Shown here: piece by piece, positions 1 to 64,000 of the stretch | Numbering within the stretch: the stretch's first letter is position 1 | How the letters are laid out: every line of letters starts with the position of its first letter | Assembly: GCF_001050195.2 (NCBI RefSeq) | Contig: NZ_DF967965.1 | Coordinates: 1,296,845 to 1,360,844 of the forward strand | Direction of reading: 5' to 3' | DNA length: 64,000 bases | Origin: Anaerolinea thermolimosa | Lineage (GTDB): Bacteria > Chloroflexota > Anaerolineae > Anaerolineales > Anaerolineaceae | Position numbers and translations under genes: made by a program | Notes under the pieces: generated by a model | The model's database searches: none | What the model was told of the DNA's origin: nothing | The model's input: only the letters and a program-made list of their open reading frames with translations

Positions 1-361
1 GGTGAGAGGCGGCAAGGGCAACAAGACCCGCCGGGTGCCGCTGAACTCCGAAGCCCGCCAGGCCCTCAAAGCGTGGCTGGACGAACGACCGCACGGCGCA
101 GGTGATTGGCTGTTTCTCTCGCGCACCGGAAACCCGTTGAGCGCGCGGGACGTCCAGCGCATGGTGGCGGAGTATGCGCGCATTGCCGGGGTGGAAGCCA
201 CACCGCACACCCTGCGCCATACCTTTGCCACCCGTGCAGTTGAGAATGGGGTGGACATGGCCACCCTTGCGGCGATTCTGGGACACTCCCGGATTGAGAC
301 CACCGGACGTTACCTGCACCCGACCGCTGAACGGATGCAGGATGCGGTGGAGGGGGTGTAA
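1..361 (+). CDS. Tyrosine recombinase/integrase, C-terminal part
   Basis: This is the catalytic C-terminus of a XerC/D-type tyrosine recombinase, which cuts and rejoins DNA through a phosphotyrosine. The gene begins before the window, so the core-binding domain and the first catalytic Arg are not visible. Visible family marks are the beta-hairpin Lys region (GGKGNKTRRVPL), HTLRHTFAT carrying the His-x-x-Arg pair, LGHSRIETTGRYLH with the second His, and the nucleophilic Tyr near the end. The DNA is clearly richer in G and C than the genes to its right, which suggests a different origin. It could be a housekeeping Xer protein or the integrase of a mobile element. The next gene is convergent, 7 bases away. 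Confidence 0.9.
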   Translation, partial: VRGGKGNKTRRVPLNSEARQALKAWLDERPHGAGDWLFLSRTGNPLSARDVQRMVAEYARIAGVEATPHTLRHTFATRAVENGVDMATLAAILGHSRIETTGRYLHPTAERMQDAVEGV

Positions 362-368
362 ATTTAAG

Positions 369-1127
369 TTATTCAAATCTCACTGAATCCCCATTTCTAA
401 TATCAGGCACCACAGCATTCAGGAACCAGGCAATACTCGCAGGTTTGTTGTGCCCCTCTTTTCCATTTTGAGCAGAAAAATACAAATCTGTTACCGCTCC
501 ATAAAAAACAACTTCTCCTCCAAATAGGAGAATAACCCGATCTGCTATTCTGGTAATATCTTCCACATCATGGGTAGTGTAAAGAATCAATCTGCCTTGT
601 TGATTACGCCGCAACAGGGAAAACACCCTGTCCCTTTCTTTTACATCCAACCCGCGGATGGGCTCGTCCAGCAAAATTAACCGCGGTTTTCCCAAAAGAG
701 CTTGAGCAATGCCTATCAAGCGCATCTCACCATGAGAGAGGGATGACAACGGTTTATTAGAAATCTTCTGCAATCCCAGTGTAATAAGCAAATCCTCAAT
801 CTGTTCTGCAGTGCAGGATTCTTTCAGTGCCGCAAGGTAATTGAGAATCTGTCGTCCACTCAAATAATTAGGAAAATGTAGTTCCTGTGGTAAATAACCC
901 ACCTGGCTACGTATCGATTGCATATTTCGCGCATAAGAAAGCTTATCGAACCAGAGGTGGCCGTTATCAGGGCGTAAAACGGTTGCCAGACAGCGCAATA
1001 AGGTGGTTTTCCCCGATCCGTTTGGCCCAAAAACGGCTACACAACCGGAAGTCAGTTCCAAGTTAACATTCTTGAGTGCAAAGCGAGTACCAAAGGATTT
1101 TGATAATTTCTCGATCTTTAGTTCCAT
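369..1127 (-). CDS. ABC transporter ATP-binding protein (operon-distal)
   Basis: Cytoplasmic ATPase of an ABC exporter. It has Walker A GPNGSGKTT at residues 34-42, signature LSHGEMR near residue 130, Walker B LILLDEP near residue 150 and a switch His in YTTHDVED. I chose the ATG at 1127 (MELKIEKL), which gives the normal N-terminus for the family; the frame stays open 30 bases further upstream. The start overlaps the end of the preceding membrane protein by 10 bases, so translation is probably coupled. It is the last gene of a minus-strand operon whose first gene encodes a second ATPase, with three membrane proteins and a sigma factor between. The substrate is unknown; drug, peptide or lipid export are typical for the subfamily. 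Confidence 0.88.
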   Translation of the reverse strand: MELKIEKLSKSFGTRFALKNVNLELTSGCVAVFGPNGSGKTTLLRCLATVLRPDNGHLWFDKLSYARNMQSIRSQVGYLPQELHFPNYLSGRQILNYLAALKESCTAEQIEDLLITLGLQKISNKPLSSLSHGEMRLIGIAQALLGKPRLILLDEPIRGLDVKERDRVFSLLRRNQQGRLILYTTHDVEDITRIADRVILLFGGEVVFYGAVTDLYFSAQNGKEGHNKPASIAWFLNAVVPDIRNGDSVRFE

Positions 1128-1969
1128 GCGTATCTTTCGTCCGTAATGGTTTTCCAAACCAGCAAGAAGAGAAGCAAACCGAGCAAAATCAACACGCCCG
1201 AACCTACCAAAACCACCTTAGAAGAGGTAATCAACCAAGTCAGCCATGAAGGATTGAGTATTCCTTCAGTAGAACGCAAGAGTATCTCGCGCCAGCCCAG
1301 TATTACCATCCCACCCCACAATGAAAGGGGAAGAATAGTTCCAGGCAAAACACCCCAACGCAAGGTGATATAAAGCGCCAGACCGCTCAATGTCAACAAT
1401 GGGCCCAGCCATGCCAGGGCTAACCTCCACAGCACAATCTGTGTACTCTCCAGATGAATGATTAGCATTAGAATAAAAGCAATCAGCATATTCCAGCCCA
1501 ATACCATGGTTAGACGTGCGATGAGCAATTCGACGGGATGTGTTGCAGTGAGTAACTCTAATTCATGCAGCGTTCGAGTCTCAGGGCGGAAGAGATAAAC
1601 TACACTGCCAACCGCCATTAGTGGACTAAGAACCAGTAGTAACAAAGGCAGTAACTCGTTTCCCTCTAGAAGGGTCATCAGCAAACCAAGCAGCAAGACG
1701 AACAAACCGGCTACCCAGAATGAGGTTTCAAACATAGACCACTGGCTCTGCATCAGGCGATACCACCAGCTCCAGTTTCGTTTTGGAAGATCTACAGAGC
1801 GGGAAAGATGGTGCTTAAGCATTTCCAGCAGACGGGCGCGCTGCTCGCTGTCTGGCTCAGGCAGGGTGTAACTTTCCAAAACCCTCACCACTTCGTTCAA
1901 ATCTCCCAGCGCCTCACGCTGGCCCTCGTCCAAATCTGCTACTAGCCGCCGATTGATTTCTTTGATCAT
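1118..1969 (-). CDS. ABC-operon membrane protein (283 aa)
   Basis: Integral membrane protein with a cytoplasmic N-terminal stretch of about 85 charged residues followed by about six hydrophobic segments. It is probably the permease partner of the ATPase that overlaps its 3' end. The N-terminus (residues 1-60) is rich in Glu, Asp and Arg and lies where an ECF sigma factor gene overlaps by 56 bases, so it may act as an anti-sigma or sensor segment; that is inference only. The start ATG at 1969 has a strong ribosome site (GAGGAGGTAAAAT) inside the sigma gene. No named family was recognised with certainty. Confidence 0.75.
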   Translation of the reverse strand: MIKEINRRLVADLDEGQREALGDLNEVVRVLESYTLPEPDSEQRARLLEMLKHHLSRSVDLPKRNWSWWYRLMQSQWSMFETSFWVAGLFVLLLGLLMTLLEGNELLPLLLLVLSPLMAVGSVVYLFRPETRTLHELELLTATHPVELLIARLTMVLGWNMLIAFILMLIIHLESTQIVLWRLALAWLGPLLTLSGLALYITLRWGVLPGTILPLSLWGGMVILGWREILLRSTEGILNPSWLTWLITSSKVVLVGSGVLILLGLLLFLLVWKTITDERYAWN

Positions 1970-2531
1970 ATTTTACCTCCTCTCGTTCTAAAACCTTGCG
2001 AGCCATTTGCAAGCCACGGTAGAGGCGGCTCTTGACCGTGCCAAGCGGCACACCCGTCACCCCAGCAATTTCTTCGAGCGATAAATCGTGGTAAAAACGT
2101 AAAATGATCACCTCGCGCTGAGGCAAGGGTAAGTTTTGTAAAAGGAAAATGGCTTTTGTTTTCAGATCTTCGCGAAATACAACGTTTTCAACTGTTTCTT
2201 CCTCGACTTGCCACTTTTTGTGCCGTTCTTCATCGGGGTCAAATTGCATTTCCCGCTGAATAAATGCCGAACGGAAATGGTCTCGCATCAAGTTATGGAT
2301 GATCCGAAAGACCCATGGCCGGAAGGCATCCGGCACCTCACCATGGTATTTCAACAATCGTACAAATGTTTCCTGAACCAGGTCCTCAGCAATCTGTTTA
2401 TCATTTGTGATCCTTACCCCAAAGGCTAACAGCAATGGGTAATAACGCTCCACCAGCAGTGTAAGTGCCTGGTGATCTCCACAAAGTACGCGCTGATAAA
2501 TCATTTCATCGGGTTCGTCATCCATGCTCAC
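1914..2531 (-). CDS. ECF-type RNA polymerase sigma factor
   Basis: Sigma-70 family factor of extracytoplasmic-function size (about 205 aa), directing RNA polymerase to a small regulon. Region 2 covers about residues 24-90 (LVERYYPLLL, the AEDLVQETFVRL helix, FRPWVFRIIHN) and region 4 about residues 140-185 (LPLPQREVIILRFYHDLSLEEIA, then the helix-turn-helix GTVKSRLYRGL). The start is GTG at 2531 or ATG at 2525; both overlap the 3' end of the upstream membrane gene. The 3' end overlaps the next membrane gene by 56 bases. Its position within an ABC transporter operon suggests it controls that operon and that an overlapping membrane protein is its regulator. No classic zinc-binding anti-sigma domain is visible. 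Confidence 0.93.
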   Translation of the reverse strand: MSMDDEPDEMIYQRVLCGDHQALTLLVERYYPLLLAFGVRITNDKQIAEDLVQETFVRLLKYHGEVPDAFRPWVFRIIHNLMRDHFRSAFIQREMQFDPDEERHKKWQVEEETVENVVFREDLKTKAIFLLQNLPLPQREVIILRFYHDLSLEEIAGVTGVPLGTVKSRLYRGLQMARKVLEREEVKYDQRNQSAASSRFGRGPA

Positions 2532-3189
2532 TCATGCCCAACTTAACTTTCCAGTTGTACCAAAACAGGTTAAGTGTAAATGCTCCCACACCTGCTACTA
2601 AAAGCAGCATTTGATTAATTACCGCAGAGGTATCTGTTGTAGGCCAAAGCGGATAAAATAGAAACAAAACTCCGCTGAGTTTCCCGCGCGTCTGCAATTC
2701 AATGAACCACCACATCATTACCGAGGCAGCTGCCGCCCAATACGAGCGGGAAAGATGGTTAATCAGCATAGAAACTCCTGTAAGAAAGATCGTTGGGGAA
2801 ATGGCAAGTATCACAAGGGGGACGGGATTGAATGTCGGTATTCCCCATAGCACAAAAAAGGTTAGTATTCCCAGCATCATCGCCAGAGTTATCAATGCTA
2901 ATGCCATCAGCACACGGATAAGTGGTAGACGGAAACGCGATTCTGGGTAGCTCAGGCGCAGTTCCTCAAAGCGGTTTTCGCCTTCGATGGACATCAAACG
3001 GGCCGTCGCCAGACCAGAAAACAAGGGCAGAAGGATCACAAAAGATTCAAGAAATATTCCGGGGGAAAGTTCTTCATACCGTCCCCACAGAAGGCGCGTC
3101 ATCAAAGCATATGCCGGTATACCCAGACAACTCAACAGAGCGCTCCAGTGTCCGCTGATTATAATTTCGTAACTGAGCAGTGATTTCAT
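2518..3189 (-). CDS. ABC transporter membrane protein (224 aa)
   Basis: Hydrophobic protein with about six membrane-spanning segments, resembling an ABC-2-type permease half. I set the start at ATG 3189 (MKSLLSYEII), which overlaps the stop of the preceding gene as ATGA. The longer open frame begins inside that gene and adds 29 residues that do not look like a membrane-protein N-terminus. It lies between the large permease with an extracellular domain and the sigma factor. The substrate is unknown. Confidence 0.75.
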   Translation of the reverse strand: MKSLLSYEIIISGHWSALLSCLGIPAYALMTRLLWGRYEELSPGIFLESFVILLPLFSGLATARLMSIEGENRFEELRLSYPESRFRLPLIRVLMALALITLAMMLGILTFFVLWGIPTFNPVPLVILAISPTIFLTGVSMLINHLSRSYWAAAASVMMWWFIELQTRGKLSGVLFLFYPLWPTTDTSAVINQMLLLVAGVGAFTLNLFWYNWKVKLGMSEHG

Positions 3190-5186
3190 CGGATCGTACC
3201 TATCGAACGAATCCAGGCAGGGAGTGCATCGTAAGGAAGTTCTTCCAATTCGGCTGACTTCCGTGTCATTTCCCAAACAATGGTGGCAATGGCTGGTTCA
3301 CCGCCTTGTTGGTAAATTTCCAGCAGGGCCTGGAGGTTTTCATTGACTACCATGCCACTCTCATTAATGTTTTGGAATCTGGTGAGCATCTTTTCGGCAT
3401 TGCCTTGCTCAGTTCGATACAGATTCAGAAAACCGACCACTGCTTCGAAAGCCTGATCCAAACTAGTTACGGGACGATTGTAAGTATCCTCTAATCTTCC
3501 TCCTATCATAAACCATAGATCACTTGCAATGGTGCGGGTTATAAAAGACTGCCAGGTGTTAGGTGTCTTAACGTACCGCTGGGTTACAATTACAGGATAA
3601 CCCTCTGCAGGAGGTGTATAAGCAGGCAGACCTCCTTCTTCTCCCAAGACCATAAGAATCAGCCCCTTAACATTGGCATTTGGGAAGAAAGGGACAATAG
3701 CGCGAAGTGCACGAGAATAATCAACAGCCATCTCCCGACCTGGCTGTAGGTCGGCACTTGCTGTGATCAACGTTACATCATCTATCTGTTCCACCACCAA
3801 GCGGGGAGAAGCCACTAGAAAGACCCAACTGACCTGTTCGGCTGCGAAATGGTTTTCCCCAACTGCAGGGATATTGGCAGCCACCGGCAGGCCAGGATTG
3901 TTTTCGATATGCAGAGAAAAGCGCGCTGGTTCATGATGATCAGCAAGTTGACCATTAGAAACAGCTAGCGGATACCATGCTACACCAGTTGTCAGCCGAA
4001 TGCCTTGTGGGTCAATGAAATCCGTTGTCTCCACGACTCCATCGGAAATGTTTTCCACACGCAAAGCACCTTCATATTCCAGTATTACCAAGGTACTTTC
4101 TCCAGGGGCTAACGGGCGTGACAAATGGAGATCAATCCAATCTCCATCGTGTTTCACCTCAACATTGGAGCGGGTTACCGAAAATACAGGATTGAGTCGT
4201 AAGGTAAATTGTTCCAGGTTGTTTTCCCATAGGTTTAAGACTTCTAAAACGACATGGAAATGGGGAATCCGCGGATTGGCCAAATCCATCACCACCTGAT
4301 AGCCTGTGATGCGCACATGAACTGGTTCGTTCAGGGTTAACTCATTCCTATTCTGAAAGGATGCCTTCTGAAAGCCACCCACATAACGTGTTCCTCCCCA
4401 GCCTGCCAGAATCGAAGCGATGACTATTAATCCAATTGCGATTTTTGATGTGCTGTGAAAACGGCGCACAGAAACGATTTGCATCATTCCTGCCAGACAA
4501 AAGAGGAATAATCCAAAGTAGAAGAGATTGAACCATATTGGTTGAGTGCCGTATATCAAGCGCCCCCAAACGTCAGAATAGAAGCTAACCCCTTGACGCA
4601 TGAAATTCAACAAACTAGCAGGTGGGAAGTGGCTGGATAACATACTCGGACCAAGTAGAAAAGCCAGCCAAACCGCGGCTAGAATCAGATACCCCCAACG
4701 ATCAATATTTCTCCTGAGCAAAAGCATCCATGCCAGCGCATTGACAAATGCAATGGTTAGCCCGGCATCAAAGAGAAAAACGGAAACACCTTCCACCCAG
4801 GATGTGAGTGGTCCTTGATAGGCAGCAATCACCAAAGGTTCAATCAGGAAAAGGATGAGCGTAACAAACACCGCCATCCAACGTCCCCCAATCACCTCAA
4901 AGCCGGTTGGATAGGTTTCTTCTATTTCCTGAAATTGAAACCGCTTCGATCGAGAAATACTGACACCAGCCATGAACAAGCCTATGAGCGATATCAACCC
5001 GATTGTCAGTCGTCCAACTGTTGTTTCGAGCAAGGCCTGCGCCGAACGGTTATCCTTCCCAATAAAAAGTTGAAAGAACAAGGCGCCCCAAAGTACATGC
5101 AGCAAAGGATATAGCCAGTTGAGCGTCAGCAGGCGTAGTTCGGTACGAAAAGAAACCAGAAAACGAGAAAACATTGCTTTAAGCAT
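3186..5186 (-). CDS. ABC permease with large extracytoplasmic C-terminal domain (666 aa)
   Basis: The N-terminal 280 residues hold about six to seven hydrophobic segments, like an ABC-2-type permease. Residues from about 285 to 666 form a soluble, probably extracytoplasmic domain that looks like a catalytically dead M1-peptidase-type fold: beta-rich, with stretches such as MVLGEEGG and a helical end (PYDALPAWIRS), but no visible HExxH zinc motif. Similar two-part proteins are paired with BcrA-like ATPases. The start ATG at 5186 has a GAGAGGAAAGCT ribosome site and overlaps the upstream ATPase gene by 8 bases. The peptidase-fold assignment is inference from architecture. Confidence 0.75.
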   Translation of the reverse strand: MLKAMFSRFLVSFRTELRLLTLNWLYPLLHVLWGALFFQLFIGKDNRSAQALLETTVGRLTIGLISLIGLFMAGVSISRSKRFQFQEIEETYPTGFEVIGGRWMAVFVTLILFLIEPLVIAAYQGPLTSWVEGVSVFLFDAGLTIAFVNALAWMLLLRRNIDRWGYLILAAVWLAFLLGPSMLSSHFPPASLLNFMRQGVSFYSDVWGRLIYGTQPIWFNLFYFGLFLFCLAGMMQIVSVRRFHSTSKIAIGLIVIASILAGWGGTRYVGGFQKASFQNRNELTLNEPVHVRITGYQVVMDLANPRIPHFHVVLEVLNLWENNLEQFTLRLNPVFSVTRSNVEVKHDGDWIDLHLSRPLAPGESTLVILEYEGALRVENISDGVVETTDFIDPQGIRLTTGVAWYPLAVSNGQLADHHEPARFSLHIENNPGLPVAANIPAVGENHFAAEQVSWVFLVASPRLVVEQIDDVTLITASADLQPGREMAVDYSRALRAIVPFFPNANVKGLILMVLGEEGGLPAYTPPAEGYPVIVTQRYVKTPNTWQSFITRTIASDLWFMIGGRLEDTYNRPVTSLDQAFEAVVGFLNLYRTEQGNAEKMLTRFQNINESGMVVNENLQALLEIYQQGGEPAIATIVWEMTRKSAELEELPYDALPAWIRSIGTIR

Positions 5187-6066
5187 AGCTTTCCTCTCGT
5201 TGTTTTTGATGATTCTGGATCACCGCTACGTATCCGTCCTCAAGGCGGGGGGAAAGCGGTTGTGCATCCGCCAGCGGCCGGTCGCTTGCCAGCAAACGCG
5301 CCTGTACCATACCATTTGTCATTTGAGTAGCCAGTACGGTATAGCGTCTTTCCACTTCCGACCATTGCTCCATAGGAACTTTTACCTGCCACACTGCGTG
5401 ACGTGCCCGATTTGCCAACTCGGATGGACTACCAATGAAAACCACCTTGCCTTGTTCCAGCACTGCCAGACCATTACAGAACTCTACATCTGCCACAATA
5501 TGAGTTGAAAGCAATACTGTACTTCGTTTAGACAGGCCCACCAGCAAGTTGCGAAAACGGATGCGCTCTTCGGGGTCCAATCCAGCGGTTGGTTCATCTA
5601 CAATCAGCAATTCAGGATTCCCTAACAACGCCTGAGCAATTCCTAACCGTTGACGCATACCGCCGGAAAAGGTGCCTACTTTACGTTGCGCCTGTTCGAG
5701 TAAATTCACCTCGGCCAGCACCGCCTCTACTTGCGCTTTACGTTGCTTGGGAGGGACATTTTTCAGGATGGCAATATATTCCAATAATTCAAACGCCTTC
5801 AGACCTGGATAAAAACCAAACTCCTGTGGCAAATACCCCAACCGCTGACGAATGCTGGAGCCTTGACGAAGGACGTCAAAACCACCAATCTCAACCCTTC
5901 CACTGGTTGGTAACAGTAACGTTGCCAGAATGCGCATCAGTGTGGTTTTTCCTGCGCCATTTGGCCCTAACAAGCCGAACATCCCGCCTGTGATGTGTAA
6001 AGAAATATGGTCTAGCGCTCGAAATTGGCCATAATCCTTGGTCAAATTCTCCACTATAATTTCCAT
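5179..6066 (-). CDS. ABC transporter ATP-binding protein (operon-first)
   Basis: Cytoplasmic ATPase of the CcmA/BcrA type. Walker A GPNGAGKTT is at residues 34-42, Q-loop at LPQEFGFYPG, signature FSGGMRQRLGIAQAL, Walker B LLIVDEPTAGLD and switch His in LLSTHIV. After the nucleotide-binding domain there is an extension of about 75 residues (VWQVKVPMEQWSEVE onward) that is typical of ABC-2 exporters. It is the first gene of the minus-strand operon, overlaps the next gene by 8 bases and probably drives that large permease. I see no convincing promoter upstream. Confidence 0.9.
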   Translation of the reverse strand: MEIIVENLTKDYGQFRALDHISLHITGGMFGLLGPNGAGKTTLMRILATLLLPTSGRVEIGGFDVLRQGSSIRQRLGYLPQEFGFYPGLKAFELLEYIAILKNVPPKQRKAQVEAVLAEVNLLEQAQRKVGTFSGGMRQRLGIAQALLGNPELLIVDEPTAGLDPEERIRFRNLLVGLSKRSTVLLSTHIVADVEFCNGLAVLEQGKVVFIGSPSELANRARHAVWQVKVPMEQWSEVERRYTVLATQMTNGMVQARLLASDRPLADAQPLSPRLEDGYVAVIQNHQKQREESYA

Positions 6067-6629
6067 TATTCACTCCATACGTCGAGAAAGCATCCTCGCA
6101 TTTATTCAATAAAACGAGAAAGATGAAGAAAAAGTTTAAGATCTGATTTACCCCACATTGAATCGTGAGGCCCCTTACTTCTTTTGTTATTGTGGAAAGC
6201 ACTGCGAAAAGGCGGTGAGACTAGTGAACAGGCAGAGTGCGTAACAGGTAGTGTACCAACAAGCCGAGCTCTGGTAAGCCCGGCTTGTGGTTTTGCGGTC
6301 GGCACATGCCCTTTTGGCATTTTGTAAATGATGACACCATTTGAGTTGCAGTATCTTTTATCCCGCGACAGATAGAAATTATCCCTGAATAAATACTAAT
6401 CTGCCATCGTCCTTTATATTGGTGAACCACAGGGTCATTCGGCTGGCTCATGTTAGCGAGTTTTGGATTTCCCGTTTTTTACAAGGAGAAGCTAGTGCGA
6501 TTGAACATCCAGGCATGCCAACTGCTCTTCTCGATACCCACACTAAAAGCGCCGTAAGGGTTATAAAAATGCAATTATTTTTTTAGTAAGAATGGGTAAT
6601 TCTCTTCAGCGCAAACTTGTGATTATTCT
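6067..6629. other. Stretch without recognised gene
   Basis: About 560 bases upstream of the ABC operon. Short open frames on both strands look like chance frames: none has a family motif or a good ribosome site. The only clear structure is the inverted repeat at 6259-6288. The promoter of the minus-strand ABC operon must lie at the left end of this stretch, but I could not pick convincing -35/-10 boxes. Confidence 0.5.
6259..6288. repeat. Inverted repeat ACAAGCCG/CGGCTTGT
   Basis: Perfect 8-base arms separated by 14 bases, followed on the plus strand by GGTTTTGC. It resembles a weak terminator or the scar of a mobile element. No plus-strand gene ends just before it, so its role is unclear. 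Confidence 0.4.
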
Positions 6630-7013
6630 TTACTCCTCTTTAACTTTCCAGTCTTCGGGTGTGAGTCCAGCCAGCGTGATCAAGTTTACTGCCAGACAAT
6701 TGAAATGAGCATCATGAAACAATCCATTTTGGCAGGAAGTTATCCACCCCCTGGCTACTCGCGCTTTCACTCCAAATTCGCCGTTGATACTTTTTAGCAA
6801 TTCGCAAAAGTGAATTTCACCGAAATAATTCTCTTTCTTCCTGTGGTGTTCCAAAACACTTATAACATTTGCATAATTTCTCAAATTTACAAAGAGCAAT
6901 CGAATTAATAACCAACCTTTATTTGCTTGGGGTTCGCTTTCTTCATCGTAAACAAAAAACTCCCCATCTCGATGGACTTTTTGAACAAACAAATCTACTT
7001 CCATATGCGTCAT
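6630..7013 (-). CDS. DUF3800-like protein, truncated
   Basis: The 127-aa product has features of the N-terminal half of DUF3800 proteins, a family with an RNase-H-like fold often found in defence islands: FFVYDEESEPQ near the start (the acidic FVDESG-type motif), GEIHFCELLKS in the middle and FNCLAVNL later. Family members are usually about twice as long, and this frame ends soon after the core, so it is probably a decayed gene. The start ATG overlaps the TGA of the hsdS remnant as ATGA, so the two were probably one operon. Family assignment is tentative. Confidence 0.45.
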   Translation of the reverse strand: MTHMEVDLFVQKVHRDGEFFVYDEESEPQANKGWLLIRLLFVNLRNYANVISVLEHHRKKENYFGEIHFCELLKSINGEFGVKARVARGWITSCQNGLFHDAHFNCLAVNLITLAGLTPEDWKVKEE

Positions 7014-7236
7014 ATCTCCCCTCGAAACGCCGCCGCCAGAATAGACTGCTCCAATTGCTCAATGGCACGCAGATCGGCTTCAAGCAATTTTGGTGCGCCT
7101 GAATGCCGTCCAGATAGGCAACAATGCGGCGCTGCTCAGCGAGTGAGCGAGGTGGATCACTAAGAAACAGTATCGGAATACTTGCCTCTTTTAGCGCTTT
7201 TTTTGGACATTCTTGGCATTCTAACGCCAGTCGCAA
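7010..7236 (-). pseudogene. hsdS: Type I restriction specificity subunit (HsdS), 3' remnant
   Basis: On the minus strand one frame reads LAEQRRIVAYLDGIQA, the conserved start of the HsdS C-terminal helix. After a shift near 7080-7090 another frame reads LLEADLRAIEQLEQSIL and then AAFRGEI followed by a stop, the typical HsdS ending. HsdS chooses the DNA target for type I restriction-modification. Only the last 60 or so residues survive, with at least one frameshift; the target-recognition domains and hsdM/hsdR are absent. It is a dead fragment of a restriction locus that probably lay beside the DUF3800 gene. Confidence 0.7.
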
Positions 7237-7360
7237 TTTTTGTTTAATGGCTCAAGAATTGTGATGAACGAAAATAAAATTCCGGTAATTTTCTCTTTAA
7301 AATATTTGGATCTGGTTTAAGAGAAACCCATTCAGTTGACCCTATCCCGCTGACTGAAGG

Positions 7361-7441
7361 AGATTGTCACTTAAACAGTGGGTTTAGCAGGTAACAGAGA
7401 ACAGGTACCTTTCTATAATGAGATTGCGAAAACCGGTCATA
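7361..7441 (+). repeat. IS-end-like sequence, copy A
   Basis: About 80 bases that match, at roughly 80 percent by eye, the reverse complement of 47360-47440. The best shared block is GGTAACAGAGARCAG followed by ACCTTTCTADAATGAG. In the other copy it lies just upstream of a degraded transposase gene, so this is probably the orphaned end of a related insertion sequence. No transposase remains next to it. Confidence 0.55.
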
Positions 7442-7593
7442 TTTCTTCGTCATGACACACCTCCCTTGCCATCGGTAAAAGCAAATGCCCGTGCAGTCGG
7501 TTCGCTTGCGCGGGCGGCAAAAGTTTGCTATGCTCTTTTTGCCGCAACGCACCGCAACCGCATACCCTTTCGGGGCACTATAGTTGCCATCTC

Positions 7594-7620
7594 AGCCTCG
7601 CCAATCTCCGCGGTGAGGCT
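7594..7620. repeat. Hairpin in the intergenic region
   Basis: AGCCTCGCC pairs with GGTGAGGCT (9 base pairs, one G-U) around a 9-base loop. No clear T-run follows, so it is not a convincing terminator. Confidence 0.4.
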
Positions 7621-8029
7621 GAAATTTAATCTGGTTTCATTGTATCCGGGCAAAGAATTGTGTCAAGCCAATTTAAGATTAGCCCAGAACTGGTGTTTTT
7701 TTAATTTGAATAAGTTCTGGATACTTTTAAAGTTGAGTGGGCTGTTATGGCCTGGAGTTTGCCATGATAATGTAAAGTGTTTTGTATTTCGCATGGTTCT
7801 GGTTTTTACCCATGAATTTACGGGTGGCTTTAGCCCTCTAGATGGGATTGTGTTAAAATATCATCAAGGATTCGGTGGTCGGAAAAGTGAAGTTTTTTCC
7901 GGCGTTGGATAGCGTTTTATCCATCGAAAAGTACCGCCCCTGAAGACCTCCATTGACTGGAGAAATTTACTGTGAGATCCACCGATCCAACGATTCAACA
8001 AGTCAACTGGGATATTGTATTTAATGTTT

Positions 8030-8058
8030 ACCGGCGTGGTTTTTTAGACCTCGCCGGT
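8030..8058. promoter_or_regulatory. Palindrome in the leader of the Mo/F420 operon
   Basis: ACCGGCGTGGT and ACCTCGCCGGT form arms of 11 bases with a single T-T mismatch around a TTTTTAG loop. It ends 22 bases before the ssnA ATG, which has its own AGAGG site. No T-run follows, so it is not an ordinary terminator. It could be an operator or an RNA hairpin controlling translation of the first gene. Confidence 0.5.
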
Positions 8059-8080
8059 TTGGATTCTTCGGGAGAGGAAT

Positions 8081-9442
8081 ATGTTAATTAACCATGCGAA
8101 GATTATCTCCAATACAGCCCATACCCCTATTTTGGAGGATTACAGCCTCTTGATCAGAGAGGGAATCATTCAAGAACTTGGCCCCACGAGCGACATGGCA
8201 AAACGATATGATCGTGAGGAGGTCCTTGATGCCAGGGGACAGTACGTCATGCCGGGGAATATTTGTGCTCATACCCATTTCTATGGGGCATTTTCCAGAG
8301 GCATGCCCATTCCTGGAAGTTCTCCGAAAGATTTCCCGGAAATTTTAGAGAAACTCTGGTGGAATCTCGATAAAGCATTAACGCTGGATAATGTTTACCA
8401 CTCAGCCCTGGTGTGTATGCTGGAAGCCATTCGCCATGGGACTACCACATTGGTCGATCATCACGCTTCCCCAAATGCCATTCATGGGTCACTGGATAGA
8501 ATTGCCCGGGCGGCTGAGGAGACAGGCTTGCGGGTGTGCCTGTGTTATGAGGTGACAGATCGAGATGGAGAAGCACGTTCCCAGGCCGGTATTGAAGAAA
8601 ACATCCGGTTTATCCATCGAATCCAGTCTGGTGATGATTTGAATGGGAAATTGGCCGCTTTATTCGGCCTGCACGCCAGCCTGACATTATCGGATGAGAC
8701 GTTGAAGAAATGCCGGAAGGTGACACATGATGGACAGGGTTTTCACGTGCACGTTGCTGAACACCCGGTAGATCAATACGACTCGGTAAGGAAAAGTGGA
8801 ACCCGGGTGGTGGATCGCTTAAATCAATATGGGATTCTTGGAGATCGTACCATTGCCGTACATGCGGTACATGTGGATGCCAGAGAAATCGAAATTCTTT
8901 CAAGAACAGGAACGTGGGTTACTCATCAGCCCCGCTCTAATATGAATAACGGAGTGGGGCTTCCAGAAGTTGAATCGATGGTTCGCGCTGGAGTTAAGGT
9001 GTGCCTTGGTAACGATGGCTTTTCGAATGCGATGTGGGAGGAATGGAAGACTGCGTATCTGGCTCATAAACTTTACCATCGAGACCCCCAAAAAATGAAT
9101 GGCGCTTTGCTGCGGGAAATTGCATTGCAAAATAACGCTCAACTGGCAAGTGCCCTGTTTGGTAAAAAAATCGGGGTTATTAATACAGGAGCTCAGGCTG
9201 ATCTCATTTTTGTGGATTATCATCCCTATACGCCCCTGGATAATCAAAACCTGCCATGGCATATCGTCTTTGGCTTTCATGAGAGTATGGTTACCACAAC
9301 GATGGTTCAGGGAAAGGTCTTAATGTTGAACCGTGAACTGGTAGGTATTGACGAAGAAAAGGTGAATTACCAGATTCAAAAGACCATTCCTGAGGTATGG
9401 AAAAGGTATCAGGAATATTGTAAATTGACATACAGGGAGTAA
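8081..9442 (+). CDS. ssnA: SsnA-type amidohydrolase
   Basis: Metal-dependent aminohydrolase of the SsnA branch (453 aa), related to guanine deaminase and chlorohydrolases. The metal ligands are visible: HTH at residues 64-66, His in FHVHVAEH, His in AVHAVH and the catalytic Asp in LGNDGFS. In other bacteria ssnA travels with xdhD, ygfM and ygfK in selenium-dependent molybdenum hydroxylase loci, as here. The exact substrate is unproven; deamination of a purine or similar N-heterocycle is likely. It is the first gene of a long plus-strand operon, with an AGAGG site before ATG 8081 and a palindrome in the leader. The next gene starts 3 bases after its stop. Confidence 0.85.
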   Translation: MLINHAKIISNTAHTPILEDYSLLIREGIIQELGPTSDMAKRYDREEVLDARGQYVMPGNICAHTHFYGAFSRGMPIPGSSPKDFPEILEKLWWNLDKALTLDNVYHSALVCMLEAIRHGTTTLVDHHASPNAIHGSLDRIARAAEETGLRVCLCYEVTDRDGEARSQAGIEENIRFIHRIQSGDDLNGKLAALFGLHASLTLSDETLKKCRKVTHDGQGFHVHVAEHPVDQYDSVRKSGTRVVDRLNQYGILGDRTIAVHAVHVDAREIEILSRTGTWVTHQPRSNMNNGVGLPEVESMVRAGVKVCLGNDGFSNAMWEEWKTAYLAHKLYHRDPQKMNGALLREIALQNNAQLASALFGKKIGVINTGAQADLIFVDYHPYTPLDNQNLPWHIVFGFHESMVTTTMVQGKVLMLNRELVGIDEEKVNYQIQKTIPEVWKRYQEYCKLTYRE

Positions 9443-9445
9443 ATT

Positions 9446-10132
9446 ATGGAAGAGCATGGAATTAAGAGTTTCTCTATAGGTATCATAGGTGGAACTGGAA
9501 AAGAAGGAAAAGGCCTGGCGTATCGCTGGGCAAAAGCCGGGTACACCATTTATCTGGGATCAAGAGTGCGGGAAAAGGCGGAACAGGTAGCGTCTGACCT
9601 GAATACGTTGTTTCAGGGAAAGCTTGCAGGAACAATCCTTGGGATGGAAAATCGTGAAGCGGCCCAAAAAGCGGATATTGTTGTTCTAACCGTTCCTTAC
9701 AGTGCCCACCGCGAAACCCTTATGGAATTAAAAGAAGTCATTTCAGGAAAAATTCTAATCGACGTAACTGTCCCTCTGGTACCTCCAAAAGTTACCCGGG
9801 TGCAAATGCCCCCTGAAGGAAGTGCGGCACAGGCCGCTCAGATGATCCTGGGATCCAACGTTCAGGTTGTTTCGGCCTTCCAGAATATATCTTACGAGCA
9901 CTTGCTTCGTGATGAGCAAATTGATTGTGATGTCCTGATATGCGGAGGGTCGAAAGCGGCCAAACAAGCAGTGCTTGAACTGGTTCGGGCAGCGGGTTTA
10001 CATGGATGGGATGCCGGGCCGATCGAAAACTCCATGGTGGTGGAAGGGCTCACTTCCATTCTCATCGGTATCAATAAACAATTTGGCACACAGTCGGCAG
10101 GTATCCGAATTACGGGTGTGCCACGGGAGTAA
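9446..10132 (+). CDS. npdG: F420:NADP oxidoreductase (NADPH-dependent F420 reductase)
   Basis: Moves hydride between NADP(H) and coenzyme F420. The N-terminus has the Rossmann motif IGIIGGTGKEGKGLAYRWA, followed by the NADP-2'-phosphate-side segment YLGSR. VVLTVPYSAHRETL and the IDVTVPLVPP stretch match the F420-dependent oxidoreductase family. Length (228 aa) is normal. It lies between ssnA and cofE. In this context it could recharge F420 from NADPH or pass electrons from F420H2 to NADP. Confidence 0.88.
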   Translation: MEEHGIKSFSIGIIGGTGKEGKGLAYRWAKAGYTIYLGSRVREKAEQVASDLNTLFQGKLAGTILGMENREAAQKADIVVLTVPYSAHRETLMELKEVISGKILIDVTVPLVPPKVTRVQMPPEGSAAQAAQMILGSNVQVVSAFQNISYEHLLRDEQIDCDVLICGGSKAAKQAVLELVRAAGLHGWDAGPIENSMVVEGLTSILIGINKQFGTQSAGIRITGVPRE

Positions 10133-10147
10133 TGTGCGAGGGATTTC

Positions 10148-10915
10148 ATGACTTTGACGATCCATCCAATTCCGGGTATTCCAATCATCTGTCCGGGGGA
10201 TTCATTACCGGAGATCATTCTGGAGCATTTAGAAAAGAACGCATTAACCTTACAGGATGGAGATATTCTTGTTCTTGCTCAAAAAATTGTCTCCAAGTCT
10301 GAAGGCCGTTTTGTCAACCTGAATACAGTGATTCCTTCTGAAAAAGCCCATGAATTAGCCCAGGTGACGAAAAAAGATCCGCGCTTTGTAGAACTGGTTT
10401 TACGGGAAAGCTCGAGCGTTTTACGGGCGCGAGAGGGAACATTAATTGTGGAACACAAACTGGGTTTTGTGTGTGCAAATGCAGGCATTGATCATTCCAA
10501 TGTGCAAGGGCTCTCAGGAAATGCAGAAGATTGGGTTCTGTTGTTACCAGAAAACCCGGATCGGTCGGCAAGGTTGATTCAAAGTGAAGTTTTCTCCCGC
10601 ACCGGTAAAAAAATTGGGGTTTTAATTATCGATTCCCATGGGAGAGCCTGGCGTCTGGGTACGGTAGGGGTGACGATCGGGCTGGCTGGCGTTCCTGGAC
10701 TGGTGGATTTAAGAGGGAAACCCGACATTTTCGGGTATCACTTGAGAGTCACAGTAATTGGCGCAGCAGACGAACTGGCTGCTGCGGCCTCTCTGGTAAT
10801 GGGGCAGGCAGATGAAAAGATTCCCGCAGTCCTGGCGCGAGGGTTCCCTTATCCGTTACGAGAGTCCAGTTTAAGCGAGATATTCAGGCCTAAGGAGCAG
10901 GACTTATTCCGATGA
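10148..10915 (+). CDS. cofE: Coenzyme F420-0:L-glutamate ligase
   Basis: Adds gamma-linked glutamate residues to F420-0 using GTP. The order of motifs fits CofE: an N-terminal PGIPIICPGD segment, GDILVLAQKIVSKSEGR (residues 38-54), the metal/nucleotide region VCANAGIDHSN, then SRTGKKIGVLIIDSHG and GLAGVPGLVDLRG. Length (255 aa) is that of the stand-alone archaeal-type enzyme, not the fused actinobacterial FbiB. The next gene starts within its stop codon region (ATGA overlap). Confidence 0.92.
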   Translation: MTLTIHPIPGIPIICPGDSLPEIILEHLEKNALTLQDGDILVLAQKIVSKSEGRFVNLNTVIPSEKAHELAQVTKKDPRFVELVLRESSSVLRAREGTLIVEHKLGFVCANAGIDHSNVQGLSGNAEDWVLLLPENPDRSARLIQSEVFSRTGKKIGVLIIDSHGRAWRLGTVGVTIGLAGVPGLVDLRGKPDIFGYHLRVTVIGAADELAAAASLVMGQADEKIPAVLARGFPYPLRESSLSEIFRPKEQDLFR

Positions 10916-11472
10916 CTCGGGTGTTGACGGTTGCTTCCATTGTAGATACTGTTGGGACTCAAACGAATGCAGTCCTTTGGGAGGTTATTGGCCGAATTTT
11001 CCATGAGGCAGAGGCGCCGTTGACTATCCTCCCACACTTATCATGGCATGTGGCGGCGCATTACGACCAGGATTTGCTCGACGAATACCTGCGCCGTCTG
11101 GCGGGCAAAATTGGCCCCATCCCATTAAAAGTAGTGGGAGTAGGAGTGTTTAGTGGGAAGAGTCCTGTCATTTATCTAACGGTCACAAAGACACCCGGTA
11201 TTGCAAGGCTGCATCATCTGTTGTGGACTGAGCTGGGTGCGATATCTTCAGAGGTGAATCCTAATTATGATCCTGTGATATGGATTCCTCATGTCTCTCT
11301 TAATTTTGGAGAGGTTAACCGCGAAGTGATCTGTAAAGTGGTCGCTGAAATGGCATATCTGTCGATGGATTTTCAGTTAGTGGCGACGAATATTGCTGTT
11401 CTGTATAAAGACCCATCGGGCAGTGGTGTTTTTAACCAATATTCTCTGGAAGGTGGAGAAATGGGAATATGA
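10912..11472 (+). CDS. 2H phosphoesterase (2'-5' RNA ligase superfamily)
   Basis: A 186-aa protein with the two His-x-Ser motifs of 2H phosphoesterases: His42-Leu-Ser44 (PHLSWH) and His127-Val-Ser129 (IPHVSLNF). Family members hydrolyse cyclic or 2',5' phosphodiester bonds in small nucleotides or RNA. Its start overlaps the stop of cofE and its stop overlaps the start of cofD, both as ATGA, so it is translated with the F420 enzymes. F420 contains a phosphodiester (phospholactyl or phosphoenolpyruvyl link), so a role in F420 or nucleotide intermediate turnover is possible but is inference. Confidence 0.75.
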
Positions 11473-12425
11473 AGGTTGTTGCGCTTGCCGGAGGAGTGGG
11501 GGGAGCAAAGCTTGCTGATGGCCTTGCACGGGTGTTAAAACCTGCAGAGCTTACGATTATTGTCAATACGGGAGATGATTTCTCCCATTTTGGTCTACGA
11601 ATTTGCCCTGATCTGGATACGGTCTGTTATACCCTTGCAGGGATGGCTAACCCACAAACGGGATGGGGACGAAAAGACGAAACCTGGAATGTGATGGAAC
11701 ATTTACGGGAAATTGGCGCCCCCACGTGGTTCAACCTGGGCGATCGTGATTTAGCTACCCATCTTGAACGGACCAGGAGGCTTGCACAAGGGGAGAGACT
11801 CAGTGAAATAACCCGTCAGTTTTGCGATCTCTGGGGAATCCAGTGTTCGGTAATGCCGATGAGTGATGACCAAATGGAAACCTGGGTTGAAACTATGGAG
11901 GCGGGGTGGATACCATTTCAGGAGTATTTTGTCCTTCATCGGTGTGAATTGAAAGTAAAGGGGTTTGAGTTTCGGGGGCGTGAAAAAGCGAGGCCTGCGC
12001 CAGGGGTCATGGATGCAATTCAGAAAGCAGATAGCATCATCGTTTGTCCATCAAATCCATGGGTCTCAATTACCCCGATTGTGGAAGTTCCGGGGATCAT
12101 GGAAGAAATAACCAGAAGCGATGCCATTCGCATAGCCGTTTCTCCAATTATCCAGGGTAAAACCATTAAAGGACCGGCAGCGAAAATGTATGCGGAGATG
12201 GGAATCCAACCTTCTGCAACTACTGTTGCCAGGCATTATTCTTCCTGGATTCATGGGTTCGTAATGGATGTGCTGGACCAGCAGGAAAGAGATGATGTGA
12301 TGAGGTTAGGGGTTGAAGTTCTATTAACGGACACTATTATGACAGATGTTGAAAAACGTGTAGAACTGGCACAGGCTGTCCTTGAATTTTCTGAAAAACT
12401 CTCCAGGGAGATAGTGAAATCATGA
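11469..12425 (+). CDS. cofD: 2-phospho-L-lactate transferase (F420-0 synthesis)
   Basis: Transfers the activated phospholactate or phosphoenolpyruvate group to the deazaflavin FO. The N-terminal [16 protein letters not shown] glycine-rich motif (residues 8-23), [21 protein letters not shown], and the later [14 protein letters not shown] and [12 protein letters not shown] segments identify the family. At 318 aa it has normal length. It overlaps both neighbours as ATGA, so it is strictly co-translated with the 2H phosphoesterase and cofC. FO synthase (CofG/CofH) is not in this window and must be encoded elsewhere. Confidence 0.93.
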
Positions 12426-13039
12426 GCCTCTGGGCATTGGTGCCGGTGAAACCTCTACGGAAGGGAAAATCACGTTTGGCGAACATTTTGCCTGAAGAGG
12501 AACGGGCATTATTGAATTACCAGTTACTCACTAATACCCTGACAGCGTTGAAATCAGTTCATGGAATCGATCAGGTATTAGTTGTTAGCAGAGATACGGC
12601 TGTCCTCTCATTGGCAAGGGAGTTTGGTTATAAAACCTTGCAGGAAGATGATGAAAGTTCGGACCTCAATATAGCGCTCTCTCGGGCTACTGTGGTAGCT
12701 CAGTATTATGGAGCGACTGCTTTGTTGATTATTCCGGCTGATTTACCGCTATTGAAATCGTCCCATATTCAAAGTATTCTTAGAGATGCCAGGGGTTCAC
12801 CGTTAATGGTGATCGTACCAGATAGGCACCGAGAAGGGACAAATTTGATGTATATTGCACCTCCTGGATTGGTGGAATACCGTTATGGGGCCCATTCCTT
12901 CCAGGCTCATTTGGAAGAAGCCCGAAAGCATCAAATACCTGTGGTAACGATTGAAATCGAATCGGTGATGTTAGACCTTGATGTCCCTGAAGACCTTGAT
13001 GAATTAAGTAAAGTGCACAATCTTGGAGCATTTTCATAA
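12422..13039 (+). CDS. cofC: 2-phospholactate/PEP guanylyltransferase
   Basis: Activates 2-phospholactate or phosphoenolpyruvate with GTP for CofD. The nucleotidyltransferase start is [16 protein letters not shown], and [11 protein letters not shown] holds the metal-binding Asp pair region. Length (205 aa) fits CofC/FbiD. The start overlaps the cofD stop. The sequence alone does not decide whether the substrate is phospholactate or PEP. Confidence 0.92.
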
Positions 13040-13055
13040 AAAGGCAGGAGGAGAA

Positions 13056-14060
13056 ATGGCGAATCGGGTGGCTTTATACCTTCAGGATGCCCATGATTTA
13101 CGAGAAGGGTTGAAATATGTGAAATACGCGGAAGAGCATGGGTTTGAGGCGGTGTGGCAGGCAGAAAGCCGGCTGGTGAGAGATGCTATTGTTCCAATGG
13201 CAGCATATGCGGCAGTTACAGAACGTATCAAGGTGGGTTCGGGTGTTATTAATAACTGGACGCGGAATATTGGATTGCTGGCTGCCACTTTTCTGACCCT
13301 GGATGATCTTGCTCCGGGTCGAATTATTTGTGGCATTGGAGCCTGGTGGGATCCACTGGCCAGAAATGTTGGGATCGAACGTAAAAAACCACTTGTAGCC
13401 ATGCGAGAGACGGTTCTGGTTTTAAAACGTCTTCTGGCTATGGAGAGAGTCACTTTTCATGGAGAATTCATCCATGTGGATGGTATTGAATTGGATGTGG
13501 TTCACGGACGAAGGGAACCCCGCCACGTCCCTATCATGATTGGTGCAACCGGTGACCTGATGATGGAGTTGACCGGAGAAATAGCGGATGGGGTGGTTTT
13601 AAATTACTGTGTGGCTCCTGAATATAATCTACGAGCCCTTGAATTGCTGGATAAAGGTGCCAGAAAAGCAGGCCGTTCTCTGGATGAGATTGATCGCCCA
13701 CAGCTGATTGTATGCTCGGTACATGAAGATCATGATCGGGCCATCGACACTACCCGTGAGTTATTAACCCAATATCTTGCTCAACAACCACACATTGCGA
13801 AAGCATCGGGGGTTTCAGAGGATGTTGTTCATGAGATACAGTCCATTTTGGGATGGCCAGCTACCCATGAACAGATTCAACGGGCCAAGCATCTTGTCCC
13901 GGAAGATTTAATCCATCGGATTACGGCGTCGGGAACCCCTGAAGAAGCCAGAGCAAAAGTGAAGGAGTATATTGCCAATGGTTGTACCTGCCCAATTTTG
14001 TATCCGGTTGGGGGAGATGTTCAATTGTTGATTGATACCTTTTCTCAGCCATTGGTTTGA
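13056..14060 (+). CDS. LLM-class F420-dependent oxidoreductase
   Basis: Luciferase-like TIM-barrel enzyme (334 aa), most like the F420-dependent methylene-tetrahydromethanopterin-reductase (Mer) branch: [57 protein letters not shown] and a C-terminal [12 protein letters not shown]. The start is ATG 13056 after AGGAGGAGAA; an upstream in-frame ATG inside cofC has no such site. Because it sits directly behind cofC it very probably uses F420H2 rather than FMN. The substrate is unknown; a step in breakdown of the heterocycle handled by the neighbouring Mo enzymes is possible. Confidence 0.85.
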
Positions 14061-14073
14061 TACAGGAGCTTCT

Positions 14074-14832
14074 ATGATTATTGAATATCATCGACCAAAT
14101 GAGGTGGAAGAAGCCATACGGTTGCTCGGGCGAGAAAAACCAAAAACTATACCTTTGATAGGTAACACCAGGGTTAACCCATTGCCTGGGGAAGATATTG
14201 CGGTCGTTGATCTCCAGAATTTACCTCTTGACCAGGTTGAAATGGTCGGCAATGCCCTTGTCCTTGGCTCGATGGTTCGGCTTTCTCGTGTTATTGAGGA
14301 AAATATTGGAGGAAAAGCGCTCCAGGAGCTTATCAGGAGAGAATTTTCTCATAATATTCGAAACATGGCCACGGTTGGAGGAGTCATCCTGGGTGGAGAT
14401 GGAAGATCCGAGCTGCTCGCCGGGTTGTTAGCCCTTGACGTACAATTGATCTGGTTACCGGGTTTAAATGAGAGCCATTTAGGAGATTATTTAGCCTTAC
14501 GGGATCACTGGGAAATGGGGAGTCTCCTCAATGAAATTCATTTACCTGGAAATGTACAATTCCGAAGTGATTCTGTGAGAAGAACCCCCGTTGATCAACC
14601 CCTAATATCGGTTTCGGTTTGTCGTTGGCCTTCTGGAAGAACAAGGATTGTTGTTGGGGGATTTGGTAATGTGCCTCAGTTAGTGCTGGATGGGCCAACC
14701 AGCGAAGGAGCAGAAATAGCGGTCAGGAGTATTCTACGCCAGGCAAATGATGAGTGGGCTTCTGGAGAATATCGATTGGAAGTTGGGGCAATCCTTCTCA
14801 GAAGATTAATGAACTCACTCAATGAGGAATAA
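14074..14832 (+). CDS. ygfM: FAD-binding subunit of Mo hydroxylase, YgfM-like
   Basis: A 252-aa member of the molybdopterin-dehydrogenase FAD-binding family. The start is ATG 14074 (MIIEYHRP) after ACAGGAGCT. Compared with usual members, both FAD-binding loops are altered: PLIGNTRVN in place of the AGGTDL-type loop, and ATVGGVILGGDGRSELL in place of the TxGGNxxxASPAxD-type loop. Such divergence fits the YgfM branch, which accompanies XdhD and SsnA. It lies 5 bases before the xdhD-like gene and probably carries electrons from the Fe-S clusters of that protein. FAD binding itself is not certain. Confidence 0.8.
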   Translation: MIIEYHRPNEVEEAIRLLGREKPKTIPLIGNTRVNPLPGEDIAVVDLQNLPLDQVEMVGNALVLGSMVRLSRVIEENIGGKALQELIRREFSHNIRNMATVGGVILGGDGRSELLAGLLALDVQLIWLPGLNESHLGDYLALRDHWEMGSLLNEIHLPGNVQFRSDSVRRTPVDQPLISVSVCRWPSGRTRIVVGGFGNVPQLVLDGPTSEGAEIAVRSILRQANDEWASGEYRLEVGAILLRRLMNSLNEE

Positions 14833-14837
14833 ATCTC

Positions 14838-17834
14838 ATGAACATTTCACTCAGAATCAATGGTGTCCTTTGTGAATTTGAGGTTTCTCCACAGACGACT
14901 TTGCTTGAGTTATTAAGAAAACAGGGCTATTTCAGCGTGAAATTTGGTGGCTGTAAAAGTGGAGAATGCGGGGCGTGTGCTGTGCTCTTAGATGGGAAAC
15001 TGGTTAACTCATGCTGTATTCTTGCAGCTCAGGTAGCTGGTCATGAGGTCAGGACTACAGAATCGGTTGGAGAACACCCCCAGTTAGGCTGGAGAAAAAC
15101 CGCTGGACTTCATCCTGTTCAACAAGCATTGATTGATGTAGGGGCCATTCAATGTGGCTACTGTACTCCGGCTATGGTGTTGGCAGGGATCAACCTCATT
15201 GAGAGAAACCCCAATCCAACTGAGGAACAGGTGCGAGATGCGTTGAGCGGCATTCTCTGCCGTTGTACGGGATATGTCAAGCCTGTTCAGGCCATTCTAC
15301 GCGCTGCGGCGATTCTTCGAGGTGAGGTTGTCCCTCCGCTGGATGGTTTACCCGTTTTTCCATTTGAACCAACAGATATGCCAGATCATCTGGAGGGAAT
15401 TTCTGAATCATCCAATCGGGTTACAGAGGTTCAGGAAAGGGTTTTACCGAAAATCTGGGTTTCTCCCGAGGTAAAGACCCGTGTAACCGTTGGAAAACCC
15501 GAGAGAAAAGTAGATGCGATTAAATTAGTTCAAGGGAAACCAGCCTTTACAGATGACATTGATTTACCCGGAATGTTAATTGCCAAAGTATTGCACAGTC
15601 CGCATCCACACGCTGTAATAAAAGAGATCGATGTATCTGAGGCGAGAGCACTTCCTGGAGTGGCGGCTGTGTTGACCTGGCAGGACCTTCCTCGAGTCAT
15701 CTATTCAACAGCAGGTCAGTCTGACCCGATTCCGGGGCCACTGGATACGTTTTCTCTCGATCGCAAGGTGCGTTTTGTGGGCGATCGTGTTGCTTTCGTG
15801 GCGGCTGAAAGTGAAGAGATTGCTGAAAAAGCGCTTGGGTTAATCCGGGTGGAATATGAGTGTTTATCATCTGTTCTGGACTCGCGTTTGGCAATGTCTC
15901 CCGATGCACCAGTGATTCATGATGAACCCGAGTACCAGAACTTTGCCGGATCCGATCCTTCACGAAACTTAGCCGCCGAGATTCGTATTGATATTGGAGA
16001 TGTGGAACAAGGTTTCCGGGAAGCAGATTTCATCTTTGAAGAAGAATATGAGGTTGCTAAAGTACAACAGGCGCATATTGAACCCCATGTTGTTATCACT
16101 TACTGGGACGAGGATGATCGACTCGTCATTCGTACCAGCACCCAGGTTCCCTTTCATGTGCGCAGAATACTTGCACCTGTACTGAATCTCCCCGTTAAAC
16201 GGATCAGGGTCATCAAGCCGAGGATTGGCGGGGGATTTGGTGGTAAGCAAGAGGTTTTAATTGAAGATGTGGCTGCTCATCTGACCATAGCTACAGGGCG
16301 GCCGGTGAAATATGAATACACTCGCGAAGAAGAATTCATTGCAGCACGGTCACGGCATCCGATGAGAATTCGGATGAAAACAGGGGTTAAACAAGATGGC
16401 ACAATTACAGCGAATGAAATGAGAGTGCTGAGCGATACGGGTGCCTATGGTTGCCATGCATTAACAGTCACTGGAAATACAGGGCATAAAGCAATGGCTC
16501 TGTATGTAGGTGATGGGAAATATCGAGAGTCGCCAAATATCAGATTTTATGCGGATGTGGTATATACCAACACTCCACCCGCGGGGGCATTTCGGGGGTA
16601 CGGCGTGCCCCAGGGGTTTTGGGCGGTGGAACGCCATATGGAGAAAATCTCCCGGAAATTGGGAATCGATCCCGTTGAGTTCAGAATGAAAAATGCGATC
16701 CGGCAGGGTGAGTTACATCCTTTCAGTACTGCCTGGAGTGAAGGTAGAGAACCAAGACCAGAAATAATCCAAACCGTTGGACTGGAGGAATGTATCCGTC
16801 AGGGAAAAGCAGTTATTGGATGGGATCAAAAATTTGGAAACCCGGACTGGCATAAAGTGCCCGGAAAGCCCCATCTACGACGAGGTATTGGAATGGCGGC
16901 TGTAATGCAAGGCACAGCAATCCCTTACCTGGATATGGGCGGTGCCAGTATAAAAATGAATGATGATGGATCCTTTAACCTTCTGGTCGGTGCCACCGAT
17001 TTGGGAACAGGATCCGATACAGTTCTGGCACAAATGGCGGCTGAAACCCTTGGAGTGCCTGTGGAAGATATTATTGTTTACTCCTCAGACACCGATTTTA
17101 CACCTTTTGATAAAGGGGCATACGCATCGAGTACTACATATATTTCCGGGGCGGCAGTTGTGAAGGCAGCTGAACAGGTGGCGGAAAGAATTCGGATTCG
17201 GGCTGCGGCAATGTTCTCTACTGGCCAATCTGAGAGTGTAGACCCGTCGAGTATCGTGTTGAGGGAGCGAACCGCGTTTGCACCTGATGGTCGATCCATT
17301 TCTTTCAGGGACATTGCCCATAATGCTCTGCACCACGAGAACCAGGAGCAAATAATGGCGGTTGCCTCATATATGTCTCCGGTTTCTCCTCCTCCGTTTG
17401 CCGCTCAATTTGCGGAGGTTTGTGTGGATATTGAAACGGGCCAGGTGACGGTAGAACGATTGGTGATGGCAGTTGATTCTGGCGTAATTGTCAACCCATT
17501 AACGGCATCCGGCCAGGTAGAAGGGGGGATGACCCAGGCGCTGGGGTATGCAGTTTGCGAGGAAATGGTATATGATACTTATGGGAACCCTCGTGAGCGC
17601 GATCTGGTGGACTATCATATTTTCAGGGCGAATGAAATGCCTGAGTTGAAAACCATTTTCGTTGAGACCTATGAGCCTTCTCATCCGTACGGGGTTAAAG
17701 CGGTAGCTGAGATACCCATGGATGGGGTAGCTCCGGCAGTGGGAAATGCGGTGGTTGATGCCTGTGGTGCAGAAGTAAATTCTACACCTGTAACTCCTGA
17801 GAAGGTCTGGCGGGCATTGAGAGGTGCTGGGTAG
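14838..17834 (+). CDS. xdhD: XdhD-type molybdenum hydroxylase, fused 2Fe-2S and Mo-binding subunits
   Basis: A 998-aa fusion. Residues 1-160 carry two [2Fe-2S] clusters: Cys39 onward (CKSGECGAC) and Cys106 onward (CGYCTPAM ... CRCTGY). From about residue 215 follows the xanthine-dehydrogenase-type molybdopterin domain: GGGFGGKQE, GAFRGYGVPQGF with the substrate-binding Arg, LVGATDLGTGSDTV, and the catalytic Glu in GVKAVAEIPMDG. The same fusion is found in E. coli XdhD, whose locus also has ygfM and ssnA. There is no internal TGA, so any selenium would be a labile cofactor ligand rather than selenocysteine. Likely substrates are purines or related heterocycles. Confidence 0.88.
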   Translation: MNISLRINGVLCEFEVSPQTTLLELLRKQGYFSVKFGGCKSGECGACAVLLDGKLVNSCCILAAQVAGHEVRTTESVGEHPQLGWRKTAGLHPVQQALIDVGAIQCGYCTPAMVLAGINLIERNPNPTEEQVRDALSGILCRCTGYVKPVQAILRAAAILRGEVVPPLDGLPVFPFEPTDMPDHLEGISESSNRVTEVQERVLPKIWVSPEVKTRVTVGKPERKVDAIKLVQGKPAFTDDIDLPGMLIAKVLHSPHPHAVIKEIDVSEARALPGVAAVLTWQDLPRVIYSTAGQSDPIPGPLDTFSLDRKVRFVGDRVAFVAAESEEIAEKALGLIRVEYECLSSVLDSRLAMSPDAPVIHDEPEYQNFAGSDPSRNLAAEIRIDIGDVEQGFREADFIFEEEYEVAKVQQAHIEPHVVITYWDEDDRLVIRTSTQVPFHVRRILAPVLNLPVKRIRVIKPRIGGGFGGKQEVLIEDVAAHLTIATGRPVKYEYTREEEFIAARSRHPMRIRMKTGVKQDGTITANEMRVLSDTGAYGCHALTVTGNTGHKAMALYVGDGKYRESPNIRFYADVVYTNTPPAGAFRGYGVPQGFWAVERHMEKISRKLGIDPVEFRMKNAIRQGELHPFSTAWSEGREPRPEIIQTVGLEECIRQGKAVIGWDQKFGNPDWHKVPGKPHLRRGIGMAAVMQGTAIPYLDMGGASIKMNDDGSFNLLVGATDLGTGSDTVLAQMAAETLGVPVEDIIVYSSDTDFTPFDKGAYASSTTYISGAAVVKAAEQVAERIRIRAAAMFSTGQSESVDPSSIVLRERTAFAPDGRSISFRDIAHNALHHENQEQIMAVASYMSPVSPPPFAAQFAEVCVDIETGQVTVERLVMAVDSGVIVNPLTASGQVEGGMTQALGYAVCEEMVYDTYGNPRERDLVDYHIFRANEMPELKTIFVETYEPSHPYGVKAVAEIPMDGVAPAVGNAVVDACGAEVNSTPVTPEKVWRALRGAG

Positions 17835-17844
17835 AGGATAGGAA

Positions 17845-18645
17845 ATGTCCGTATTTAAGGCGCTGGCTGAGCTTGAAGAAAAGGGGCAAGGGGGAGTTCT
17901 TTGTACGATTCTATCCAGCCAGGGGTCGACCCCACGGCACTCTGGTAGCAGGATGCTGGTATATCCGGATGGGACGATCATTGGCACAGTAGGTGGGGGT
18001 GAACTGGAAAATCGGGTTATTCAGGAAGCCATCGAAGCTTACCGGGAGGGAATTTCCAAGAGGCTGGTATATTCTATGGTCAATCCATCGGAAGGAGATC
18101 CCGGGGTATGTGGTGGGACGGTGGAAGTCTATGTGGAACCCATTTTCCCCAAGGCGAGGTTGTTAATTGTAGGCGGAGGGCATGTTGGACGGGCCGTTGC
18201 GCACCTGGGAAAGTGGCTTGGATTTCGCGTAGCCATTTCAGACGACCGCATAGAACTATGCAACTCTAAGAACATACCAGAAGCAGACGAGTTCTACCCA
18301 GTGCCAATTCGAGAACTTCCAGCAAAAACATCGATTGGTCCGGAAACCTTCTTAATCCTTGTTACAAGGGGGGTGTCCGTAGATGTTGAGGGATTACCGG
18401 CATTGTTAAAATGTAACCCGTCATACCTGGGAATCATTGGCTCGAAAAAACGCTGGCTAACGACGGTCAAAGCGCTTCAAGAGCAGGGAATTGATTCAGC
18501 GTTGTTAGAGAAAATTCGTTCTCCGATTGGTCTGGACATTGGGGCTGAGACTCCGGAAGAGATTGCCGTAAGCATTCTGGCTGAGGTTTTAATGATTAAA
18601 AATCAGGCCTCTGGAAAACCGAAACAATACAAGGATTTTTCATAA
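17845..18645 (+). CDS. xdhC: XdhC/CoxI family Mo-cofactor maturation protein
   Basis: Binds the molybdenum cofactor, supports its sulfuration and inserts it into xanthine-dehydrogenase-type enzymes. The N-terminal XdhC/CoxI domain has TILSSQGSTPRHSGSRMLV and GTVGGGELE. A Rossmann domain begins at LLIVGGGHVGRAVA. The C-terminal IGSKKRW and IGLDIGAETPEEIAVSI segments are family hallmarks. Length 266 aa is normal. It lies between the xdhD-like gene and a second hydroxylase, 10 and 4 bases from its neighbours, and may serve both enzymes. Confidence 0.93.
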   Translation: MSVFKALAELEEKGQGGVLCTILSSQGSTPRHSGSRMLVYPDGTIIGTVGGGELENRVIQEAIEAYREGISKRLVYSMVNPSEGDPGVCGGTVEVYVEPIFPKARLLIVGGGHVGRAVAHLGKWLGFRVAISDDRIELCNSKNIPEADEFYPVPIRELPAKTSIGPETFLILVTRGVSVDVEGLPALLKCNPSYLGIIGSKKRWLTTVKALQEQGIDSALLEKIRSPIGLDIGAETPEEIAVSILAEVLMIKNQASGKPKQYKDFS

Positions 18646-18649
18646 AAGC

Positions 18650-20062
18650 ATGTGGAAAAATTATATCCTTTCACCAAGCGTTGAAGAGACCCTGGAGTTG
18701 CTGGGGAATGGTATTGGCACCAGTCGTTTAATTGCCGGGGCGACCGATCTTATCCTGGAGATCGAACGGGGGGTGCGTTCCGCAGAGACGATCATCGATG
18801 TTTCCCGAATCCCGGGTCAGAACCAGATCACTCTAGATCACGAGGGAATGATTCATCTGGGATGCCTGGTAACGCATGCCGATTGTATTGCCTCGACACT
18901 CCTTCAACAATATGCCTACCCCCTGGTTAAGGCGGCCAGCGAGGTTGGGTCTCCACAAATTCGGAATCGAGGTACCATAGCTGGCAATATTATCACTGCA
19001 TCGCCGGCAAATGATACCATCACTCCTCTCATGGCGCTTGGAGCTAAAGTGCGATTAAGGTCGAGGGAGCATGAACGGATCGTCTCTTTGAGCGATTTTT
19101 ATCTTGGAGTCCGTAAGACAGTCATGAATGCGGATGAAATGCTCATCGAGATCATTTTTCCTGCCATGCAAAACAATCAACGAGGAACTTTTATTAAATT
19201 AGCTTTACGGAATGCCCAGGCCATCTCTATCGTAAATATTGCTGCCATCATAACTTTCGACCAGGCGGAGGTCATTCAGAAAGCGTCGATCACTCTGGGG
19301 GCAGTTGCACCTACGATTATCCATGCGGCTGAGGCTGAGGCATTTCTTTGCGGAAAGACCCTTGACGAAGCCACCATTCAACAAGCCTCTGAATATATTG
19401 CGTCAAGTGCCATGCCCATTTCTGATGTTCGGGCCTCTGCGAGTTACAGGAAATTCATGACGCAGGTGATTGGGAAACGAGCTTTACTGGAAATTGCCAA
19501 AAATTCTACTCATAAAACAATCCAACTCCCCCTGTTGCGAGGAAAAAGTTTTCAACCGCCTGCAATTCAAAAAGTCCATGTTTTTAACAACCCATCTTCG
19601 ACTATTGTGACTTCTATTAATGGGGAGATTAAAGAGTTCCGTGGAAGCCACCAAAAGTCTCTCCTGCGGTTGCTTCGAGAAGACGGCTGGCTTACTGGTA
19701 CCAAGGAAGGTTGTGCAGAAGGTGAATGTGGGGCCTGCACTGTATTTTTAGATGGGATGGCGGTGATGAGCTGTATGGTTCCAGCTGGACGTGCCCATGG
19801 GGCAGAAATTATTACCATCGAGGGGATTGGTTCCAGCGATCGGCTACACCCGGTGCAAGAAGCTTTTATTGAAACAGGTGCAGTTCAATGTGGTTATTGC
19901 ACTCCGGGGTTTATTATGTCAGCAGTTAAGCTTCTAGAGGAAACAGATCGACCACAGATCGACACTATAAAACAGGCAATCACAGGAAATTTATGCCGGT
20001 GTACAGGATATTATAAAATTATTGAAGCAATCGAACTGGCGGCAACCAAAAATGGTTCATAA
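18650..20062 (+). CDS. Fused FAD-binding and 2Fe-2S subunit of a second Mo hydroxylase
   Basis: A 470-aa fusion in an unusual order. Residues 1-285 are the FAD-binding domain with good loops (IAGATDLILEIERG and TIAGNIITASPANDTI). Residues from about 310 form the [2Fe-2S] domain with Cys355 (CAEGECGACTV) and Cys414 (CGYCTPGF ... CRCTGY). It passes electrons from the molybdopterin subunit encoded two genes later. The neighbouring xdhD instead fuses Fe-S to the Mo subunit, so the operon holds two differently built enzymes. The start ATG at 18650 lies 4 bases after the xdhC stop, with AAGGA a little upstream inside xdhC. Confidence 0.9.
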   Translation: MWKNYILSPSVEETLELLGNGIGTSRLIAGATDLILEIERGVRSAETIIDVSRIPGQNQITLDHEGMIHLGCLVTHADCIASTLLQQYAYPLVKAASEVGSPQIRNRGTIAGNIITASPANDTITPLMALGAKVRLRSREHERIVSLSDFYLGVRKTVMNADEMLIEIIFPAMQNNQRGTFIKLALRNAQAISIVNIAAIITFDQAEVIQKASITLGAVAPTIIHAAEAEAFLCGKTLDEATIQQASEYIASSAMPISDVRASASYRKFMTQVIGKRALLEIAKNSTHKTIQLPLLRGKSFQPPAIQKVHVFNNPSSTIVTSINGEIKEFRGSHQKSLLRLLREDGWLTGTKEGCAEGECGACTVFLDGMAVMSCMVPAGRAHGAEIITIEGIGSSDRLHPVQEAFIETGAVQCGYCTPGFIMSAVKLLEETDRPQIDTIKQAITGNLCRCTGYYKIIEAIELAATKNGS

Positions 20063-20078
20063 ATCAGGGAGGTGAAGG

Positions 20079-20471
20079 ATGCCAAAATATGGTGCATACC
20101 AGAAAGAATCAAGCCGCGAGGAACGAGAAGCACGACGACAGGTACACCCAATCTGGAGGGGGGTGGGATTTGCCTTGATTATCCTGATACCGATTTTGTC
20201 GTATGCAGCAACCGAGGTTATTCTGCAACAAAATGCGATTAATCAATGGTTCCCAATGCCCTATGATCTGGTTGCGAAAAGGGGTGATTTTCTTTATAAC
20301 GGGGATCCATGGTTGTATTTCAAGATCATCCTTACCATTACTCTCATGCTCATTTTTTATGCAGTGTTAACCATGGTGACATTCATTGTAAACAGCCTGT
20401 TCGCTCCACCACGATATGGGCCGCTGGATGCTCCGCCGATTAAAGCCAGGGTTCGAAAGCGCGCCCGATAA
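20079..20471 (+). CDS. Small two-span membrane protein in the Mo hydroxylase operon
   Basis: A 130-aa protein with a charged N-terminus (about 25 residues, SSREEREARRQ), a membrane span at about residues 28-48, an extracytoplasmic loop of about 40 residues (NQWFPMPYDLV, YNGDPW), a second span at about 83-107 and a basic tail (KARVRKRAR). There is a GGGAGGTG ribosome site before ATG 20079. I do not recognise a family. Its position between the FAD/Fe-S and the Mo subunit genes of one enzyme suggests a membrane anchor or docking partner, which would be unusual for a xanthine-dehydrogenase-type enzyme. Confidence 0.8.
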   Translation: MPKYGAYQKESSREEREARRQVHPIWRGVGFALIILIPILSYAATEVILQQNAINQWFPMPYDLVAKRGDFLYNGDPWLYFKIILTITLMLIFYAVLTMVTFIVNSLFAPPRYGPLDAPPIKARVRKRAR

Positions 20472-20501
20472 CTACTCATTATCGATCGTTAAGGAGATCG
20501 G

Positions 20502-22724
20502 ATGAAATTCGTTGGCCAATCTATTCCAAGAGTTGATGCACTCAGCAAAGTAACCGGACAGGCCCTGTACCCTGGGGATATTAACCTGCCCAATCAGGCT
20601 TACATGAAGATTCTCTTCGCTGGGCGACCTCATGCCATCATTCGTTCCATCGATACCAGTGCAGCTGAGAGTCTGGAGGGGGTGATCGCGGTTTTAACGG
20701 CCAGAGATGTGCCTAACAATGAATACGGATTGATATACCCCGATCAACCTGTTCTCTGTGGGCCGGGATCTACCAAGCCTTTTGCAGACCGGGTTCGCTT
20801 TGTCGGTGATCAGGTGGCCCTGGTAATTGCAGACACTGAAATAATCGCTGAGAAAGCCCGCGATTTAATTCGCGTGGATTATGAAGATCTGCCTGTTGTC
20901 AGTGATATTTTCGAATCTATCCAGGATAATGTTATCCTTCACCCGGACCGGGGAACGAATACTTTCTGTCATTATCGTATCCGGAAGGGGGATATTGATC
21001 GCGCATTTGAAACAGCCGATGTTATTGTAGAAGGCGAGTATCGTACTCCAGCTCAAGAGCATGCCTATTTGCAACCGGAAGCCGGTCTGGGTTTCATTGA
21101 TGAAGAGGGGCGGGTTACCATTTATGTGGCTGGTCAATGGACGCATGAGGACCAGGAACAAATTGCTCATGCATTGGATCTCCCTCTTGACCGTGTACGG
21201 GTGATTTATCCAGCAATTGGTGGGGCTTTTGGCGGTCGAGAGGATATGTCGGTTCAAATTGTACTTGCTCTGGCAGCGTGGCGCTTACATCAAAAAGGGG
21301 TGGATCGTCCGGTAAAAATAATCTGGAGTCGAGAGGAATCGATCATCGGCCACCATAAACGCCATCCTTATTATTTCAAGACTCGTTGGGCGGCAACCAG
21401 AGATGGAAAAATTACCGCCGCTGAGGTTAAGTGTATTGCTGATGGCGGGGCTTATGCCTATACCTCTACGAAAGTATTGGGAAATGCAACCTTGATGTGC
21501 ACCGGCCCTTATGAAATTCCCAATGTCAGGGTAGATTCCTACGCGGTTTATACCAATAACATCCCCAATGGAGCGTTTCGGGGTTTCGGTGGGCCACAGG
21601 GAGCCTTTGCGGCTGAAATGCAGATCAATAAACTAGCTCTGGCTCTGGACATGGATCCGGTAGAACTTCGAATGCGAAACTTACTCAAAGAAGGATCCTT
21701 GCTGTCGGTTGGTACACCCTTACCTCGGGGAGTGAGTATTACTCAGGTTTTGGAAAAGTGCGCTCTGGCGGCGGGTTGGAAACATACCAGGGAGGGATGG
21801 AAAAAAACCGATTTCAATACCCGAGACGAAACGAATCCTGTTATACGTAAAGGACTGGGAATCGCCTGTGCGTTTAAGAATGTGGGGTTTTCTTTCGGCG
21901 CGCCGGAACAATGCTGGGCAACGGTTGAACTTCAAGGACGGGATGAGATAGAAAGAGCCATTGTTTACCACGCGGGGGCTGATTGCGGGCAAGGGGCTCA
22001 TACTGTATTCCTACAAATGGCTGCAGAGGCGCTTGACCTGCCAATTGATAAGATTTCTTTGGTCGTTTCTGACACGGCATTCACCCAGACGTCGGGCTCA
22101 GCCTCAGCTTCGAGGATGACTTTCATGGCCGGCAATGCGATTCGGGGTGCGGCACAGGCGGCCCTGGCTAAATGGAAGGACGAAGAGAGACCGGCCAGAG
22201 CTACTTATCAGTATCGGCCTCCGAAAACTACTCCCTACGACCCGGAAACGGGTAAATCGGAACCCAACTTTGCCTATGGTTATGTAGCCGAAGCGGTGGA
22301 AATAAGCATTGACATGGAAACCGGGCAAATTACACTGGATAAAGTTATTTGTGCGGATGATGTCGGAAAAGCGGTTAATCCACAACAAGTTCAAGGGCAA
22401 ATAGAGGGTGCTGTAGTGCAAGCCGCAGGATATGCCCTGATGGAAAACTTTATCCAGGAAAATGCGGTGCCGAAAACAACAACCCTATCTACTTACCTGA
22501 TCCCGACTGTGCTGGATATACCCAAGAAGGTGGAGTCCTTAATATTAGAATATCCTGATCCTATAGGCCCTTATGGGGCGCGGGGAATGGGTGAAATGCC
22601 TTACCTTCCATTGACTCCTGCGATCATCGATGCGATTCACCACGCCACGGGAATATGGTTTCATGAATTTCCGGTGTTGCCTGAGAAGATGATTTCGGCA
22701 ATTAAAAAAAATCAGGCTTCTTGA
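20502..22724 (+). CDS. Xanthine-dehydrogenase-type molybdopterin-binding subunit
   Basis: The 740-aa catalytic subunit of the second hydroxylase. It starts with GQSIPRVDALSKVTGQA, the usual N-terminus of Mo-binding subunits, followed by GGAFGGREDMS, GAFRGFGGPQGAFAAE with the substrate-binding Arg, HAGADCGQGAHTV and the catalytic Glu in GARGMGEMPYLPLTPA. It lacks the CODH active-site loop, so aldehyde or purine-type substrates are likelier than CO. Its electron-transfer partner is the FAD/Fe-S fusion encoded two genes upstream. The start ATG 20502 follows AAGGAGATCGG. Confidence 0.9.
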   Translation: MKFVGQSIPRVDALSKVTGQALYPGDINLPNQAYMKILFAGRPHAIIRSIDTSAAESLEGVIAVLTARDVPNNEYGLIYPDQPVLCGPGSTKPFADRVRFVGDQVALVIADTEIIAEKARDLIRVDYEDLPVVSDIFESIQDNVILHPDRGTNTFCHYRIRKGDIDRAFETADVIVEGEYRTPAQEHAYLQPEAGLGFIDEEGRVTIYVAGQWTHEDQEQIAHALDLPLDRVRVIYPAIGGAFGGREDMSVQIVLALAAWRLHQKGVDRPVKIIWSREESIIGHHKRHPYYFKTRWAATRDGKITAAEVKCIADGGAYAYTSTKVLGNATLMCTGPYEIPNVRVDSYAVYTNNIPNGAFRGFGGPQGAFAAEMQINKLALALDMDPVELRMRNLLKEGSLLSVGTPLPRGVSITQVLEKCALAAGWKHTREGWKKTDFNTRDETNPVIRKGLGIACAFKNVGFSFGAPEQCWATVELQGRDEIERAIVYHAGADCGQGAHTVFLQMAAEALDLPIDKISLVVSDTAFTQTSGSASASRMTFMAGNAIRGAAQAALAKWKDEERPARATYQYRPPKTTPYDPETGKSEPNFAYGYVAEAVEISIDMETGQITLDKVICADDVGKAVNPQQVQGQIEGAVVQAAGYALMENFIQENAVPKTTTLSTYLIPTVLDIPKKVESLILEYPDPIGPYGARGMGEMPYLPLTPAIIDAIHHATGIWFHEFPVLPEKMISAIKKNQAS

Positions 22725-22744
22725 GCGCAGTATAATATACACTC

Positions 22745-23548
22745 ATGAAGCGGCTTCGGATCATTGTGCGCGGAGGTGGAGACCTGGCCAGCGGAGTGGC
22801 TCTACGCTGTTTCCGCGCTGGCTGGAAGGTGCTGGTTACAGAACTGGAGAAACCTCTGGCGGTGCGACGTCTGGTTTCTTTCGGCCAGGCGATTTATGAC
22901 CTGGTTTCCTTTGTGGAAGAGGTACAGGGGGTTCGGGTTGAATCGATGGATGAGGTCGATCGGGTGATTGCATCTGGCAATTTACCTGTAGTCATCGATC
23001 CTGAATGTACTATGCGTCAATTCTTTCATCCAGATGTAATTGTGGACGCCAGGATGCAAAAGAAAGATCCTCTCTTCCCGTTCGACGAAGTTCCTTTGTA
23101 TATTGGTCTCGGGCCAGGTTTTGTTGCGGGTAAGAATTGCCATGCTGTGATCGAAACAGTGAGAGGACCATTTCTTGGGCGGGTTATCTGGGAAGGGGCA
23201 GCAGAGGCAGATACCGGTTTACCTGACCCAGTTAATGGCATGCGAGAAACACGTGTATTACGGTCTCCCACGGATGGAATCTTGACTCCAATAGCGCGTA
23301 TCGGTGATCTGGTAGATCAGGGAGACCCCATTGCTGAAGTTAATGGCCAGGTAGTATTGAGCCCATTCCCGGGAGTGTTACGAGGTTTAGTCCATGAGGG
23401 GGTACAAGTTACTCGCGGGATGAAAATTGGAGATGTCGATCCAAGAAAAGATCCTCGTTTATGTCAACTCGTCTCTGATAAAGCTCTGGCTGTGGGTGGT
23501 GGTGTTCTGGAAGCCATCCTGATGACCTTCAATCATGAGGAAAAATAA
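22745..23548 (+). CDS. yqeB: YqeB-type selenium-dependent Mo hydroxylase maturation protein
   Basis: A 267-aa protein of the EF2563/YqeB family, found in genomes with selenium-dependent molybdenum hydroxylases and thought to act in their cofactor maturation. Recognisable parts are the N-terminal Rossmann-like IIVRGGGDLASGVALRCFRAG, VVIDPECTM, the VPLYIGLGPGFVAGKNCHAVIET block and a C-terminal LAVGGGVLEAIL. The start lies 20 bases after the preceding stop. It overlaps mocA by 14 bases. Its presence beside mocA and ssnA is the main sign that these hydroxylases use a selenium-containing cofactor. Confidence 0.85.
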   Translation: MKRLRIIVRGGGDLASGVALRCFRAGWKVLVTELEKPLAVRRLVSFGQAIYDLVSFVEEVQGVRVESMDEVDRVIASGNLPVVIDPECTMRQFFHPDVIVDARMQKKDPLFPFDEVPLYIGLGPGFVAGKNCHAVIETVRGPFLGRVIWEGAAEADTGLPDPVNGMRETRVLRSPTDGILTPIARIGDLVDQGDPIAEVNGQVVLSPFPGVLRGLVHEGVQVTRGMKIGDVDPRKDPRLCQLVSDKALAVGGGVLEAILMTFNHEEK

Positions 23549-24137
23549 CGCAAATCTTGCGGCTGTGGTAGTTGCAGCGGGTCAATCCAGGCGAATGGGA
23601 AGACCCAAATTAACCCTTCCATGGGGAAATATCACCATTATTGAACAGGTGGTTGAGGTACTGATTCAATGTAACCTCCATCCGATTGTTGTGGTAACCG
23701 GTGGCAACGATCGTGAAATTCGGGAAGTCATATCTGCCAAACCGGTTCTGTTTGTAAAGAATACTCGGTATGAAGCATCAGAAATGGTGGATTCGGTTAA
23801 GATAGGAATAAATTCTCTGCCACCTGAAACTGATGCGGTGATGATTGTCCTTGGAGATCAGCCGCAAATTCATCCGTCGGTGGTTCAAGCCATTATCGAT
23901 GCATTTCACTCTACGCATTCGTCATTGGTAGTGCCGAGTTACCGGATGCGAAGAGGCCATCCCTGGTTGGTAGAAAAAAGCCTGTGGCAGGAAATTACCA
24001 GGCTCCCAGAAGAGTTTACCTTGAGAGATTTTTTAAACCAACACAACGAATTGATCCATTATATTTCTGTTGATACATCTTCTATCTTGAGCGACATTGA
24101 TACCCCAGATGAATATTCCCAACAACGCCCCCAATAA
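23535..24137 (+). CDS. mocA: MocA-type molybdenum cofactor cytidylyltransferase
   Basis: Transfers CMP to molybdopterin to give the dinucleotide cofactor MCD, or has a related role in selenium-dependent hydroxylases (YgfJ branch). The N-terminal nucleotide-binding motif is VVVAAGQSRRMGRPKLTLPWG, and MIVLGDQPQI holds the metal-binding Asp. Length 200 aa is typical. It overlaps yqeB by 14 bases and the following gene by about 29 bases. Confidence 0.88.
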   Translation: MRKNNANLAAVVVAAGQSRRMGRPKLTLPWGNITIIEQVVEVLIQCNLHPIVVVTGGNDREIREVISAKPVLFVKNTRYEASEMVDSVKIGINSLPPETDAVMIVLGDQPQIHPSVVQAIIDAFHSTHSSLVVPSYRMRRGHPWLVEKSLWQEITRLPEEFTLRDFLNQHNELIHYISVDTSSILSDIDTPDEYSQQRPQ

Positions 24138-24987
24138 AAAGAAATGGATTAGAGTTTTTCGAACCGTCCCGGGAGGACAACTGGAGGATATTACCCACCT
24201 GTTCTCTGACAAGACCTCCTTGAATGATATTCAAATGAGCCTTCCAGAAGGAGTATATACTACCTTAAGAACGTACCAGAAGACAAAGGTAATCATTTTC
24301 GAGCAACATATAAAACGTCTTGTGGATTCTGCGCAAAGATTAGGAAAGGTTGTGTCGGTTCGTGAGGGGGAGATAAGGAACGCCCTTCGGCAGATCATCC
24401 AGACTCAACAGTATGAGGGTGAATTACGATTTCGAATCTATATCGACCTGGCAGATCATTCAGGACAAACATTCCTTTTTGTGGAGCCTCTTGAGACCCC
24501 TCCGGCTGAAGCATATACCCGGGGGGTGAAAGTAAAGACTGAATCCATGAAAAGGGAACATCCCGAAGCTAAATCCACGCAATTTATTGCCGTTGCTGAA
24601 GCGCTTCGTAAAGAATGGATCAATGGTTTCAATGAGATTATCATGGTGGATGAGACCGGGGAAATGCTTGAAGGCTTGAGCAGTAATTTTTTCGCTGTTC
24701 AGAGTGGAGTAGTATGGACAGCTGGAAAAGGGGTCTTACCTGGAACGACACGCGAAATTGTGCTGGAAGTCCTGCATGAATCGGGAATCCCGATACATTT
24801 ACAGGGTTTCAGTTGTCATCACCTCAGGTTTCTGGATGAAGCCTTTATTACCAGCGTCAGCCGAGGAGTACTGCCGGTTGTAGAGATTGATGGCTTAATC
24901 ATTGGGAATGGACGGCCTGGAGAAATGACTCGAAAAATAATCCAGGCCTTTGAACAAAAAATATATTCTCTGGCAGAAGAGATTTAA
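24109..24987 (+). CDS. Class IV PLP-dependent aminotransferase
   Basis: Fold-type IV PLP enzyme related to branched-chain and D-amino-acid aminotransferases and to aminodeoxychorismate lyase. Lys155 in HPEAKSTQF is the probable Schiff-base residue. MLEGLSSNFFAV and KGVLPGTTREIVLEVL are family motifs for cofactor binding. The start is uncertain: ATG 24109 or an ATG 12 bases earlier, both inside mocA; neither has a clear ribosome site, so coupled translation is likely. It is the last gene of the plus-strand operon. The substrate cannot be read from the sequence; supply or recycling of glutamate for the F420 tail is one possibility. Confidence 0.82.
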   Translation: MNIPNNAPNKKKWIRVFRTVPGGQLEDITHLFSDKTSLNDIQMSLPEGVYTTLRTYQKTKVIIFEQHIKRLVDSAQRLGKVVSVREGEIRNALRQIIQTQQYEGELRFRIYIDLADHSGQTFLFVEPLETPPAEAYTRGVKVKTESMKREHPEAKSTQFIAVAEALRKEWINGFNEIIMVDETGEMLEGLSSNFFAVQSGVVWTAGKGVLPGTTREIVLEVLHESGIPIHLQGFSCHHLRFLDEAFITSVSRGVLPVVEIDGLIIGNGRPGEMTRKIIQAFEQKIYSLAEEI

Positions 24988-25009
24988 CCGGGTACTGTTC
25001 TGATCATGG

Positions 25010-25276
25010 TCACCCATCGTTGTCTTCAGGATGGGGTGGGGGTTCCAGATCTCCGCGTTCCATAGCAAGAATGAGCTGGCGGGCATCCTCAGCCTGGTCT
25101 TCGGCTACCATTACGGTGACTTCGCCCATTGGCCCAATTGTGAATCCATAGGCGGCCCCTGCGCTTTCTTGTAAAAGTATAGATTGGATGCCGAATGATT
25201 CCAGCATGAGTCGAATCATTTCCCCCGCCAGATTCCCCTCCGCGGTATAAACCGGTACAAATTTGGGAGTTTTCAT
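25010..25276 (-). CDS. DUF2007 family small protein
   Basis: An 88-aa protein with the DUF2007 (putative signal-transducing protein) pattern: FVPVYTAEGNLAGEMIRLML, a hydrophobic middle and VTVMVAEDQAEDARQLI. It forms a small alpha/beta fold of unknown function. Its ATG overlaps the stop of the exonuclease gene upstream by 4 bases, so it belongs to the mrfA-mrfB operon as the last gene. Confidence 0.75.
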   Translation of the reverse strand: MKTPKFVPVYTAEGNLAGEMIRLMLESFGIQSILLQESAGAAYGFTIGPMGEVTVMVAEDQAEDARQLILAMERGDLEPPPHPEDNDG

Positions 25277-26550
25277 TGACTTTCCTGTTTCCTCTTATCA
25301 CAACAAAGATCGGTTCTCCTGGTTATCTTTGTGTTTAATCTGGCATTGCGATGGTTTAAATCATTCAGATACTCCTTACGCAAGTATCCTGGGAGAGAAA
25401 CGTCAGATTGAACTCGCTCAATCGCACGGTTTACCCATTCCAATGCCAGAGATAAGTTTTGAGAATGATGTTCGTGAATTTTAGCGAGTTCAATATGAGC
25501 AGGAATGTATCCACGCTCGGCTGCTTTCATCCATAAAATCGATGATAGTTCAATGTGTCCCTGTTTTTTACGCATCAGAGCATAACGTTCGATGGTTTTT
25601 ATATAAGCAGTTGAAGGGAGTCCTCGATCAATACAATATTCGTATAGAGAGGCTGCCTCCTCGAGCTTGCCAAGACCTTCAAACAACCGGGCTAATGCGG
25701 CAACGTCCAGAGAGGGAATATTGTATTGCAGTGGATTCTCTATAATTTGTGTGATGAAGAGGAAGAGGGCTGCCATGGAAACAATATCAATAGCATTGTG
25801 GTAGAAAATGCTCCTGAGAGGGGTTGCATTTCCGGTTTTCAAATAGTCAAAATACAATTGAGGGATGAGGTAGCCTGGAACGTCTTCTTCCTCGCGAGTA
25901 AATGCAAGGATTTCCCTTTCTAATTCTCCCAGTGAGCGATTTACCAACCGGTCTCTCCAGATTTTTCTAGCCAGCTGGAGTAAATCAAGATGAAATTTAG
26001 CTTCCAGAGGCGATGTTTTCTGGTTCAGGACATATCTGGTATTGAGCAGTGGGATATCAAAAGATTTGCCGTTAAAAGAAACCATGAGTTGAAATGGGTT
26101 GAGAAACTCGTCGAGCGCCGTCAGGAGCCCTGGCTCTTCAACCGGAGTACGCATGAATATCTGTATAACCTTAAAGCCGTTTTCTATAAAAAAACCAAGA
26201 CCAATCATGAAGGCAAAAACCCCAGACCCTCCTGCAAGACCTGAGGTTTCAGTATCAAGAAAAACAATTTGCGGGTAATCCACTTCGGGGCCGATGCCAA
26301 GGTAGTGGTGAATGATTTCAAGGATTGGCCGACTGGAAAGGGTTTGAACACCATGGAGATATTCTTGAGGGAATGTCTTCTCAACAAAAAATATATTTCC
26401 GTCCTTTGTTGGATATTCGTTTCCTTCTATTACTTTGGTAATAGGAAAGGCAGGGACGGATTCTGGAACTCTCCCTTCCTGTTCTTTCAAAGGAACACCC
26501 AGGATTTTTAAACGATCCAGCAAGGAAGACATATAATCACCCGTCCTCAT
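25273..26550 (-). CDS. mrfB: MrfB/YprB-like DEDD exonuclease with C-terminal helical repeats
   Basis: An RNase-H-like 3'-5' exonuclease domain spans about residues 85-260: the Asp/Glu pair in FLDTETSGLAGG, Asp in SFNGKSFDIPLL and the last acidic site in HNAIDIVSMAAL. Residues from about 275 form TPR-like helices (LARLFEGLGKLEEAASLYEY). In Bacillus subtilis, MrfB works with the helicase MrfA to remove mitomycin adducts; here the two genes overlap by 14 bases in the same order. The start is ATG 26550 or ATG 26532. The catalytic residues look intact. Confidence 0.85.
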   Translation of the reverse strand: MRTGDYMSSLLDRLKILGVPLKEQEGRVPESVPAFPITKVIEGNEYPTKDGNIFFVEKTFPQEYLHGVQTLSSRPILEIIHHYLGIGPEVDYPQIVFLDTETSGLAGGSGVFAFMIGLGFFIENGFKVIQIFMRTPVEEPGLLTALDEFLNPFQLMVSFNGKSFDIPLLNTRYVLNQKTSPLEAKFHLDLLQLARKIWRDRLVNRSLGELEREILAFTREEEDVPGYLIPQLYFDYLKTGNATPLRSIFYHNAIDIVSMAALFLFITQIIENPLQYNIPSLDVAALARLFEGLGKLEEAASLYEYCIDRGLPSTAYIKTIERYALMRKKQGHIELSSILWMKAAERGYIPAHIELAKIHEHHSQNLSLALEWVNRAIERVQSDVSLPGYLRKEYLNDLNHRNARLNTKITRRTDLCCDKRKQESQ

Positions 26551-29077
26551 TATCCATCAATTTCTGGAGGATAGCCAGGGTTTCTTCTTTTCCACCCGAG
26601 CCATTCTCTCCACCTGGCCCTACACAGGATGGACACCCATTCTGGCATGGACAGGAAGTAATTAAATCTATGGCGTCTTTTATGACAAAATGATCTATCT
26701 CGAAGAGTTTTTGAGACAATCCAATCCCCCCGGGCACCTGATCATAAATGACTACAACCGGCTGATTCCCGGCAAGAGGGGATTGTGGGTCTGAACTTGC
26801 GCCAAGGTCTCCAGCATCGCACATGAGAAATAAAGGAGTCAGATGGTGGAAAAGGTAACTCATCCCGGCCAATCCGCTCTTAATGCGGAGATTCGCCTCA
26901 ACCAACCGGTGGCAGTTTTTACAAAGAGTAATCAGGTTGTGTGGTCGGTTTGCTTCCTCAGCTGAAGAAAAGCTCCGAAATGGAATTTTATGATGCACAT
27001 GGTGAGCCTCATTCTTCTCAACCGCGCCGCATATCTGGCAGGTGAAGTGATCCCTCGCGCGAATTTCATTCCTGATTCGGTTCCAACCGGGGCCGTAATC
27101 ATTAGGATCATTGCTCCATAAGCCGGAATTACGTAAGCTATCAACAGTCTCTGTGTTGAGGCTTATCCAATAACCGGTTGTATATAGATAAGAAGGGGGT
27201 AAATTTAAAGCTCCTTCCCCAAGGTTTTCATGGGTATACCATCGAATTTGCTTGAATCCGATTACCTGAGTGGTCACTTTAATCTCTCCATAAAATTTCT
27301 GGCCACCGGTAATGGTTTCGGATTGGATTTCAGAAATTTTCTCGATTTCTGTATGGATCTGAGGCTTGGTGTAATAATCAACCTCTTTTTTCGTGAGCCA
27401 GGCAATATTCTGCTCCAGGTCAAGGGTATTTACCAGATAGGACGAACCATCATGGAGGTACACGGCTCCAGGGTGAACCATCCAAGGTGCGCTTTCACGG
27501 TCTACAATACCAATGGTTTCAACTTTACCATCTAATTCAACCTGTAATTTCACTGAGGTTGGAGAGGAATTTCGCAAAGATACCTGGCTGGCAGGGTATT
27601 GTTCTGAAACCCAAAAATATCTTCCTCCAGAAAGGTGAAGCTTTCCGGAATGGGAGAGAATTTCAAGTATCTCTTTCAATGTTTTGGAATCCAGGTTTCC
27701 AAACCTCTCATTCTCTTTGAAAGGGAGTTCAAACGCTGCGCATTCGAGCTGCTGAAAAAGGATTAATGGGTTGTTGGGATCGATCAGGGCTTGCTCTGGC
27801 GATCGGTTGAAAAGGTAATCCGGATGTCTGGCAAGGAATTGATCGATGGGATCAGAAGAAGCTACCAGCGCTGCGATGGATGGCGCGTCGGTTCTCCCGG
27901 CTCGCCCTGCCTGCTGGCGAAATGAGGCAATCGTTCCCGGGAAACCCACTATAACCGATGCGTCCATAGAGCCAATATCAATTCCGAGCTCTAAGGCATT
28001 GGTCGTAATGACAGTTTGTAGAGTTCCCGAACGGAGGCCTTTTTCGATTTTACGGCGTTCGTTGGGTAAATAACCACTACGGTACCCGGAGATTCGATTT
28101 CTGGTTTGCGGATTGAGATCAGAAATGTATTTTCTAAGAATTTCTACTAACCGGCGGGTCCGAGCAAATACGATGGTTTGAATTTCGCAGGAAAGTAGAT
28201 CGCGTAACAGTCGTTGACTTTCCTGCATGGCACTGGCACGTATTCCAAGAGAAGGGTCGATGACAGGGGGGTTGTAGATGAGAAATAATTTCTCGCCCTG
28301 TGGAGCACCATCATCATCGATCATCGCTACAGGTTGTTCGGCTAAACGGCTGGCATGTTCTGCGGGATTTCCAATGGTGGCTGAAGTGAATATAAATTGG
28401 GGAGAGGAGCCGTAAAATCGGGCAATGCGTTTTAGTCGGCGTAACAGGTTTGCAAGATGAGAACCAAATACGCCCCGGTACGTATGAACCTCGTCAATCA
28501 CTACAAAGCGAAGATCCCGAAACAGAGCCTCCCAGCGTGTATGGTGGGGAAGGATCCCCATGTGGAGCATATCGGGATTGGTAAGTACGATGTTTGCCCT
28601 TGAGCGAATGGCGCTCCGCTGATGGGTTGGGGTATCACCATCGTAGATTGCTGTAGTAATGGAAGACCCCTCTAGCCACTGGACGAGTTTATGATACTGG
28701 TCTTGCGCCAGGGCTTTTGTGGGATAGATATATAATGCACGGCTTTTTCCCTGGTAAAAGCAAGAATTGAGTACCGGTAGATTGAAGCATAATGTCTTTC
28801 CACTGGCTGTGCCTGTGGCAATCACAACTGATTTTCCTGCCAGGACTTCGTCCCAGGCGTGTTTTTGATGGAGATATAAAGCATGAATGCCTTCTCTCTC
28901 CAATACTTGTCTTAACTGGGGGTGTATCTCATCCGGAAGAGGTACATAGATAGCAGGCCTGGGGGGAACGCGTAACACCTTCCAGATGTTTTGTGAGATT
29001 GTCGAATCAGAATTCCATAAACGAAAGACGTGCTCAACAGGTTGCTCTATTGAATGATGTTCTAATGGCTCAGTCAT
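26537..29077 (-). CDS. mrfA: MrfA/YprA-like DEAD/DEAH helicase with inserted HNH nuclease module
   Basis: A superfamily 2 helicase (846 aa). The N-terminal motor has ATGTASGKT (motif I), TNPDMLH, VIDEVHTYRGVFG (motif II) and SATIGN (motif III). The second RecA domain has QQAGRAGRTD (motif VI). The C-terminal DUF1998-like end has PGGIGLSQKLFE and the Cys cluster CPC, GCPSC. Between the beta-rich region and that end, residues about 672-728 form a treble-clef HNH nuclease: CQICG, then HHVHHKIPFR, then NLITLCKNCHRL. MrfA itself (about 750 aa in B. subtilis) has no such module. The likely role is DNA-lesion repair together with the exonuclease encoded next. Confidence 0.88.
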   Translation of the reverse strand: MTEPLEHHSIEQPVEHVFRLWNSDSTISQNIWKVLRVPPRPAIYVPLPDEIHPQLRQVLEREGIHALYLHQKHAWDEVLAGKSVVIATGTASGKTLCFNLPVLNSCFYQGKSRALYIYPTKALAQDQYHKLVQWLEGSSITTAIYDGDTPTHQRSAIRSRANIVLTNPDMLHMGILPHHTRWEALFRDLRFVVIDEVHTYRGVFGSHLANLLRRLKRIARFYGSSPQFIFTSATIGNPAEHASRLAEQPVAMIDDDGAPQGEKLFLIYNPPVIDPSLGIRASAMQESQRLLRDLLSCEIQTIVFARTRRLVEILRKYISDLNPQTRNRISGYRSGYLPNERRKIEKGLRSGTLQTVITTNALELGIDIGSMDASVIVGFPGTIASFRQQAGRAGRTDAPSIAALVASSDPIDQFLARHPDYLFNRSPEQALIDPNNPLILFQQLECAAFELPFKENERFGNLDSKTLKEILEILSHSGKLHLSGGRYFWVSEQYPASQVSLRNSSPTSVKLQVELDGKVETIGIVDRESAPWMVHPGAVYLHDGSSYLVNTLDLEQNIAWLTKKEVDYYTKPQIHTEIEKISEIQSETITGGQKFYGEIKVTTQVIGFKQIRWYTHENLGEGALNLPPSYLYTTGYWISLNTETVDSLRNSGLWSNDPNDYGPGWNRIRNEIRARDHFTCQICGAVEKNEAHHVHHKIPFRSFSSAEEANRPHNLITLCKNCHRLVEANLRIKSGLAGMSYLFHHLTPLFLMCDAGDLGASSDPQSPLAGNQPVVVIYDQVPGGIGLSQKLFEIDHFVIKDAIDLITSCPCQNGCPSCVGPGGENGSGGKEETLAILQKLMDNEDG

Positions 29078-29201
29078 AAGTGTGTTGTACCCGAACTTAG
29101 AACAAATATCAAGGTTTTAAGGATTTTTCCCTGTAAATGAGAGTGTTATACAATTAACTGGATTGATGGAGATGAACCTGAGATTTTGAAGGGACAAACC
29201 A

Positions 29202-29948
29202 ATGATTTTACTCAGAGGAATTTTTATGTTGATTTTGGGGTGGATTACCGGGTTAATGGTCAATTACCTGGCAGATCAACTTCCCTTTTTTCGATCGCTC
29301 CATCAACCCAGATGCTGGCGCTGCAGCGGTTTACAACCCTGGTTGGGGTTCTTCTTTCGGGAAGATTGCCCAATTTGTGGTGCTACCCAGACTGGTCGAT
29401 CTAAAGCGGTACAAATCGTATACCCCTTACTCTTTATTGGAAGCCTCTTCTGGATACCTGACCGCCTTTTACTTCTGGAAGCCCTCTTTATTCTTGCTTA
29501 CTTTGGACTGGTTTTGATCATTGATCTTGAGCATCGTTTGATTCTCAATCCGGTGGTCTACATGGGTGTCCTTTTGGGATTATTTACAGGCTTTCGGTTA
29601 CATGGCCCAGGTAGCACCTTACTGGGAGGGATCGCTGGATTTGTCATGATGTTGATTCTCTACTGGATAGGGGAATTATTTACTCGCTATCTGTCGAAAC
29701 GCAGAGGTGAGCCCATTGAAGAAGTGGCTCTGGGGTTTGGTGATGTCAACCTTAGCGGGGTTCTGGGATTATTTCTGGGGTGGCCGGGAATAACCCTGGG
29801 ACTTTTTGTGGCCATTTTGCTGGGGGGAATTGCCAGCGCACTCTTCCTGATCATTATGACTATTAAACGAGAATACAAAGCGTTCACCGCTTTACCGTAT
29901 GCCCCGTTTCTTCTGTTCGCTACATTATTTCTGTTATTTCGCCCTTAG
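29202..29948 (+). CDS. Prepilin peptidase (A24 family)
   Basis: Membrane aspartic peptidase that cleaves and often N-methylates type IV pilin-like precursors. The two catalytic Asp motifs are visible: LIIDLEHRLI (Asp near residue 108) and GFGDVNLSG (near residue 180). The cytoplasmic loop carries the CWRC and CPIC pairs that bind zinc in family members. It has about seven to eight membrane spans in 248 aa. The start may instead be ATG 29226, which has a better AGAGGA site. No pilin or secretion genes lie nearby. Its end overlaps the convergent pckA by 3 to 4 bases. Confidence 0.9.
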   Translation: MILLRGIFMLILGWITGLMVNYLADQLPFFRSLHQPRCWRCSGLQPWLGFFFREDCPICGATQTGRSKAVQIVYPLLFIGSLFWIPDRLLLLEALFILAYFGLVLIIDLEHRLILNPVVYMGVLLGLFTGFRLHGPGSTLLGGIAGFVMMLILYWIGELFTRYLSKRRGEPIEEVALGFGDVNLSGVLGLFLGWPGITLGLFVAILLGGIASALFLIIMTIKREYKAFTALPYAPFLLFATLFLLFRP

Positions 29949-31567
29949 GTTGGAGTTTTGTTTAAATTATCCGGATGAGGGCCGGCTTTCCACACCTTTT
30001 CATCGACCATATCGGCATATTGGATGAAATTCTTTTCGAATCTACTCAATAAGAGTTGGGCTTGGGTGTGATACTCTTCCGGGTTACTCCATGTCTGGCG
30101 TGGATCGAGGATATCTGCGGGGACACCTTGACAGTGCAGGGGGATTTCAAGGCCAAAGTACGGCTCTTTACGATACTCTTCATGATCAAGAGACCCGTTA
30201 AGAGCCGCTTTGATCATGGCCCGGGTATAGCGAAGGGAAATTCGCTGGCCTACGCCGTAAGCTCCGCCAGTCCACCCGGTATTGACCAACCACACTTTAA
30301 CTGAATGATCCCTGGTTTTCTGTCCTAAAAGATTGGCATATACTGTTGGACTTAAGGGAAGAAATGGCGCACCAAAACAGGCTGAGAACGTTGCTTGTGG
30401 TTCTGCCCCTAACCCTGTCTCTGTACCGGCCAGTTTTGAGGTGTATCCGGAAAGGAAATAATACATCGCCTGTTCATGGGTTAATCTCGCGATGGGTGGA
30501 AGGATGCCAAAAGCATCAGCGGTCAGGAAAAATATATGCCTGGGGTGATTGCCAATTCCGCCAGGCACGTGATTTGGAATAAATGTTATTGGATAGGCTC
30601 CACGTGTGTTTTCTGTGAGATGATCATCATCGAAATCGAGCTCTCGACTGATTGGATCACAGGTGACATTTTCGAGCACTGCACCAAACCGATGGGTGGC
30701 TGACCAGATCAGTGGTTCTAATTCCTCTCTAAGATGAATGGTTTTTGCATAACATCCACCTTCCAGGTTGAAAATCCCATCGTTATACCAGGCATGTTCG
30801 TCGTCACCAATAAGGTAACGCTCAGGGTCTGAGGAAAGAGTGGTTTTTCCTGTTCCCGACAGGCCAAAAAACAGAGCCACATCTCCATCAGAACCCTGAT
30901 TGGCTGAACAATGCATGGGCAGGATCCCCAGTGGAGGATAAAAATAATTTAAAGCGGTGAATACCGCCTTTTTAATTTCCCCGGCATAGGAAGTTCCAGC
31001 GATGATTAAAGTTTTCTTTTCAAAATCCAGGGCTATTAAAATATTCGAGCGCGTTGAATCAAAAGATGGGTGGACTTGAAAATCGGGGCAATGATAAATA
31101 GTCAGTTCGGGTATATGTTGAATTAATTTATCCTGTGGTAAGCGAATAAATAAATTATGAGCAAATAACGCAGCCCAGGCTTTTTCGGTAATTATTCGAA
31201 TGGGAAAACCGTAATCGGGGTGGGCTCCTGCCTGGAGGTCCTGTATATAAACCTCTCTTCCCTGAAGATATGCCCGAATTTTATGGAGAACCAGATTGAA
31301 CTTTTCGGGTTGAAATGGCTGATTGACCTTGCCCCACCAAATATTATCGGTGACATGGTTTTTTACAATAAATTTGTCGTCGGGAGATCGTCCGGTAAAT
31401 TTACCGGTTCGAACTACAATGGCACCGGAACTGGAAAGGACTGCTTCCTGTTTTTGTACAACTTTCTCAATTAAAGCGGATGGTTTAAGATTCCAGTAGA
31501 CTCTACCTAAATTGTACAAACCGTGATGCTCAAGAGGGTATTTTCCAGGCATCCCGTCTATTTGCAT
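29945..31567 (-). CDS. pckA: Phosphoenolpyruvate carboxykinase (ATP)
   Basis: Interconverts oxaloacetate plus ATP with PEP, CO2 and ADP in gluconeogenesis or in CO2-fixing fermentation. At 540 aa it has the length of the ATP-type enzyme. RTGKFTGRSPDDKF, the kinase-1a loop GLSGTGKTTLS (about residues 235-245), IGDDEHAW and a C-terminal NTGWTGGAYG are diagnostic. There is an AAGGAG site before the ATG at 31567. It ends against the convergent prepilin peptidase gene. Confidence 0.96.
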   Translation of the reverse strand: MQIDGMPGKYPLEHHGLYNLGRVYWNLKPSALIEKVVQKQEAVLSSSGAIVVRTGKFTGRSPDDKFIVKNHVTDNIWWGKVNQPFQPEKFNLVLHKIRAYLQGREVYIQDLQAGAHPDYGFPIRIITEKAWAALFAHNLFIRLPQDKLIQHIPELTIYHCPDFQVHPSFDSTRSNILIALDFEKKTLIIAGTSYAGEIKKAVFTALNYFYPPLGILPMHCSANQGSDGDVALFFGLSGTGKTTLSSDPERYLIGDDEHAWYNDGIFNLEGGCYAKTIHLREELEPLIWSATHRFGAVLENVTCDPISRELDFDDDHLTENTRGAYPITFIPNHVPGGIGNHPRHIFFLTADAFGILPPIARLTHEQAMYYFLSGYTSKLAGTETGLGAEPQATFSACFGAPFLPLSPTVYANLLGQKTRDHSVKVWLVNTGWTGGAYGVGQRISLRYTRAMIKAALNGSLDHEEYRKEPYFGLEIPLHCQGVPADILDPRQTWSNPEEYHTQAQLLLSRFEKNFIQYADMVDEKVWKAGPHPDNLNKTPT

Positions 31568-31588
31568 GCAATGCTCCTTGTATCGCTT

Positions 31589-34060
31589 TTATTTTGGGTG
31601 AAACTGGTTGAACCAGAACCATAATACATCTGCCGCTGGTTTCCCGTTTATGGATACAGATTGATCGGCTATTCCTACCGGTGGATAAAAGCCTGCCGAG
31701 AAAACACCCGCAAGCCAATCGTTACGGCTGATTACGTGAAGTATGGCATTGTAAATCACAGCCTGGGTACGAATATCCGTCTCTACAGAAGGAATCTCCA
31801 GCCCTCCCTGGTAAAATACTGTAGCCGGAAGGCAGGTATCGGCAGATCGAACACAACCGCTTGCGGCTCCCCGAACAGAGGGGTAAGCAATACCAAGAAT
31901 CATTGGCTTGTCAAACCGATCCCGCAGGCTACGCAAATCCGTTTCGAGGAGGCGTTCGACATTCGAAGCGATTTCTGCCTCTTCAGGAGGGTCCTGGTTA
32001 CTCAAAGGTGCATCGAGAAGTACGTAGAGTTGATCGACCTCGTTGAGAAAAGCTGGAATGGTTTTAAACCCTTCGGGATATGGCATGAACCAACCGATTT
32101 GACCTTTATAACGCTCTCTTATCTTTGCGATCAAATTTTGCCAGCGCAGGTCTGCATCTCCGGGGGCATTCGAACCTTTTCCGTCTGGCAGGACTCCATT
32201 CGGAAAAGCAGGTAAGATGTTTGACTCACCAATGATTAAAATATCGACATGGTTTCGCTGAGCCAGATCTGCGTGGTGAAGGAGAAAGGCTTCATAACGG
32301 TCAAACCAGGTCTGCCACCAATTGCTATCCCGAGGGGCCTCGTTCCACCATAAAAGCGCGGGTTTATCCAGGGAGGTAGTTGGATGAATTGCTACCTCTA
32401 ACCCTTTCTGTTTGGCCAAATTGATCTGCTCGGAAATATCATACCATGAGGCATCGACTCCTGCGATCTGTTGGAGCATGGGGGGCACATTCCCGCTGTA
32501 ATGCCAGGTGGGTGAAAGGATAACCCGCCTGGCGTTTATTTTTGATATGCCTTCAAAGGTTTGCGAAAAATATGGTTGCCACGAAGGATGGTAATCTGGG
32601 CTCAATTCTACGGCGGTCATAAATGTTTCTGGCTTCGGGGGAATACTTCCTCCCGGTACAGTGACTGGGTCTACCGCACCAGCCATCCAATTCCACTCGG
32701 TCACTTTGATTTCAAATACCTGTGAATCGGGTTGAGGAATAAAGGTTCGACTAAGCCCTTCTGTTCCTTTCGTTTGAAGATCATCGGCGATCCCGCATTG
32801 TTCGTTCCTGCAAATTCGATAGGAAGTTTCACCAATCATGTCCAGCGGACTATAAAGGATGTATAGCCAGCGATTGTTACCCAGAGGCCACATGGGAATG
32901 GGTTCAGTCCACCCGTATGGATTAAATTGAATGGAAATAGTCTCGCCGGGTGGCGTAGAGCCCGGGACTTCAACCCGAAAAGTAACAGAGCCTTTTCCTG
33001 GAGAAGACCAGCTGAAGATCTGGTCCTCAATGGTGACGGGAGTGGATGGAACGATCAGCTGACGAGTTACCCACTGCCCTGATCCATCTCTCTCTGCGTT
33101 CCAAAAGCCATCTCCAATGGTGTACTTATAGCGAAGATCAAGACCTACAGGCAAGCGTAATTTAATTTCGTACTTACCATCTTCTCGCAGTTTGAGAAGT
33201 GGCGCGCGAGACGCCAGAACATTCATTCCGCCACGAAGATTGGCGTAGGTGTTTCCCAGCGAATAAATATTACCTACCAATCGAATGGGTAAACCCAATA
33301 AACTATCCTTTGGGGGGGTTGCGATAAATGTAACTTCTGAAAGTGGGGTCGAAGCAATGCGAATATCAGCCGGTGTGGCTGAGTTCTCTGCCACTTCAGC
33401 TTCTTGCTGGAATACCGGATAACTGCCATCCAGGCTATAAACGACCAGGTTGTGAATGCCGGGTGGAAGATGGTCTATGGTAAAAGTTCCATCGGATGCC
33501 GAAATGGTCTCCTGTCCGCAGACAGTAACCAGGCTGGGAGAAACCGGCGCTCCAGTCCCTTGATCTAAAATTCTGCCAATAATACGACCATACGGTCCTT
33601 CATAGGGCAGGTTACTCCAGGCGGTAATGGTATCATGAATGACTGCCGGAGCGGATGCCAGCACCATACGGTATCGAACCTGTTTTCCAAGGCTGTTGTA
33701 CTCATAAACAGGAATGTTCCCATCTCGAACATATCGATATTTAATAACCGAGCCCGCACTCACTGTTAACTTTAATGAATAGGTATCAGCGCTTTGAACA
33801 TTCATTTTCGTCCGGGTAGGATTGAAAGCAAGTCCGGTAACTTCATCCAGTACTTCCAGTGCTACCGATTGCCCGGTTTCTACGGGTGAGGGAAGCTTGA
33901 CAATGAACTCCAACTCGACAAGCTTTGAGGTATTGGCAGGGATTTGATTTTCGGAGGGTGGAGGAGCCACCTGTGGAATATCTACCCACGTGCATGCATT
34001 GACAAGGAAAGGAAACACCACAAAGAGGGTGAAAAGTAAAGTTCTTCTTTTCTTTATCAT
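31589..34060 (-). CDS. Large surface lipoprotein with beta domains and a TIM-barrel-like end
   Basis: An 823-aa lipoprotein: the signal peptide ends in the lipobox FLVNAC, so Cys23 is the likely lipid anchor. Next come an Ig/starch-binding-like beta domain (about 45-150), a carboxypeptidase-regulatory-like repeat (about 160-235: GRIIGRILDQGTGAPVSPSLV), two further CBM20-like beta segments (to about 500) and a C-terminal TIM-barrel-like region (about 520-823: ARRVILSPTWHYSG, DILIIGESN, GWFMPYPEG) that resembles the glycoside-hydrolase 113-like barrel group. The end, INGKPAADVLWFWF, is like other barrel enzymes of this kind. The substrate is unknown; carbohydrate binding is inferred. Confidence 0.72.
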   Translation of the reverse strand: MIKKRRTLLFTLFVVFPFLVNACTWVDIPQVAPPPSENQIPANTSKLVELEFIVKLPSPVETGQSVALEVLDEVTGLAFNPTRTKMNVQSADTYSLKLTVSAGSVIKYRYVRDGNIPVYEYNSLGKQVRYRMVLASAPAVIHDTITAWSNLPYEGPYGRIIGRILDQGTGAPVSPSLVTVCGQETISASDGTFTIDHLPPGIHNLVVYSLDGSYPVFQQEAEVAENSATPADIRIASTPLSEVTFIATPPKDSLLGLPIRLVGNIYSLGNTYANLRGGMNVLASRAPLLKLREDGKYEIKLRLPVGLDLRYKYTIGDGFWNAERDGSGQWVTRQLIVPSTPVTIEDQIFSWSSPGKGSVTFRVEVPGSTPPGETISIQFNPYGWTEPIPMWPLGNNRWLYILYSPLDMIGETSYRICRNEQCGIADDLQTKGTEGLSRTFIPQPDSQVFEIKVTEWNWMAGAVDPVTVPGGSIPPKPETFMTAVELSPDYHPSWQPYFSQTFEGISKINARRVILSPTWHYSGNVPPMLQQIAGVDASWYDISEQINLAKQKGLEVAIHPTTSLDKPALLWWNEAPRDSNWWQTWFDRYEAFLLHHADLAQRNHVDILIIGESNILPAFPNGVLPDGKGSNAPGDADLRWQNLIAKIRERYKGQIGWFMPYPEGFKTIPAFLNEVDQLYVLLDAPLSNQDPPEEAEIASNVERLLETDLRSLRDRFDKPMILGIAYPSVRGAASGCVRSADTCLPATVFYQGGLEIPSVETDIRTQAVIYNAILHVISRNDWLAGVFSAGFYPPVGIADQSVSINGKPAADVLWFWFNQFHPK

Positions 34061-34087
34061 GGTGCTCCTGTGTTTAGTAGGGATGAG

Positions 34088-34525
34088 TTAAGTGGGTTGG
34101 GCTCCAAACTCGTTTTCGATTTCAGTCTGATGATCAGCCAGACTGCCCAGCACTCCGTTGACGAATCGGGGTGTGCTATCAGAACCGAAAATTTTGGCGA
34201 GCTCTACAGCTTCGTTAATGGCAACTTTAACAGGTGTGCATTTTTCTACAGCAAATTCCCAAAGGGCCATCCTGAGAATATTGCGGTCAATCACAGCTAC
34301 CTGATCCAGCGGCCATTCAGGTGCATGCTGGGCGATCAGATGGTCGAGTTTTGATGCAATGGGTAATACACCGAAAACAATTTTTCGGCAAAAATCTGAA
34401 AGCTTATCATCCAATGGTTCATCCATCAACCGCTGGTTTAAAGCCTCCAGGGGCGGATGGCCTGTTAGATCAACTTCGTAAAGAACCTGCAAGGCCACAC
34501 TTCGGGCCTTGGTGCGTAATTTCAT
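34088..34525 (-). CDS. nusB: Transcription antitermination protein NusB
   Basis: A small all-helical RNA-binding protein (145 aa) that joins the rRNA antitermination complex with NusE. Family marks are the start RTKARSVALQVLYEVDLTG and the C-terminal PVKVAINEAVELAKIFGSDSTPRFVNGVLG. It lies 3 bases after the Asp23 gene, a common neighbour in Gram-positives and Chloroflexota. Confidence 0.95.
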   Translation of the reverse strand: MKLRTKARSVALQVLYEVDLTGHPPLEALNQRLMDEPLDDKLSDFCRKIVFGVLPIASKLDHLIAQHAPEWPLDQVAVIDRNILRMALWEFAVEKCTPVKVAINEAVELAKIFGSDSTPRFVNGVLGSLADHQTEIENEFGAQPT

Positions 34526-34528
34526 GGG

Positions 34529-34888
34529 TCAATTCTCAGGTATGTTGTATTCGATATCTTCAACGTGGATATTAACTTTACCTACTTCCATGCCCACCAT
34601 TTCGGAGATGGCACGGGAGACCTTAGCCTGTATCGCTCGCCCCACCTCACGGACATTCACATCTTTTTTCATGATGACGTAAATATCAGCGTATACCACG
34701 CCGTTGTCCACAGTTATTCGCACTCCTTCATTGGGGTTCCGGGAAAAAATCCGGTTTACGTCTGCAGGAGGGGTTGCCAGACGATGTACGCCGGGCACGC
34801 TGAGTGCGCTCAATCGAGCGATGGACAGCAAGACTTCTGGCGCGATGGTTGTTTTCCCTGGAGGTTGTTTATTCGTATTCATATCCAC
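34529..34888 (-). CDS. Asp23/Gls24 family envelope stress protein
   Basis: A 119-aa protein with the Asp23 pattern: TTIAPEVLLSIARLSALSVPGV, then VYADIYVIMKKDVNVREVGRAIQAKV and a C-terminal VGKVNIHVEDIEY. Members are cytoplasmic or membrane-peripheral and take part in envelope homeostasis. The start is GTG 34888 (AAGGA spaced 5 bases) or ATG 34882. It lies directly upstream of nusB. Confidence 0.9.
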   Translation of the reverse strand: MDMNTNKQPPGKTTIAPEVLLSIARLSALSVPGVHRLATPPADVNRIFSRNPNEGVRITVDNGVVYADIYVIMKKDVNVREVGRAIQAKVSRAISEMVGMEVGKVNIHVEDIEYNIPEN

Positions 34889-34912
34889 GTAATTCCTTAG
34901 GTATATTCTAAC

Positions 34913-36217
34913 TCATTCTGGGCCAGAAGGGGAGCAATCGGTGCTTTGATGAAACACGAGAGTAGTCGTGGCATGAGGTAAGATCCCAATTTTTGGGGAG
35001 AAAGGATAGCTTTTAAGCACATTTTGGAATGCAATCTGAATATTCGGCGCAGATTGTAAGAGAAGACGTTGCACGCGTTTTTCATCGATGTTCGACACCA
35101 GAATGATGTTGAATTTTTCCAATAAACGGGCAACCTGATATGCCTTATGGGGACCTACCTGAAAGCCCAGCGTTTGAAAATGAGAGTAAATTTCATGGAT
35201 GGATTGCTTCCCTTCCATAAACTGCTCATACGCTGTACTGCCAATTCCTTCAGAACATTCGGCTAAAAGAACAATTGTGCCGCCAGGTTTACAAAACATA
35301 GAAGCATGGGTGATGGCTTTTTGGGCCTGATAAAAGTTAATGTCCTTAGGATATCCCCCGGCAGAGGCGATTACCAGATCAAAGAGTTCAGGGCAATCGA
35401 CCCCCCATAAAGCTCTGGAGGCGGTAATCCCTTCACGAATGATTGCTTCAGGGTGACCGGCAAAAACCCTTACGATCTTTTTATCGTGGTTTAAAATGGC
35501 ATTGACTGCCAGATGCACCCCGATTCTGGACCCAATTTCTTCGATATCCTGTCGCAGTGGATTTTTCTCAAATTTGCCGATCCACGCATCAGGGTGGGTT
35601 AATAGAGCGTGGTTGGCATTGATGGTGGGCCAACCGGCAAGGCCAATCGCTGCTGTTTTATATCCTCCAGAGAACCCGGCGAAGTGATGAGGCTCAATGT
35701 CGCCAACCACTATCTTGAGGTCAGCCTGATAGAACTGCCGATTAACCCAGACAGGGGTTCCCCGGCTGGTTGTTCCAAGATAGATCAGATTCTCTTTATC
35801 TTCGATATTATGAGAAAAGACTGGATACTGCTCTACAATGGATAAAGGAAGAATGGAAAAAAATTCTTCCGTTGTCATTGGTAAATGTGAACCGGTGGCA
35901 ACCCAGATCGAAATCTGTTGCCGGGGAATACCTATGGAGCGCAGCTGTTCCAGCAATGGAGGAAGCAGTAAATGGTTGGGGACTGGTCTGGTTTTGTCAT
36001 TAATGGCAATGGCTACTTTTTGATTTTGAAAAACAGAGGCCCAAAAATTATTTTTTTCGGGAGATAAACTGAGAGGGGCTTGTAATGCCTGTTTTACCAA
36101 TTCCAAAGGATCGGAGGCTGGTTCGAGCGCCGGAGGAGCGATCCACTTCTGAGGGTAATCCTCAGAAATATCGAGTTGTTGAAATGATTTACCAAAAGGT
36201 AATGAATATAGAGCCAT
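34913..36217 (-). CDS. larA: LarA-family nickel-pincer racemase/epimerase
   Basis: Homologue of lactate racemase LarA (434 aa), an enzyme using the nickel-pincer nucleotide cofactor to epimerise 2-hydroxy acids. The active-site pattern is intact: DKTRP at 74-78, His111, His177, Lys187 (GFSGGYKTA) and His203. These have the same spacing as His108, His174, Lys184 and His200 in Lactobacillus LarA. The cofactor enzymes LarB, LarC and LarE are not in this window. The true substrate may be another 2-hydroxy acid, because the family is broad. Confidence 0.88.
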   Translation of the reverse strand: MALYSLPFGKSFQQLDISEDYPQKWIAPPALEPASDPLELVKQALQAPLSLSPEKNNFWASVFQNQKVAIAINDKTRPVPNHLLLPPLLEQLRSIGIPRQQISIWVATGSHLPMTTEEFFSILPLSIVEQYPVFSHNIEDKENLIYLGTTSRGTPVWVNRQFYQADLKIVVGDIEPHHFAGFSGGYKTAAIGLAGWPTINANHALLTHPDAWIGKFEKNPLRQDIEEIGSRIGVHLAVNAILNHDKKIVRVFAGHPEAIIREGITASRALWGVDCPELFDLVIASAGGYPKDINFYQAQKAITHASMFCKPGGTIVLLAECSEGIGSTAYEQFMEGKQSIHEIYSHFQTLGFQVGPHKAYQVARLLEKFNIILVSNIDEKRVQRLLLQSAPNIQIAFQNVLKSYPFSPKIGILPHATTTLVFHQSTDCSPSGPE

Positions 36218-36242
36218 GGGTTTATTTTACCGCAGGGAATGG

Positions 36243-36917
36243 TTAATTAAGCTCGGTTAACCCCTGAGCAACCTCCCAGGAGGTCTTACTGAAATGAGCA
36301 TGGAGGGCCTGTTCTCTTCGATAAATACGGAGAGTTGTTCGCAGTAACTGAGGAGCAGGTAATATTTCCAGCAGCTTTTGTTTTTCAAAAGCAGGAATTT
36401 GTAGTATTTCACAGGCCATAAAAATCAACAAAGTCGGGTCATCTGGGAGTTGAAACTGGTGTAAATGGTTTTGAATGGATTCAGTCTCCCTATTGTTACT
36501 TGCTTCACTGATGCACTGGATGTAGGATTTTACCATTTTATAAAGAAGGCTTGCTCCCCTGACCACTTCCAGGGTCCGGGGGGATTCCGTGGGGAGAACT
36601 TCGACCTTCCCAACAGGAAAAGGATGGTAGCTCATAACTTCGGAAATTCGAAACCGATCCTGTCCTACAGCAATGAGATCAATCTGCCCGTCAGGAAGTG
36701 TTTTTAAGTGGATAATATGGGCAATGCAACCAATTTCAGATGGGGTGAGGGGAGGTATGGGGTATGGTTCTATTATTTGATACAAAGTGCCCAGGAGATG
36801 ATCGGCTGCCATTGCTTTTTGCACCATTAACCGGTATCTTTCTTCGTGAATGTGCAGGTGTATGGGCATTCCAGGAAATAATACGGTATTTATTGGAAGT
36901 AACGGTAAAGTTAACAT
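36243..36917 (-). CDS. Lon N-terminal (LAN) domain protein
   Basis: A 224-aa protein that matches only the substrate-binding N-terminal domain of Lon protease: LPLLPINTVLFPGMPIHLHIHEERYR at the start and IGCIAHIIHLKTLPDGQIDLIAVGQDRFRI in the middle. The C-terminal half is helical (LLEILPAPQLLRTTLRIYRRE). There is no ATPase or protease domain. Stand-alone LAN proteins are common and poorly understood. It lies 25 bases upstream of the larA homologue. Confidence 0.88.
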   Translation of the reverse strand: MLTLPLLPINTVLFPGMPIHLHIHEERYRLMVQKAMAADHLLGTLYQIIEPYPIPPLTPSEIGCIAHIIHLKTLPDGQIDLIAVGQDRFRISEVMSYHPFPVGKVEVLPTESPRTLEVVRGASLLYKMVKSYIQCISEASNNRETESIQNHLHQFQLPDDPTLLIFMACEILQIPAFEKQKLLEILPAPQLLRTTLRIYRREQALHAHFSKTSWEVAQGLTELN

Positions 36918-37008
36918 AAAAATATTCTAATACTTTCCCATCCATCCTGGTGGAAAGTATATAACCTCTATTGAGTTGACTGGTTGTGGCTATTGCCCGA
37001 TTCCCGGC

Positions 37009-37689
37009 TCAAGGCGCAAGCTTGGGATCTACGAAAATTTCTACATAAAATGTGCAACGCACCAGGGAGCCTTCGGTGAGTGTCCAGTAGGTAAGATAAT
37101 AACCGGGGTCTTTGGGGGCAACCATAGATATCGTAAGGTCGAAATTACTACCTGAGACCACGTTGGTTGGAAAATCAATCAGGTTCTTGCTGGTATGCAT
37201 TGGCGTACCTCCCCCGAACCTGACATCAATATTATCTTTCGTCCAATCGCGGTCGCTGGTGTTTTGCAGAGTCCACAACGTGGTGAAGGAGGCACCTGGA
37301 GCGACACTGGAACCATCTGCTGGTGATTGATTAATGACTTTGCATTTTCCAGCCAGTGGTGGACGTTCATTCGTGGGATAAATGGTTTTGGGAATCGGGG
37401 TTAATGTTGGGAGAACAAAAGGTGTAAAAGTTGCCAGAGGCGTTGATGTTGGTCGACGAGTGGGAGTAAATACTTCGGTGGGGAGGGATGTGGGAGTCCA
37501 GGTAGGGGGTAAACGGCGAGGGGTGGGAGTGAAGGTTGGAATGAACAAAGAGGTGATCCCACCTCCGTCTGGCGGAAAAGGGTTGAACGGCATATTGGGG
37601 TTGATGAAGATCACCAAGAAGATGATTACCATCCCAATCATTCCAATGATCAGGAGGAAAGTTAGTATATCCCAAACTGATGTTTTCAT
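37009..37689 (-). CDS. Membrane-anchored NBR1-Ig-like domain protein
   Basis: A 226-aa protein with one N-terminal membrane span (about residues 8-30), then a Pro/Thr-rich linker (about 48-105, with repeated TPTxxP) and a C-terminal NBR1-like Ig domain (about 115-226: GSSVAPGASFTTLWTLQNTSDRDW and a Trp-rich WTLTEG strand). This arrangement is common in Anaerolineae and resembles surface-displayed proteins. The ligand is unknown. Confidence 0.82.
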   Translation of the reverse strand: MKTSVWDILTFLLIIGMIGMVIIFLVIFINPNMPFNPFPPDGGGITSLFIPTFTPTPRRLPPTWTPTSLPTEVFTPTRRPTSTPLATFTPFVLPTLTPIPKTIYPTNERPPLAGKCKVINQSPADGSSVAPGASFTTLWTLQNTSDRDWTKDNIDVRFGGGTPMHTSKNLIDFPTNVVSGSNFDLTISMVAPKDPGYYLTYWTLTEGSLVRCTFYVEIFVDPKLAP

Positions 37690-37960
37690 AGCCAGATCCT
37701 CATGTGGACTACAATCTTCATCCGTTCCCTTACCTGATTATATAGGAAGTTTTTATAATCATATCCTAACGTGCAAGAAATACACCAGGTGATTTCCCGC
37801 TATTAAATGAGCAGATTAATTCTCCTATGTAGTATAAGAAAACAACCATGATAGTCAGGCGAAGCGATGGAAGAGTGGCAACGTCTGTGGCGAGGAATGG
37901 GCGGACATTTTACCAGAAAGAATTCTCCATCTGGGGGAGGGACATAAAAATTAACTCGTC

Positions 37961-38488
37961 TTATCGCCGTTTAATGCTTCGAGCGAGTAAGAGAATAACT
38001 CCACCAACCAAACCCGCTGCAGCCCCGAAGAGAAGTGCTTCTCTAGACCCAAAAAGCGGCGTCAATTCACCTTCTACGTTTTGGGCGATCAGGAAAACCA
38101 CACTGCTATCTTTGAAGACAGCATTTCGGGTAACCATCACTGCTGCAGCACTCTGGTCCATGTTAACATCGGAACCGGCAACGATTACTTTGCTGGAAGA
38201 CTGATCCATGACTACACCTGTTCCAGCTACCACTGCACCGGCAGAGGAGTTGCTCAGATGGGCATCTTTCTGGGATTGAACGAGGCCCAGCTTACTTCCA
38301 TTCACATCGGCACTTTCTGCGTTTAGTTTTATCAGCGCGGTCTGTCGTAAAGTTGCGGTATTCGCTTCGGCGGATTGCACGATGCCCTGTCGCACGGTAA
38401 TGTGGTTGGCGATCAACCGCTCTGAACGCTGCCCTTTTATCTCCAATTCAGCATTCCAATCGTGGTTTTGATTTTGTTGTGGATACAT
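37961..38488 (-). CDS. Beta-solenoid-like repeat protein with C-terminal membrane span
   Basis: A 175-aa protein of unrecognised family. From about residue 20 it consists of imperfect repeats of 15-16 residues with alternating hydrophobic positions and a D-Q or R-Q end, for example SSAGAVVAGTGVVMDQ, SSSKVIVAGSDVNMDQ and SAAAVMVTRNAVFKD. This is the pattern of a small right-handed beta-solenoid, as in bactofilins. The C-terminus (about 148-170) is one membrane span followed by KRR. It is the last gene of the ECF transporter group, 24 bases after ecfT. A scaffold or polymer-forming role is inference. Confidence 0.7.
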   Translation of the reverse strand: MYPQQNQNHDWNAELEIKGQRSERLIANHITVRQGIVQSAEANTATLRQTALIKLNAESADVNGSKLGLVQSQKDAHLSNSSAGAVVAGTGVVMDQSSSKVIVAGSDVNMDQSAAAVMVTRNAVFKDSSVVFLIAQNVEGELTPLFGSREALLFGAAAGLVGGVILLLARSIKRR

Positions 38489-38511
38489 AAGCTTTTCTCT
38501 AGACCTTACAC

Positions 38512-39369
38512 TTACATGGGGAACCAGAAATCGCCTGTGTGAAAAACAAACCGTAACAGAAGACTCCCTACCAGGATGAGTATAGATATCCCAATCATAA
38601 GATAATCTATCTCCTGGTATTTCAGGGATTCAACCCAGGTTCTCTTTTTTAATCCGAAACAACGCAAATCCATGGCATTGGTAATATCTTCTCCGGCTAA
38701 AATGGCATTCATGGTCACCGGAACAAACAAAGGAGCCATTCTGCGGATTCGGGTAAAAAGATTACCTTCTATTTTTTCCACCTCGTAACCTCGAGCACGC
38801 TGAGCGTCCAGAGTAATCTGAAAATCCCGGGCGAGTGTTGGTATAAAACGGAAGGCTAAATCCATGGTAAAGGCCAGTTTGTCGGGTAATCCAATCCCGC
38901 GAAAAGTCACTCCGTACTTTCGCGGATCCATGGTGAATGGAATAACCAAAAATAACGAGCCAATGGAAATAATGCGTAAAAACTGGGCTAATGCAAACCA
39001 TACCCGTTCTCGGGTGAGTACATAATGGATGATCCACCCTGTGACCGGAATTTTGAGCTGGAACTGGAGTAAGGGTTTTCCACCGCTAATAACTCCCCCG
39101 ATGGTTCCACCGCCGGTGATAATGGTGTTAACCAGAATCATCATCGTGGAGAGTACGAGGATAAATAACCATGCCCGGCGGGTTTCCTGCCATGTCAAAC
39201 GTGCCAGGAATACCTGGAGGATGGATAAGACAAAGAAAAAAGATAGAATACGAATGTCCCAGAAAAGAACAATGGAAAATAACAACGCAAGAGACATGAT
39301 CCACCGGGCGCGTGGATCAAAGCGTTCTATGAAGCTATGCCTTGGGCGGTAACTGAAACTAACCAGCAT
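38512..39369 (-). CDS. ecfT: ECF transporter transmembrane protein EcfT
   Basis: Membrane coupling subunit of an energy-coupling factor importer (285 aa). It has several membrane spans and a cytoplasmic coupling helix with DAQRARGYEVEK, the Ala-Arg-Gly motif that contacts the ATPases. RFDPRAR near the N-terminus is also typical. The start is ATG 39369 after AGGAGGTTTCC; an upstream ATG lacks such a site. It follows the S-component gene. Confidence 0.9.
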   Translation of the reverse strand: MLVSFSYRPRHSFIERFDPRARWIMSLALLFSIVLFWDIRILSFFFVLSILQVFLARLTWQETRRAWLFILVLSTMMILVNTIITGGGTIGGVISGGKPLLQFQLKIPVTGWIIHYVLTRERVWFALAQFLRIISIGSLFLVIPFTMDPRKYGVTFRGIGLPDKLAFTMDLAFRFIPTLARDFQITLDAQRARGYEVEKIEGNLFTRIRRMAPLFVPVTMNAILAGEDITNAMDLRCFGLKKRTWVESLKYQEIDYLMIGISILILVGSLLLRFVFHTGDFWFPM

Positions 39370-39436
39370 GGAAACCTCCTGCTGATCCAGTTTCCAGGGC
39401 AAATCGTGGAAACTGGATCAGCGTAAGGCCTGGAAG

Positions 39437-39982
39437 CTAACGGCCGGACCGGGCTACTATGGCACTATATGCAACCATGAGGATGGGAACGAGGATTAAT
39501 CCATTGATGACGTTGGTAATGAATGCAGGGACGAAATTGAGCGAAATCGCGGTTGCCAGATCTATCCCCGAAACCCAAATTTCCGAGAGAGAAGCAACTC
39601 CCATTCCCAGGGCAACCCCGAGGACAACCATGCCTTCTGCTTTTAAGAGATCTCCCCAGCTGCGAAAATCTTTGATGCTCAGGTAAATCAAACCTGGAAC
39701 CAGGGCCATCAGGCCGTTTCCAAGATCCCACCAGGGCCAAAAACCATATCCTGAAAGCAAGTCTGAGAGGATGTTCCCAATGGCTCCAGAAAGAAACCCG
39801 ACGATTGGCCCAAAAGCTACACCGAAGAACATTGGAATGGCTACAGCAGGGCGAAGGGAGACGTTACCAGCACCGGGAATCTGGAGTAAATTGGTTGCAT
39901 AAGACAGGACTCCATAGAGAGCAGCGCCGATGGCTGCAAATACGACTTCACGAGTACCAAAAGTCCACAATGATTTTTTCAT
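39437..39982 (-). CDS. ECF transporter S component
   Basis: The substrate-binding membrane subunit (181 aa, about six spans). EVVFAAIGAALYGVLSY at the start, then RPAVAIPMFFGVAFGPIVGFLSGAIGNILSDLL, is the pattern of ECF S components in the group of unassigned substrates. The start is ATG 39982 after GGAGGTGTTACG. The cluster with two SAM hydroxide adenosyltransferase genes suggests a nucleoside- or thio-compound-related substrate, but that is only context. Confidence 0.85.
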   Translation of the reverse strand: MKKSLWTFGTREVVFAAIGAALYGVLSYATNLLQIPGAGNVSLRPAVAIPMFFGVAFGPIVGFLSGAIGNILSDLLSGYGFWPWWDLGNGLMALVPGLIYLSIKDFRSWGDLLKAEGMVVLGVALGMGVASLSEIWVSGIDLATAISLNFVPAFITNVINGLILVPILMVAYSAIVARSGR

Positions 39983-40011
39983 CGTAACACCTCCGAATTT
40001 GAAGAACTGAA

Positions 40012-41628
40012 TCAAAGATAGTTAACCAGAGCTTCCGCCCGCATGAAGCGCCCGGTCCGCGGAAGGAGCTCAAGGTTCAACCGTAAGAGAGAAGTGGGTA
40101 ACACATGGGTACTGCGAAGCAACTCTGTGTCACTTAACACTTCTTCGGGCCGTCCATCGGCCATGATCTGGCCATCTTTAAAGAGGAGAATACGGTTGGA
40201 ATAAATTAAGGCCAGGTCAAGATCATGGGTGATAAATAAGATGGCATCAAACCCCGGCATTTGAATGATTGCATCCATAAAAGAGAGATAATTCCAGTAA
40301 TCCTGGCCAGTAGTTGGTTCATCCATCATCAAGATTCTAGAGCGCATGGCCAGAATGGCAGCAATGCTTACGCGCTTTTGCTGGCCAAATGAAAGTGCCA
40401 GCGGCGGAGACTTTCTTTCATGGAGAAGATTCACACTCTTTAATGCCCAATCAACATTTTGTTGAATCTGTTCGGGGGGATGCTTCAGGTTTTTGGGGCC
40501 GAATTCAAGTTCTTCCTGCACGGTAGGAGCAAAAAGCATCTGAGAAGGACTCTGGAAGACATATCCAAGGGTGGCGGCTGCCTGAGCTACCGAGAGCTGT
40601 TGTGTGGGCTTCCCTTCCAGAAAAACGGTACCTCGGGTTGGTTTGAGAAGGCCAATGGCATGTTTCACCAGAGTAGTTTTCCCGGCACCGTTGGGTCCCA
40701 GAATCGCAATAATATCTCCCTGGCGAACGGAAAAATTGACGTCCTTCAGAACCAGGTCGCTTTCTGGTTTGTATCTAAAATTCACATGATCAAAGCGAAC
40801 CAGTTCTCTGGGGTCTGTCGGGGGTGCAGGCGGACAAATTGATGGGAACGAACCGGGTGTCAACCGCTTCACCACAACCTCAGCGGGAAGTTTTACCCGG
40901 TTTATTTCGATTGTGTCGAGCATCCCCTGGGGATCTCCAGAATATATTACCTGGCCATCCTCCATATACATCACACGATCAGGATGGATTGCCAGCACAT
41001 CTTCAACACGATGTTCTACCATGATAATGGTTATTCCATCGTCTGCAAGTTTCCGGAACATTTGTAATGCATCAGCGGCAGAGACAGGATCAAGGCTTGC
41101 AAGGGGTTCGTCCAATAATAAAATTTTTGGTTGCATTACCAGAATGCCAGCCAGGGCTACTTTTTGTTTTTCTCCACCCGATAAACTGAAAGTTTCACGA
41201 TCTCTCAGGTGAGATATTTTCAGGTATTCCAGGGTTTCTTCAACCCGATAAATGATCCTCTGTCGTGGAACTGCCAGGTTTTCTAAACCGAAAGCCACTT
41301 CGTTAAATACATGACTGGAGACAATTTGCCGCTCAGGATCCTGAAGTAAAGTGCCTACCTGCTGTGAAAGCTCAGACATACTGAGCTGTTGAACTGATTT
41401 ACCGAAAATGGCGATTTCTCCCGTTAAGTCTCCCGAATATACTCTGGGAGCAAGTCCATTGATGCAACGTAACAGGGTGGTCTTTCCACATCCACTGGTA
41501 CCGGCAATGAGGAGAAGCTCACCTGGTTTTACCTCCAGATTAATGTTTGTGATGGAGGGTGTGTTTCGCCGATGATAGCGGAAAGTCAGGTTTTGGATAT
41601 ACAGAGGAAGTTCTTGGTCCATCCGCAT
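40012..41628 (-). CDS. ECF transporter ATPase with two fused nucleotide-binding domains
   Basis: A 538-aa protein with two complete ABC domains. The first has GTSGCGKTT, FSLSGGEKQKVALAG and ILLLDEPLASLD. The second (from about residue 270) has GPNGAGKTT, a LALSFGQQKRVSIAAIL signature and ILMMDEPTTGQD. It corresponds to EcfA and EcfA' in one chain, as in YkoD-type systems, and powers the S and T subunits encoded next. It starts 16 bases after the second SAM hydroxide adenosyltransferase gene. Confidence 0.93.
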   Translation of the reverse strand: MRMDQELPLYIQNLTFRYHRRNTPSITNINLEVKPGELLLIAGTSGCGKTTLLRCINGLAPRVYSGDLTGEIAIFGKSVQQLSMSELSQQVGTLLQDPERQIVSSHVFNEVAFGLENLAVPRQRIIYRVEETLEYLKISHLRDRETFSLSGGEKQKVALAGILVMQPKILLLDEPLASLDPVSAADALQMFRKLADDGITIIMVEHRVEDVLAIHPDRVMYMEDGQVIYSGDPQGMLDTIEINRVKLPAEVVVKRLTPGSFPSICPPAPPTDPRELVRFDHVNFRYKPESDLVLKDVNFSVRQGDIIAILGPNGAGKTTLVKHAIGLLKPTRGTVFLEGKPTQQLSVAQAAATLGYVFQSPSQMLFAPTVQEELEFGPKNLKHPPEQIQQNVDWALKSVNLLHERKSPPLALSFGQQKRVSIAAILAMRSRILMMDEPTTGQDYWNYLSFMDAIIQMPGFDAILFITHDLDLALIYSNRILLFKDGQIMADGRPEEVLSDTELLRSTHVLPTSLLRLNLELLPRTGRFMRAEALVNYL

Positions 41629-41644
41629 GGTGGTTTATCGATTG

Positions 41645-42433
41645 TCAGGAAAATTTCACAGTGATTTGATCCCCAATGCCCAGGCCGAGCCTCTTTTGGG
41701 CTGAGCCGTTAACGACGCCTATTGAAAGAAACCCTGCGCTATCCACCAGGGCTACCAGTTCCCCTGGCTGCCTGTCTCCAAAAGCTTTTGAAATTCCATC
41801 AATGCGGGCTGTGCCCGCCAGAATGATGACTTTTGATTCCTCTCTGAGCAAATCTCCGGCTAAATTTGTGGATAAATTCCCGAAATGATCCACATGAATG
41901 ATATGAGCAAGGAAGCCATCCTCTGTCTTTTCGGGTTCGGGAAGTGACAGTTGAACAGGGTCGTACACCCGGGTTCCCATCTGGTCTGGCGAAATTCCCC
42001 GGGCAATGTATGCTGCAGCAGGGGCAAAGATATCGCGACCATGGAAGATGGAGCTGACCTCTTTGAGCCAGAATTGTGGTTGGTCAAGATGGAAATACTC
42101 AACAGGATGACCCCTATTCTCAACTTGCCTTGCGGCAACAGAGACCAGTCCGTTATCAGGGCCGACGAAGAATTGATTTCCAAGTCTCACGGCCAGCGGA
42201 CGTCGATTTGTACCTACACCGGGGTCAACTACCACGACATGGACTGTTCCGCCAGGAAAGTAGGGGAGAGCACGGTCAAGAACAAGTGCCCCAGCCAAAA
42301 TATTATGACGGGGCACATCATGAGTTAAATCAACCACTTTGGTTTCAGGCGCAATAGACCATATCACCCCGTGGAGGATGCCACAGGCATAATCGCTGTG
42401 GCCAAAATCGGTCGTTAATGTGACGAGGCTCAT
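41645..42433 (-). CDS. SAM hydroxide adenosyltransferase (DUF62), copy 2
   Basis: Member of the S-adenosylmethionine hydroxide adenosyltransferase family, which splits SAM with water into adenosine and methionine and is related to fluorinase and chlorinase. Visible motifs are TLTTDFGHSDYACGILHG, VVVVDPGVGTNRRP (Asp and Arg of the triad), FVGPDNGL and FHGRDIFAPAAAY (His of the triad). The halide-site loop of fluorinase is not evident. Length 262 aa is normal. Its start overlaps the stop of copy 1 by 4 bases. Confidence 0.9.
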   Translation of the reverse strand: MSLVTLTTDFGHSDYACGILHGVIWSIAPETKVVDLTHDVPRHNILAGALVLDRALPYFPGGTVHVVVVDPGVGTNRRPLAVRLGNQFFVGPDNGLVSVAARQVENRGHPVEYFHLDQPQFWLKEVSSIFHGRDIFAPAAAYIARGISPDQMGTRVYDPVQLSLPEPEKTEDGFLAHIIHVDHFGNLSTNLAGDLLREESKVIILAGTARIDGISKAFGDRQPGELVALVDSAGFLSIGVVNGSAQKRLGLGIGDQITVKFS

Positions 42434-43227
42434 TTTGTTGATTTTCCCTCAACAGTGATTGTGTCGCCGACTTTGACACCGAGTAAAGAACTTGCATTAC
42501 CGTTAACGACCGAGATAGATAGATCGTGATCGGTCCCGATTAGGGCAATTAGCTCTCCTGGAGGGCGCTCTCCAAAAGTTTTAACAAGCCCGTTAATCGT
42601 GTGCCCGGCCACGTTTATGGTAATTTGTTCCATCTCAGCCAGGTGAGTGTCCATGATATTAGTACTCAGATTACCAAAATGGTCTATAGCAATAACCTTG
42701 CCTATCCAGCCTTTTGGAGTACGAACAGGTTCGTCCAATTCAATCAACACAGGGTCGTCGATTGGATCACCCAGTTCTTCTAGCGGAACACCGGATGCCA
42801 GGTGAGCAGCGACCGGTGCAAAAATATCTCGTCCATGGAAAACGTAGCTGGGTTGCGGCAGCCAGAATTGTGGGCGGTTAAGGTGGATGATTTGTACAGG
42901 GTCGTTTGATTTTCTGGCTTCGCGGATCACGGGGGAAAAAAGGGCGTTATCCGGTCCGACGAAATAGTAACCCCCGAGCTTCAAGGCAATCGGACGCCGG
43001 TTTGTACCAACTCCCGGGTCAATCACAGCAACATGGATGGTATTTGTCGGGAAATATCGATAGGAGCGAAACAGGACCAGAGCTCCTTCTTGAATGTTCT
43101 GCGGTGCGATGGAATGAGTGATATCGGTGACCTGAACAGAGGGGGCGGTGCGATAGATCACCCCTTTCATGATCCCCGGATAGCCATCGAGGTAACCAAA
43201 ATCGGTTAAAAGGGTAATGTGCCTCAT
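42430..43227 (-). CDS. SAM hydroxide adenosyltransferase (DUF62), copy 1
   Basis: A paralogue of the gene that follows it: TLLTDFGYLDGYPGIMKG, VAVIDPGVGTNRRP, FVGPDNALFSPV and FHGRDIFAPVAAH keep the catalytic Asp, Arg and His. The two copies share the whole domain but differ at many positions, so the duplication is old. I chose ATG 43227 (an ATG 9 bases upstream is also possible). The frame is open for another 460 bases upstream, but that part lies on top of the MFS gene and reads as non-protein sequence. Confidence 0.88.
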   Translation of the reverse strand: MRHITLLTDFGYLDGYPGIMKGVIYRTAPSVQVTDITHSIAPQNIQEGALVLFRSYRYFPTNTIHVAVIDPGVGTNRRPIALKLGGYYFVGPDNALFSPVIREARKSNDPVQIIHLNRPQFWLPQPSYVFHGRDIFAPVAAHLASGVPLEELGDPIDDPVLIELDEPVRTPKGWIGKVIAIDHFGNLSTNIMDTHLAEMEQITINVAGHTINGLVKTFGERPPGELIALIGTDHDLSISVVNGNASSLLGVKVGDTITVEGKSTK

Positions 43228-43256
43228 TGGAATCATTATACAATGCAATGACAGAT

Positions 43257-44450
43257 TTAAAGTCCTGATGAAGATAGCCAGCGAATCCCTAAAAAGCCAA
43301 GAATAAGGCATAATATGCCAGTCGCGGCAAACATGGGCTGGATGCCAATCCCATCCGCGAGAGCGCCGCTGATCCAGGGTCCGGCGAACATTCCAAATCC
43401 ATAAATGGCCTGGTGTAATCCCATAGCGGTGGAACGCTGTTGATCGTCTACCCTGGATATAGATAATCCCATGAGCAGAGGATGAGAAATCCCTGCTCCA
43501 AGGCTTGAGATGAATTGAGCGAGAAAGAGCCAGCCCAGAGAAGGTGAGAAGGCGGCTAAAATGGTGCCTGCAGCAAGGAATGTAAAACTCGCAGTGGTCA
43601 ATCGGCGATATCCAAACCGGGCTACTGCGGTTGCCACCATGTTCCCGATCATGACAACAGCGATGCTGCCACTGGTAAGCCCGCTTTGAACCCAACCACT
43701 GGCACCCAATCGGCTTGCCAGGATAGGAGTAAAACTAAACGTCACAGACCAGGTTACATACTGGGCAAGGGCTCCAAGCAATGAGGGGCGTAGCACGTCC
43801 GGGCGCTTCGCCAGGGAGAAGATTGAAGAGAGCGAGGGGGAGAAACCGGCGCGGCGAGCTTCAGGAACCGGGATAATGGCCAGGACAGCCACCAGGGCAA
43901 ATATAATTGCGACAAAAAAAGCCAGCAGGTAACCGCCACTGATCTCATTCAACCAGCCTGTTAACGCAGTTGCAGTTAATCGTCCCACTGAATTCACGAC
44001 TGTTAACATTGCTGTAGCCCGAATGGCTTCTTCGGGTGGAAATAACGCGCTGAAGAATACTGTCAGAGGAACCCACGTCCCAGCTGCCAGTCCCGTGATC
44101 GCACGACCAACCCCCAGGCCCAATCCGTTTTGAGCAGAGGCCATCACCCAGGCGCCCAATCCGGAGAGGAGAAAGCCACCAATGATGAAAGGTTTTCGTT
44201 TGCCTACCCAGTCGGATAGAATCCCTAGAGGAAATCTGATTAATGCCTGCCAGAGCCCGTACATGGATAGAATAACACCAACAACTGCAAGGTTTTCTAC
44301 TTTACTCTTCACATAAACGGGCAAGGTGGGTAGGTAGAAGTACAGACTGGACCAATAAAGAGCCACTGCAAAAAACAGGAGGCTTATGGTGAATTTCCTT
44401 GAGCTCCGTAGGCTGGAAATTCCGGATGTGATCTTTTCCGATATTTGCAT
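43257..44450 (-). CDS. MFS transporter
   Basis: A 397-aa major-facilitator protein with about 12 membrane spans and the loop 2-3 motif GILSDWVGKRKPFIIGG. It resembles the drug or sugar-efflux group (ISRVDDQQRSTAMGLHQAIYGFGMFAGP in the second half). The substrate is unknown. It is the first gene of the minus-strand DUF62/ECF group, 29 bases before copy 1, with a GAGG ribosome site. Confidence 0.88.
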   Translation of the reverse strand: MQISEKITSGISSLRSSRKFTISLLFFAVALYWSSLYFYLPTLPVYVKSKVENLAVVGVILSMYGLWQALIRFPLGILSDWVGKRKPFIIGGFLLSGLGAWVMASAQNGLGLGVGRAITGLAAGTWVPLTVFFSALFPPEEAIRATAMLTVVNSVGRLTATALTGWLNEISGGYLLAFFVAIIFALVAVLAIIPVPEARRAGFSPSLSSIFSLAKRPDVLRPSLLGALAQYVTWSVTFSFTPILASRLGASGWVQSGLTSGSIAVVMIGNMVATAVARFGYRRLTTASFTFLAAGTILAAFSPSLGWLFLAQFISSLGAGISHPLLMGLSISRVDDQQRSTAMGLHQAIYGFGMFAGPWISGALADGIGIQPMFAATGILCLILGFLGIRWLSSSGL

Positions 44451-44633
44451 AAATAACCTCGGTGGATGGATGGCTTGAGTATATCATGTTCGAGAGTGTG
44501 TCATAGAGCCGTTAGGGTTTGAGTGATTATCCTGTAAACAGGGAGTGTCTGGGACGGATGATTTTACACAAGTAGGTATATTGGACGAAACGTGGAAGAT
44601 GATGAAGAAAAAATTGAGTCGATCAAAACGTTT

Positions 44634-44669
44634 AAAAAAACAGGACGCCGGATGCCCTCTCCGACGTCC
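44634..44669 (-). terminator. Intrinsic terminator after the carbamate kinase gene
   Basis: On the minus strand GGACGTCGGA and TCCGGCGTCC form a 10-base stem (one mismatch) with a 7-base loop, followed by TG and seven T. It lies 25 bases after the carbamate kinase stop and ends that transcript before the MFS operon. Confidence 0.85.
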
Positions 44670-44693
44670 CGGGCTTTCTTGTTAGATTGTGGG

Positions 44694-45647
44694 CTAGGGT
44701 ACAATTTGTGTACCGGTTTTCCCGGCGAGAGCGCGTAACATATTCTCTGGATTGGTGATCAGCGCACGCTTCCCACCATTTTCCAGGTACTGGATTACGG
44801 CCTGGATTTTTGGTTCCATGCTCCCTTTGCCAAACTGTCCTTCAGCGAGGTACTGTCTGGCTTCGGCCACCGTCATGCGGTCGAGCCAGCGAACGTCTGG
44901 CCGGTTGAAGTTCAGGGCTACCTTTTCGACCTCGGTGGAAATGAGAAATAAATCGGCCTGGATGGTATGAGCCAGGAGAGAAGAGGCTAGGTCTTTGTCA
45001 ATTACGGCTTCCACACCCACCAGGTTCCCCTGCGCATCTTCTACCACAGGGATTCCACCGCCACCCACGCCAACCACGGTAAAACCCGCCTGAACCAGTG
45101 ACAGAATGGCTTCCTGTTGGACGATGCGGATAGGACGGGGGGAGGGAACGACTCGCCGCCAACCACGCCCAGCATCTTCAATCACAGACCAGCCATCTTC
45201 GTCGCGGTGTCGCAAGGCTGTAGCTTCGTCCATAAATGAGCCAATGGGTTTGCTTGGGCAGTTGAAGGCCGGGTCTTGAGCATCAACGAGGGTTTGTGTA
45301 ACCACGGTGACCGCGCGGTTGGGCATATTCCGCCGCTTAAATTCGTTTTCCAGAGCCATCTGAAACATATATCCGATGGAACCCTGTGTATTTGAGACAC
45401 AATAGTCCAGTGGAATGCCGTGCAATTCTCTGGCGGCAATTTCAGACCGGCGCAGGATGAACCCAACCTGAGGGCCATTTCCATGAGTAACAATCACATC
45501 CCAGCCACTGGCTACCAATTCGACCACGTGGGGCATAGTCAGGCATGCTGCCGCGTACTGGTCAGGCAGGGTCTCGCGGCCTTTTTCACGGATCAAGGCA
45601 TTACCACCCACAGCTACTACGGCGAGAGGTCGTTTTCGTTCATTCAT
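44694..45647 (-). CDS. Carbamate kinase (AllK/ArcC type)
   Basis: Makes ATP from carbamoyl phosphate and ADP. The N-terminus AVVAVGGNALI, THGNGPQVGFIL, VVGVGGGGIPV and the C-terminal KGSMEPKIQAVIQYLE identify the family. Length 317 aa is normal. It follows an AllG/YlbE gene by 2 bases, the arrangement of the oxamate carbamoyltransferase loci of E. coli (allFGHK, formerly fdrA-ylbE-ylbF-ybcF), so it is more likely an AllK partner than the arginine-deiminase ArcC. It may still be functional although its operon is damaged upstream. Confidence 0.92.
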   Translation of the reverse strand: MNERKRPLAVVAVGGNALIREKGRETLPDQYAAACLTMPHVVELVASGWDVIVTHGNGPQVGFILRRSEIAARELHGIPLDYCVSNTQGSIGYMFQMALENEFKRRNMPNRAVTVVTQTLVDAQDPAFNCPSKPIGSFMDEATALRHRDEDGWSVIEDAGRGWRRVVPSPRPIRIVQQEAILSLVQAGFTVVGVGGGGIPVVEDAQGNLVGVEAVIDKDLASSLLAHTIQADLFLISTEVEKVALNFNRPDVRWLDRMTVAEARQYLAEGQFGKGSMEPKIQAVIQYLENGGKRALITNPENMLRALAGKTGTQIVP

Positions 45648-45649
45648 AT

Positions 45650-46585
45650 TTACTCCGGAATAACGTTAATTTGTTTTGCAAGAGACAGGATAGCTCCGAT
45701 AAAGCAGGCCAGAGGGGCGCGAGTGATACCGGCTCCTACCTGGCCGATCCCCGCTTTGCGGTGAGCAATACCCGTGTTGATCACCGGGGTAATCCCTGTG
45801 TCGACCACACGACGAGCATCGATGCCGGCGGGTGAACCGCCAAAATTTAGCTGAGGTAGTGTAAAACTGCGATGACTTCCCAGGGTGATATGGAACATTT
45901 CGCGAGTGGTGGCCAGTGCGTCTTGCGGAGTTCCACCGACAAACTGCACAATGGCTGGTGCAGCAGCCATGGCAAAACCACCAATACCGGCTGTCTCGGT
46001 GATGGCGCTGTCCCCGAGGTCGGGAGCGGCATCTTCTTTCGTATAACCAGGGAAAAACAGTCCATCCACCACTGGTGCTGGAGCAGTGAACCACGCATCT
46101 CCCGTGCCACTCATGCGGATGCCAAATTCGACACCGTTGCGAGCCATGACTGTCACCAGGCTGGAACCAGCCACCCCATGAGCCGCATCGAGCATAGCCT
46201 TACATGCTGCCATGGATATGTTAAGAAAGAAATGGTCATTGGTGGCCATGAACTCAAGCAAACTGGCTGCTATGGTGGGGTCGTTGCCGCTGCGGAGAAG
46301 AGGGCCCGCCAGGCGCTTAAAGAGCAGAGATGAGGCGGCGGCGTTGCGATTGTGGCATTCATCACCCATGTGTAAGGCCTGAGCGATGATCGGTTTAAGC
46401 TCCAGACCGCCCAGAACCTGTAATGCGCGGTGAATGGCTGGAGCGAGCGTACTCGACATCCACCGCAGGCGTTCGAGCACTTCAGCGTCATACGCGCCAA
46501 AGCGGAGCACCCTTCCCAGCCCTTCGTTCAGGTTGCTAAAGGCGGTGTTTTCTCCAGCGATATTTTTTACCACCCAGACTGGCAA
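45650..46585 (-). CDS. allG: AllG/YlbE (DUF1116) oxamate carbamoyltransferase subunit, N-terminally truncated
   Basis: The 311 residues match the C-terminal three quarters of YlbE/AllG: FSNLNEGLGRVLRFGAYDAEVLERLRWM, MGDECHNRNAAASSLL, FGIRMSGTGDAWFTAPAPV, GDSAITETAGIGGFAMAAAP and the end DTGITPVINTGIAHRKAGIGQVGAG. Intact family members have about 110 more residues at the N-terminus. Those are replaced here by transposase sequence: the reading frame joins the IS remnant just before VWVVKNIAGEN. The partner allF (fdrA) is missing as well. The gene is probably not functional. Confidence 0.82.
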   Translation of the reverse strand: MPVWVVKNIAGENTAFSNLNEGLGRVLRFGAYDAEVLERLRWMSSTLAPAIHRALQVLGGLELKPIIAQALHMGDECHNRNAAASSLLFKRLAGPLLRSGNDPTIAASLLEFMATNDHFFLNISMAACKAMLDAAHGVAGSSLVTVMARNGVEFGIRMSGTGDAWFTAPAPVVDGLFFPGYTKEDAAPDLGDSAITETAGIGGFAMAAAPAIVQFVGGTPQDALATTREMFHITLGSHRSFTLPQLNFGGSPAGIDARRVVDTGITPVINTGIAHRKAGIGQVGAGITRAPLACFIGAILSLAKQINVIPE

Positions 46586-47327
46586 TAGAGCAAATGGGGG
46601 ATGTTATCGGGCAAGTTGCGGATGATCCGGCGGACTTCATCCATAGTGACCTGCCAGGCTTCACCTAACGCCGTTTCGCATTCTTTGAGCCTCAACATCA
46701 TACGTCGCAGTGCGTGGAATCGGCAAGCTTGTTGTTTGATCTCTGGCTCATGAGCTACGACTGGATAACTGACCAGATCGTCCGTGACGATGACCTCTAC
46801 GCCGCATTGGGTCACTAAGGGCTGAAGCCATTCCAGCAAGCTCTCCGGGTTGGCTTCCTGCACTTCGGTTAGTTCGACCGGCTGACCATTTCCCATGTCC
46901 AAGTATGACCATCAGCCATTGTCTTTCCCTTTCACTTTGGTATAAAACCCATCCAGACCCACCATATGCACTTTGTTCTTCTTTGAATGTTGCAAGGCAG
47001 CCCATTGCATATCACGTCAAACCGTCATGTGACACACAGGTGTTTGCCGGACCCCCAGAATCCCAGTGGTTTATCACAGACTGGCTCCGATTTTCCAGAT
47101 TGAGGTACATAAAAAGCGCATCTGTTCGCTCTGATCCCCTATGGATAGTCTCGAAAATTTCTTCGATATTGTGTGCACCAGTAGCGGTATATCACAACCC
47201 ATATCACCTGTGGATCGAACACCGGCTTATTGACATTCCCCCACTGCTGTAAGATCGAACACTCATTATATAATTGACTCGCTCGTTTTTCGGCTGCAGC
47301 TTTGACTTCAGGAAAATGAAGCGTCAC
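46567..47327 (-). pseudogene. Degraded DDE transposase
   Basis: Pieces of one transposase lie in different frames. An N-terminal part starts at 47327 (FPEVKAAAEKRASQLYNECS). A middle part (about 46905-47000) reads VHMVGLDGFYTKVKGKDNG with the first catalytic Asp. A longer part below 46902 reads MGNGQPVELTEVQEANPESL and VEVIVTDDLVSYPVV, carrying the second Asp, then RFHALRRMMLRL. The last third with the catalytic Glu is gone, cut where allG begins. There are several frameshifts, so it is inactive. Confidence 0.75.
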
Positions 47328-47440
47328 AATGATAATGAGCAGGTTTCCTTTTCTATGACTTGTTTTTCCAAACTCATTCTAGAAAGGTGTCTGCTCTCTG
47401 TTACCAACCAAACCCACCGCTTATTGTGAAAATCGCTTTC
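46586..47440 (-). mobile_element. Insertion sequence remnant
   Basis: Contains the degraded transposase and, upstream of it, an end sequence (47360-47440) shared with 7361-7441. The inner end is fused to a truncated allG gene, so insertion followed by deletion removed the 5' part of that gene and the 3' part of the transposase. No target-site duplication can be recognised because one end is lost. The IS family is not named with confidence. Confidence 0.7.
47360..47440 (-). repeat. IS-end-like sequence, copy B
   Basis: The reverse complement aligns with 7361-7441 over about 80 bases with roughly 80 percent identity and one gap. It lies 30-110 bases upstream of the transposase start, as an IS left end would. 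Confidence 0.6.
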
Positions 47441-47504
47441 TACTTTTTTCGCTTTGACGAATAGAAAAGAAGGCTGGGTTTCTGATTTCCTGAAATAGAG
47501 AATT

Positions 47505-48377
47505 TCAGCTGCCGCCGATGGCGCGAAGAAGGACCAAGATCCAAAGGCCGAACACGGCAACTATCGTCTCAATGGGTAGGGAAATGATGGCAGCCAATGC
47601 TCCTACCCACGCATGTAATAATACATAGGGTGAAAGACAGGGTGATGCAGCCATGGCATACCGTATGTTTCGCTTGCGGACTGAACTGGCGAGTAATGTT
47701 AAGCCAACCGGAATACTTATAGGCCATAAACTTGCATTATAGGTACGTGTAAGCGATAGGGTATCAAAAAAACGTAGTGGCCAAAAACCAAATACAATCC
47801 ATGAGACCAGGAGAGCGAGAGATATCGGCCAAAAGACGCGTACAACTTCTTTGAAACCACCGTTTCGCCATGCTTCTACTAGCCAAAATATGCCCACACC
47901 AATTCCGATCTGCGGCTTGATAGAGAGAAAGAATAATCCAATCTGGGGTGGAAGGACAAAGCCTAACAAGGGCATCCATTCAATATTCGAATTTAATAAA
48001 CAATGCAATACAGGAGGAGAAAGCAGAAAAGCAACACAGGATAAAGGTGTCGCACCCAATCGGCGAGCGGTAAAAGTGAATAATCCTAGCCCAAGTAAAA
48101 ATAAGATGGCTCGACCTATATTTTCTGGTAACACCGCCAAGGGAATGAGAGGAAGAAGACTCCATGGGGCGCTAAAAAATATATCTACGCTGTACGGTGA
48201 TTTTCCAGATAAAAATGCAAGTGCTGCCGGGCGATATGTATAATGCCAATCAATCCCATCAGGCAAATAGAGAGAGCCCAGAACAACCAGAAGAATAGCT
48301 AATAGGCACCCTGATAGAATTAACAAAATACGAGGAAAAAATTTATTAGTTGTTTTTAGGTATGGGGATGAATTCAT
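47505..48377 (-). CDS. Multi-span membrane protein, glycosyltransferase-87-like
   Basis: A 290-aa protein with about eight to nine hydrophobic segments. The stretch YTYRPAALAFLSGKSPYS near residue 47-64 and FLSIKPQIGIGVGIFWLVEAW in the middle are typical of GT87 (DUF2029) polyprenol-linked mannosyltransferases, in which an early acidic residue acts in catalysis (here DGIDWHYTYRP). It is somewhat shorter than usual. The gene is isolated, flanked by the IS remnant and a stretch without clear genes. Confidence 0.7.
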   Translation of the reverse strand: MNSSPYLKTTNKFFPRILLILSGCLLAILLVVLGSLYLPDGIDWHYTYRPAALAFLSGKSPYSVDIFFSAPWSLLPLIPLAVLPENIGRAILFLLGLGLFTFTARRLGATPLSCVAFLLSPPVLHCLLNSNIEWMPLLGFVLPPQIGLFFLSIKPQIGIGVGIFWLVEAWRNGGFKEVVRVFWPISLALLVSWIVFGFWPLRFFDTLSLTRTYNASLWPISIPVGLTLLASSVRKRNIRYAMAASPCLSPYVLLHAWVGALAAIISLPIETIVAVFGLWILVLLRAIGGS

Positions 48378-48390
48378 TGAGGTTATCTGG

Positions 48391-48808
48391 CTAATCAGTG
48401 AATTTCTGCTTATTCTCTTGGATTAGTAAACCTAGTATCGAGTATTTCTTCGATGCCGTGATATTGCCTAATGACAGGGTCAACAAAAAGTACCTCAAAA
48501 AGAGTCCAGCAAACCAACGTGGTATGATCCCGTTGGCTTCCACCTTGGCTAGGTATCTTATGTAAAAGTGGCAGAAATCCAAAAAGGTGATCAGTGATAT
48601 CGTAAGCCCTTTGGATGTACATCAAAAAAGAGGAGAAGTCAGATGACCCCCCAGGATGCGTGGCGAGAAGTAATGCGGAGAGGCGATTTCGTAGCAAAGG
48701 CAAGGGGATTCTATACAAAGGGTTAACTTGTAGCCTGTGGAGCAGGTTTGCCATGATAGTGGATAAACGCTGACTGTGGTGGTTTGAAAGAGGAAAAAGG
48801 GGGAGCTT
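48391..48808. other. Stretch without recognised gene
   Basis: A minus-strand open frame of 114 codons (48410-48754) has no ribosome site and no family motif I recognise. Its sequence is plausible as protein in places, so it could be a decayed gene beside the IS remnant. No RNA gene or clear terminator seen. Confidence 0.4.
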
Positions 48809-49540
48809 TCAGGAATTGTTTTTCAACAGAGCGGCGGCTGGCGCATCCAGCAGCCAGGTAAGGTTCCCATCAGACGGATTTACAGCCCCGGCAGGTAATT
48901 CGGTGGATGAGGAGGCATGGCCAAGGATTTGTGCAACCCGCTCGGCCTTCGCAACGCCGGAGACAAGGAATAGAACCTCGCGTGCACGGTTGATGACGGG
49001 TAGAGTGAGGGTGACGCGCGGTACAAGTGGTGGCGGTGGCACGTTGTGAGAGACAGCCACTACCCAGCGGAATTGTTCATGGAGCGCTGGAGAGGAAGGG
49101 AACAGTGAGGCGGTGTGACCGTCCTCGCCAAGGCCGAGGAGGACCAAGTCAAAAAGGGGTGTATTGCCAAAGAAAGTGCGTAATTCCTGCTCGTAAAGCG
49201 CGGCGGCTTCATGGGGGGAAAGTTCCCCGGCGATACGATGGATATTTGCGCTGGGGATGGAAACCTGCAAAGATTCCTTCACCATGCGGTAGTTGCTTTC
49301 CGGGTGATCTGGCGGTACACACCGTTCATCACCCCAGAACAGGTGAACAGCTCTCCATGGGATTTGCGTAGAAAACTCCGGGTCTGCAAGACGGATGTAA
49401 AGCTGACGAGGGGTGCTGCCACCCGAAAGAGCCACCACAAATTGCCCTCGTTCCTCAATAGAGGTACGTGCCAGGGCTGTAAACAGCTCTGCCGCGGTTC
49501 TGGCAAGCGCCTTTGCATCGGGTGCAATGATGATTTTCAT
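48809..49540 (-). CDS. pgl: 6-phosphogluconolactonase
   Basis: Hydrolyses 6-phosphogluconolactone in the oxidative pentose phosphate pathway. Family motifs are VVALSGGSTPRQLY, LFWGDERCVPPDHPESNYRMV and LLGLGEDGHTASLFP. The start is ATG 49540 (MKIIIAPD), giving 243 aa; a longer frame overlaps the lacI gene but adds non-family residues. It lies 38 bases after the LacI regulator on the same strand, so it may be co-transcribed with it. Confidence 0.93.
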   Translation of the reverse strand: MKIIIAPDAKALARTAAELFTALARTSIEERGQFVVALSGGSTPRQLYIRLADPEFSTQIPWRAVHLFWGDERCVPPDHPESNYRMVKESLQVSIPSANIHRIAGELSPHEAAALYEQELRTFFGNTPLFDLVLLGLGEDGHTASLFPSSPALHEQFRWVVAVSHNVPPPPLVPRVTLTLPVINRAREVLFLVSGVAKAERVAQILGHASSSTELPAGAVNPSDGNLTWLLDAPAAALLKNNS

Positions 49541-49577
49541 GCCTCTGGCTTTTTCATTGTGCCAGTTTTGATAAACG

Positions 49578-50615
49578 TCAGGCCCGAGGAGCACATGCTG
49601 ACCTGCGTTCTACCAGGTTGCCCAGAAGTACCATGCGGCAGGGAGGAATGGCTTTCCCATGGATCAGATCATGGAGCATATATACTGCCGACCGACCCAG
49701 TTCGTATTTCGGCACGCTGAAAGTGGTCAAGGGTGGTGTGCTGAAAGCGCTATCGCGGACATCGTCAATCCCAACGACAGAAATATCCTCTGGAACTCGC
49801 AGGCCAGCATCTTTTATGGCATCCATCGCGCCAAAGGCAGCCCGATCGCTGACTGCAAAAACTGCTGTGGGTGGTTCCGGCAGAGCCAGTAATTGCTGCA
49901 TTTGAACATAGCCTTTCCGTGGGTTACCCGAAACCGGTGGCGGTTGCAGGGCTGGATCGATGTCTATACCATGCTCGAGTAGAGCAACCCGATGGCCACG
50001 CATTCGATCGCGAAGACTGCTATATTTTAATGGCCCACCAATCCCTCCGATCCGCCGATGACCCAGTCCGATCAAATATTCCGTCATCATTCGTCCGGCA
50101 GTAAAATTGTCGGCGGTCAAAGAATGGATAGGGAAGGATTGGTAGTTTTCTATGAGTACAATGGGCACACCGACATTTGTAATTTTCTGGATGACCTGGG
50201 GGGTAACGTCTCCGTCGTTGGCTACGATCAGCCCATCAATATCTCGGCCCATCAGCTCACGCAGAGAGTTTAAGGGGTCAACATCAGGACGGTAAACGTG
50301 TAAAAGTACCTGATACCCCAGCTCATAAGCTGTGTCTTCAATTCCTGAAACTATACGTGTGTAAAAACCCTCACTCCGAGATGCTTCGGATAGTGATTCC
50401 ATTAGCAATCCGAGCACCCTGGTTCCCGCGGCCAGGTTCTGACGGCTGCTGGCAATGTAGCCGAGGTCCTTCATGGCCTTGAGGACTCGCTCACGGCGGG
50501 CAGGGGCAACACCTGATTTTCCATTTAAAACCAGCGATACTGTCGAAAGGGAAACGCCCGCCGCAGCGGCAACATCACGCATGGTGGGGGATTTATGGCC
50601 AACTTTGATATTCAC
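49578..50615 (-). CDS. LacI-family transcriptional regulator
   Basis: A 345-aa sugar-responsive repressor. The N-terminal helix-turn-helix with hinge helix is at residues 12-60: MRDVAAAAGVSLSTVSLVLNGKSGV and VLKAMKDLGYI. The rest is a periplasmic-binding-protein-like sensor (VLGLLMESLSEASR, GIDDVRDSAFSTPPLTTFSVP). It is divergent from the oligosaccharide ABC transporter operon, and a palindrome at 50704-50729 in the shared region is a likely operator. The effector is probably a sugar released by the GH51/GH3 enzymes. Confidence 0.93.
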   Translation of the reverse strand: MNIKVGHKSPTMRDVAAAAGVSLSTVSLVLNGKSGVAPARRERVLKAMKDLGYIASSRQNLAAGTRVLGLLMESLSEASRSEGFYTRIVSGIEDTAYELGYQVLLHVYRPDVDPLNSLRELMGRDIDGLIVANDGDVTPQVIQKITNVGVPIVLIENYQSFPIHSLTADNFTAGRMMTEYLIGLGHRRIGGIGGPLKYSSLRDRMRGHRVALLEHGIDIDPALQPPPVSGNPRKGYVQMQQLLALPEPPTAVFAVSDRAAFGAMDAIKDAGLRVPEDISVVGIDDVRDSAFSTPPLTTFSVPKYELGRSAVYMLHDLIHGKAIPPCRMVLLGNLVERRSACAPRA

Positions 50616-50648
50616 AAGAAAGTCAATCTTTCTTTATGAGAGTGATGG

Positions 50649-50654
50649 ATTATA
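50649..50654 (-). promoter_or_regulatory. Candidate -10 box of lacI
   Basis: TATAAT on the minus strand, 34 bases before the regulator start. The upstream T/G-rich DNA (TTGTTT repeats) gives only weak -35 candidates, so this is tentative. Confidence 0.4.
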
Positions 50655-50703
50655 TGATACCAAACAACAAAACAAAACCGAAGGGCAAAAATCATTAAAA
50701 TAA

Positions 50704-50729
50704 AAAATGTAAAATTTTGTTTACATTTT
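50704..50729. promoter_or_regulatory. Candidate LacI-type operator
   Basis: A perfect inverted repeat: AAAATGTAAA, six-base spacer ATTTTG, TTTACATTTT. The TGTAAA/TTTACA half-sites resemble LacI-family sites, though the spacer is longer than in the usual CG-centred form. It lies 89 bases before lacI and 196 bases before the strong plus-strand -35 box. Confidence 0.55.
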
Positions 50730-50924
50730 AATAGATTGTTCTAAAAATTTCAATATCAATTCCAGGGCAGTTACAAACCAATGGTATTGGGATCTGGATA
50801 GCGGAGCCGTCAACCCCGGGTATTTCCGGGAATCAAGGGTAAATTTAGCCCTGTGAAGGGCGGTAATCCCCAAAAATATGGAATTGTTTTTAAACTTATT
50901 TCAGGTTTTTGTTTGATATTTTTA

Positions 50925-50954
50925 TTGACATCATCAATTTGTTCGTGCTATAAT
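50925..50954 (+). promoter_or_regulatory. Consensus sigma-A promoter of the oligosaccharide transporter operon
   Basis: TTGACA at 50925-50930 and TATAAT at 50949-50954, both perfect, with an 18-base spacer. Immediately after it, TTAAT and ATTAA form a short palindrome (50959-50973) that could be a second operator over the start site. The leader to the first ATG is about 215 bases long and has no gene. Confidence 0.8.
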
Positions 50955-51177
50955 TTGATTAATGTTTTATTAACAACGACCATCTCCCCGGCACTTAATG
51001 GTAACTGCTTTTCAATCTTTTTCACAGGTGACACGGGTGCTTGTTCCAATGGCTCCGGTGGTTTTTGCCAGTAACTCGTCCAGCAAAGAACGGCCGGCTT
51101 TGTCCAGAACGAACAAACACACAGGTCATAACTTTCCGCCCTACACATTTCCTTTTTGAACCTTGATGGAGGAAAAA

Positions 51178-53160
<1,983 letters not shown>

Positions 53161-53185
53161 CGCGATTTTGGTTTGACCATGGACG

Positions 53186-53220
53186 GGCCCTCCCTTCTCA
53201 TTTCATGGGAGGGGAGGGCC
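53186..53220 (+). promoter_or_regulatory. Stem-loop after the binding-protein gene
   Basis: A 15-base-pair stem (GGCCCTCCC side pairing with GGGAGGG side, two or three G-U pairs) with the loop TTTCA, 26 bases after the stop. It is followed by AAAAACC rather than a T-run, so it probably protects the mRNA 3' end instead of terminating strictly. Confidence 0.65.
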
Positions 53221-53367
53221 AAAAACCTTAAAGGCTATTGACTATTCATCTCCGGAAAGTTATGTTGCTGGTAGTTCTAATCCTGAGATGAGGAGTAAAT
53301 TTCACAAAAACCATTGGACCTCGTTGAGGAATGATCGACTTAAAACAAACAATCCCTTGAATTTTCT

Positions 53368-53418
53368 CCCCCACAAATGGCTTCTTAACCCATGAATATT
53401 GTGGGGGTTTATTTTTCT
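53368..53418 (+). terminator. Terminator or attenuator before the permease genes
   Basis: CCCCCACAA pairs with TTGTGGGGG, with a possible inner ATGG/CCAT stem, followed by TTTATTTTTCT. It ends 14 bases before the permease ATG. It should stop most transcripts coming from the binding-protein gene, leaving partial read-through into the permeases. Confidence 0.7.
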
Positions 53419-53431
53419 AGGAGGTCGCAAA

Positions 53432-54442
53432 ATGCGAAAATTCCTGTTACATTATCTTCTTCCCCGAATAGCACAATATTTAACGGTTATTTTTATAGGA
53501 ATCACGGTAACTTTTATCATCCCCCGACTCTCACCGACGGACCCGGTTGAAGCGCAGGTGAGTATGATCCTTTCAAGTGGTTCTGCTGTAGACCCGGAGG
53601 CTATTGAACATATGCGACAGGCGCTCACGGAGATGTATGGCCTATCAGGTAGCCCGTTGGAGCAGTATATTGCTTTCTGGGGGCGACTGTTACGCGGGGA
53701 TCTTGGGCCTTCTCTATCCACATTCCCAACCCCTGTAACACGGCTGATCGGCCAGGCTCTGCCATGGACTCTGGGCCTCATGCTTACCGCGGTGATTTTA
53801 TCGTGGATTATCGGTAATGTTCTTGGTGCCCTGGCCAGTTATTATCCAAAAAGTAAGCTCATCTATGCTATCGACCTGATGAGCCAGGCTGTTCGCCCTA
53901 TCCCTTATTATGTGGTGGCTCTGGTACTTCTTGTGGTTTTTGCTTACCTGATCCCCATTTTTCCTTTCAGTGGGGCATATCCGGTTGGCACCCGGCCCAG
54001 TTTAACTCCCAGCTTCGTTTTAATTTACTTGAAGCATTCGGCACTCCCGGCACTCACTTTGATCCTGGTAGGATTTGGCGGGTGGTTTATCGGGATGAAA
54101 TCACTTACCTCAAACATTATTTCTGAGGATTATGTGGTTTATGCAGAGACCACAGGTATTAAGGAGCGTAAAATTCTCACGCAATACGTGATGCGGAATG
54201 CTATGCTCCCGCAAATCACCGGCCTGGGTCTTTCGCTTGGGACGGTGTTCAGTGGGGCATTGATTATGGAAGTGGTTTTTCAATATCCTGGCATGGGGAT
54301 GTTGACCCTTCAGGCGATTTTCCGTAATGACTATTCGCTTATCATGGGTATTGCGATTTATTCCATTATCGGGGTTGCCACCTCGGTATTTCTGATGGAT
54401 CTGATTTACCCCTTATTTGATCCGCGGGTTCGTTATCAATAG
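53432..54442 (+). CDS. ABC transporter permease, DppB type
   Basis: Membrane subunit (336 aa, about six spans) of the oligosaccharide/peptide importer. [16 protein letters not shown] at the start and the cytoplasmic coupling helix [26 protein letters not shown] are typical of DppB/OppB. The start is ATG 53432 after AGGAGGTCGCAAA; the frame extends upstream through a terminator hairpin, which I exclude. Confidence 0.92.
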
Positions 54443-54453
54443 GGAGGTTAGCC

Positions 54454-55317
54454 ATGACCATTCTACGAATTATCCGTGACCTTCTAAAATACGATAGCCG
54501 ATTTCGTCTTGCGTTTATATTTTTGTCCACCATTCTTATCATGATGCTCCTCTCGCTGGTGTCTCCATACAATCCCAACAAGACTTTCGTAGTTGCTATG
54601 GATACCCCGCCTTCTCTTGAGCATCCGTTTGGGACCAGTTCACGAGGACAGGATATTTTCTGGTGGATGACGTTTGCAGTGCGAAATTCATTTCTACTGG
54701 GTATGGTCACAGCAGCTCTGTCCCGCGTCATTGCGATCATTGTCGGGTTAATAGCCGGATATGAAGGCGGGTGGCTGGACAAAGTCCTCATGGCCATTAA
54801 CGACAGTTTTGTCGTCATGCCTTTGCTGCCAATCCTAATCCTGCTCGGCTTTCTGCTACGCGGCAAGATGAATTTCTTCACTCTGGGATTAATTTTGGGG
54901 GTATTCGGCTGGCCCTGGGACGCCCGATTAATTCGTTCTCAGGTGCTGAGTCTCAAGGAACGGGCTTTTACACGGACAGCGGTTTACTCTGGTACTCACC
55001 CCTTCTGGATTACGATTCACGAACATCTTCCCTTTGTGTTGCCCATAGTCTTTGCCACTACTATTAATAACATGTTGTGGTCGATTGGAATGGAAGTTAC
55101 TCTGAGTGTGCTTGGCCTCTCGGATGTCAGCACCCCGACAATTGGTACGGCACTCTTCTGGGCCAATCAGCATGGAGCACTGGTGGCAGGGGTGTGGTGG
55201 TGGATTGCGGCACCAACACTGATCGCTATTATCCTCTTCCTTGGACTTTACTTGTTGTTCTCAAGCATCAACGAGTATATTGACCCACGGACACGTCTAC
55301 GTTTAATTGGAGGTTAA
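54454..55317 (+). CDS. ABC transporter permease, DppC type
   Basis: Second membrane subunit (287 aa). [18 protein letters not shown] is the DppC/OppC start motif (HPxGTDxxGRD), and [23 protein letters not shown] is the coupling helix region. There is a GGGAGGTTAGCC ribosome site before ATG 54454, and the preceding gene ends 11 bases upstream. Confidence 0.92.
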
Positions 55318-55319
55318 CT

Positions 55320-56312
55320 GTGGCCATTCTCAGTGTACGTGATCTCCGAGCCTATTATCGGACTGAAGCTTACGGGATTTCTCGAACCGTACACGCCGTG
55401 GATGGGGTTTCTTTTGATCTACACCCAGACGAGATATACGGGGTGGCCGGTGAATCCAGTTGTGGTAAGAGCACGCTCATTAAGGTAATTTCTGGAAATG
55501 TCAAACCTCCGTTAAAAGCCTATTCGGGGAGTGTAGAGTATGACAATGGTCTGCAGAAAGTGGATATGCTGACCATCTCGCCTGAAGAAATGCGGCGGAA
55601 CATTCGCTGGAAAGAAATATCCTACGTCATGCAGGGTTCGATGAGCGTTCTCAACCCGGTTCGGAAAATTATTAAGACCTTTGAAGATATTGTTGAATCG
55701 CATCGAGGAATACAAGATAAGAAGGTATTTCGAGAGCAGGTTGAAGCGCATATTAATCGCCTTGGTCTCCCAACTGACGTGCTCAATGCCTATCCGCATC
55801 AACTCTCTGGTGGAATGAGGCAGCGGGTAGCAATTGCTCTTGCAACCATGTTCCAGCCGCGACTGATTATTGCTGATGAGCCAACTACTGCGCTCGATGT
55901 GGTGGTCCAACGTGGTGTATTGCAAATGCTAAAGGAGATTCAGGCCGAAAGCAAGAATACAGTTTTGCTTGTTACTCACGATATGGCTGTTCATGCGAAC
56001 GTGGCTGATCGGGTGATGATTATGTATGCAGGTCGGATTGTTGAAGAGGCTCCTACCAAAACGATTTTCAAGTCGCCTTTGCATCCCTACACCAAACATC
56101 TGATCAGTTCGCTTCCTATGATCGGTGTCCGAACCACTAAAACCAGTCTGCGTGGAAGCCCTCCCAACCTCGCTAACCCGCCAAGTGGCTGCAGGTTCCA
56201 TCCTCGCTGTCCTTTAGCCATGGAAGTGTGCCGGACTGAAATTCCAGAAATGGTTGATGTAGAGTCCCGGCATCGGGTAGCCTGTCATCTGGTAAAAGGA
56301 GGTGCGCTATGA
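55320..56312 (+). CDS. Oligosaccharide/peptide ABC transporter ATPase, DppD type
   Basis: A 330-aa ATPase. Walker [10 protein letters not shown], signature [14 protein letters not shown], Walker [13 protein letters not shown], and the C-terminal oligopeptide-type extension [14 protein letters not shown], whose Cys cluster may bind Fe-S as in some relatives. It starts with GTG 2 bases after the permease stop (GGAGGTTAACT). Its stop overlaps the next ATPase gene. Confidence 0.92.
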
Positions 56313-57343
56313 GTGTGGATGGAAACCTGTTCGATGTTCAAAATGTTTCGGTTGTTTTTCAGATTGGCGGATTGCTTGGGGGTGTAAAACTGGTGGCCGT
56401 CAATGACGTTTCTTTCACCCTCTCACGAGAAAAGGCAGAGATTTTTACCATTGCGGGGGAAAGTGGAAGCGGCAAGACGACCCTTTCCCGCTTGCTTCTT
56501 GGTGATCTCCATCCTACTTCAGGAAAAGTGTTCTTTGAAGGCCGGGATTTATCGGAGTTCCGCAGCCGGGCTGAATTGAAGTCTTTTATAAAAAAGGTGC
56601 AACCGGTATTCCAGAATCCATTTGAAACCTTTAATCCCCTTCGAAGAGTAGAAGCTTATCTGTTTGACACAGCCATCAATTTTGGGGTGGCAAACAATGT
56701 AAAAGAGGCGGCGATGGTTGTGGATCATGCCCTGCAACAAGTTGGATTGTCGCTGGCAGAGGTGAGTAAACGTTATCCGCATGAGCTTTCGGGGGGACAA
56801 ATTCAACGGATTTCCATCGCTCGGGCACTCATACCCAGGCCGCGAGTCATTCTGGCGGATGAGCCCGTTTCCATGGTAGATGCATCATTACGGATGGAAA
56901 TTGTCAATCTTTTCCGTACTTTACGCGATGAAGAGAAAGTGAGTGTTATTTATATTACTCATGATCTGGCTACGGCTTACTACATTAGTGACCGGATTGC
57001 CATTATGCTCCGTGGAAATATTGTCGAAGCGGGGCCAGTGGAGGAGGTTCTTGAGCGCCCGATGCATCCCTATTCACAGTTATTGAAAGAATCGGTACCT
57101 GAGCCTGAGCCAGAAGAAAAAGATGCATGGGTAAAGCACATTTCTCTTGGGGTTACGGAAGTCAATGAGTATAACCAGGTCGGGTGTAAATTCGCCGGTC
57201 GTTGTCCCCATGTGATGGATGTTTGTCGCCAGGCTGACCCACCCAATATATCAGTGGGCCCAAGAACGGTGAAGTGTTACCTGTATACAGAACAAGCTCG
57301 GGAAGCTGCCGGACATCCTGAGATGGAAGAGGCCAGGAAGTAA
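56309..57343 (+). CDS. Oligosaccharide/peptide ABC transporter ATPase, DppF type
   Basis: The second ATPase (344 aa). Walker [10 protein letters not shown], signature [15 protein letters not shown], Walker [14 protein letters not shown]-terminal [14 protein letters not shown]. Together with the DppD-type subunit it powers the importer. An AAAGGAGGTGCGCT ribosome site precedes ATG 56309 inside the end of the previous gene. Confidence 0.92.
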
Positions 57344-57447
57344 CTTATTCTAAACCATGGAGACAGGCTGAGATGCTCCGCCATTACCCTGGCTGGTTGG
57401 CCGCAATATCAACCTTCTCCCAACGAAATACTCAGTGAGGATTTTCC

Positions 57448-59004
57448 ATGTCTACAACACGCATCACAATAAACCCAACCGACACCATTGCCACAATCAA
57501 TCCCAATATTTATGGTCACTTTGCAGAACACCTTGGCCGCTGTATCTATGATGGCATCTGGGTGGGAGAGGAATCGCCGATTCCGAACATTCATGGATTT
57601 CGCAAGGATGTTATTGAAACGTTGCGGCGGATGAAAGTCCCTGTGATCCGTTGGCCTGGCGGGTGTTTTGCTGATGACTACCACTGGCAGGATGGTATTG
57701 GGCCACGAAGTCAACGCCCGCGCCGGATTAATATCCACTGGGGAGAGGTGATTGAAACCAACCAGGTGGGTACGATAGAATTTGTACAATTTTGCCGTCT
57801 GATTGGTGCAGAGCCATATTTCTGTGGTAATGTAGGCTCCGGCACACCTCGCGAACTGCGGGATTGGATTGAATACTGCAACTTTCCCGTATCTGACCTA
57901 TCTGGCTCTACCTGGGCGCAACAGCGTGCCGCCGATGGAAGCCCGGCACCGCTTGATGTGACTTACTGGGGTGTTGGAAATGAAAACTGGGGTTGTGGTG
58001 GCAATTTCTCGCCAGAAGATTACTGCACCGAGTTTCGGCGCTTTGCTTCATTTATACGCGGGTTCGGAAAGAAACTGAATGTCATTGCCTGTGGCCCGGC
58101 TAATAACGATGTGGAATGGACAGATCGATTCTTCCGAAAACTCCATAAGGATTATTGGCCTTTCAACAATATCGATGGCTTCGCTGCTCATTATTACTGC
58201 GGTACAGCTGGCACGGCTACCCAGTATACAGAAGAAGAATGGTACCGCCTGCTGGAAAAGGGGCTCCGAATGGAAGAACTGGTGGTACAACAACGGGCGG
58301 CAATGGATGCCTGGGATCCTACACGAAAGATTGGTCTCATTATTGATGAGTGGGGAACGTGGCATCCTGTGGAAGAAGGAACCAACCCGGCTTTCCTTTA
58401 TCAGCAAAACACCATACGCGATGCGATTGTTGCGGCTAATACACTGGATATCTTCAATCGCCATGCCGATAAGGTAGTGATGGCCAATATTGCTCAGATG
58501 GTCAATGTGCTTCAGGCAGTGATCCTCACCGAAGGGGAGAATATGCTAGTCACTCCTACCGGGTATGTGTATGAAATGTATGCTCCTCATCAGGGGGCAC
58601 AGTCGCTACGTCTGCGGGTTGAGACGCCCGAGATTCACTTCCAGAAAACGAAGATTCTGCAAACCTCGTGGCAGAGCGCCCTGCAAAAAGGCGAGAAAAT
58701 GGAAGGGAATATCCCCGCTGTGTCGGGAAGTGCCTCTATACGGGAGAATGTACTTTTCATCAGTCTCACCAATAGTCATGTCCATGAAGAGGCCGAGATT
58801 GTAGTGAACCTCCTTGGAGATGCCAGAGCAGAGCGCGCACAGGCCAGGGTGTTAAGTGGTGAAATTCATGCTCACAACACTTTTGATGCACCACACCAGG
58901 TGGTCCCTCAGCCCATGACGGTGGATGTAAAAAACCAGCAGCTGCATGTTGTCCTACCACCGGCTTCAGTGGTTACCATCACCGTGGTGCTTTCAGGTTT
59001 TTGA
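57448..59004 (+). CDS. abfA: GH51 alpha-L-arabinofuranosidase (first copy)
   Basis: A cytoplasmic glycosidase (518 aa, no signal peptide) that removes arabinofuranosyl residues from arabino-oligosaccharides. IYGHFAEHLGRCIYDGIW and RWPGGCFADDYHWQDGIGP begin the barrel. Glu179 in GNENWG is the acid/base and Glu301 in IIDEWGTW the nucleophile. The C-terminal part is the usual beta-sandwich. It follows the importer genes by 104 bases, fitting uptake then intracellular hydrolysis. Confidence 0.95.
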   Translation: MSTTRITINPTDTIATINPNIYGHFAEHLGRCIYDGIWVGEESPIPNIHGFRKDVIETLRRMKVPVIRWPGGCFADDYHWQDGIGPRSQRPRRINIHWGEVIETNQVGTIEFVQFCRLIGAEPYFCGNVGSGTPRELRDWIEYCNFPVSDLSGSTWAQQRAADGSPAPLDVTYWGVGNENWGCGGNFSPEDYCTEFRRFASFIRGFGKKLNVIACGPANNDVEWTDRFFRKLHKDYWPFNNIDGFAAHYYCGTAGTATQYTEEEWYRLLEKGLRMEELVVQQRAAMDAWDPTRKIGLIIDEWGTWHPVEEGTNPAFLYQQNTIRDAIVAANTLDIFNRHADKVVMANIAQMVNVLQAVILTEGENMLVTPTGYVYEMYAPHQGAQSLRLRVETPEIHFQKTKILQTSWQSALQKGEKMEGNIPAVSGSASIRENVLFISLTNSHVHEEAEIVVNLLGDARAERAQARVLSGEIHAHNTFDAPHQVVPQPMTVDVKNQQLHVVLPPASVVTITVVLSGF

Positions 59005-59061
59005 GTGATTGAGGAGATGAAGTGACGTTTTCTGGATCATGAGGTAAAGTGGCTAGTCGAG

Positions 59062-59090
59062 GAGGGCCGGTTATTGCCGGGCCGGCCCTC
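59062..59090 (+). promoter_or_regulatory. Stem-loop between the two GH51 genes
   Basis: GAGGGCCGG and CCGGCCCTC form a perfect 9-base stem around about 11 bases. It stands just before the ribosome site of the second GH51 gene and has no T-run. It is probably an mRNA processing or stabilising structure. Confidence 0.55.
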
Positions 59091-59112
59091 ATGGTATGGA
59101 GGTAATACTACG

Positions 59113-60615
59113 ATGGAAAAAACCTGTGTCCTCCTAGACCCTGGTTATATTATCGCTCCGGTTGACCCCCGAATCTTCGGGGGTTTTTTAGAACATCTGG
59201 GTCGGGCTATATATGGGGGGATATTTGATCCTCAGTCGAGCCTCGCAGATGAGCATGGGTTTCGCAAGGATGTTCTGGCTGCCCTGCACAATTTACACCT
59301 TACGACAGTACGTTATCCCGGCGGTAATTTTGCCTCGGGCTATCACTGGATGGATGGCATTGGGCCAAAAGATAAGCGCCCAAGGGCGCGTGAACTGGCC
59401 TGGCAATGTATTGAACCCAACCAGTTTGGCACCGATGAATTCCTCGGGCTGGCTCGAAGGATGGGCTGGCTTCCAATGATCACGGTTAATCTGGGCACAG
59501 GTACACCAGAAGAAGCCTGTAACTGGGTTGAATATTGCAATAGTCCGGCAGGAACGCGCTATGCTGATTTGCGGGTCGCGAATGGCTCTATTGATCCTTA
59601 CGGGGTCAGGCTTTGGTGCCTTGGGAACGAAATGGATGGCCCCTGGCAACTGGGGCATCTACCTGCAGAACAGTATGCTCTTCTCGCTTCGCAAACGGCG
59701 AAAATGATGAAGGATATCGACCCGACCATTGAACTGGTGGCCTGTGGTTCGTCTACCATGAGCGGGCCAACATATATGGAGTGGGATCGCATTGTGCTGG
59801 AATATCTGGGACCGCAGGTAGAATATATTAGCCTGCATCGCTATGTGGGTAACCCGCGCGGAGATACAGCTGATTATCTTGCTGTTACCAACACCATCGA
59901 CCGGCGGATTGAAGACCTGGACGCTGTCTGCCGGTTCGTACAGGCAAAAACACGCAGTAAGAAACGACATTATCTGTGTTTTGATGAGTGGAATGTCTGG
60001 TATCGAACGACGGGGGTTGAGGATTCCAGAGGAAAGGGGCAGGTGGCTCCACCATTACTTGAAGAATTCTACAACCTTGAGGATGCGCTGGTGGTTGCTG
60101 GCTTTCTAAATAGTTTTATCCGTCACGCTGATGCAGTAAAAATTGCCAACATTGCCCAGATGGTTAATGTCATTGCACCTATTCATACCCGGGGAGATCA
60201 GATACTTCTGCAAAGCATTTACTATCCATTGGCTATGTTTTCAAATCGGCGAGAGGGTGGAGAAGTAGCTCTTCACCCGGTGGTGAACGGACCGGCATAT
60301 GAGAGTCCTTCGTATGGAGAAGTTAAATATATTGACGTGAGCGCGATCCTCGGTGATGGGATCATGCATGTTTTTATGATCAATCGCTCTTTGAACGAGG
60401 ATGCGGTAGTAGAGATTAACCCCGGGGGCAGTAAATTCGAGTCAATTCTCTCAGCCGAAGTGGTGACTGGATCGTCGCCACAGGATAGAAATACCTACGA
60501 GGAGCCTTATCGCGTCATCAGCCGTTCCTTTGGGGCAGGTAAAGTGGTTGATGGAAAAGCGCTCGTTTCTCTTCCACCGCTGTCTTTTGTGGCTTTCACC
60601 TTGAGCATACAATAG
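59113..60615 (+). CDS. GH51 alpha-L-arabinofuranosidase (second copy)
   Basis: A 500-aa GH51 enzyme, cytoplasmic. RIFGGFLEHLGRAIYGGIFDP and RYPGGNFASGYHW are family motifs; Glu173 in GNEMDGPW is the acid/base and Glu292 in FDEWNVWY the nucleophile. It is quite different from the first copy, so they probably have different substrate preferences rather than being a recent duplication. The start is ATG 59113 after ATGGAGGTAATACTACG; an earlier ATG lies in the stem-loop region and is rejected. Confidence 0.94.
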   Translation: MEKTCVLLDPGYIIAPVDPRIFGGFLEHLGRAIYGGIFDPQSSLADEHGFRKDVLAALHNLHLTTVRYPGGNFASGYHWMDGIGPKDKRPRARELAWQCIEPNQFGTDEFLGLARRMGWLPMITVNLGTGTPEEACNWVEYCNSPAGTRYADLRVANGSIDPYGVRLWCLGNEMDGPWQLGHLPAEQYALLASQTAKMMKDIDPTIELVACGSSTMSGPTYMEWDRIVLEYLGPQVEYISLHRYVGNPRGDTADYLAVTNTIDRRIEDLDAVCRFVQAKTRSKKRHYLCFDEWNVWYRTTGVEDSRGKGQVAPPLLEEFYNLEDALVVAGFLNSFIRHADAVKIANIAQMVNVIAPIHTRGDQILLQSIYYPLAMFSNRREGGEVALHPVVNGPAYESPSYGEVKYIDVSAILGDGIMHVFMINRSLNEDAVVEINPGGSKFESILSAEVVTGSSPQDRNTYEEPYRVISRSFGAGKVVDGKALVSLPPLSFVAFTLSIQ

Positions 60616-60637
60616 GTTTCTGGAAGTTGGAACGCAG

Positions 60638-61495
60638 ATGAATCGCATAGCCAATTCTCGGACTGCGGATAGGGTGAGCCATCCCTGCCTAGACGTTCTG
60701 GAAAAGGCAGGCATGGGTGTGTGGAACTATGACGGTTACGGGGCCTTGAGAAACCCTATCCGTACCTGATCGCAGGTTGTGGCGCAGTGGACATTCTGAG
60801 GAATGTATGTGGATGTGACAGCACGGTATGCCACAATAGTCTGGGGACTTGAGAAAAAGCCCGTCATTAGTGTGCGGACTGTTAACCATCCTGGCAGGCG
60901 TGTGACCGGGGCTATCTGGTGGGGCACGAACGCTTTAGTAGGCTGGGCCTGGAAACATTGTGAGGGAAACCGAGCTGAGATCGAGGTTTATGCTGATGCC
61001 TATGCTGTGGAGCTGTTTCTCAATGGAAAATCTCTGGGGAAAAAGCGGATCAGGGCTTTAAAACCGTCTTCAAGAAAGACGCGGTATATTACCGGTACGC
61101 TCAGAGCTGTGGCTTATGACCGAAACAGATATTCCCTGGGTGAAAGTGAGGTGAACTTTGCTACGGGCATATTGCGCATAGCCATTATCCCTGAAGAATC
61201 CCAAATCCAAGAAGTCCACCTCATCATAAAAAACTGCGTAGTAGAAAGCAACGACAACTGAGAACCTTCGGTGAGAGTAGAGGGGGGAACTTCTGGGTTT
61301 TGGCAGTGCTAACCCTTGCACTGAGGAGCGTTTCAATAGCAGAAGTTACACCACGTATTATGGGAAGGCTCTTTTAGCGGTTTTTTAGCGGTTAAAGCAG
61401 GGCTGGCTGAAAAGTTGAGGATGCATGTCAATGGCGGTGGTTCAGAACCTGTGGTAAAAGAGATTAAGATCACAGATGAAAAGCAGTTTGTATAA
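60638..61495 (+). pseudogene. GH2 beta-galactosidase-like gene, C-terminal remnant
   Basis: Pieces of a GH2 glycosidase C-terminus in several frames: EKPYPYLIAGCGAVDI (about 60735-60785), then IVWGLEKKPVISVRTVNHPG and VYADAYAVELFLNGKSLGKK with TGTLRAVAYDRNRYS (60803-61261), then GFGSANPCTEERFNSRSYTTYYGKA (about 61297-61370), then VKAGLAEKLRMHVNGGG to a stop at 61493. The N-terminal sugar-binding and barrel domains are absent. An exact 11-base tandem duplication (TTTTAGCGGTT at 61372-61382 and 61383-61393) shifts the frame near the end. Inactive. Confidence 0.8.
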
Positions 61496-61506
61496 GGAGT
61501 AAACTC

Positions 61507-62271
61507 ATGAAAACCGAAACAATTACTCTGAAGAGTAACCCCAATGTTACGCTTACTACCTATTTGCTCGATACTTCACCAGAAATGCCCAATACCAAAG
61601 TACGGCCTGCGGTATTAGTTTTTCCCGGGGGTGGGTACTTCATGTGCTCAGACCGGGAAGCCTAGCCGGTTGCAATGGCTTTTCTGGCTCAGGGGTACCA
61701 TGCCTTCGTGTTGCGTTATTCGATCAAAGAAAATGCAGCCTTCCCTGCTCCTCTTCGAGATGCAGAGGAAGCGCTAGAGTGTATCCGCGCCAATGCGGGG
61801 CCGTGGGGTGTTCGCCCTGATAAGATCGCTGTCTGTGGTTTTTCGGCAGGTGGGCATCTTGCTGCGGCACTTGGAACGATGGGACGTGTATGCCCAAATG
61901 CGCTTATCTTAGGTTACCCTGTAATTCTTGACAGCCTTTCTCACATTCTGGCTGTTTCTATCCCTTCCCTGGAAAAGCACGTAGATTCCCAAACCCCACC
62001 GACATTTATCTTTACTACTGCTAATGATTCTGTAGTACCGGTGAACCACTCGCTCAAGTTTGCCGAGGCGCTCGATCAGGCTGGTGTACCCTTTGAGTTG
62101 CATATTTTCCAGGATGGTGCTCATGGGCTTTCTCTGGCAAAGCCGCACACCTCGAGCGGGTTTAAGGAACTGGTCCATGCAGGGGTTGCACGATGGGTGG
62201 AACTATGTGCCGTCTGGTTAGAGAATCTCTTTGGCGGGTTTGCTGTTGAACACGAGATGCCCTCAACGTGA
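61507..62271 (+). pseudogene. Acetyl-esterase-like alpha/beta hydrolase with an in-frame TAG
   Basis: From ATG 61507 (AAGGAGTAAACTC site) the frame gives AVLVFPGGGYFMCSDREA, then TAG at 61663-61665 as codon 53, then continues in the same frame with PVAMAFLAQGYHAFVLRYS. The rest keeps the nucleophile elbow GFSAGGH, LILGYPV, FIFTTANDSVVPVNHS (Asp) and DGAHGLSLA (His), so only one base change blocks it. The family deacetylates or de-esterifies plant polysaccharide pieces. An internal restart at ATG 61675 would lack the oxyanion-hole HGGG-type segment (here PGGGY), so it would probably be inactive. Confidence 0.82.
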
Positions 62272-62292
62272 TGGTTTGATAAGGATGTTTCT

Positions 62293-62334
62293 ACGGTAGG
62301 TCTCTGCATGGTAATTGCAGAGACCTACCGTTTT
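62293..62334 (+). terminator. Strong terminator hairpin
   Basis: ACGGTAGGTCTCTGCA and TGCAGAGACCTACCGT form a perfect 16-base-pair stem with a 7-base loop, ending in TTTT. It lies 21 bases after the esterase stop and 24 bases before the convergent GH3 gene, and closes the plus-strand glycan operon. Confidence 0.85.
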
Positions 62335-62354
62335 ATGCACCTTTTACGAAGAGA

Positions 62355-64000
62355 CTAGTGGATGTTGAATTCAGCCTGTAGAGCCTGTTGGTCCAGTGAG
62401 TGCTGGCCGACAATCAACCGATAGGTAGCGGGTTCTACCGTCCAACCGGAGTGAGGGTCATAATAGGCGAGGTCTCTCGCCGGGATGGCCACACGCACGG
62501 TTTGCGTCTGTCCGGGTTGAAGTTCTACCCGTTTGAAAGCCTTTAATTCTTTGGGGGCACGCTCTACTCGCGAGCCGGGAACTGCCACATAGAATTGCAC
62601 CACGGTGGCACCGGGCAGGGAGCCGGTGTTGGTTACGTCCAGGGTGCATTGGAGAGTGCTCTGGGTGCTAAGAGCGGTTTCATTCAGTTTCAAGTTAGAC
62701 AGGCTGAAGGTTGTATAGCTGAGACCAAATCCAAACGGGAAGGCCGGCATAACCCCGTCGCGTTCCAGCTTTCGGTAACCGTGCCAGAGATCGTAGGTGA
62801 TAGTGCGGGCGTTAATATCGTAATACGGCAGGTCTTCGGGGCGTCTGGGGAAAACGCAAGGGAGCTTACCACTGGGGTTAATCTTGCCAAGTAGAATGTC
62901 GGCAAAGGCGTGCCCACCTTCCATACCCGGATACCAGAGCATGAGGATGGCAGGGACATGATGGCGCCAGTTTTCGGTGATGATAGCACTGCCACCCATC
63001 ATGGCTACCACAACCCGCCGGTTCGCACCCGCTACCACGCGAATCAGTTCCTCGTCTTCTGGGTGGAGGGTTAATAATCGGCGGTCTCCACCAGGGGGCA
63101 TAGCGTTGGGCACGCTATTGGTGGCGGTCATGCTGGCCATTAATTTTTGGGCAATGGGTAGCTCTTCAGGGGTGGGTGGGGGAAAGTTTTTCGCAAGTTC
63201 GGCCATCGAATCGGGCGAGACGAACTCACCTTCGTCCTGGCTGGTGTAACCCAATACCATCACAACCGCGTCGGCTTCACCAGCAAGGCGTGTGGCTTCG
63301 TTCGGATCAGTGCCATCAGCATACAGGATTTCTGCCTGCCCATGCAGGGCTTCCTGTAAGCCCTCGAGCGGGGTGATGACGTATTCTGGCCGGGTGTTGG
63401 AAGACCCTCCATCTCCGGTGTTGGGGGTGGCGGCTAATTTACCAATTACAGCCAACTTCTTTACCCCTTTCAGGGGTAGAAGCCCGCCGTCATTCTTGAG
63501 CAGGACAATGGACTTTTCGGCAGCTTCGCGGGCAATCTTGCGGTGAGCTTCACATCCTACCACGTCCAGGGTGTAGGCTTTGGGGTCGCGCCCCTGGGCA
63601 AAACGCACCTGCTGGCGGAGTACGCGAAATGCTGCGTCTTCGATGCGCTCCAGTGGTACCTCACCCTCCTCCACCAGACGTCTGAGGTGTTGCCGGTGAA
63701 TCATGTCAAAAGGCATTTCTACATCTTGCCCGGCGAGGGCAGCCTTTTTGGAATCGCGCATGCCGAATATGAAGTCGGTCATTACAAAGCCCTGGAAGCC
63801 CCACTGTTGCTTGAGGATTTCGGTGAGCAGAGTGTAATTCTGTCCACAATATTCCCCATTGACACTGTTGTAGGCGCTCATGATAGAGGCGACCCCCTCT
63901 TCGACCACGCGTTTAAAGTGTCGCAGGTAAATTTCATGCAGGGGGCGGGGTTCGATCCTCACATCCACGGTGAAACGGGCGTTTTCCATGGAATTAAGCG
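62355..64000 (-). CDS. GH3 beta-glycosidase, N-terminus outside the window
   Basis: At least 547 residues of a GH3 beta-glucosidase/xylosidase. The visible barrel part has NSMENARFTVDVRIEPRPLHEIY, MSAYNSVNGEYCGQNYTLL and the nucleophile Asp in GFVMTDFIFG. The second domain has IVLLKNDGGLLPL and VVAMMGGSAI. The FGFGLSYTTF motif and a C-terminal fibronectin-III-like domain (GATVVQFYVAVPGS, TVRVAIPARDLAYYD) follow. The reading frame is open to the right edge (LNS before MENARF), so the gene starts beyond the window. It is convergent with the arabinofuranosidase operon and probably helps to break down the same plant oligosaccharides. Confidence 0.93.
   Translation of the reverse strand, partial: LNSMENARFTVDVRIEPRPLHEIYLRHFKRVVEEGVASIMSAYNSVNGEYCGQNYTLLTEILKQQWGFQGFVMTDFIFGMRDSKKAALAGQDVEMPFDMIHRQHLRRLVEEGEVPLERIEDAAFRVLRQQVRFAQGRDPKAYTLDVVGCEAHRKIAREAAEKSIVLLKNDGGLLPLKGVKKLAVIGKLAATPNTGDGGSSNTRPEYVITPLEGLQEALHGQAEILYADGTDPNEATRLAGEADAVVMVLGYTSQDEGEFVSPDSMAELAKNFPPPTPEELPIAQKLMASMTATNSVPNAMPPGGDRRLLTLHPEDEELIRVVAGANRRVVVAMMGGSAIITENWRHHVPAILMLWYPGMEGGHAFADILLGKINPSGKLPCVFPRRPEDLPYYDINARTITYDLWHGYRKLERDGVMPAFPFGFGLSYTTFSLSNLKLNETALSTQSTLQCTLDVTNTGSLPGATVVQFYVAVPGSRVERAPKELKAFKRVELQPGQTQTVRVAIPARDLAYYDPHSGWTVEPATYRLIVGQHSLDQQALQAEFNIH

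Follow-up and report, generated by a model that had tools for sequence, protein, structure and literature searches.

The gene at positions 37961–38488 on the minus strand of the window (the whole 64-kb stretch of DNA analysed here) encodes a protein of 175 amino acids, P0001, belonging to a real, uncharacterised and phylum-wide family of tail-anchored beta-helix rods, in which known kinds of part occur in a new combination. Our preferred reading, to which we give a probability of about 0.5, is that P0001 is a C-tail-anchored, single-pass and probably cytoplasmic beta-helix rod which is clustered by a glycine zipper and acts as a scaffold at the membrane. The first 142 residues are predicted with high confidence to form mostly a stiff beta-helix rod, and sequence and prediction together suggest that a linker ties the C-terminal end of this rod to a glycine-rich membrane helix with a basic tail. 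The rod would be kept in the cytoplasm along the inner face of the membrane, while a GxxxG zipper might pack the anchors into dimers or small clusters. Because the conserved zipper would pack the anchors, several rods may be presented near the membrane, where their repeated polar ladders could provide other proteins with a scaffold or a docking platform. The membrane scaffold is our best guess, and polymerisation is possible.

The positions named in the original prediction coincide with exactly one complete open reading frame, with its ATG at 38488 and its stop ending at 37961; the minus strand is newly assigned here, and the plus strand over 37961–38488, read in the same frame, contains stops. 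The gene is described as a beta-helix with a C-terminal membrane anchor from the ORF list and its translation, and its family is assigned by homology. A disordered N-terminus (residues 1–11, 38456–38488, minus strand as for all parts of the gene) without hydrophobic signal, as indicated by pLDDT values below 50 over residues 1–10 and by low hydropathy, precedes the predicted beta-helix (residues 12–142, 38063–38455), which AlphaFold2, DSSP and a period test resolve into about eight rungs of 15–16 residues. Rungs set by hand at residues 27–41, 42–56, 57–71, 72–87, 88–103, 104–119 and 120–134 give seven repeats, of which four span 15 residues and three span 16, with partial rungs at the ends. 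In the chain ahead of the anchor, hydropathy autocorrelation is highest at lag 15 (0.31), and the signal at lags 14–16 was reached in none of 5000 residue shuffles, or in 1 of 2000 when lags 5–25 were scanned. With a strict VILMF scale the autocorrelation drops to 0.25, and 12 of 5000 (lags 14–16) and 35 of 2000 shuffles (lags 5–25) reach it. The at least seven repeats of 15–16 residues originally proposed are confirmed by these rungs and shuffles, and with about eight rungs the term "mini" is apt; the recurring M-D-Q ends are present as a motif, but in two copies alone (residues 94–96 and 110–112). Alignment of 27 family members gives a mean period autocorrelation of 0.40, peaking at 15 in 24 members and at 16 in three, and among 170 family proteins the best lag is 15 in 153, 16 in 16 and 22 in one.

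AlphaFold2 was run with P0001 and 11 relatives. The model of P0001 has a mean pLDDT of 84.9, with block means of 90–98 at residues 21–140, where DSSP assigns nearly all residues to strand, and a C-terminal helix at residues 148–174; the structure prediction proposed originally as a check has therefore returned a solenoid with a terminal helix. When the relative L071 was modelled instead from these 12 sequences, the architecture matched (pLDDT 78.5). This second member shares the architecture of P0001 at 22–23% identity, and as both predictions use the same input sequences they are not independent. Neither model has a Foldseek match in the PDB at E ≤ 0.001. VIA-align scores of Z 9.5–13.4 were obtained against beta-helices of both hands, and such Z values may reflect a common arrangement alone. 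Superpositions of the models on 4kh3 (Ag43, 2.5 Å over 144 residues), 6n2b (tapirin, 2.2 Å over 128), 5nxk (SRRP, 2.5 Å over 149), 5gzt and 4wa0, which we take to be right-handed helices, lie at 2.2–3.1 Å. Across the VIA-align results the rmsd is 2.0–3.2 Å for right-handed helices as against about 10 Å for LpxD and GlmU, which are presumably left-handed, and the left-handed group including carbonic anhydrase reaches Z values up to 13.4 with an rmsd of about 10 Å or more in nearly all rows. Since the rmsd is low for right-handed entries and about 10 Å for left-handed ones, we infer that the modelled helix of P0001 is probably right-handed. A viral structure library contained no match to the model at E ≤ 0.001; a phage protein in it was listed with a Foldseek probability of 1.00, an E-value of 0.038 and a TM-score of 0.51. 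Sequence searches of solved structures gave best E-values of 0.19 for P0001 and 0.042 for the profile, both from unrelated proteins, which were rejected.

The best 19-residue Kyte–Doolittle window (KD19) of P0001 reaches 2.42 at residue 151 and is followed by R170, S, I and KRR175; this value and the predicted terminal helix bear out the single C-terminal span with KRR of the original prediction. The putative membrane span (residues 151–169, 37982–38038) carries the glycine zipper G155-x3-G159-x3-G163. Between rod and span lies a short linker (residues 143–147, 38048–38062), where the model has no secondary structure and a block pLDDT of 57 (residues 141–150), and the span is followed by the basic tail RSIKRR (residues 170–175, 37964–37981), read from the translation and in line with the charge trend of the family. 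KD19 is at least 1.6 in 128 of 130 proteins from the class (Anaerolineae) and in 29 of 40 from outside it. At least two K or R occur within the last four residues of 117 of the 170 proteins. The mean charge after the span is +2.7 in the class and +3.1 in the others, compared with −0.2 and +0.6, respectively, for the 15 residues ahead of it; 12 of the 130 class proteins have a post-span charge of zero or below, and none of the other 40 does. Three sequences of one family outside the class (f118; L236, L237 and L248) show, by eye, a second hydrophobic segment past the anchor.

Conservation is highest at the membrane end, in the last-rung glycine G140 (VxGxV, 38069–38071; 119/129 in the class and 35/39 elsewhere in the phylum) and in the anchor glycines G155 (125/129 and 38/38) and G159 (119/129 and 33/37), followed by A151 (107/129 and 37/38) and G163 (84/124 and 13/36), in a set of sequences that was chosen with a profile of 27 of them and favours the conserved columns of that profile. 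The total length ranges from 123 to 201 amino acids among the 27 members. We infer from these sequences that selection may guard the rod–membrane junction and the packing of the helices more than the length of the rod.

P0001 has no match in Pfam-A or NCBIfam at E ≤ 10, and the matches of its 27 relatives are weak and scattered, none occurring in more than three members, in agreement with the unknown family claimed earlier. Matches to LptD_N (E 0.0033, one member), Beta_helix (0.0072, three members), an ATPase model (0.0048, one member) and LptA/LptD models (0.016–0.031, two members each) were taken as a shared beta-repeat pattern or chance. At E ≤ 0.1 a search with P0001 alone gave matches in 42 of 101 related genomes, not all of them true: two weak matches (L026 and L030) are IF-2 by reading of the loci, others in frames of about 600 amino acids are probably IF-2 too, and all were dropped. 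From the 28 true loci, 27 were aligned, one (L024) being cut by a contig end. The resulting profile matched 115 of 298 genomes of the class at E ≤ 1e-3, the two weakest matches (E about 7e-4) being doubtful, and 117 of 400 genomes of the phylum at E ≤ 1e-4; the gene itself is its sole match in its own genome. Roughly one third of the sampled Chloroflexota genomes thus carry a family that is yet without a Pfam-A or NCBIfam name. Outside the class 98 genomes matched, and 39 of these were taken, giving 40 loci (two from one genome); the class loci include three (L063, L066 and L070) assigned to Chloroflexi only, and L068 and L072, which duplicate L078 and L094, were excluded. When 84,980 species genomes were scanned, P0001 gave 226 pattern matches and no relatives, and a six-member alignment 36 matches and 11 relatives, all from Anaerolineae, Anaerolineales or Chloroflexi MAGs; as the scan was built on one motif, the limit to Chloroflexota holds for that motif. 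Six phylum homologues have an in-frame stop inside the match (TGA in G471, G622 and G624; TAG in G450, G576 and G618), and these stops recur within genera, possibly reflecting a shorter C-terminus, an error or recoding. Judged by titles and abstract openings, the literature searched on bactofilins, beta-helices and beta-solenoids, tail anchors and the cytoskeleton of Anaerolineae and Chloroflexota held no description of this family.

Upstream of the gene (38512–42433, minus strand) Pfam identifies a SAM hydroxide adenosyltransferase, a double ABC ATPase, a riboflavin-type ECF S component and a CbiQ-type T component; the T-component gene ends 23 bp ahead of the P0001 gene, which closes this ECF-transporter run. 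The gene order of the module is the same in both other members of the genus that carry the gene (three members in all). The gene just downstream (37009–37689, minus strand) encodes a membrane protein that combines a P/T-rich stretch with an NBR1-type Ig domain (PF16158); 34913–36917 (minus strand) encodes a lactate racemase of LarA type and a protein with a stand-alone LON substrate-binding domain. Promoter-like and terminator-like sites are fewer than in shuffled sequence (5 against 7.8 and 4 against 6.6), and no Rfam families occur within the window. Across the class, 125 of the 130 loci extend for 900 bp or more past the gene, and in 65 of these a co-oriented rplY, the gene for L25, comes next within 1.5 kb (66 when all 130 loci are counted); the median gap is 70 bp to the longest-frame start. 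These loci are not independent: families f29 and f52 account for 25 of the 65, and rplY is adjacent in every one of the nine loci that came from the motif scan. The conserved pair (at L064 5008–5556, for example) is accompanied in some of the class by mfd, pth, a NUDIX hydrolase and a TrmI-like methyltransferase (names by reading). In the genome studied here, rplY lies about 207 kb from the P0001 gene and keeps NUDIX- and TrmI-like neighbours (names by reading), so the P0001 gene seems to have left this place. In other lineages an M16 peptidase gene lies upstream at 14 loci, or an isocitrate-dehydrogenase-like gene downstream at 8, again named by reading. Genomic context gives no single partner, and neighbours differ by lineage.

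This context bears on the idea that the protein is a translation or stress partner, co-expressed with L25/Ctc and tethering ribosomes to the membrane in the manner of YqjD, which is C-tail-anchored and binds ribosomes through its N-terminal region (PMC6389858). Adjacency to rplY, which 16 of the 33 mapped families show at one locus or more, favours such a partner, but it falls to 2 of 40 loci outside the class, is absent in the present genome, gives way elsewhere to the M16 peptidase, isocitrate-dehydrogenase-like or ECF genes, and may be inherited order only; we regard a ribosome tether as very unlikely. The side of the membrane on which the rod lies is a separate matter. By hydropathy alone, P0001 has the features of the C-tail-anchored class, a C-terminal span and no N-terminal signal. 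The charge pattern, taken by the positive-inside rule alone, places the C-terminus inside and hence favours a rod outside, exported without a cleaved signal; it would then be a short beta-helix at the surface or facing the cell wall, comparable to tapirin or to autotransporter passengers. Several of the low-rmsd PDB matches are likewise extracellular beta-helices. However, a single span rarely has about 140 exported residues in front of it, and a hydrophobic N-terminal stretch appears in just 3 of 170 ORFs in a hydropathy screen with predicted start sites. YqjD, with its similar di-arginine anchor (PMC5525287), has its N-terminus inside, because its N-terminal region binds ribosomes (PMC6389858). 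A rod outside the cell is therefore improbable, and in the light of the hydropathy screen the sequences make a cytoplasmic rod at the inner face of the membrane most likely. Besides the opposite positive-inside pattern, we count against the scaffold reading the neighbours that vary by lineage, the pLDDT of the anchor block (57–78), the 11 of 40 sequences outside the class with KD19 under 1.6, and the Foldseek result against the PDB.

The remaining alternative is a bactofilin-like polymer, in which the rods would stack end to end into non-polar filaments and built-in anchors would replace the N-terminal targeting peptide. Bactofilins are right-handed beta-helices. The likeness to them noted in the original prediction holds for the predicted fold: the L071 model superposes on BacA (2n3d) with Z 10.4 and rmsd 2.4 Å over 94 of 103 residues, although 2n3d ranks 30 among the best 50 matches listed, tied with unrelated beta-helices, and bactofilin chains are not among the best 50 listed for P0001, which is no test of absence. 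Kinship is another matter. PF04519 does not match P0001 at E ≤ 10, matches one of 27 members (E 0.034), and in the own genome matches two other places and not the P0001 gene. The profile comparison proposed earlier (hhalign) gave probabilities of 10.0% over 35 columns, 7.0%, and 9.4% with 170 sequences, which leaves kinship unsupported: these values exceed column-shuffled controls (0.1–0.2%, 5 of 5) and L25 (0.1%), but the aligned stretch is 29–35 columns, about two rungs, and the within-family positive control gives 99.9%. The family HMM scores weakly (2.1–9.2 bits in a 15-sequence search) on 15 bactofilins aligned from 18 read among 30 loci (L115 and L130, with misread frames, and L129, with an extended start, were left out). 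These bactofilins start with M-F in 14 of 15 cases, have no span (KD19 at most 1.18) and give no autocorrelation peak at lags 15–18 (−0.03 to 0.02), so the period method is blind to the bactofilin repeat. A separate PF04519 bactofilin over the cut-off occurs in 25 of 26 genomes searched. A canonical one scores 82.2 bits in the own genome, a further point against the polymer reading; the bactofilin at G000:C1:300764–301054 starts with MFRK, of the N-terminal targeting peptide type. According to PMC12448750, about 3.2% of bactofilins have a membrane span, and it is N-terminal, in agreement with the original statement that they seldom carry a C-terminal one. The same paper places a polymerisation interface at their C-terminal end, which in P0001 enters the membrane within a few residues, and the variable length of the members is unlike a fixed end-contact unit. 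The predicted fold thus resembles that of bactofilins while, by sequence, membership fails. Bactofilin-like working is possible, but we consider a polymer of this kind unlikely. Slightly less likely still would be a second, phylum-wide beta-helix cytoskeletal class in Chloroflexota, working beside the ordinary bactofilin: its transmembrane rods would be clustered by their glycine-zipper anchors and would stack into filaments or patches bound to the membrane.

The predicted scaffold has parallels in several known systems. Its beta-helix resembles those of tapirins, Ag43 and SRRP (rmsd 2.2–2.5 Å over 128–149 residues), presumably extracellular adhesins, whose chains of 306–492 residues are larger than P0001. 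A parallel in arrangement is offered by the Toastrack proteins (LiaF and LiaG; DUF2154/DUF4097/DUF2807), which, according to PMC11237479, have a right-handed beta-helix near a span, predicted to be intracellular and proposed to assemble sub-membrane complexes; their span is mostly N-terminal to the helix, whereas it is C-terminal in the P0001 family. None of the 27 members matches a Toastrack Pfam model at E ≤ 1, a threshold at which they match 21 families, and inspection by eye of the 22 neighbour clusters listed revealed no PSP/Lia genes. Nor does any of the 27 match DUF883, which we take to be the family of the E. coli proteins ElaB, YqjD and YgaM. Like these three, P0001 has no N-terminal signal, a glycine-rich C-terminal span and a basic end, the anchors of ElaB and YqjD carrying a positive patch that ends in di-arginine, according to published work (PMC5525287, PMC6389858); unlike them, it has a beta-helix in place of their N-terminal domain. 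Bactofilins (PF04519; BacA, BacM and CcmA) share with P0001 a small, membrane-associated beta-helix, but attach by an N-terminal peptide, or rarely an N-terminal span (PMC12448750), where P0001 has a C-terminal span. Rungs of mostly 15 residues in the P0001 family may be a further difference from the 16–18 reported for bactofilins in the BacM paper, which predicted a left-handed helix (PMC4372379). A bactofilin-like rod and a bacterial tail anchor are thus joined in one short protein, and the family offers a simple test case of whether membrane-fixed beta-helices scaffold or polymerise.
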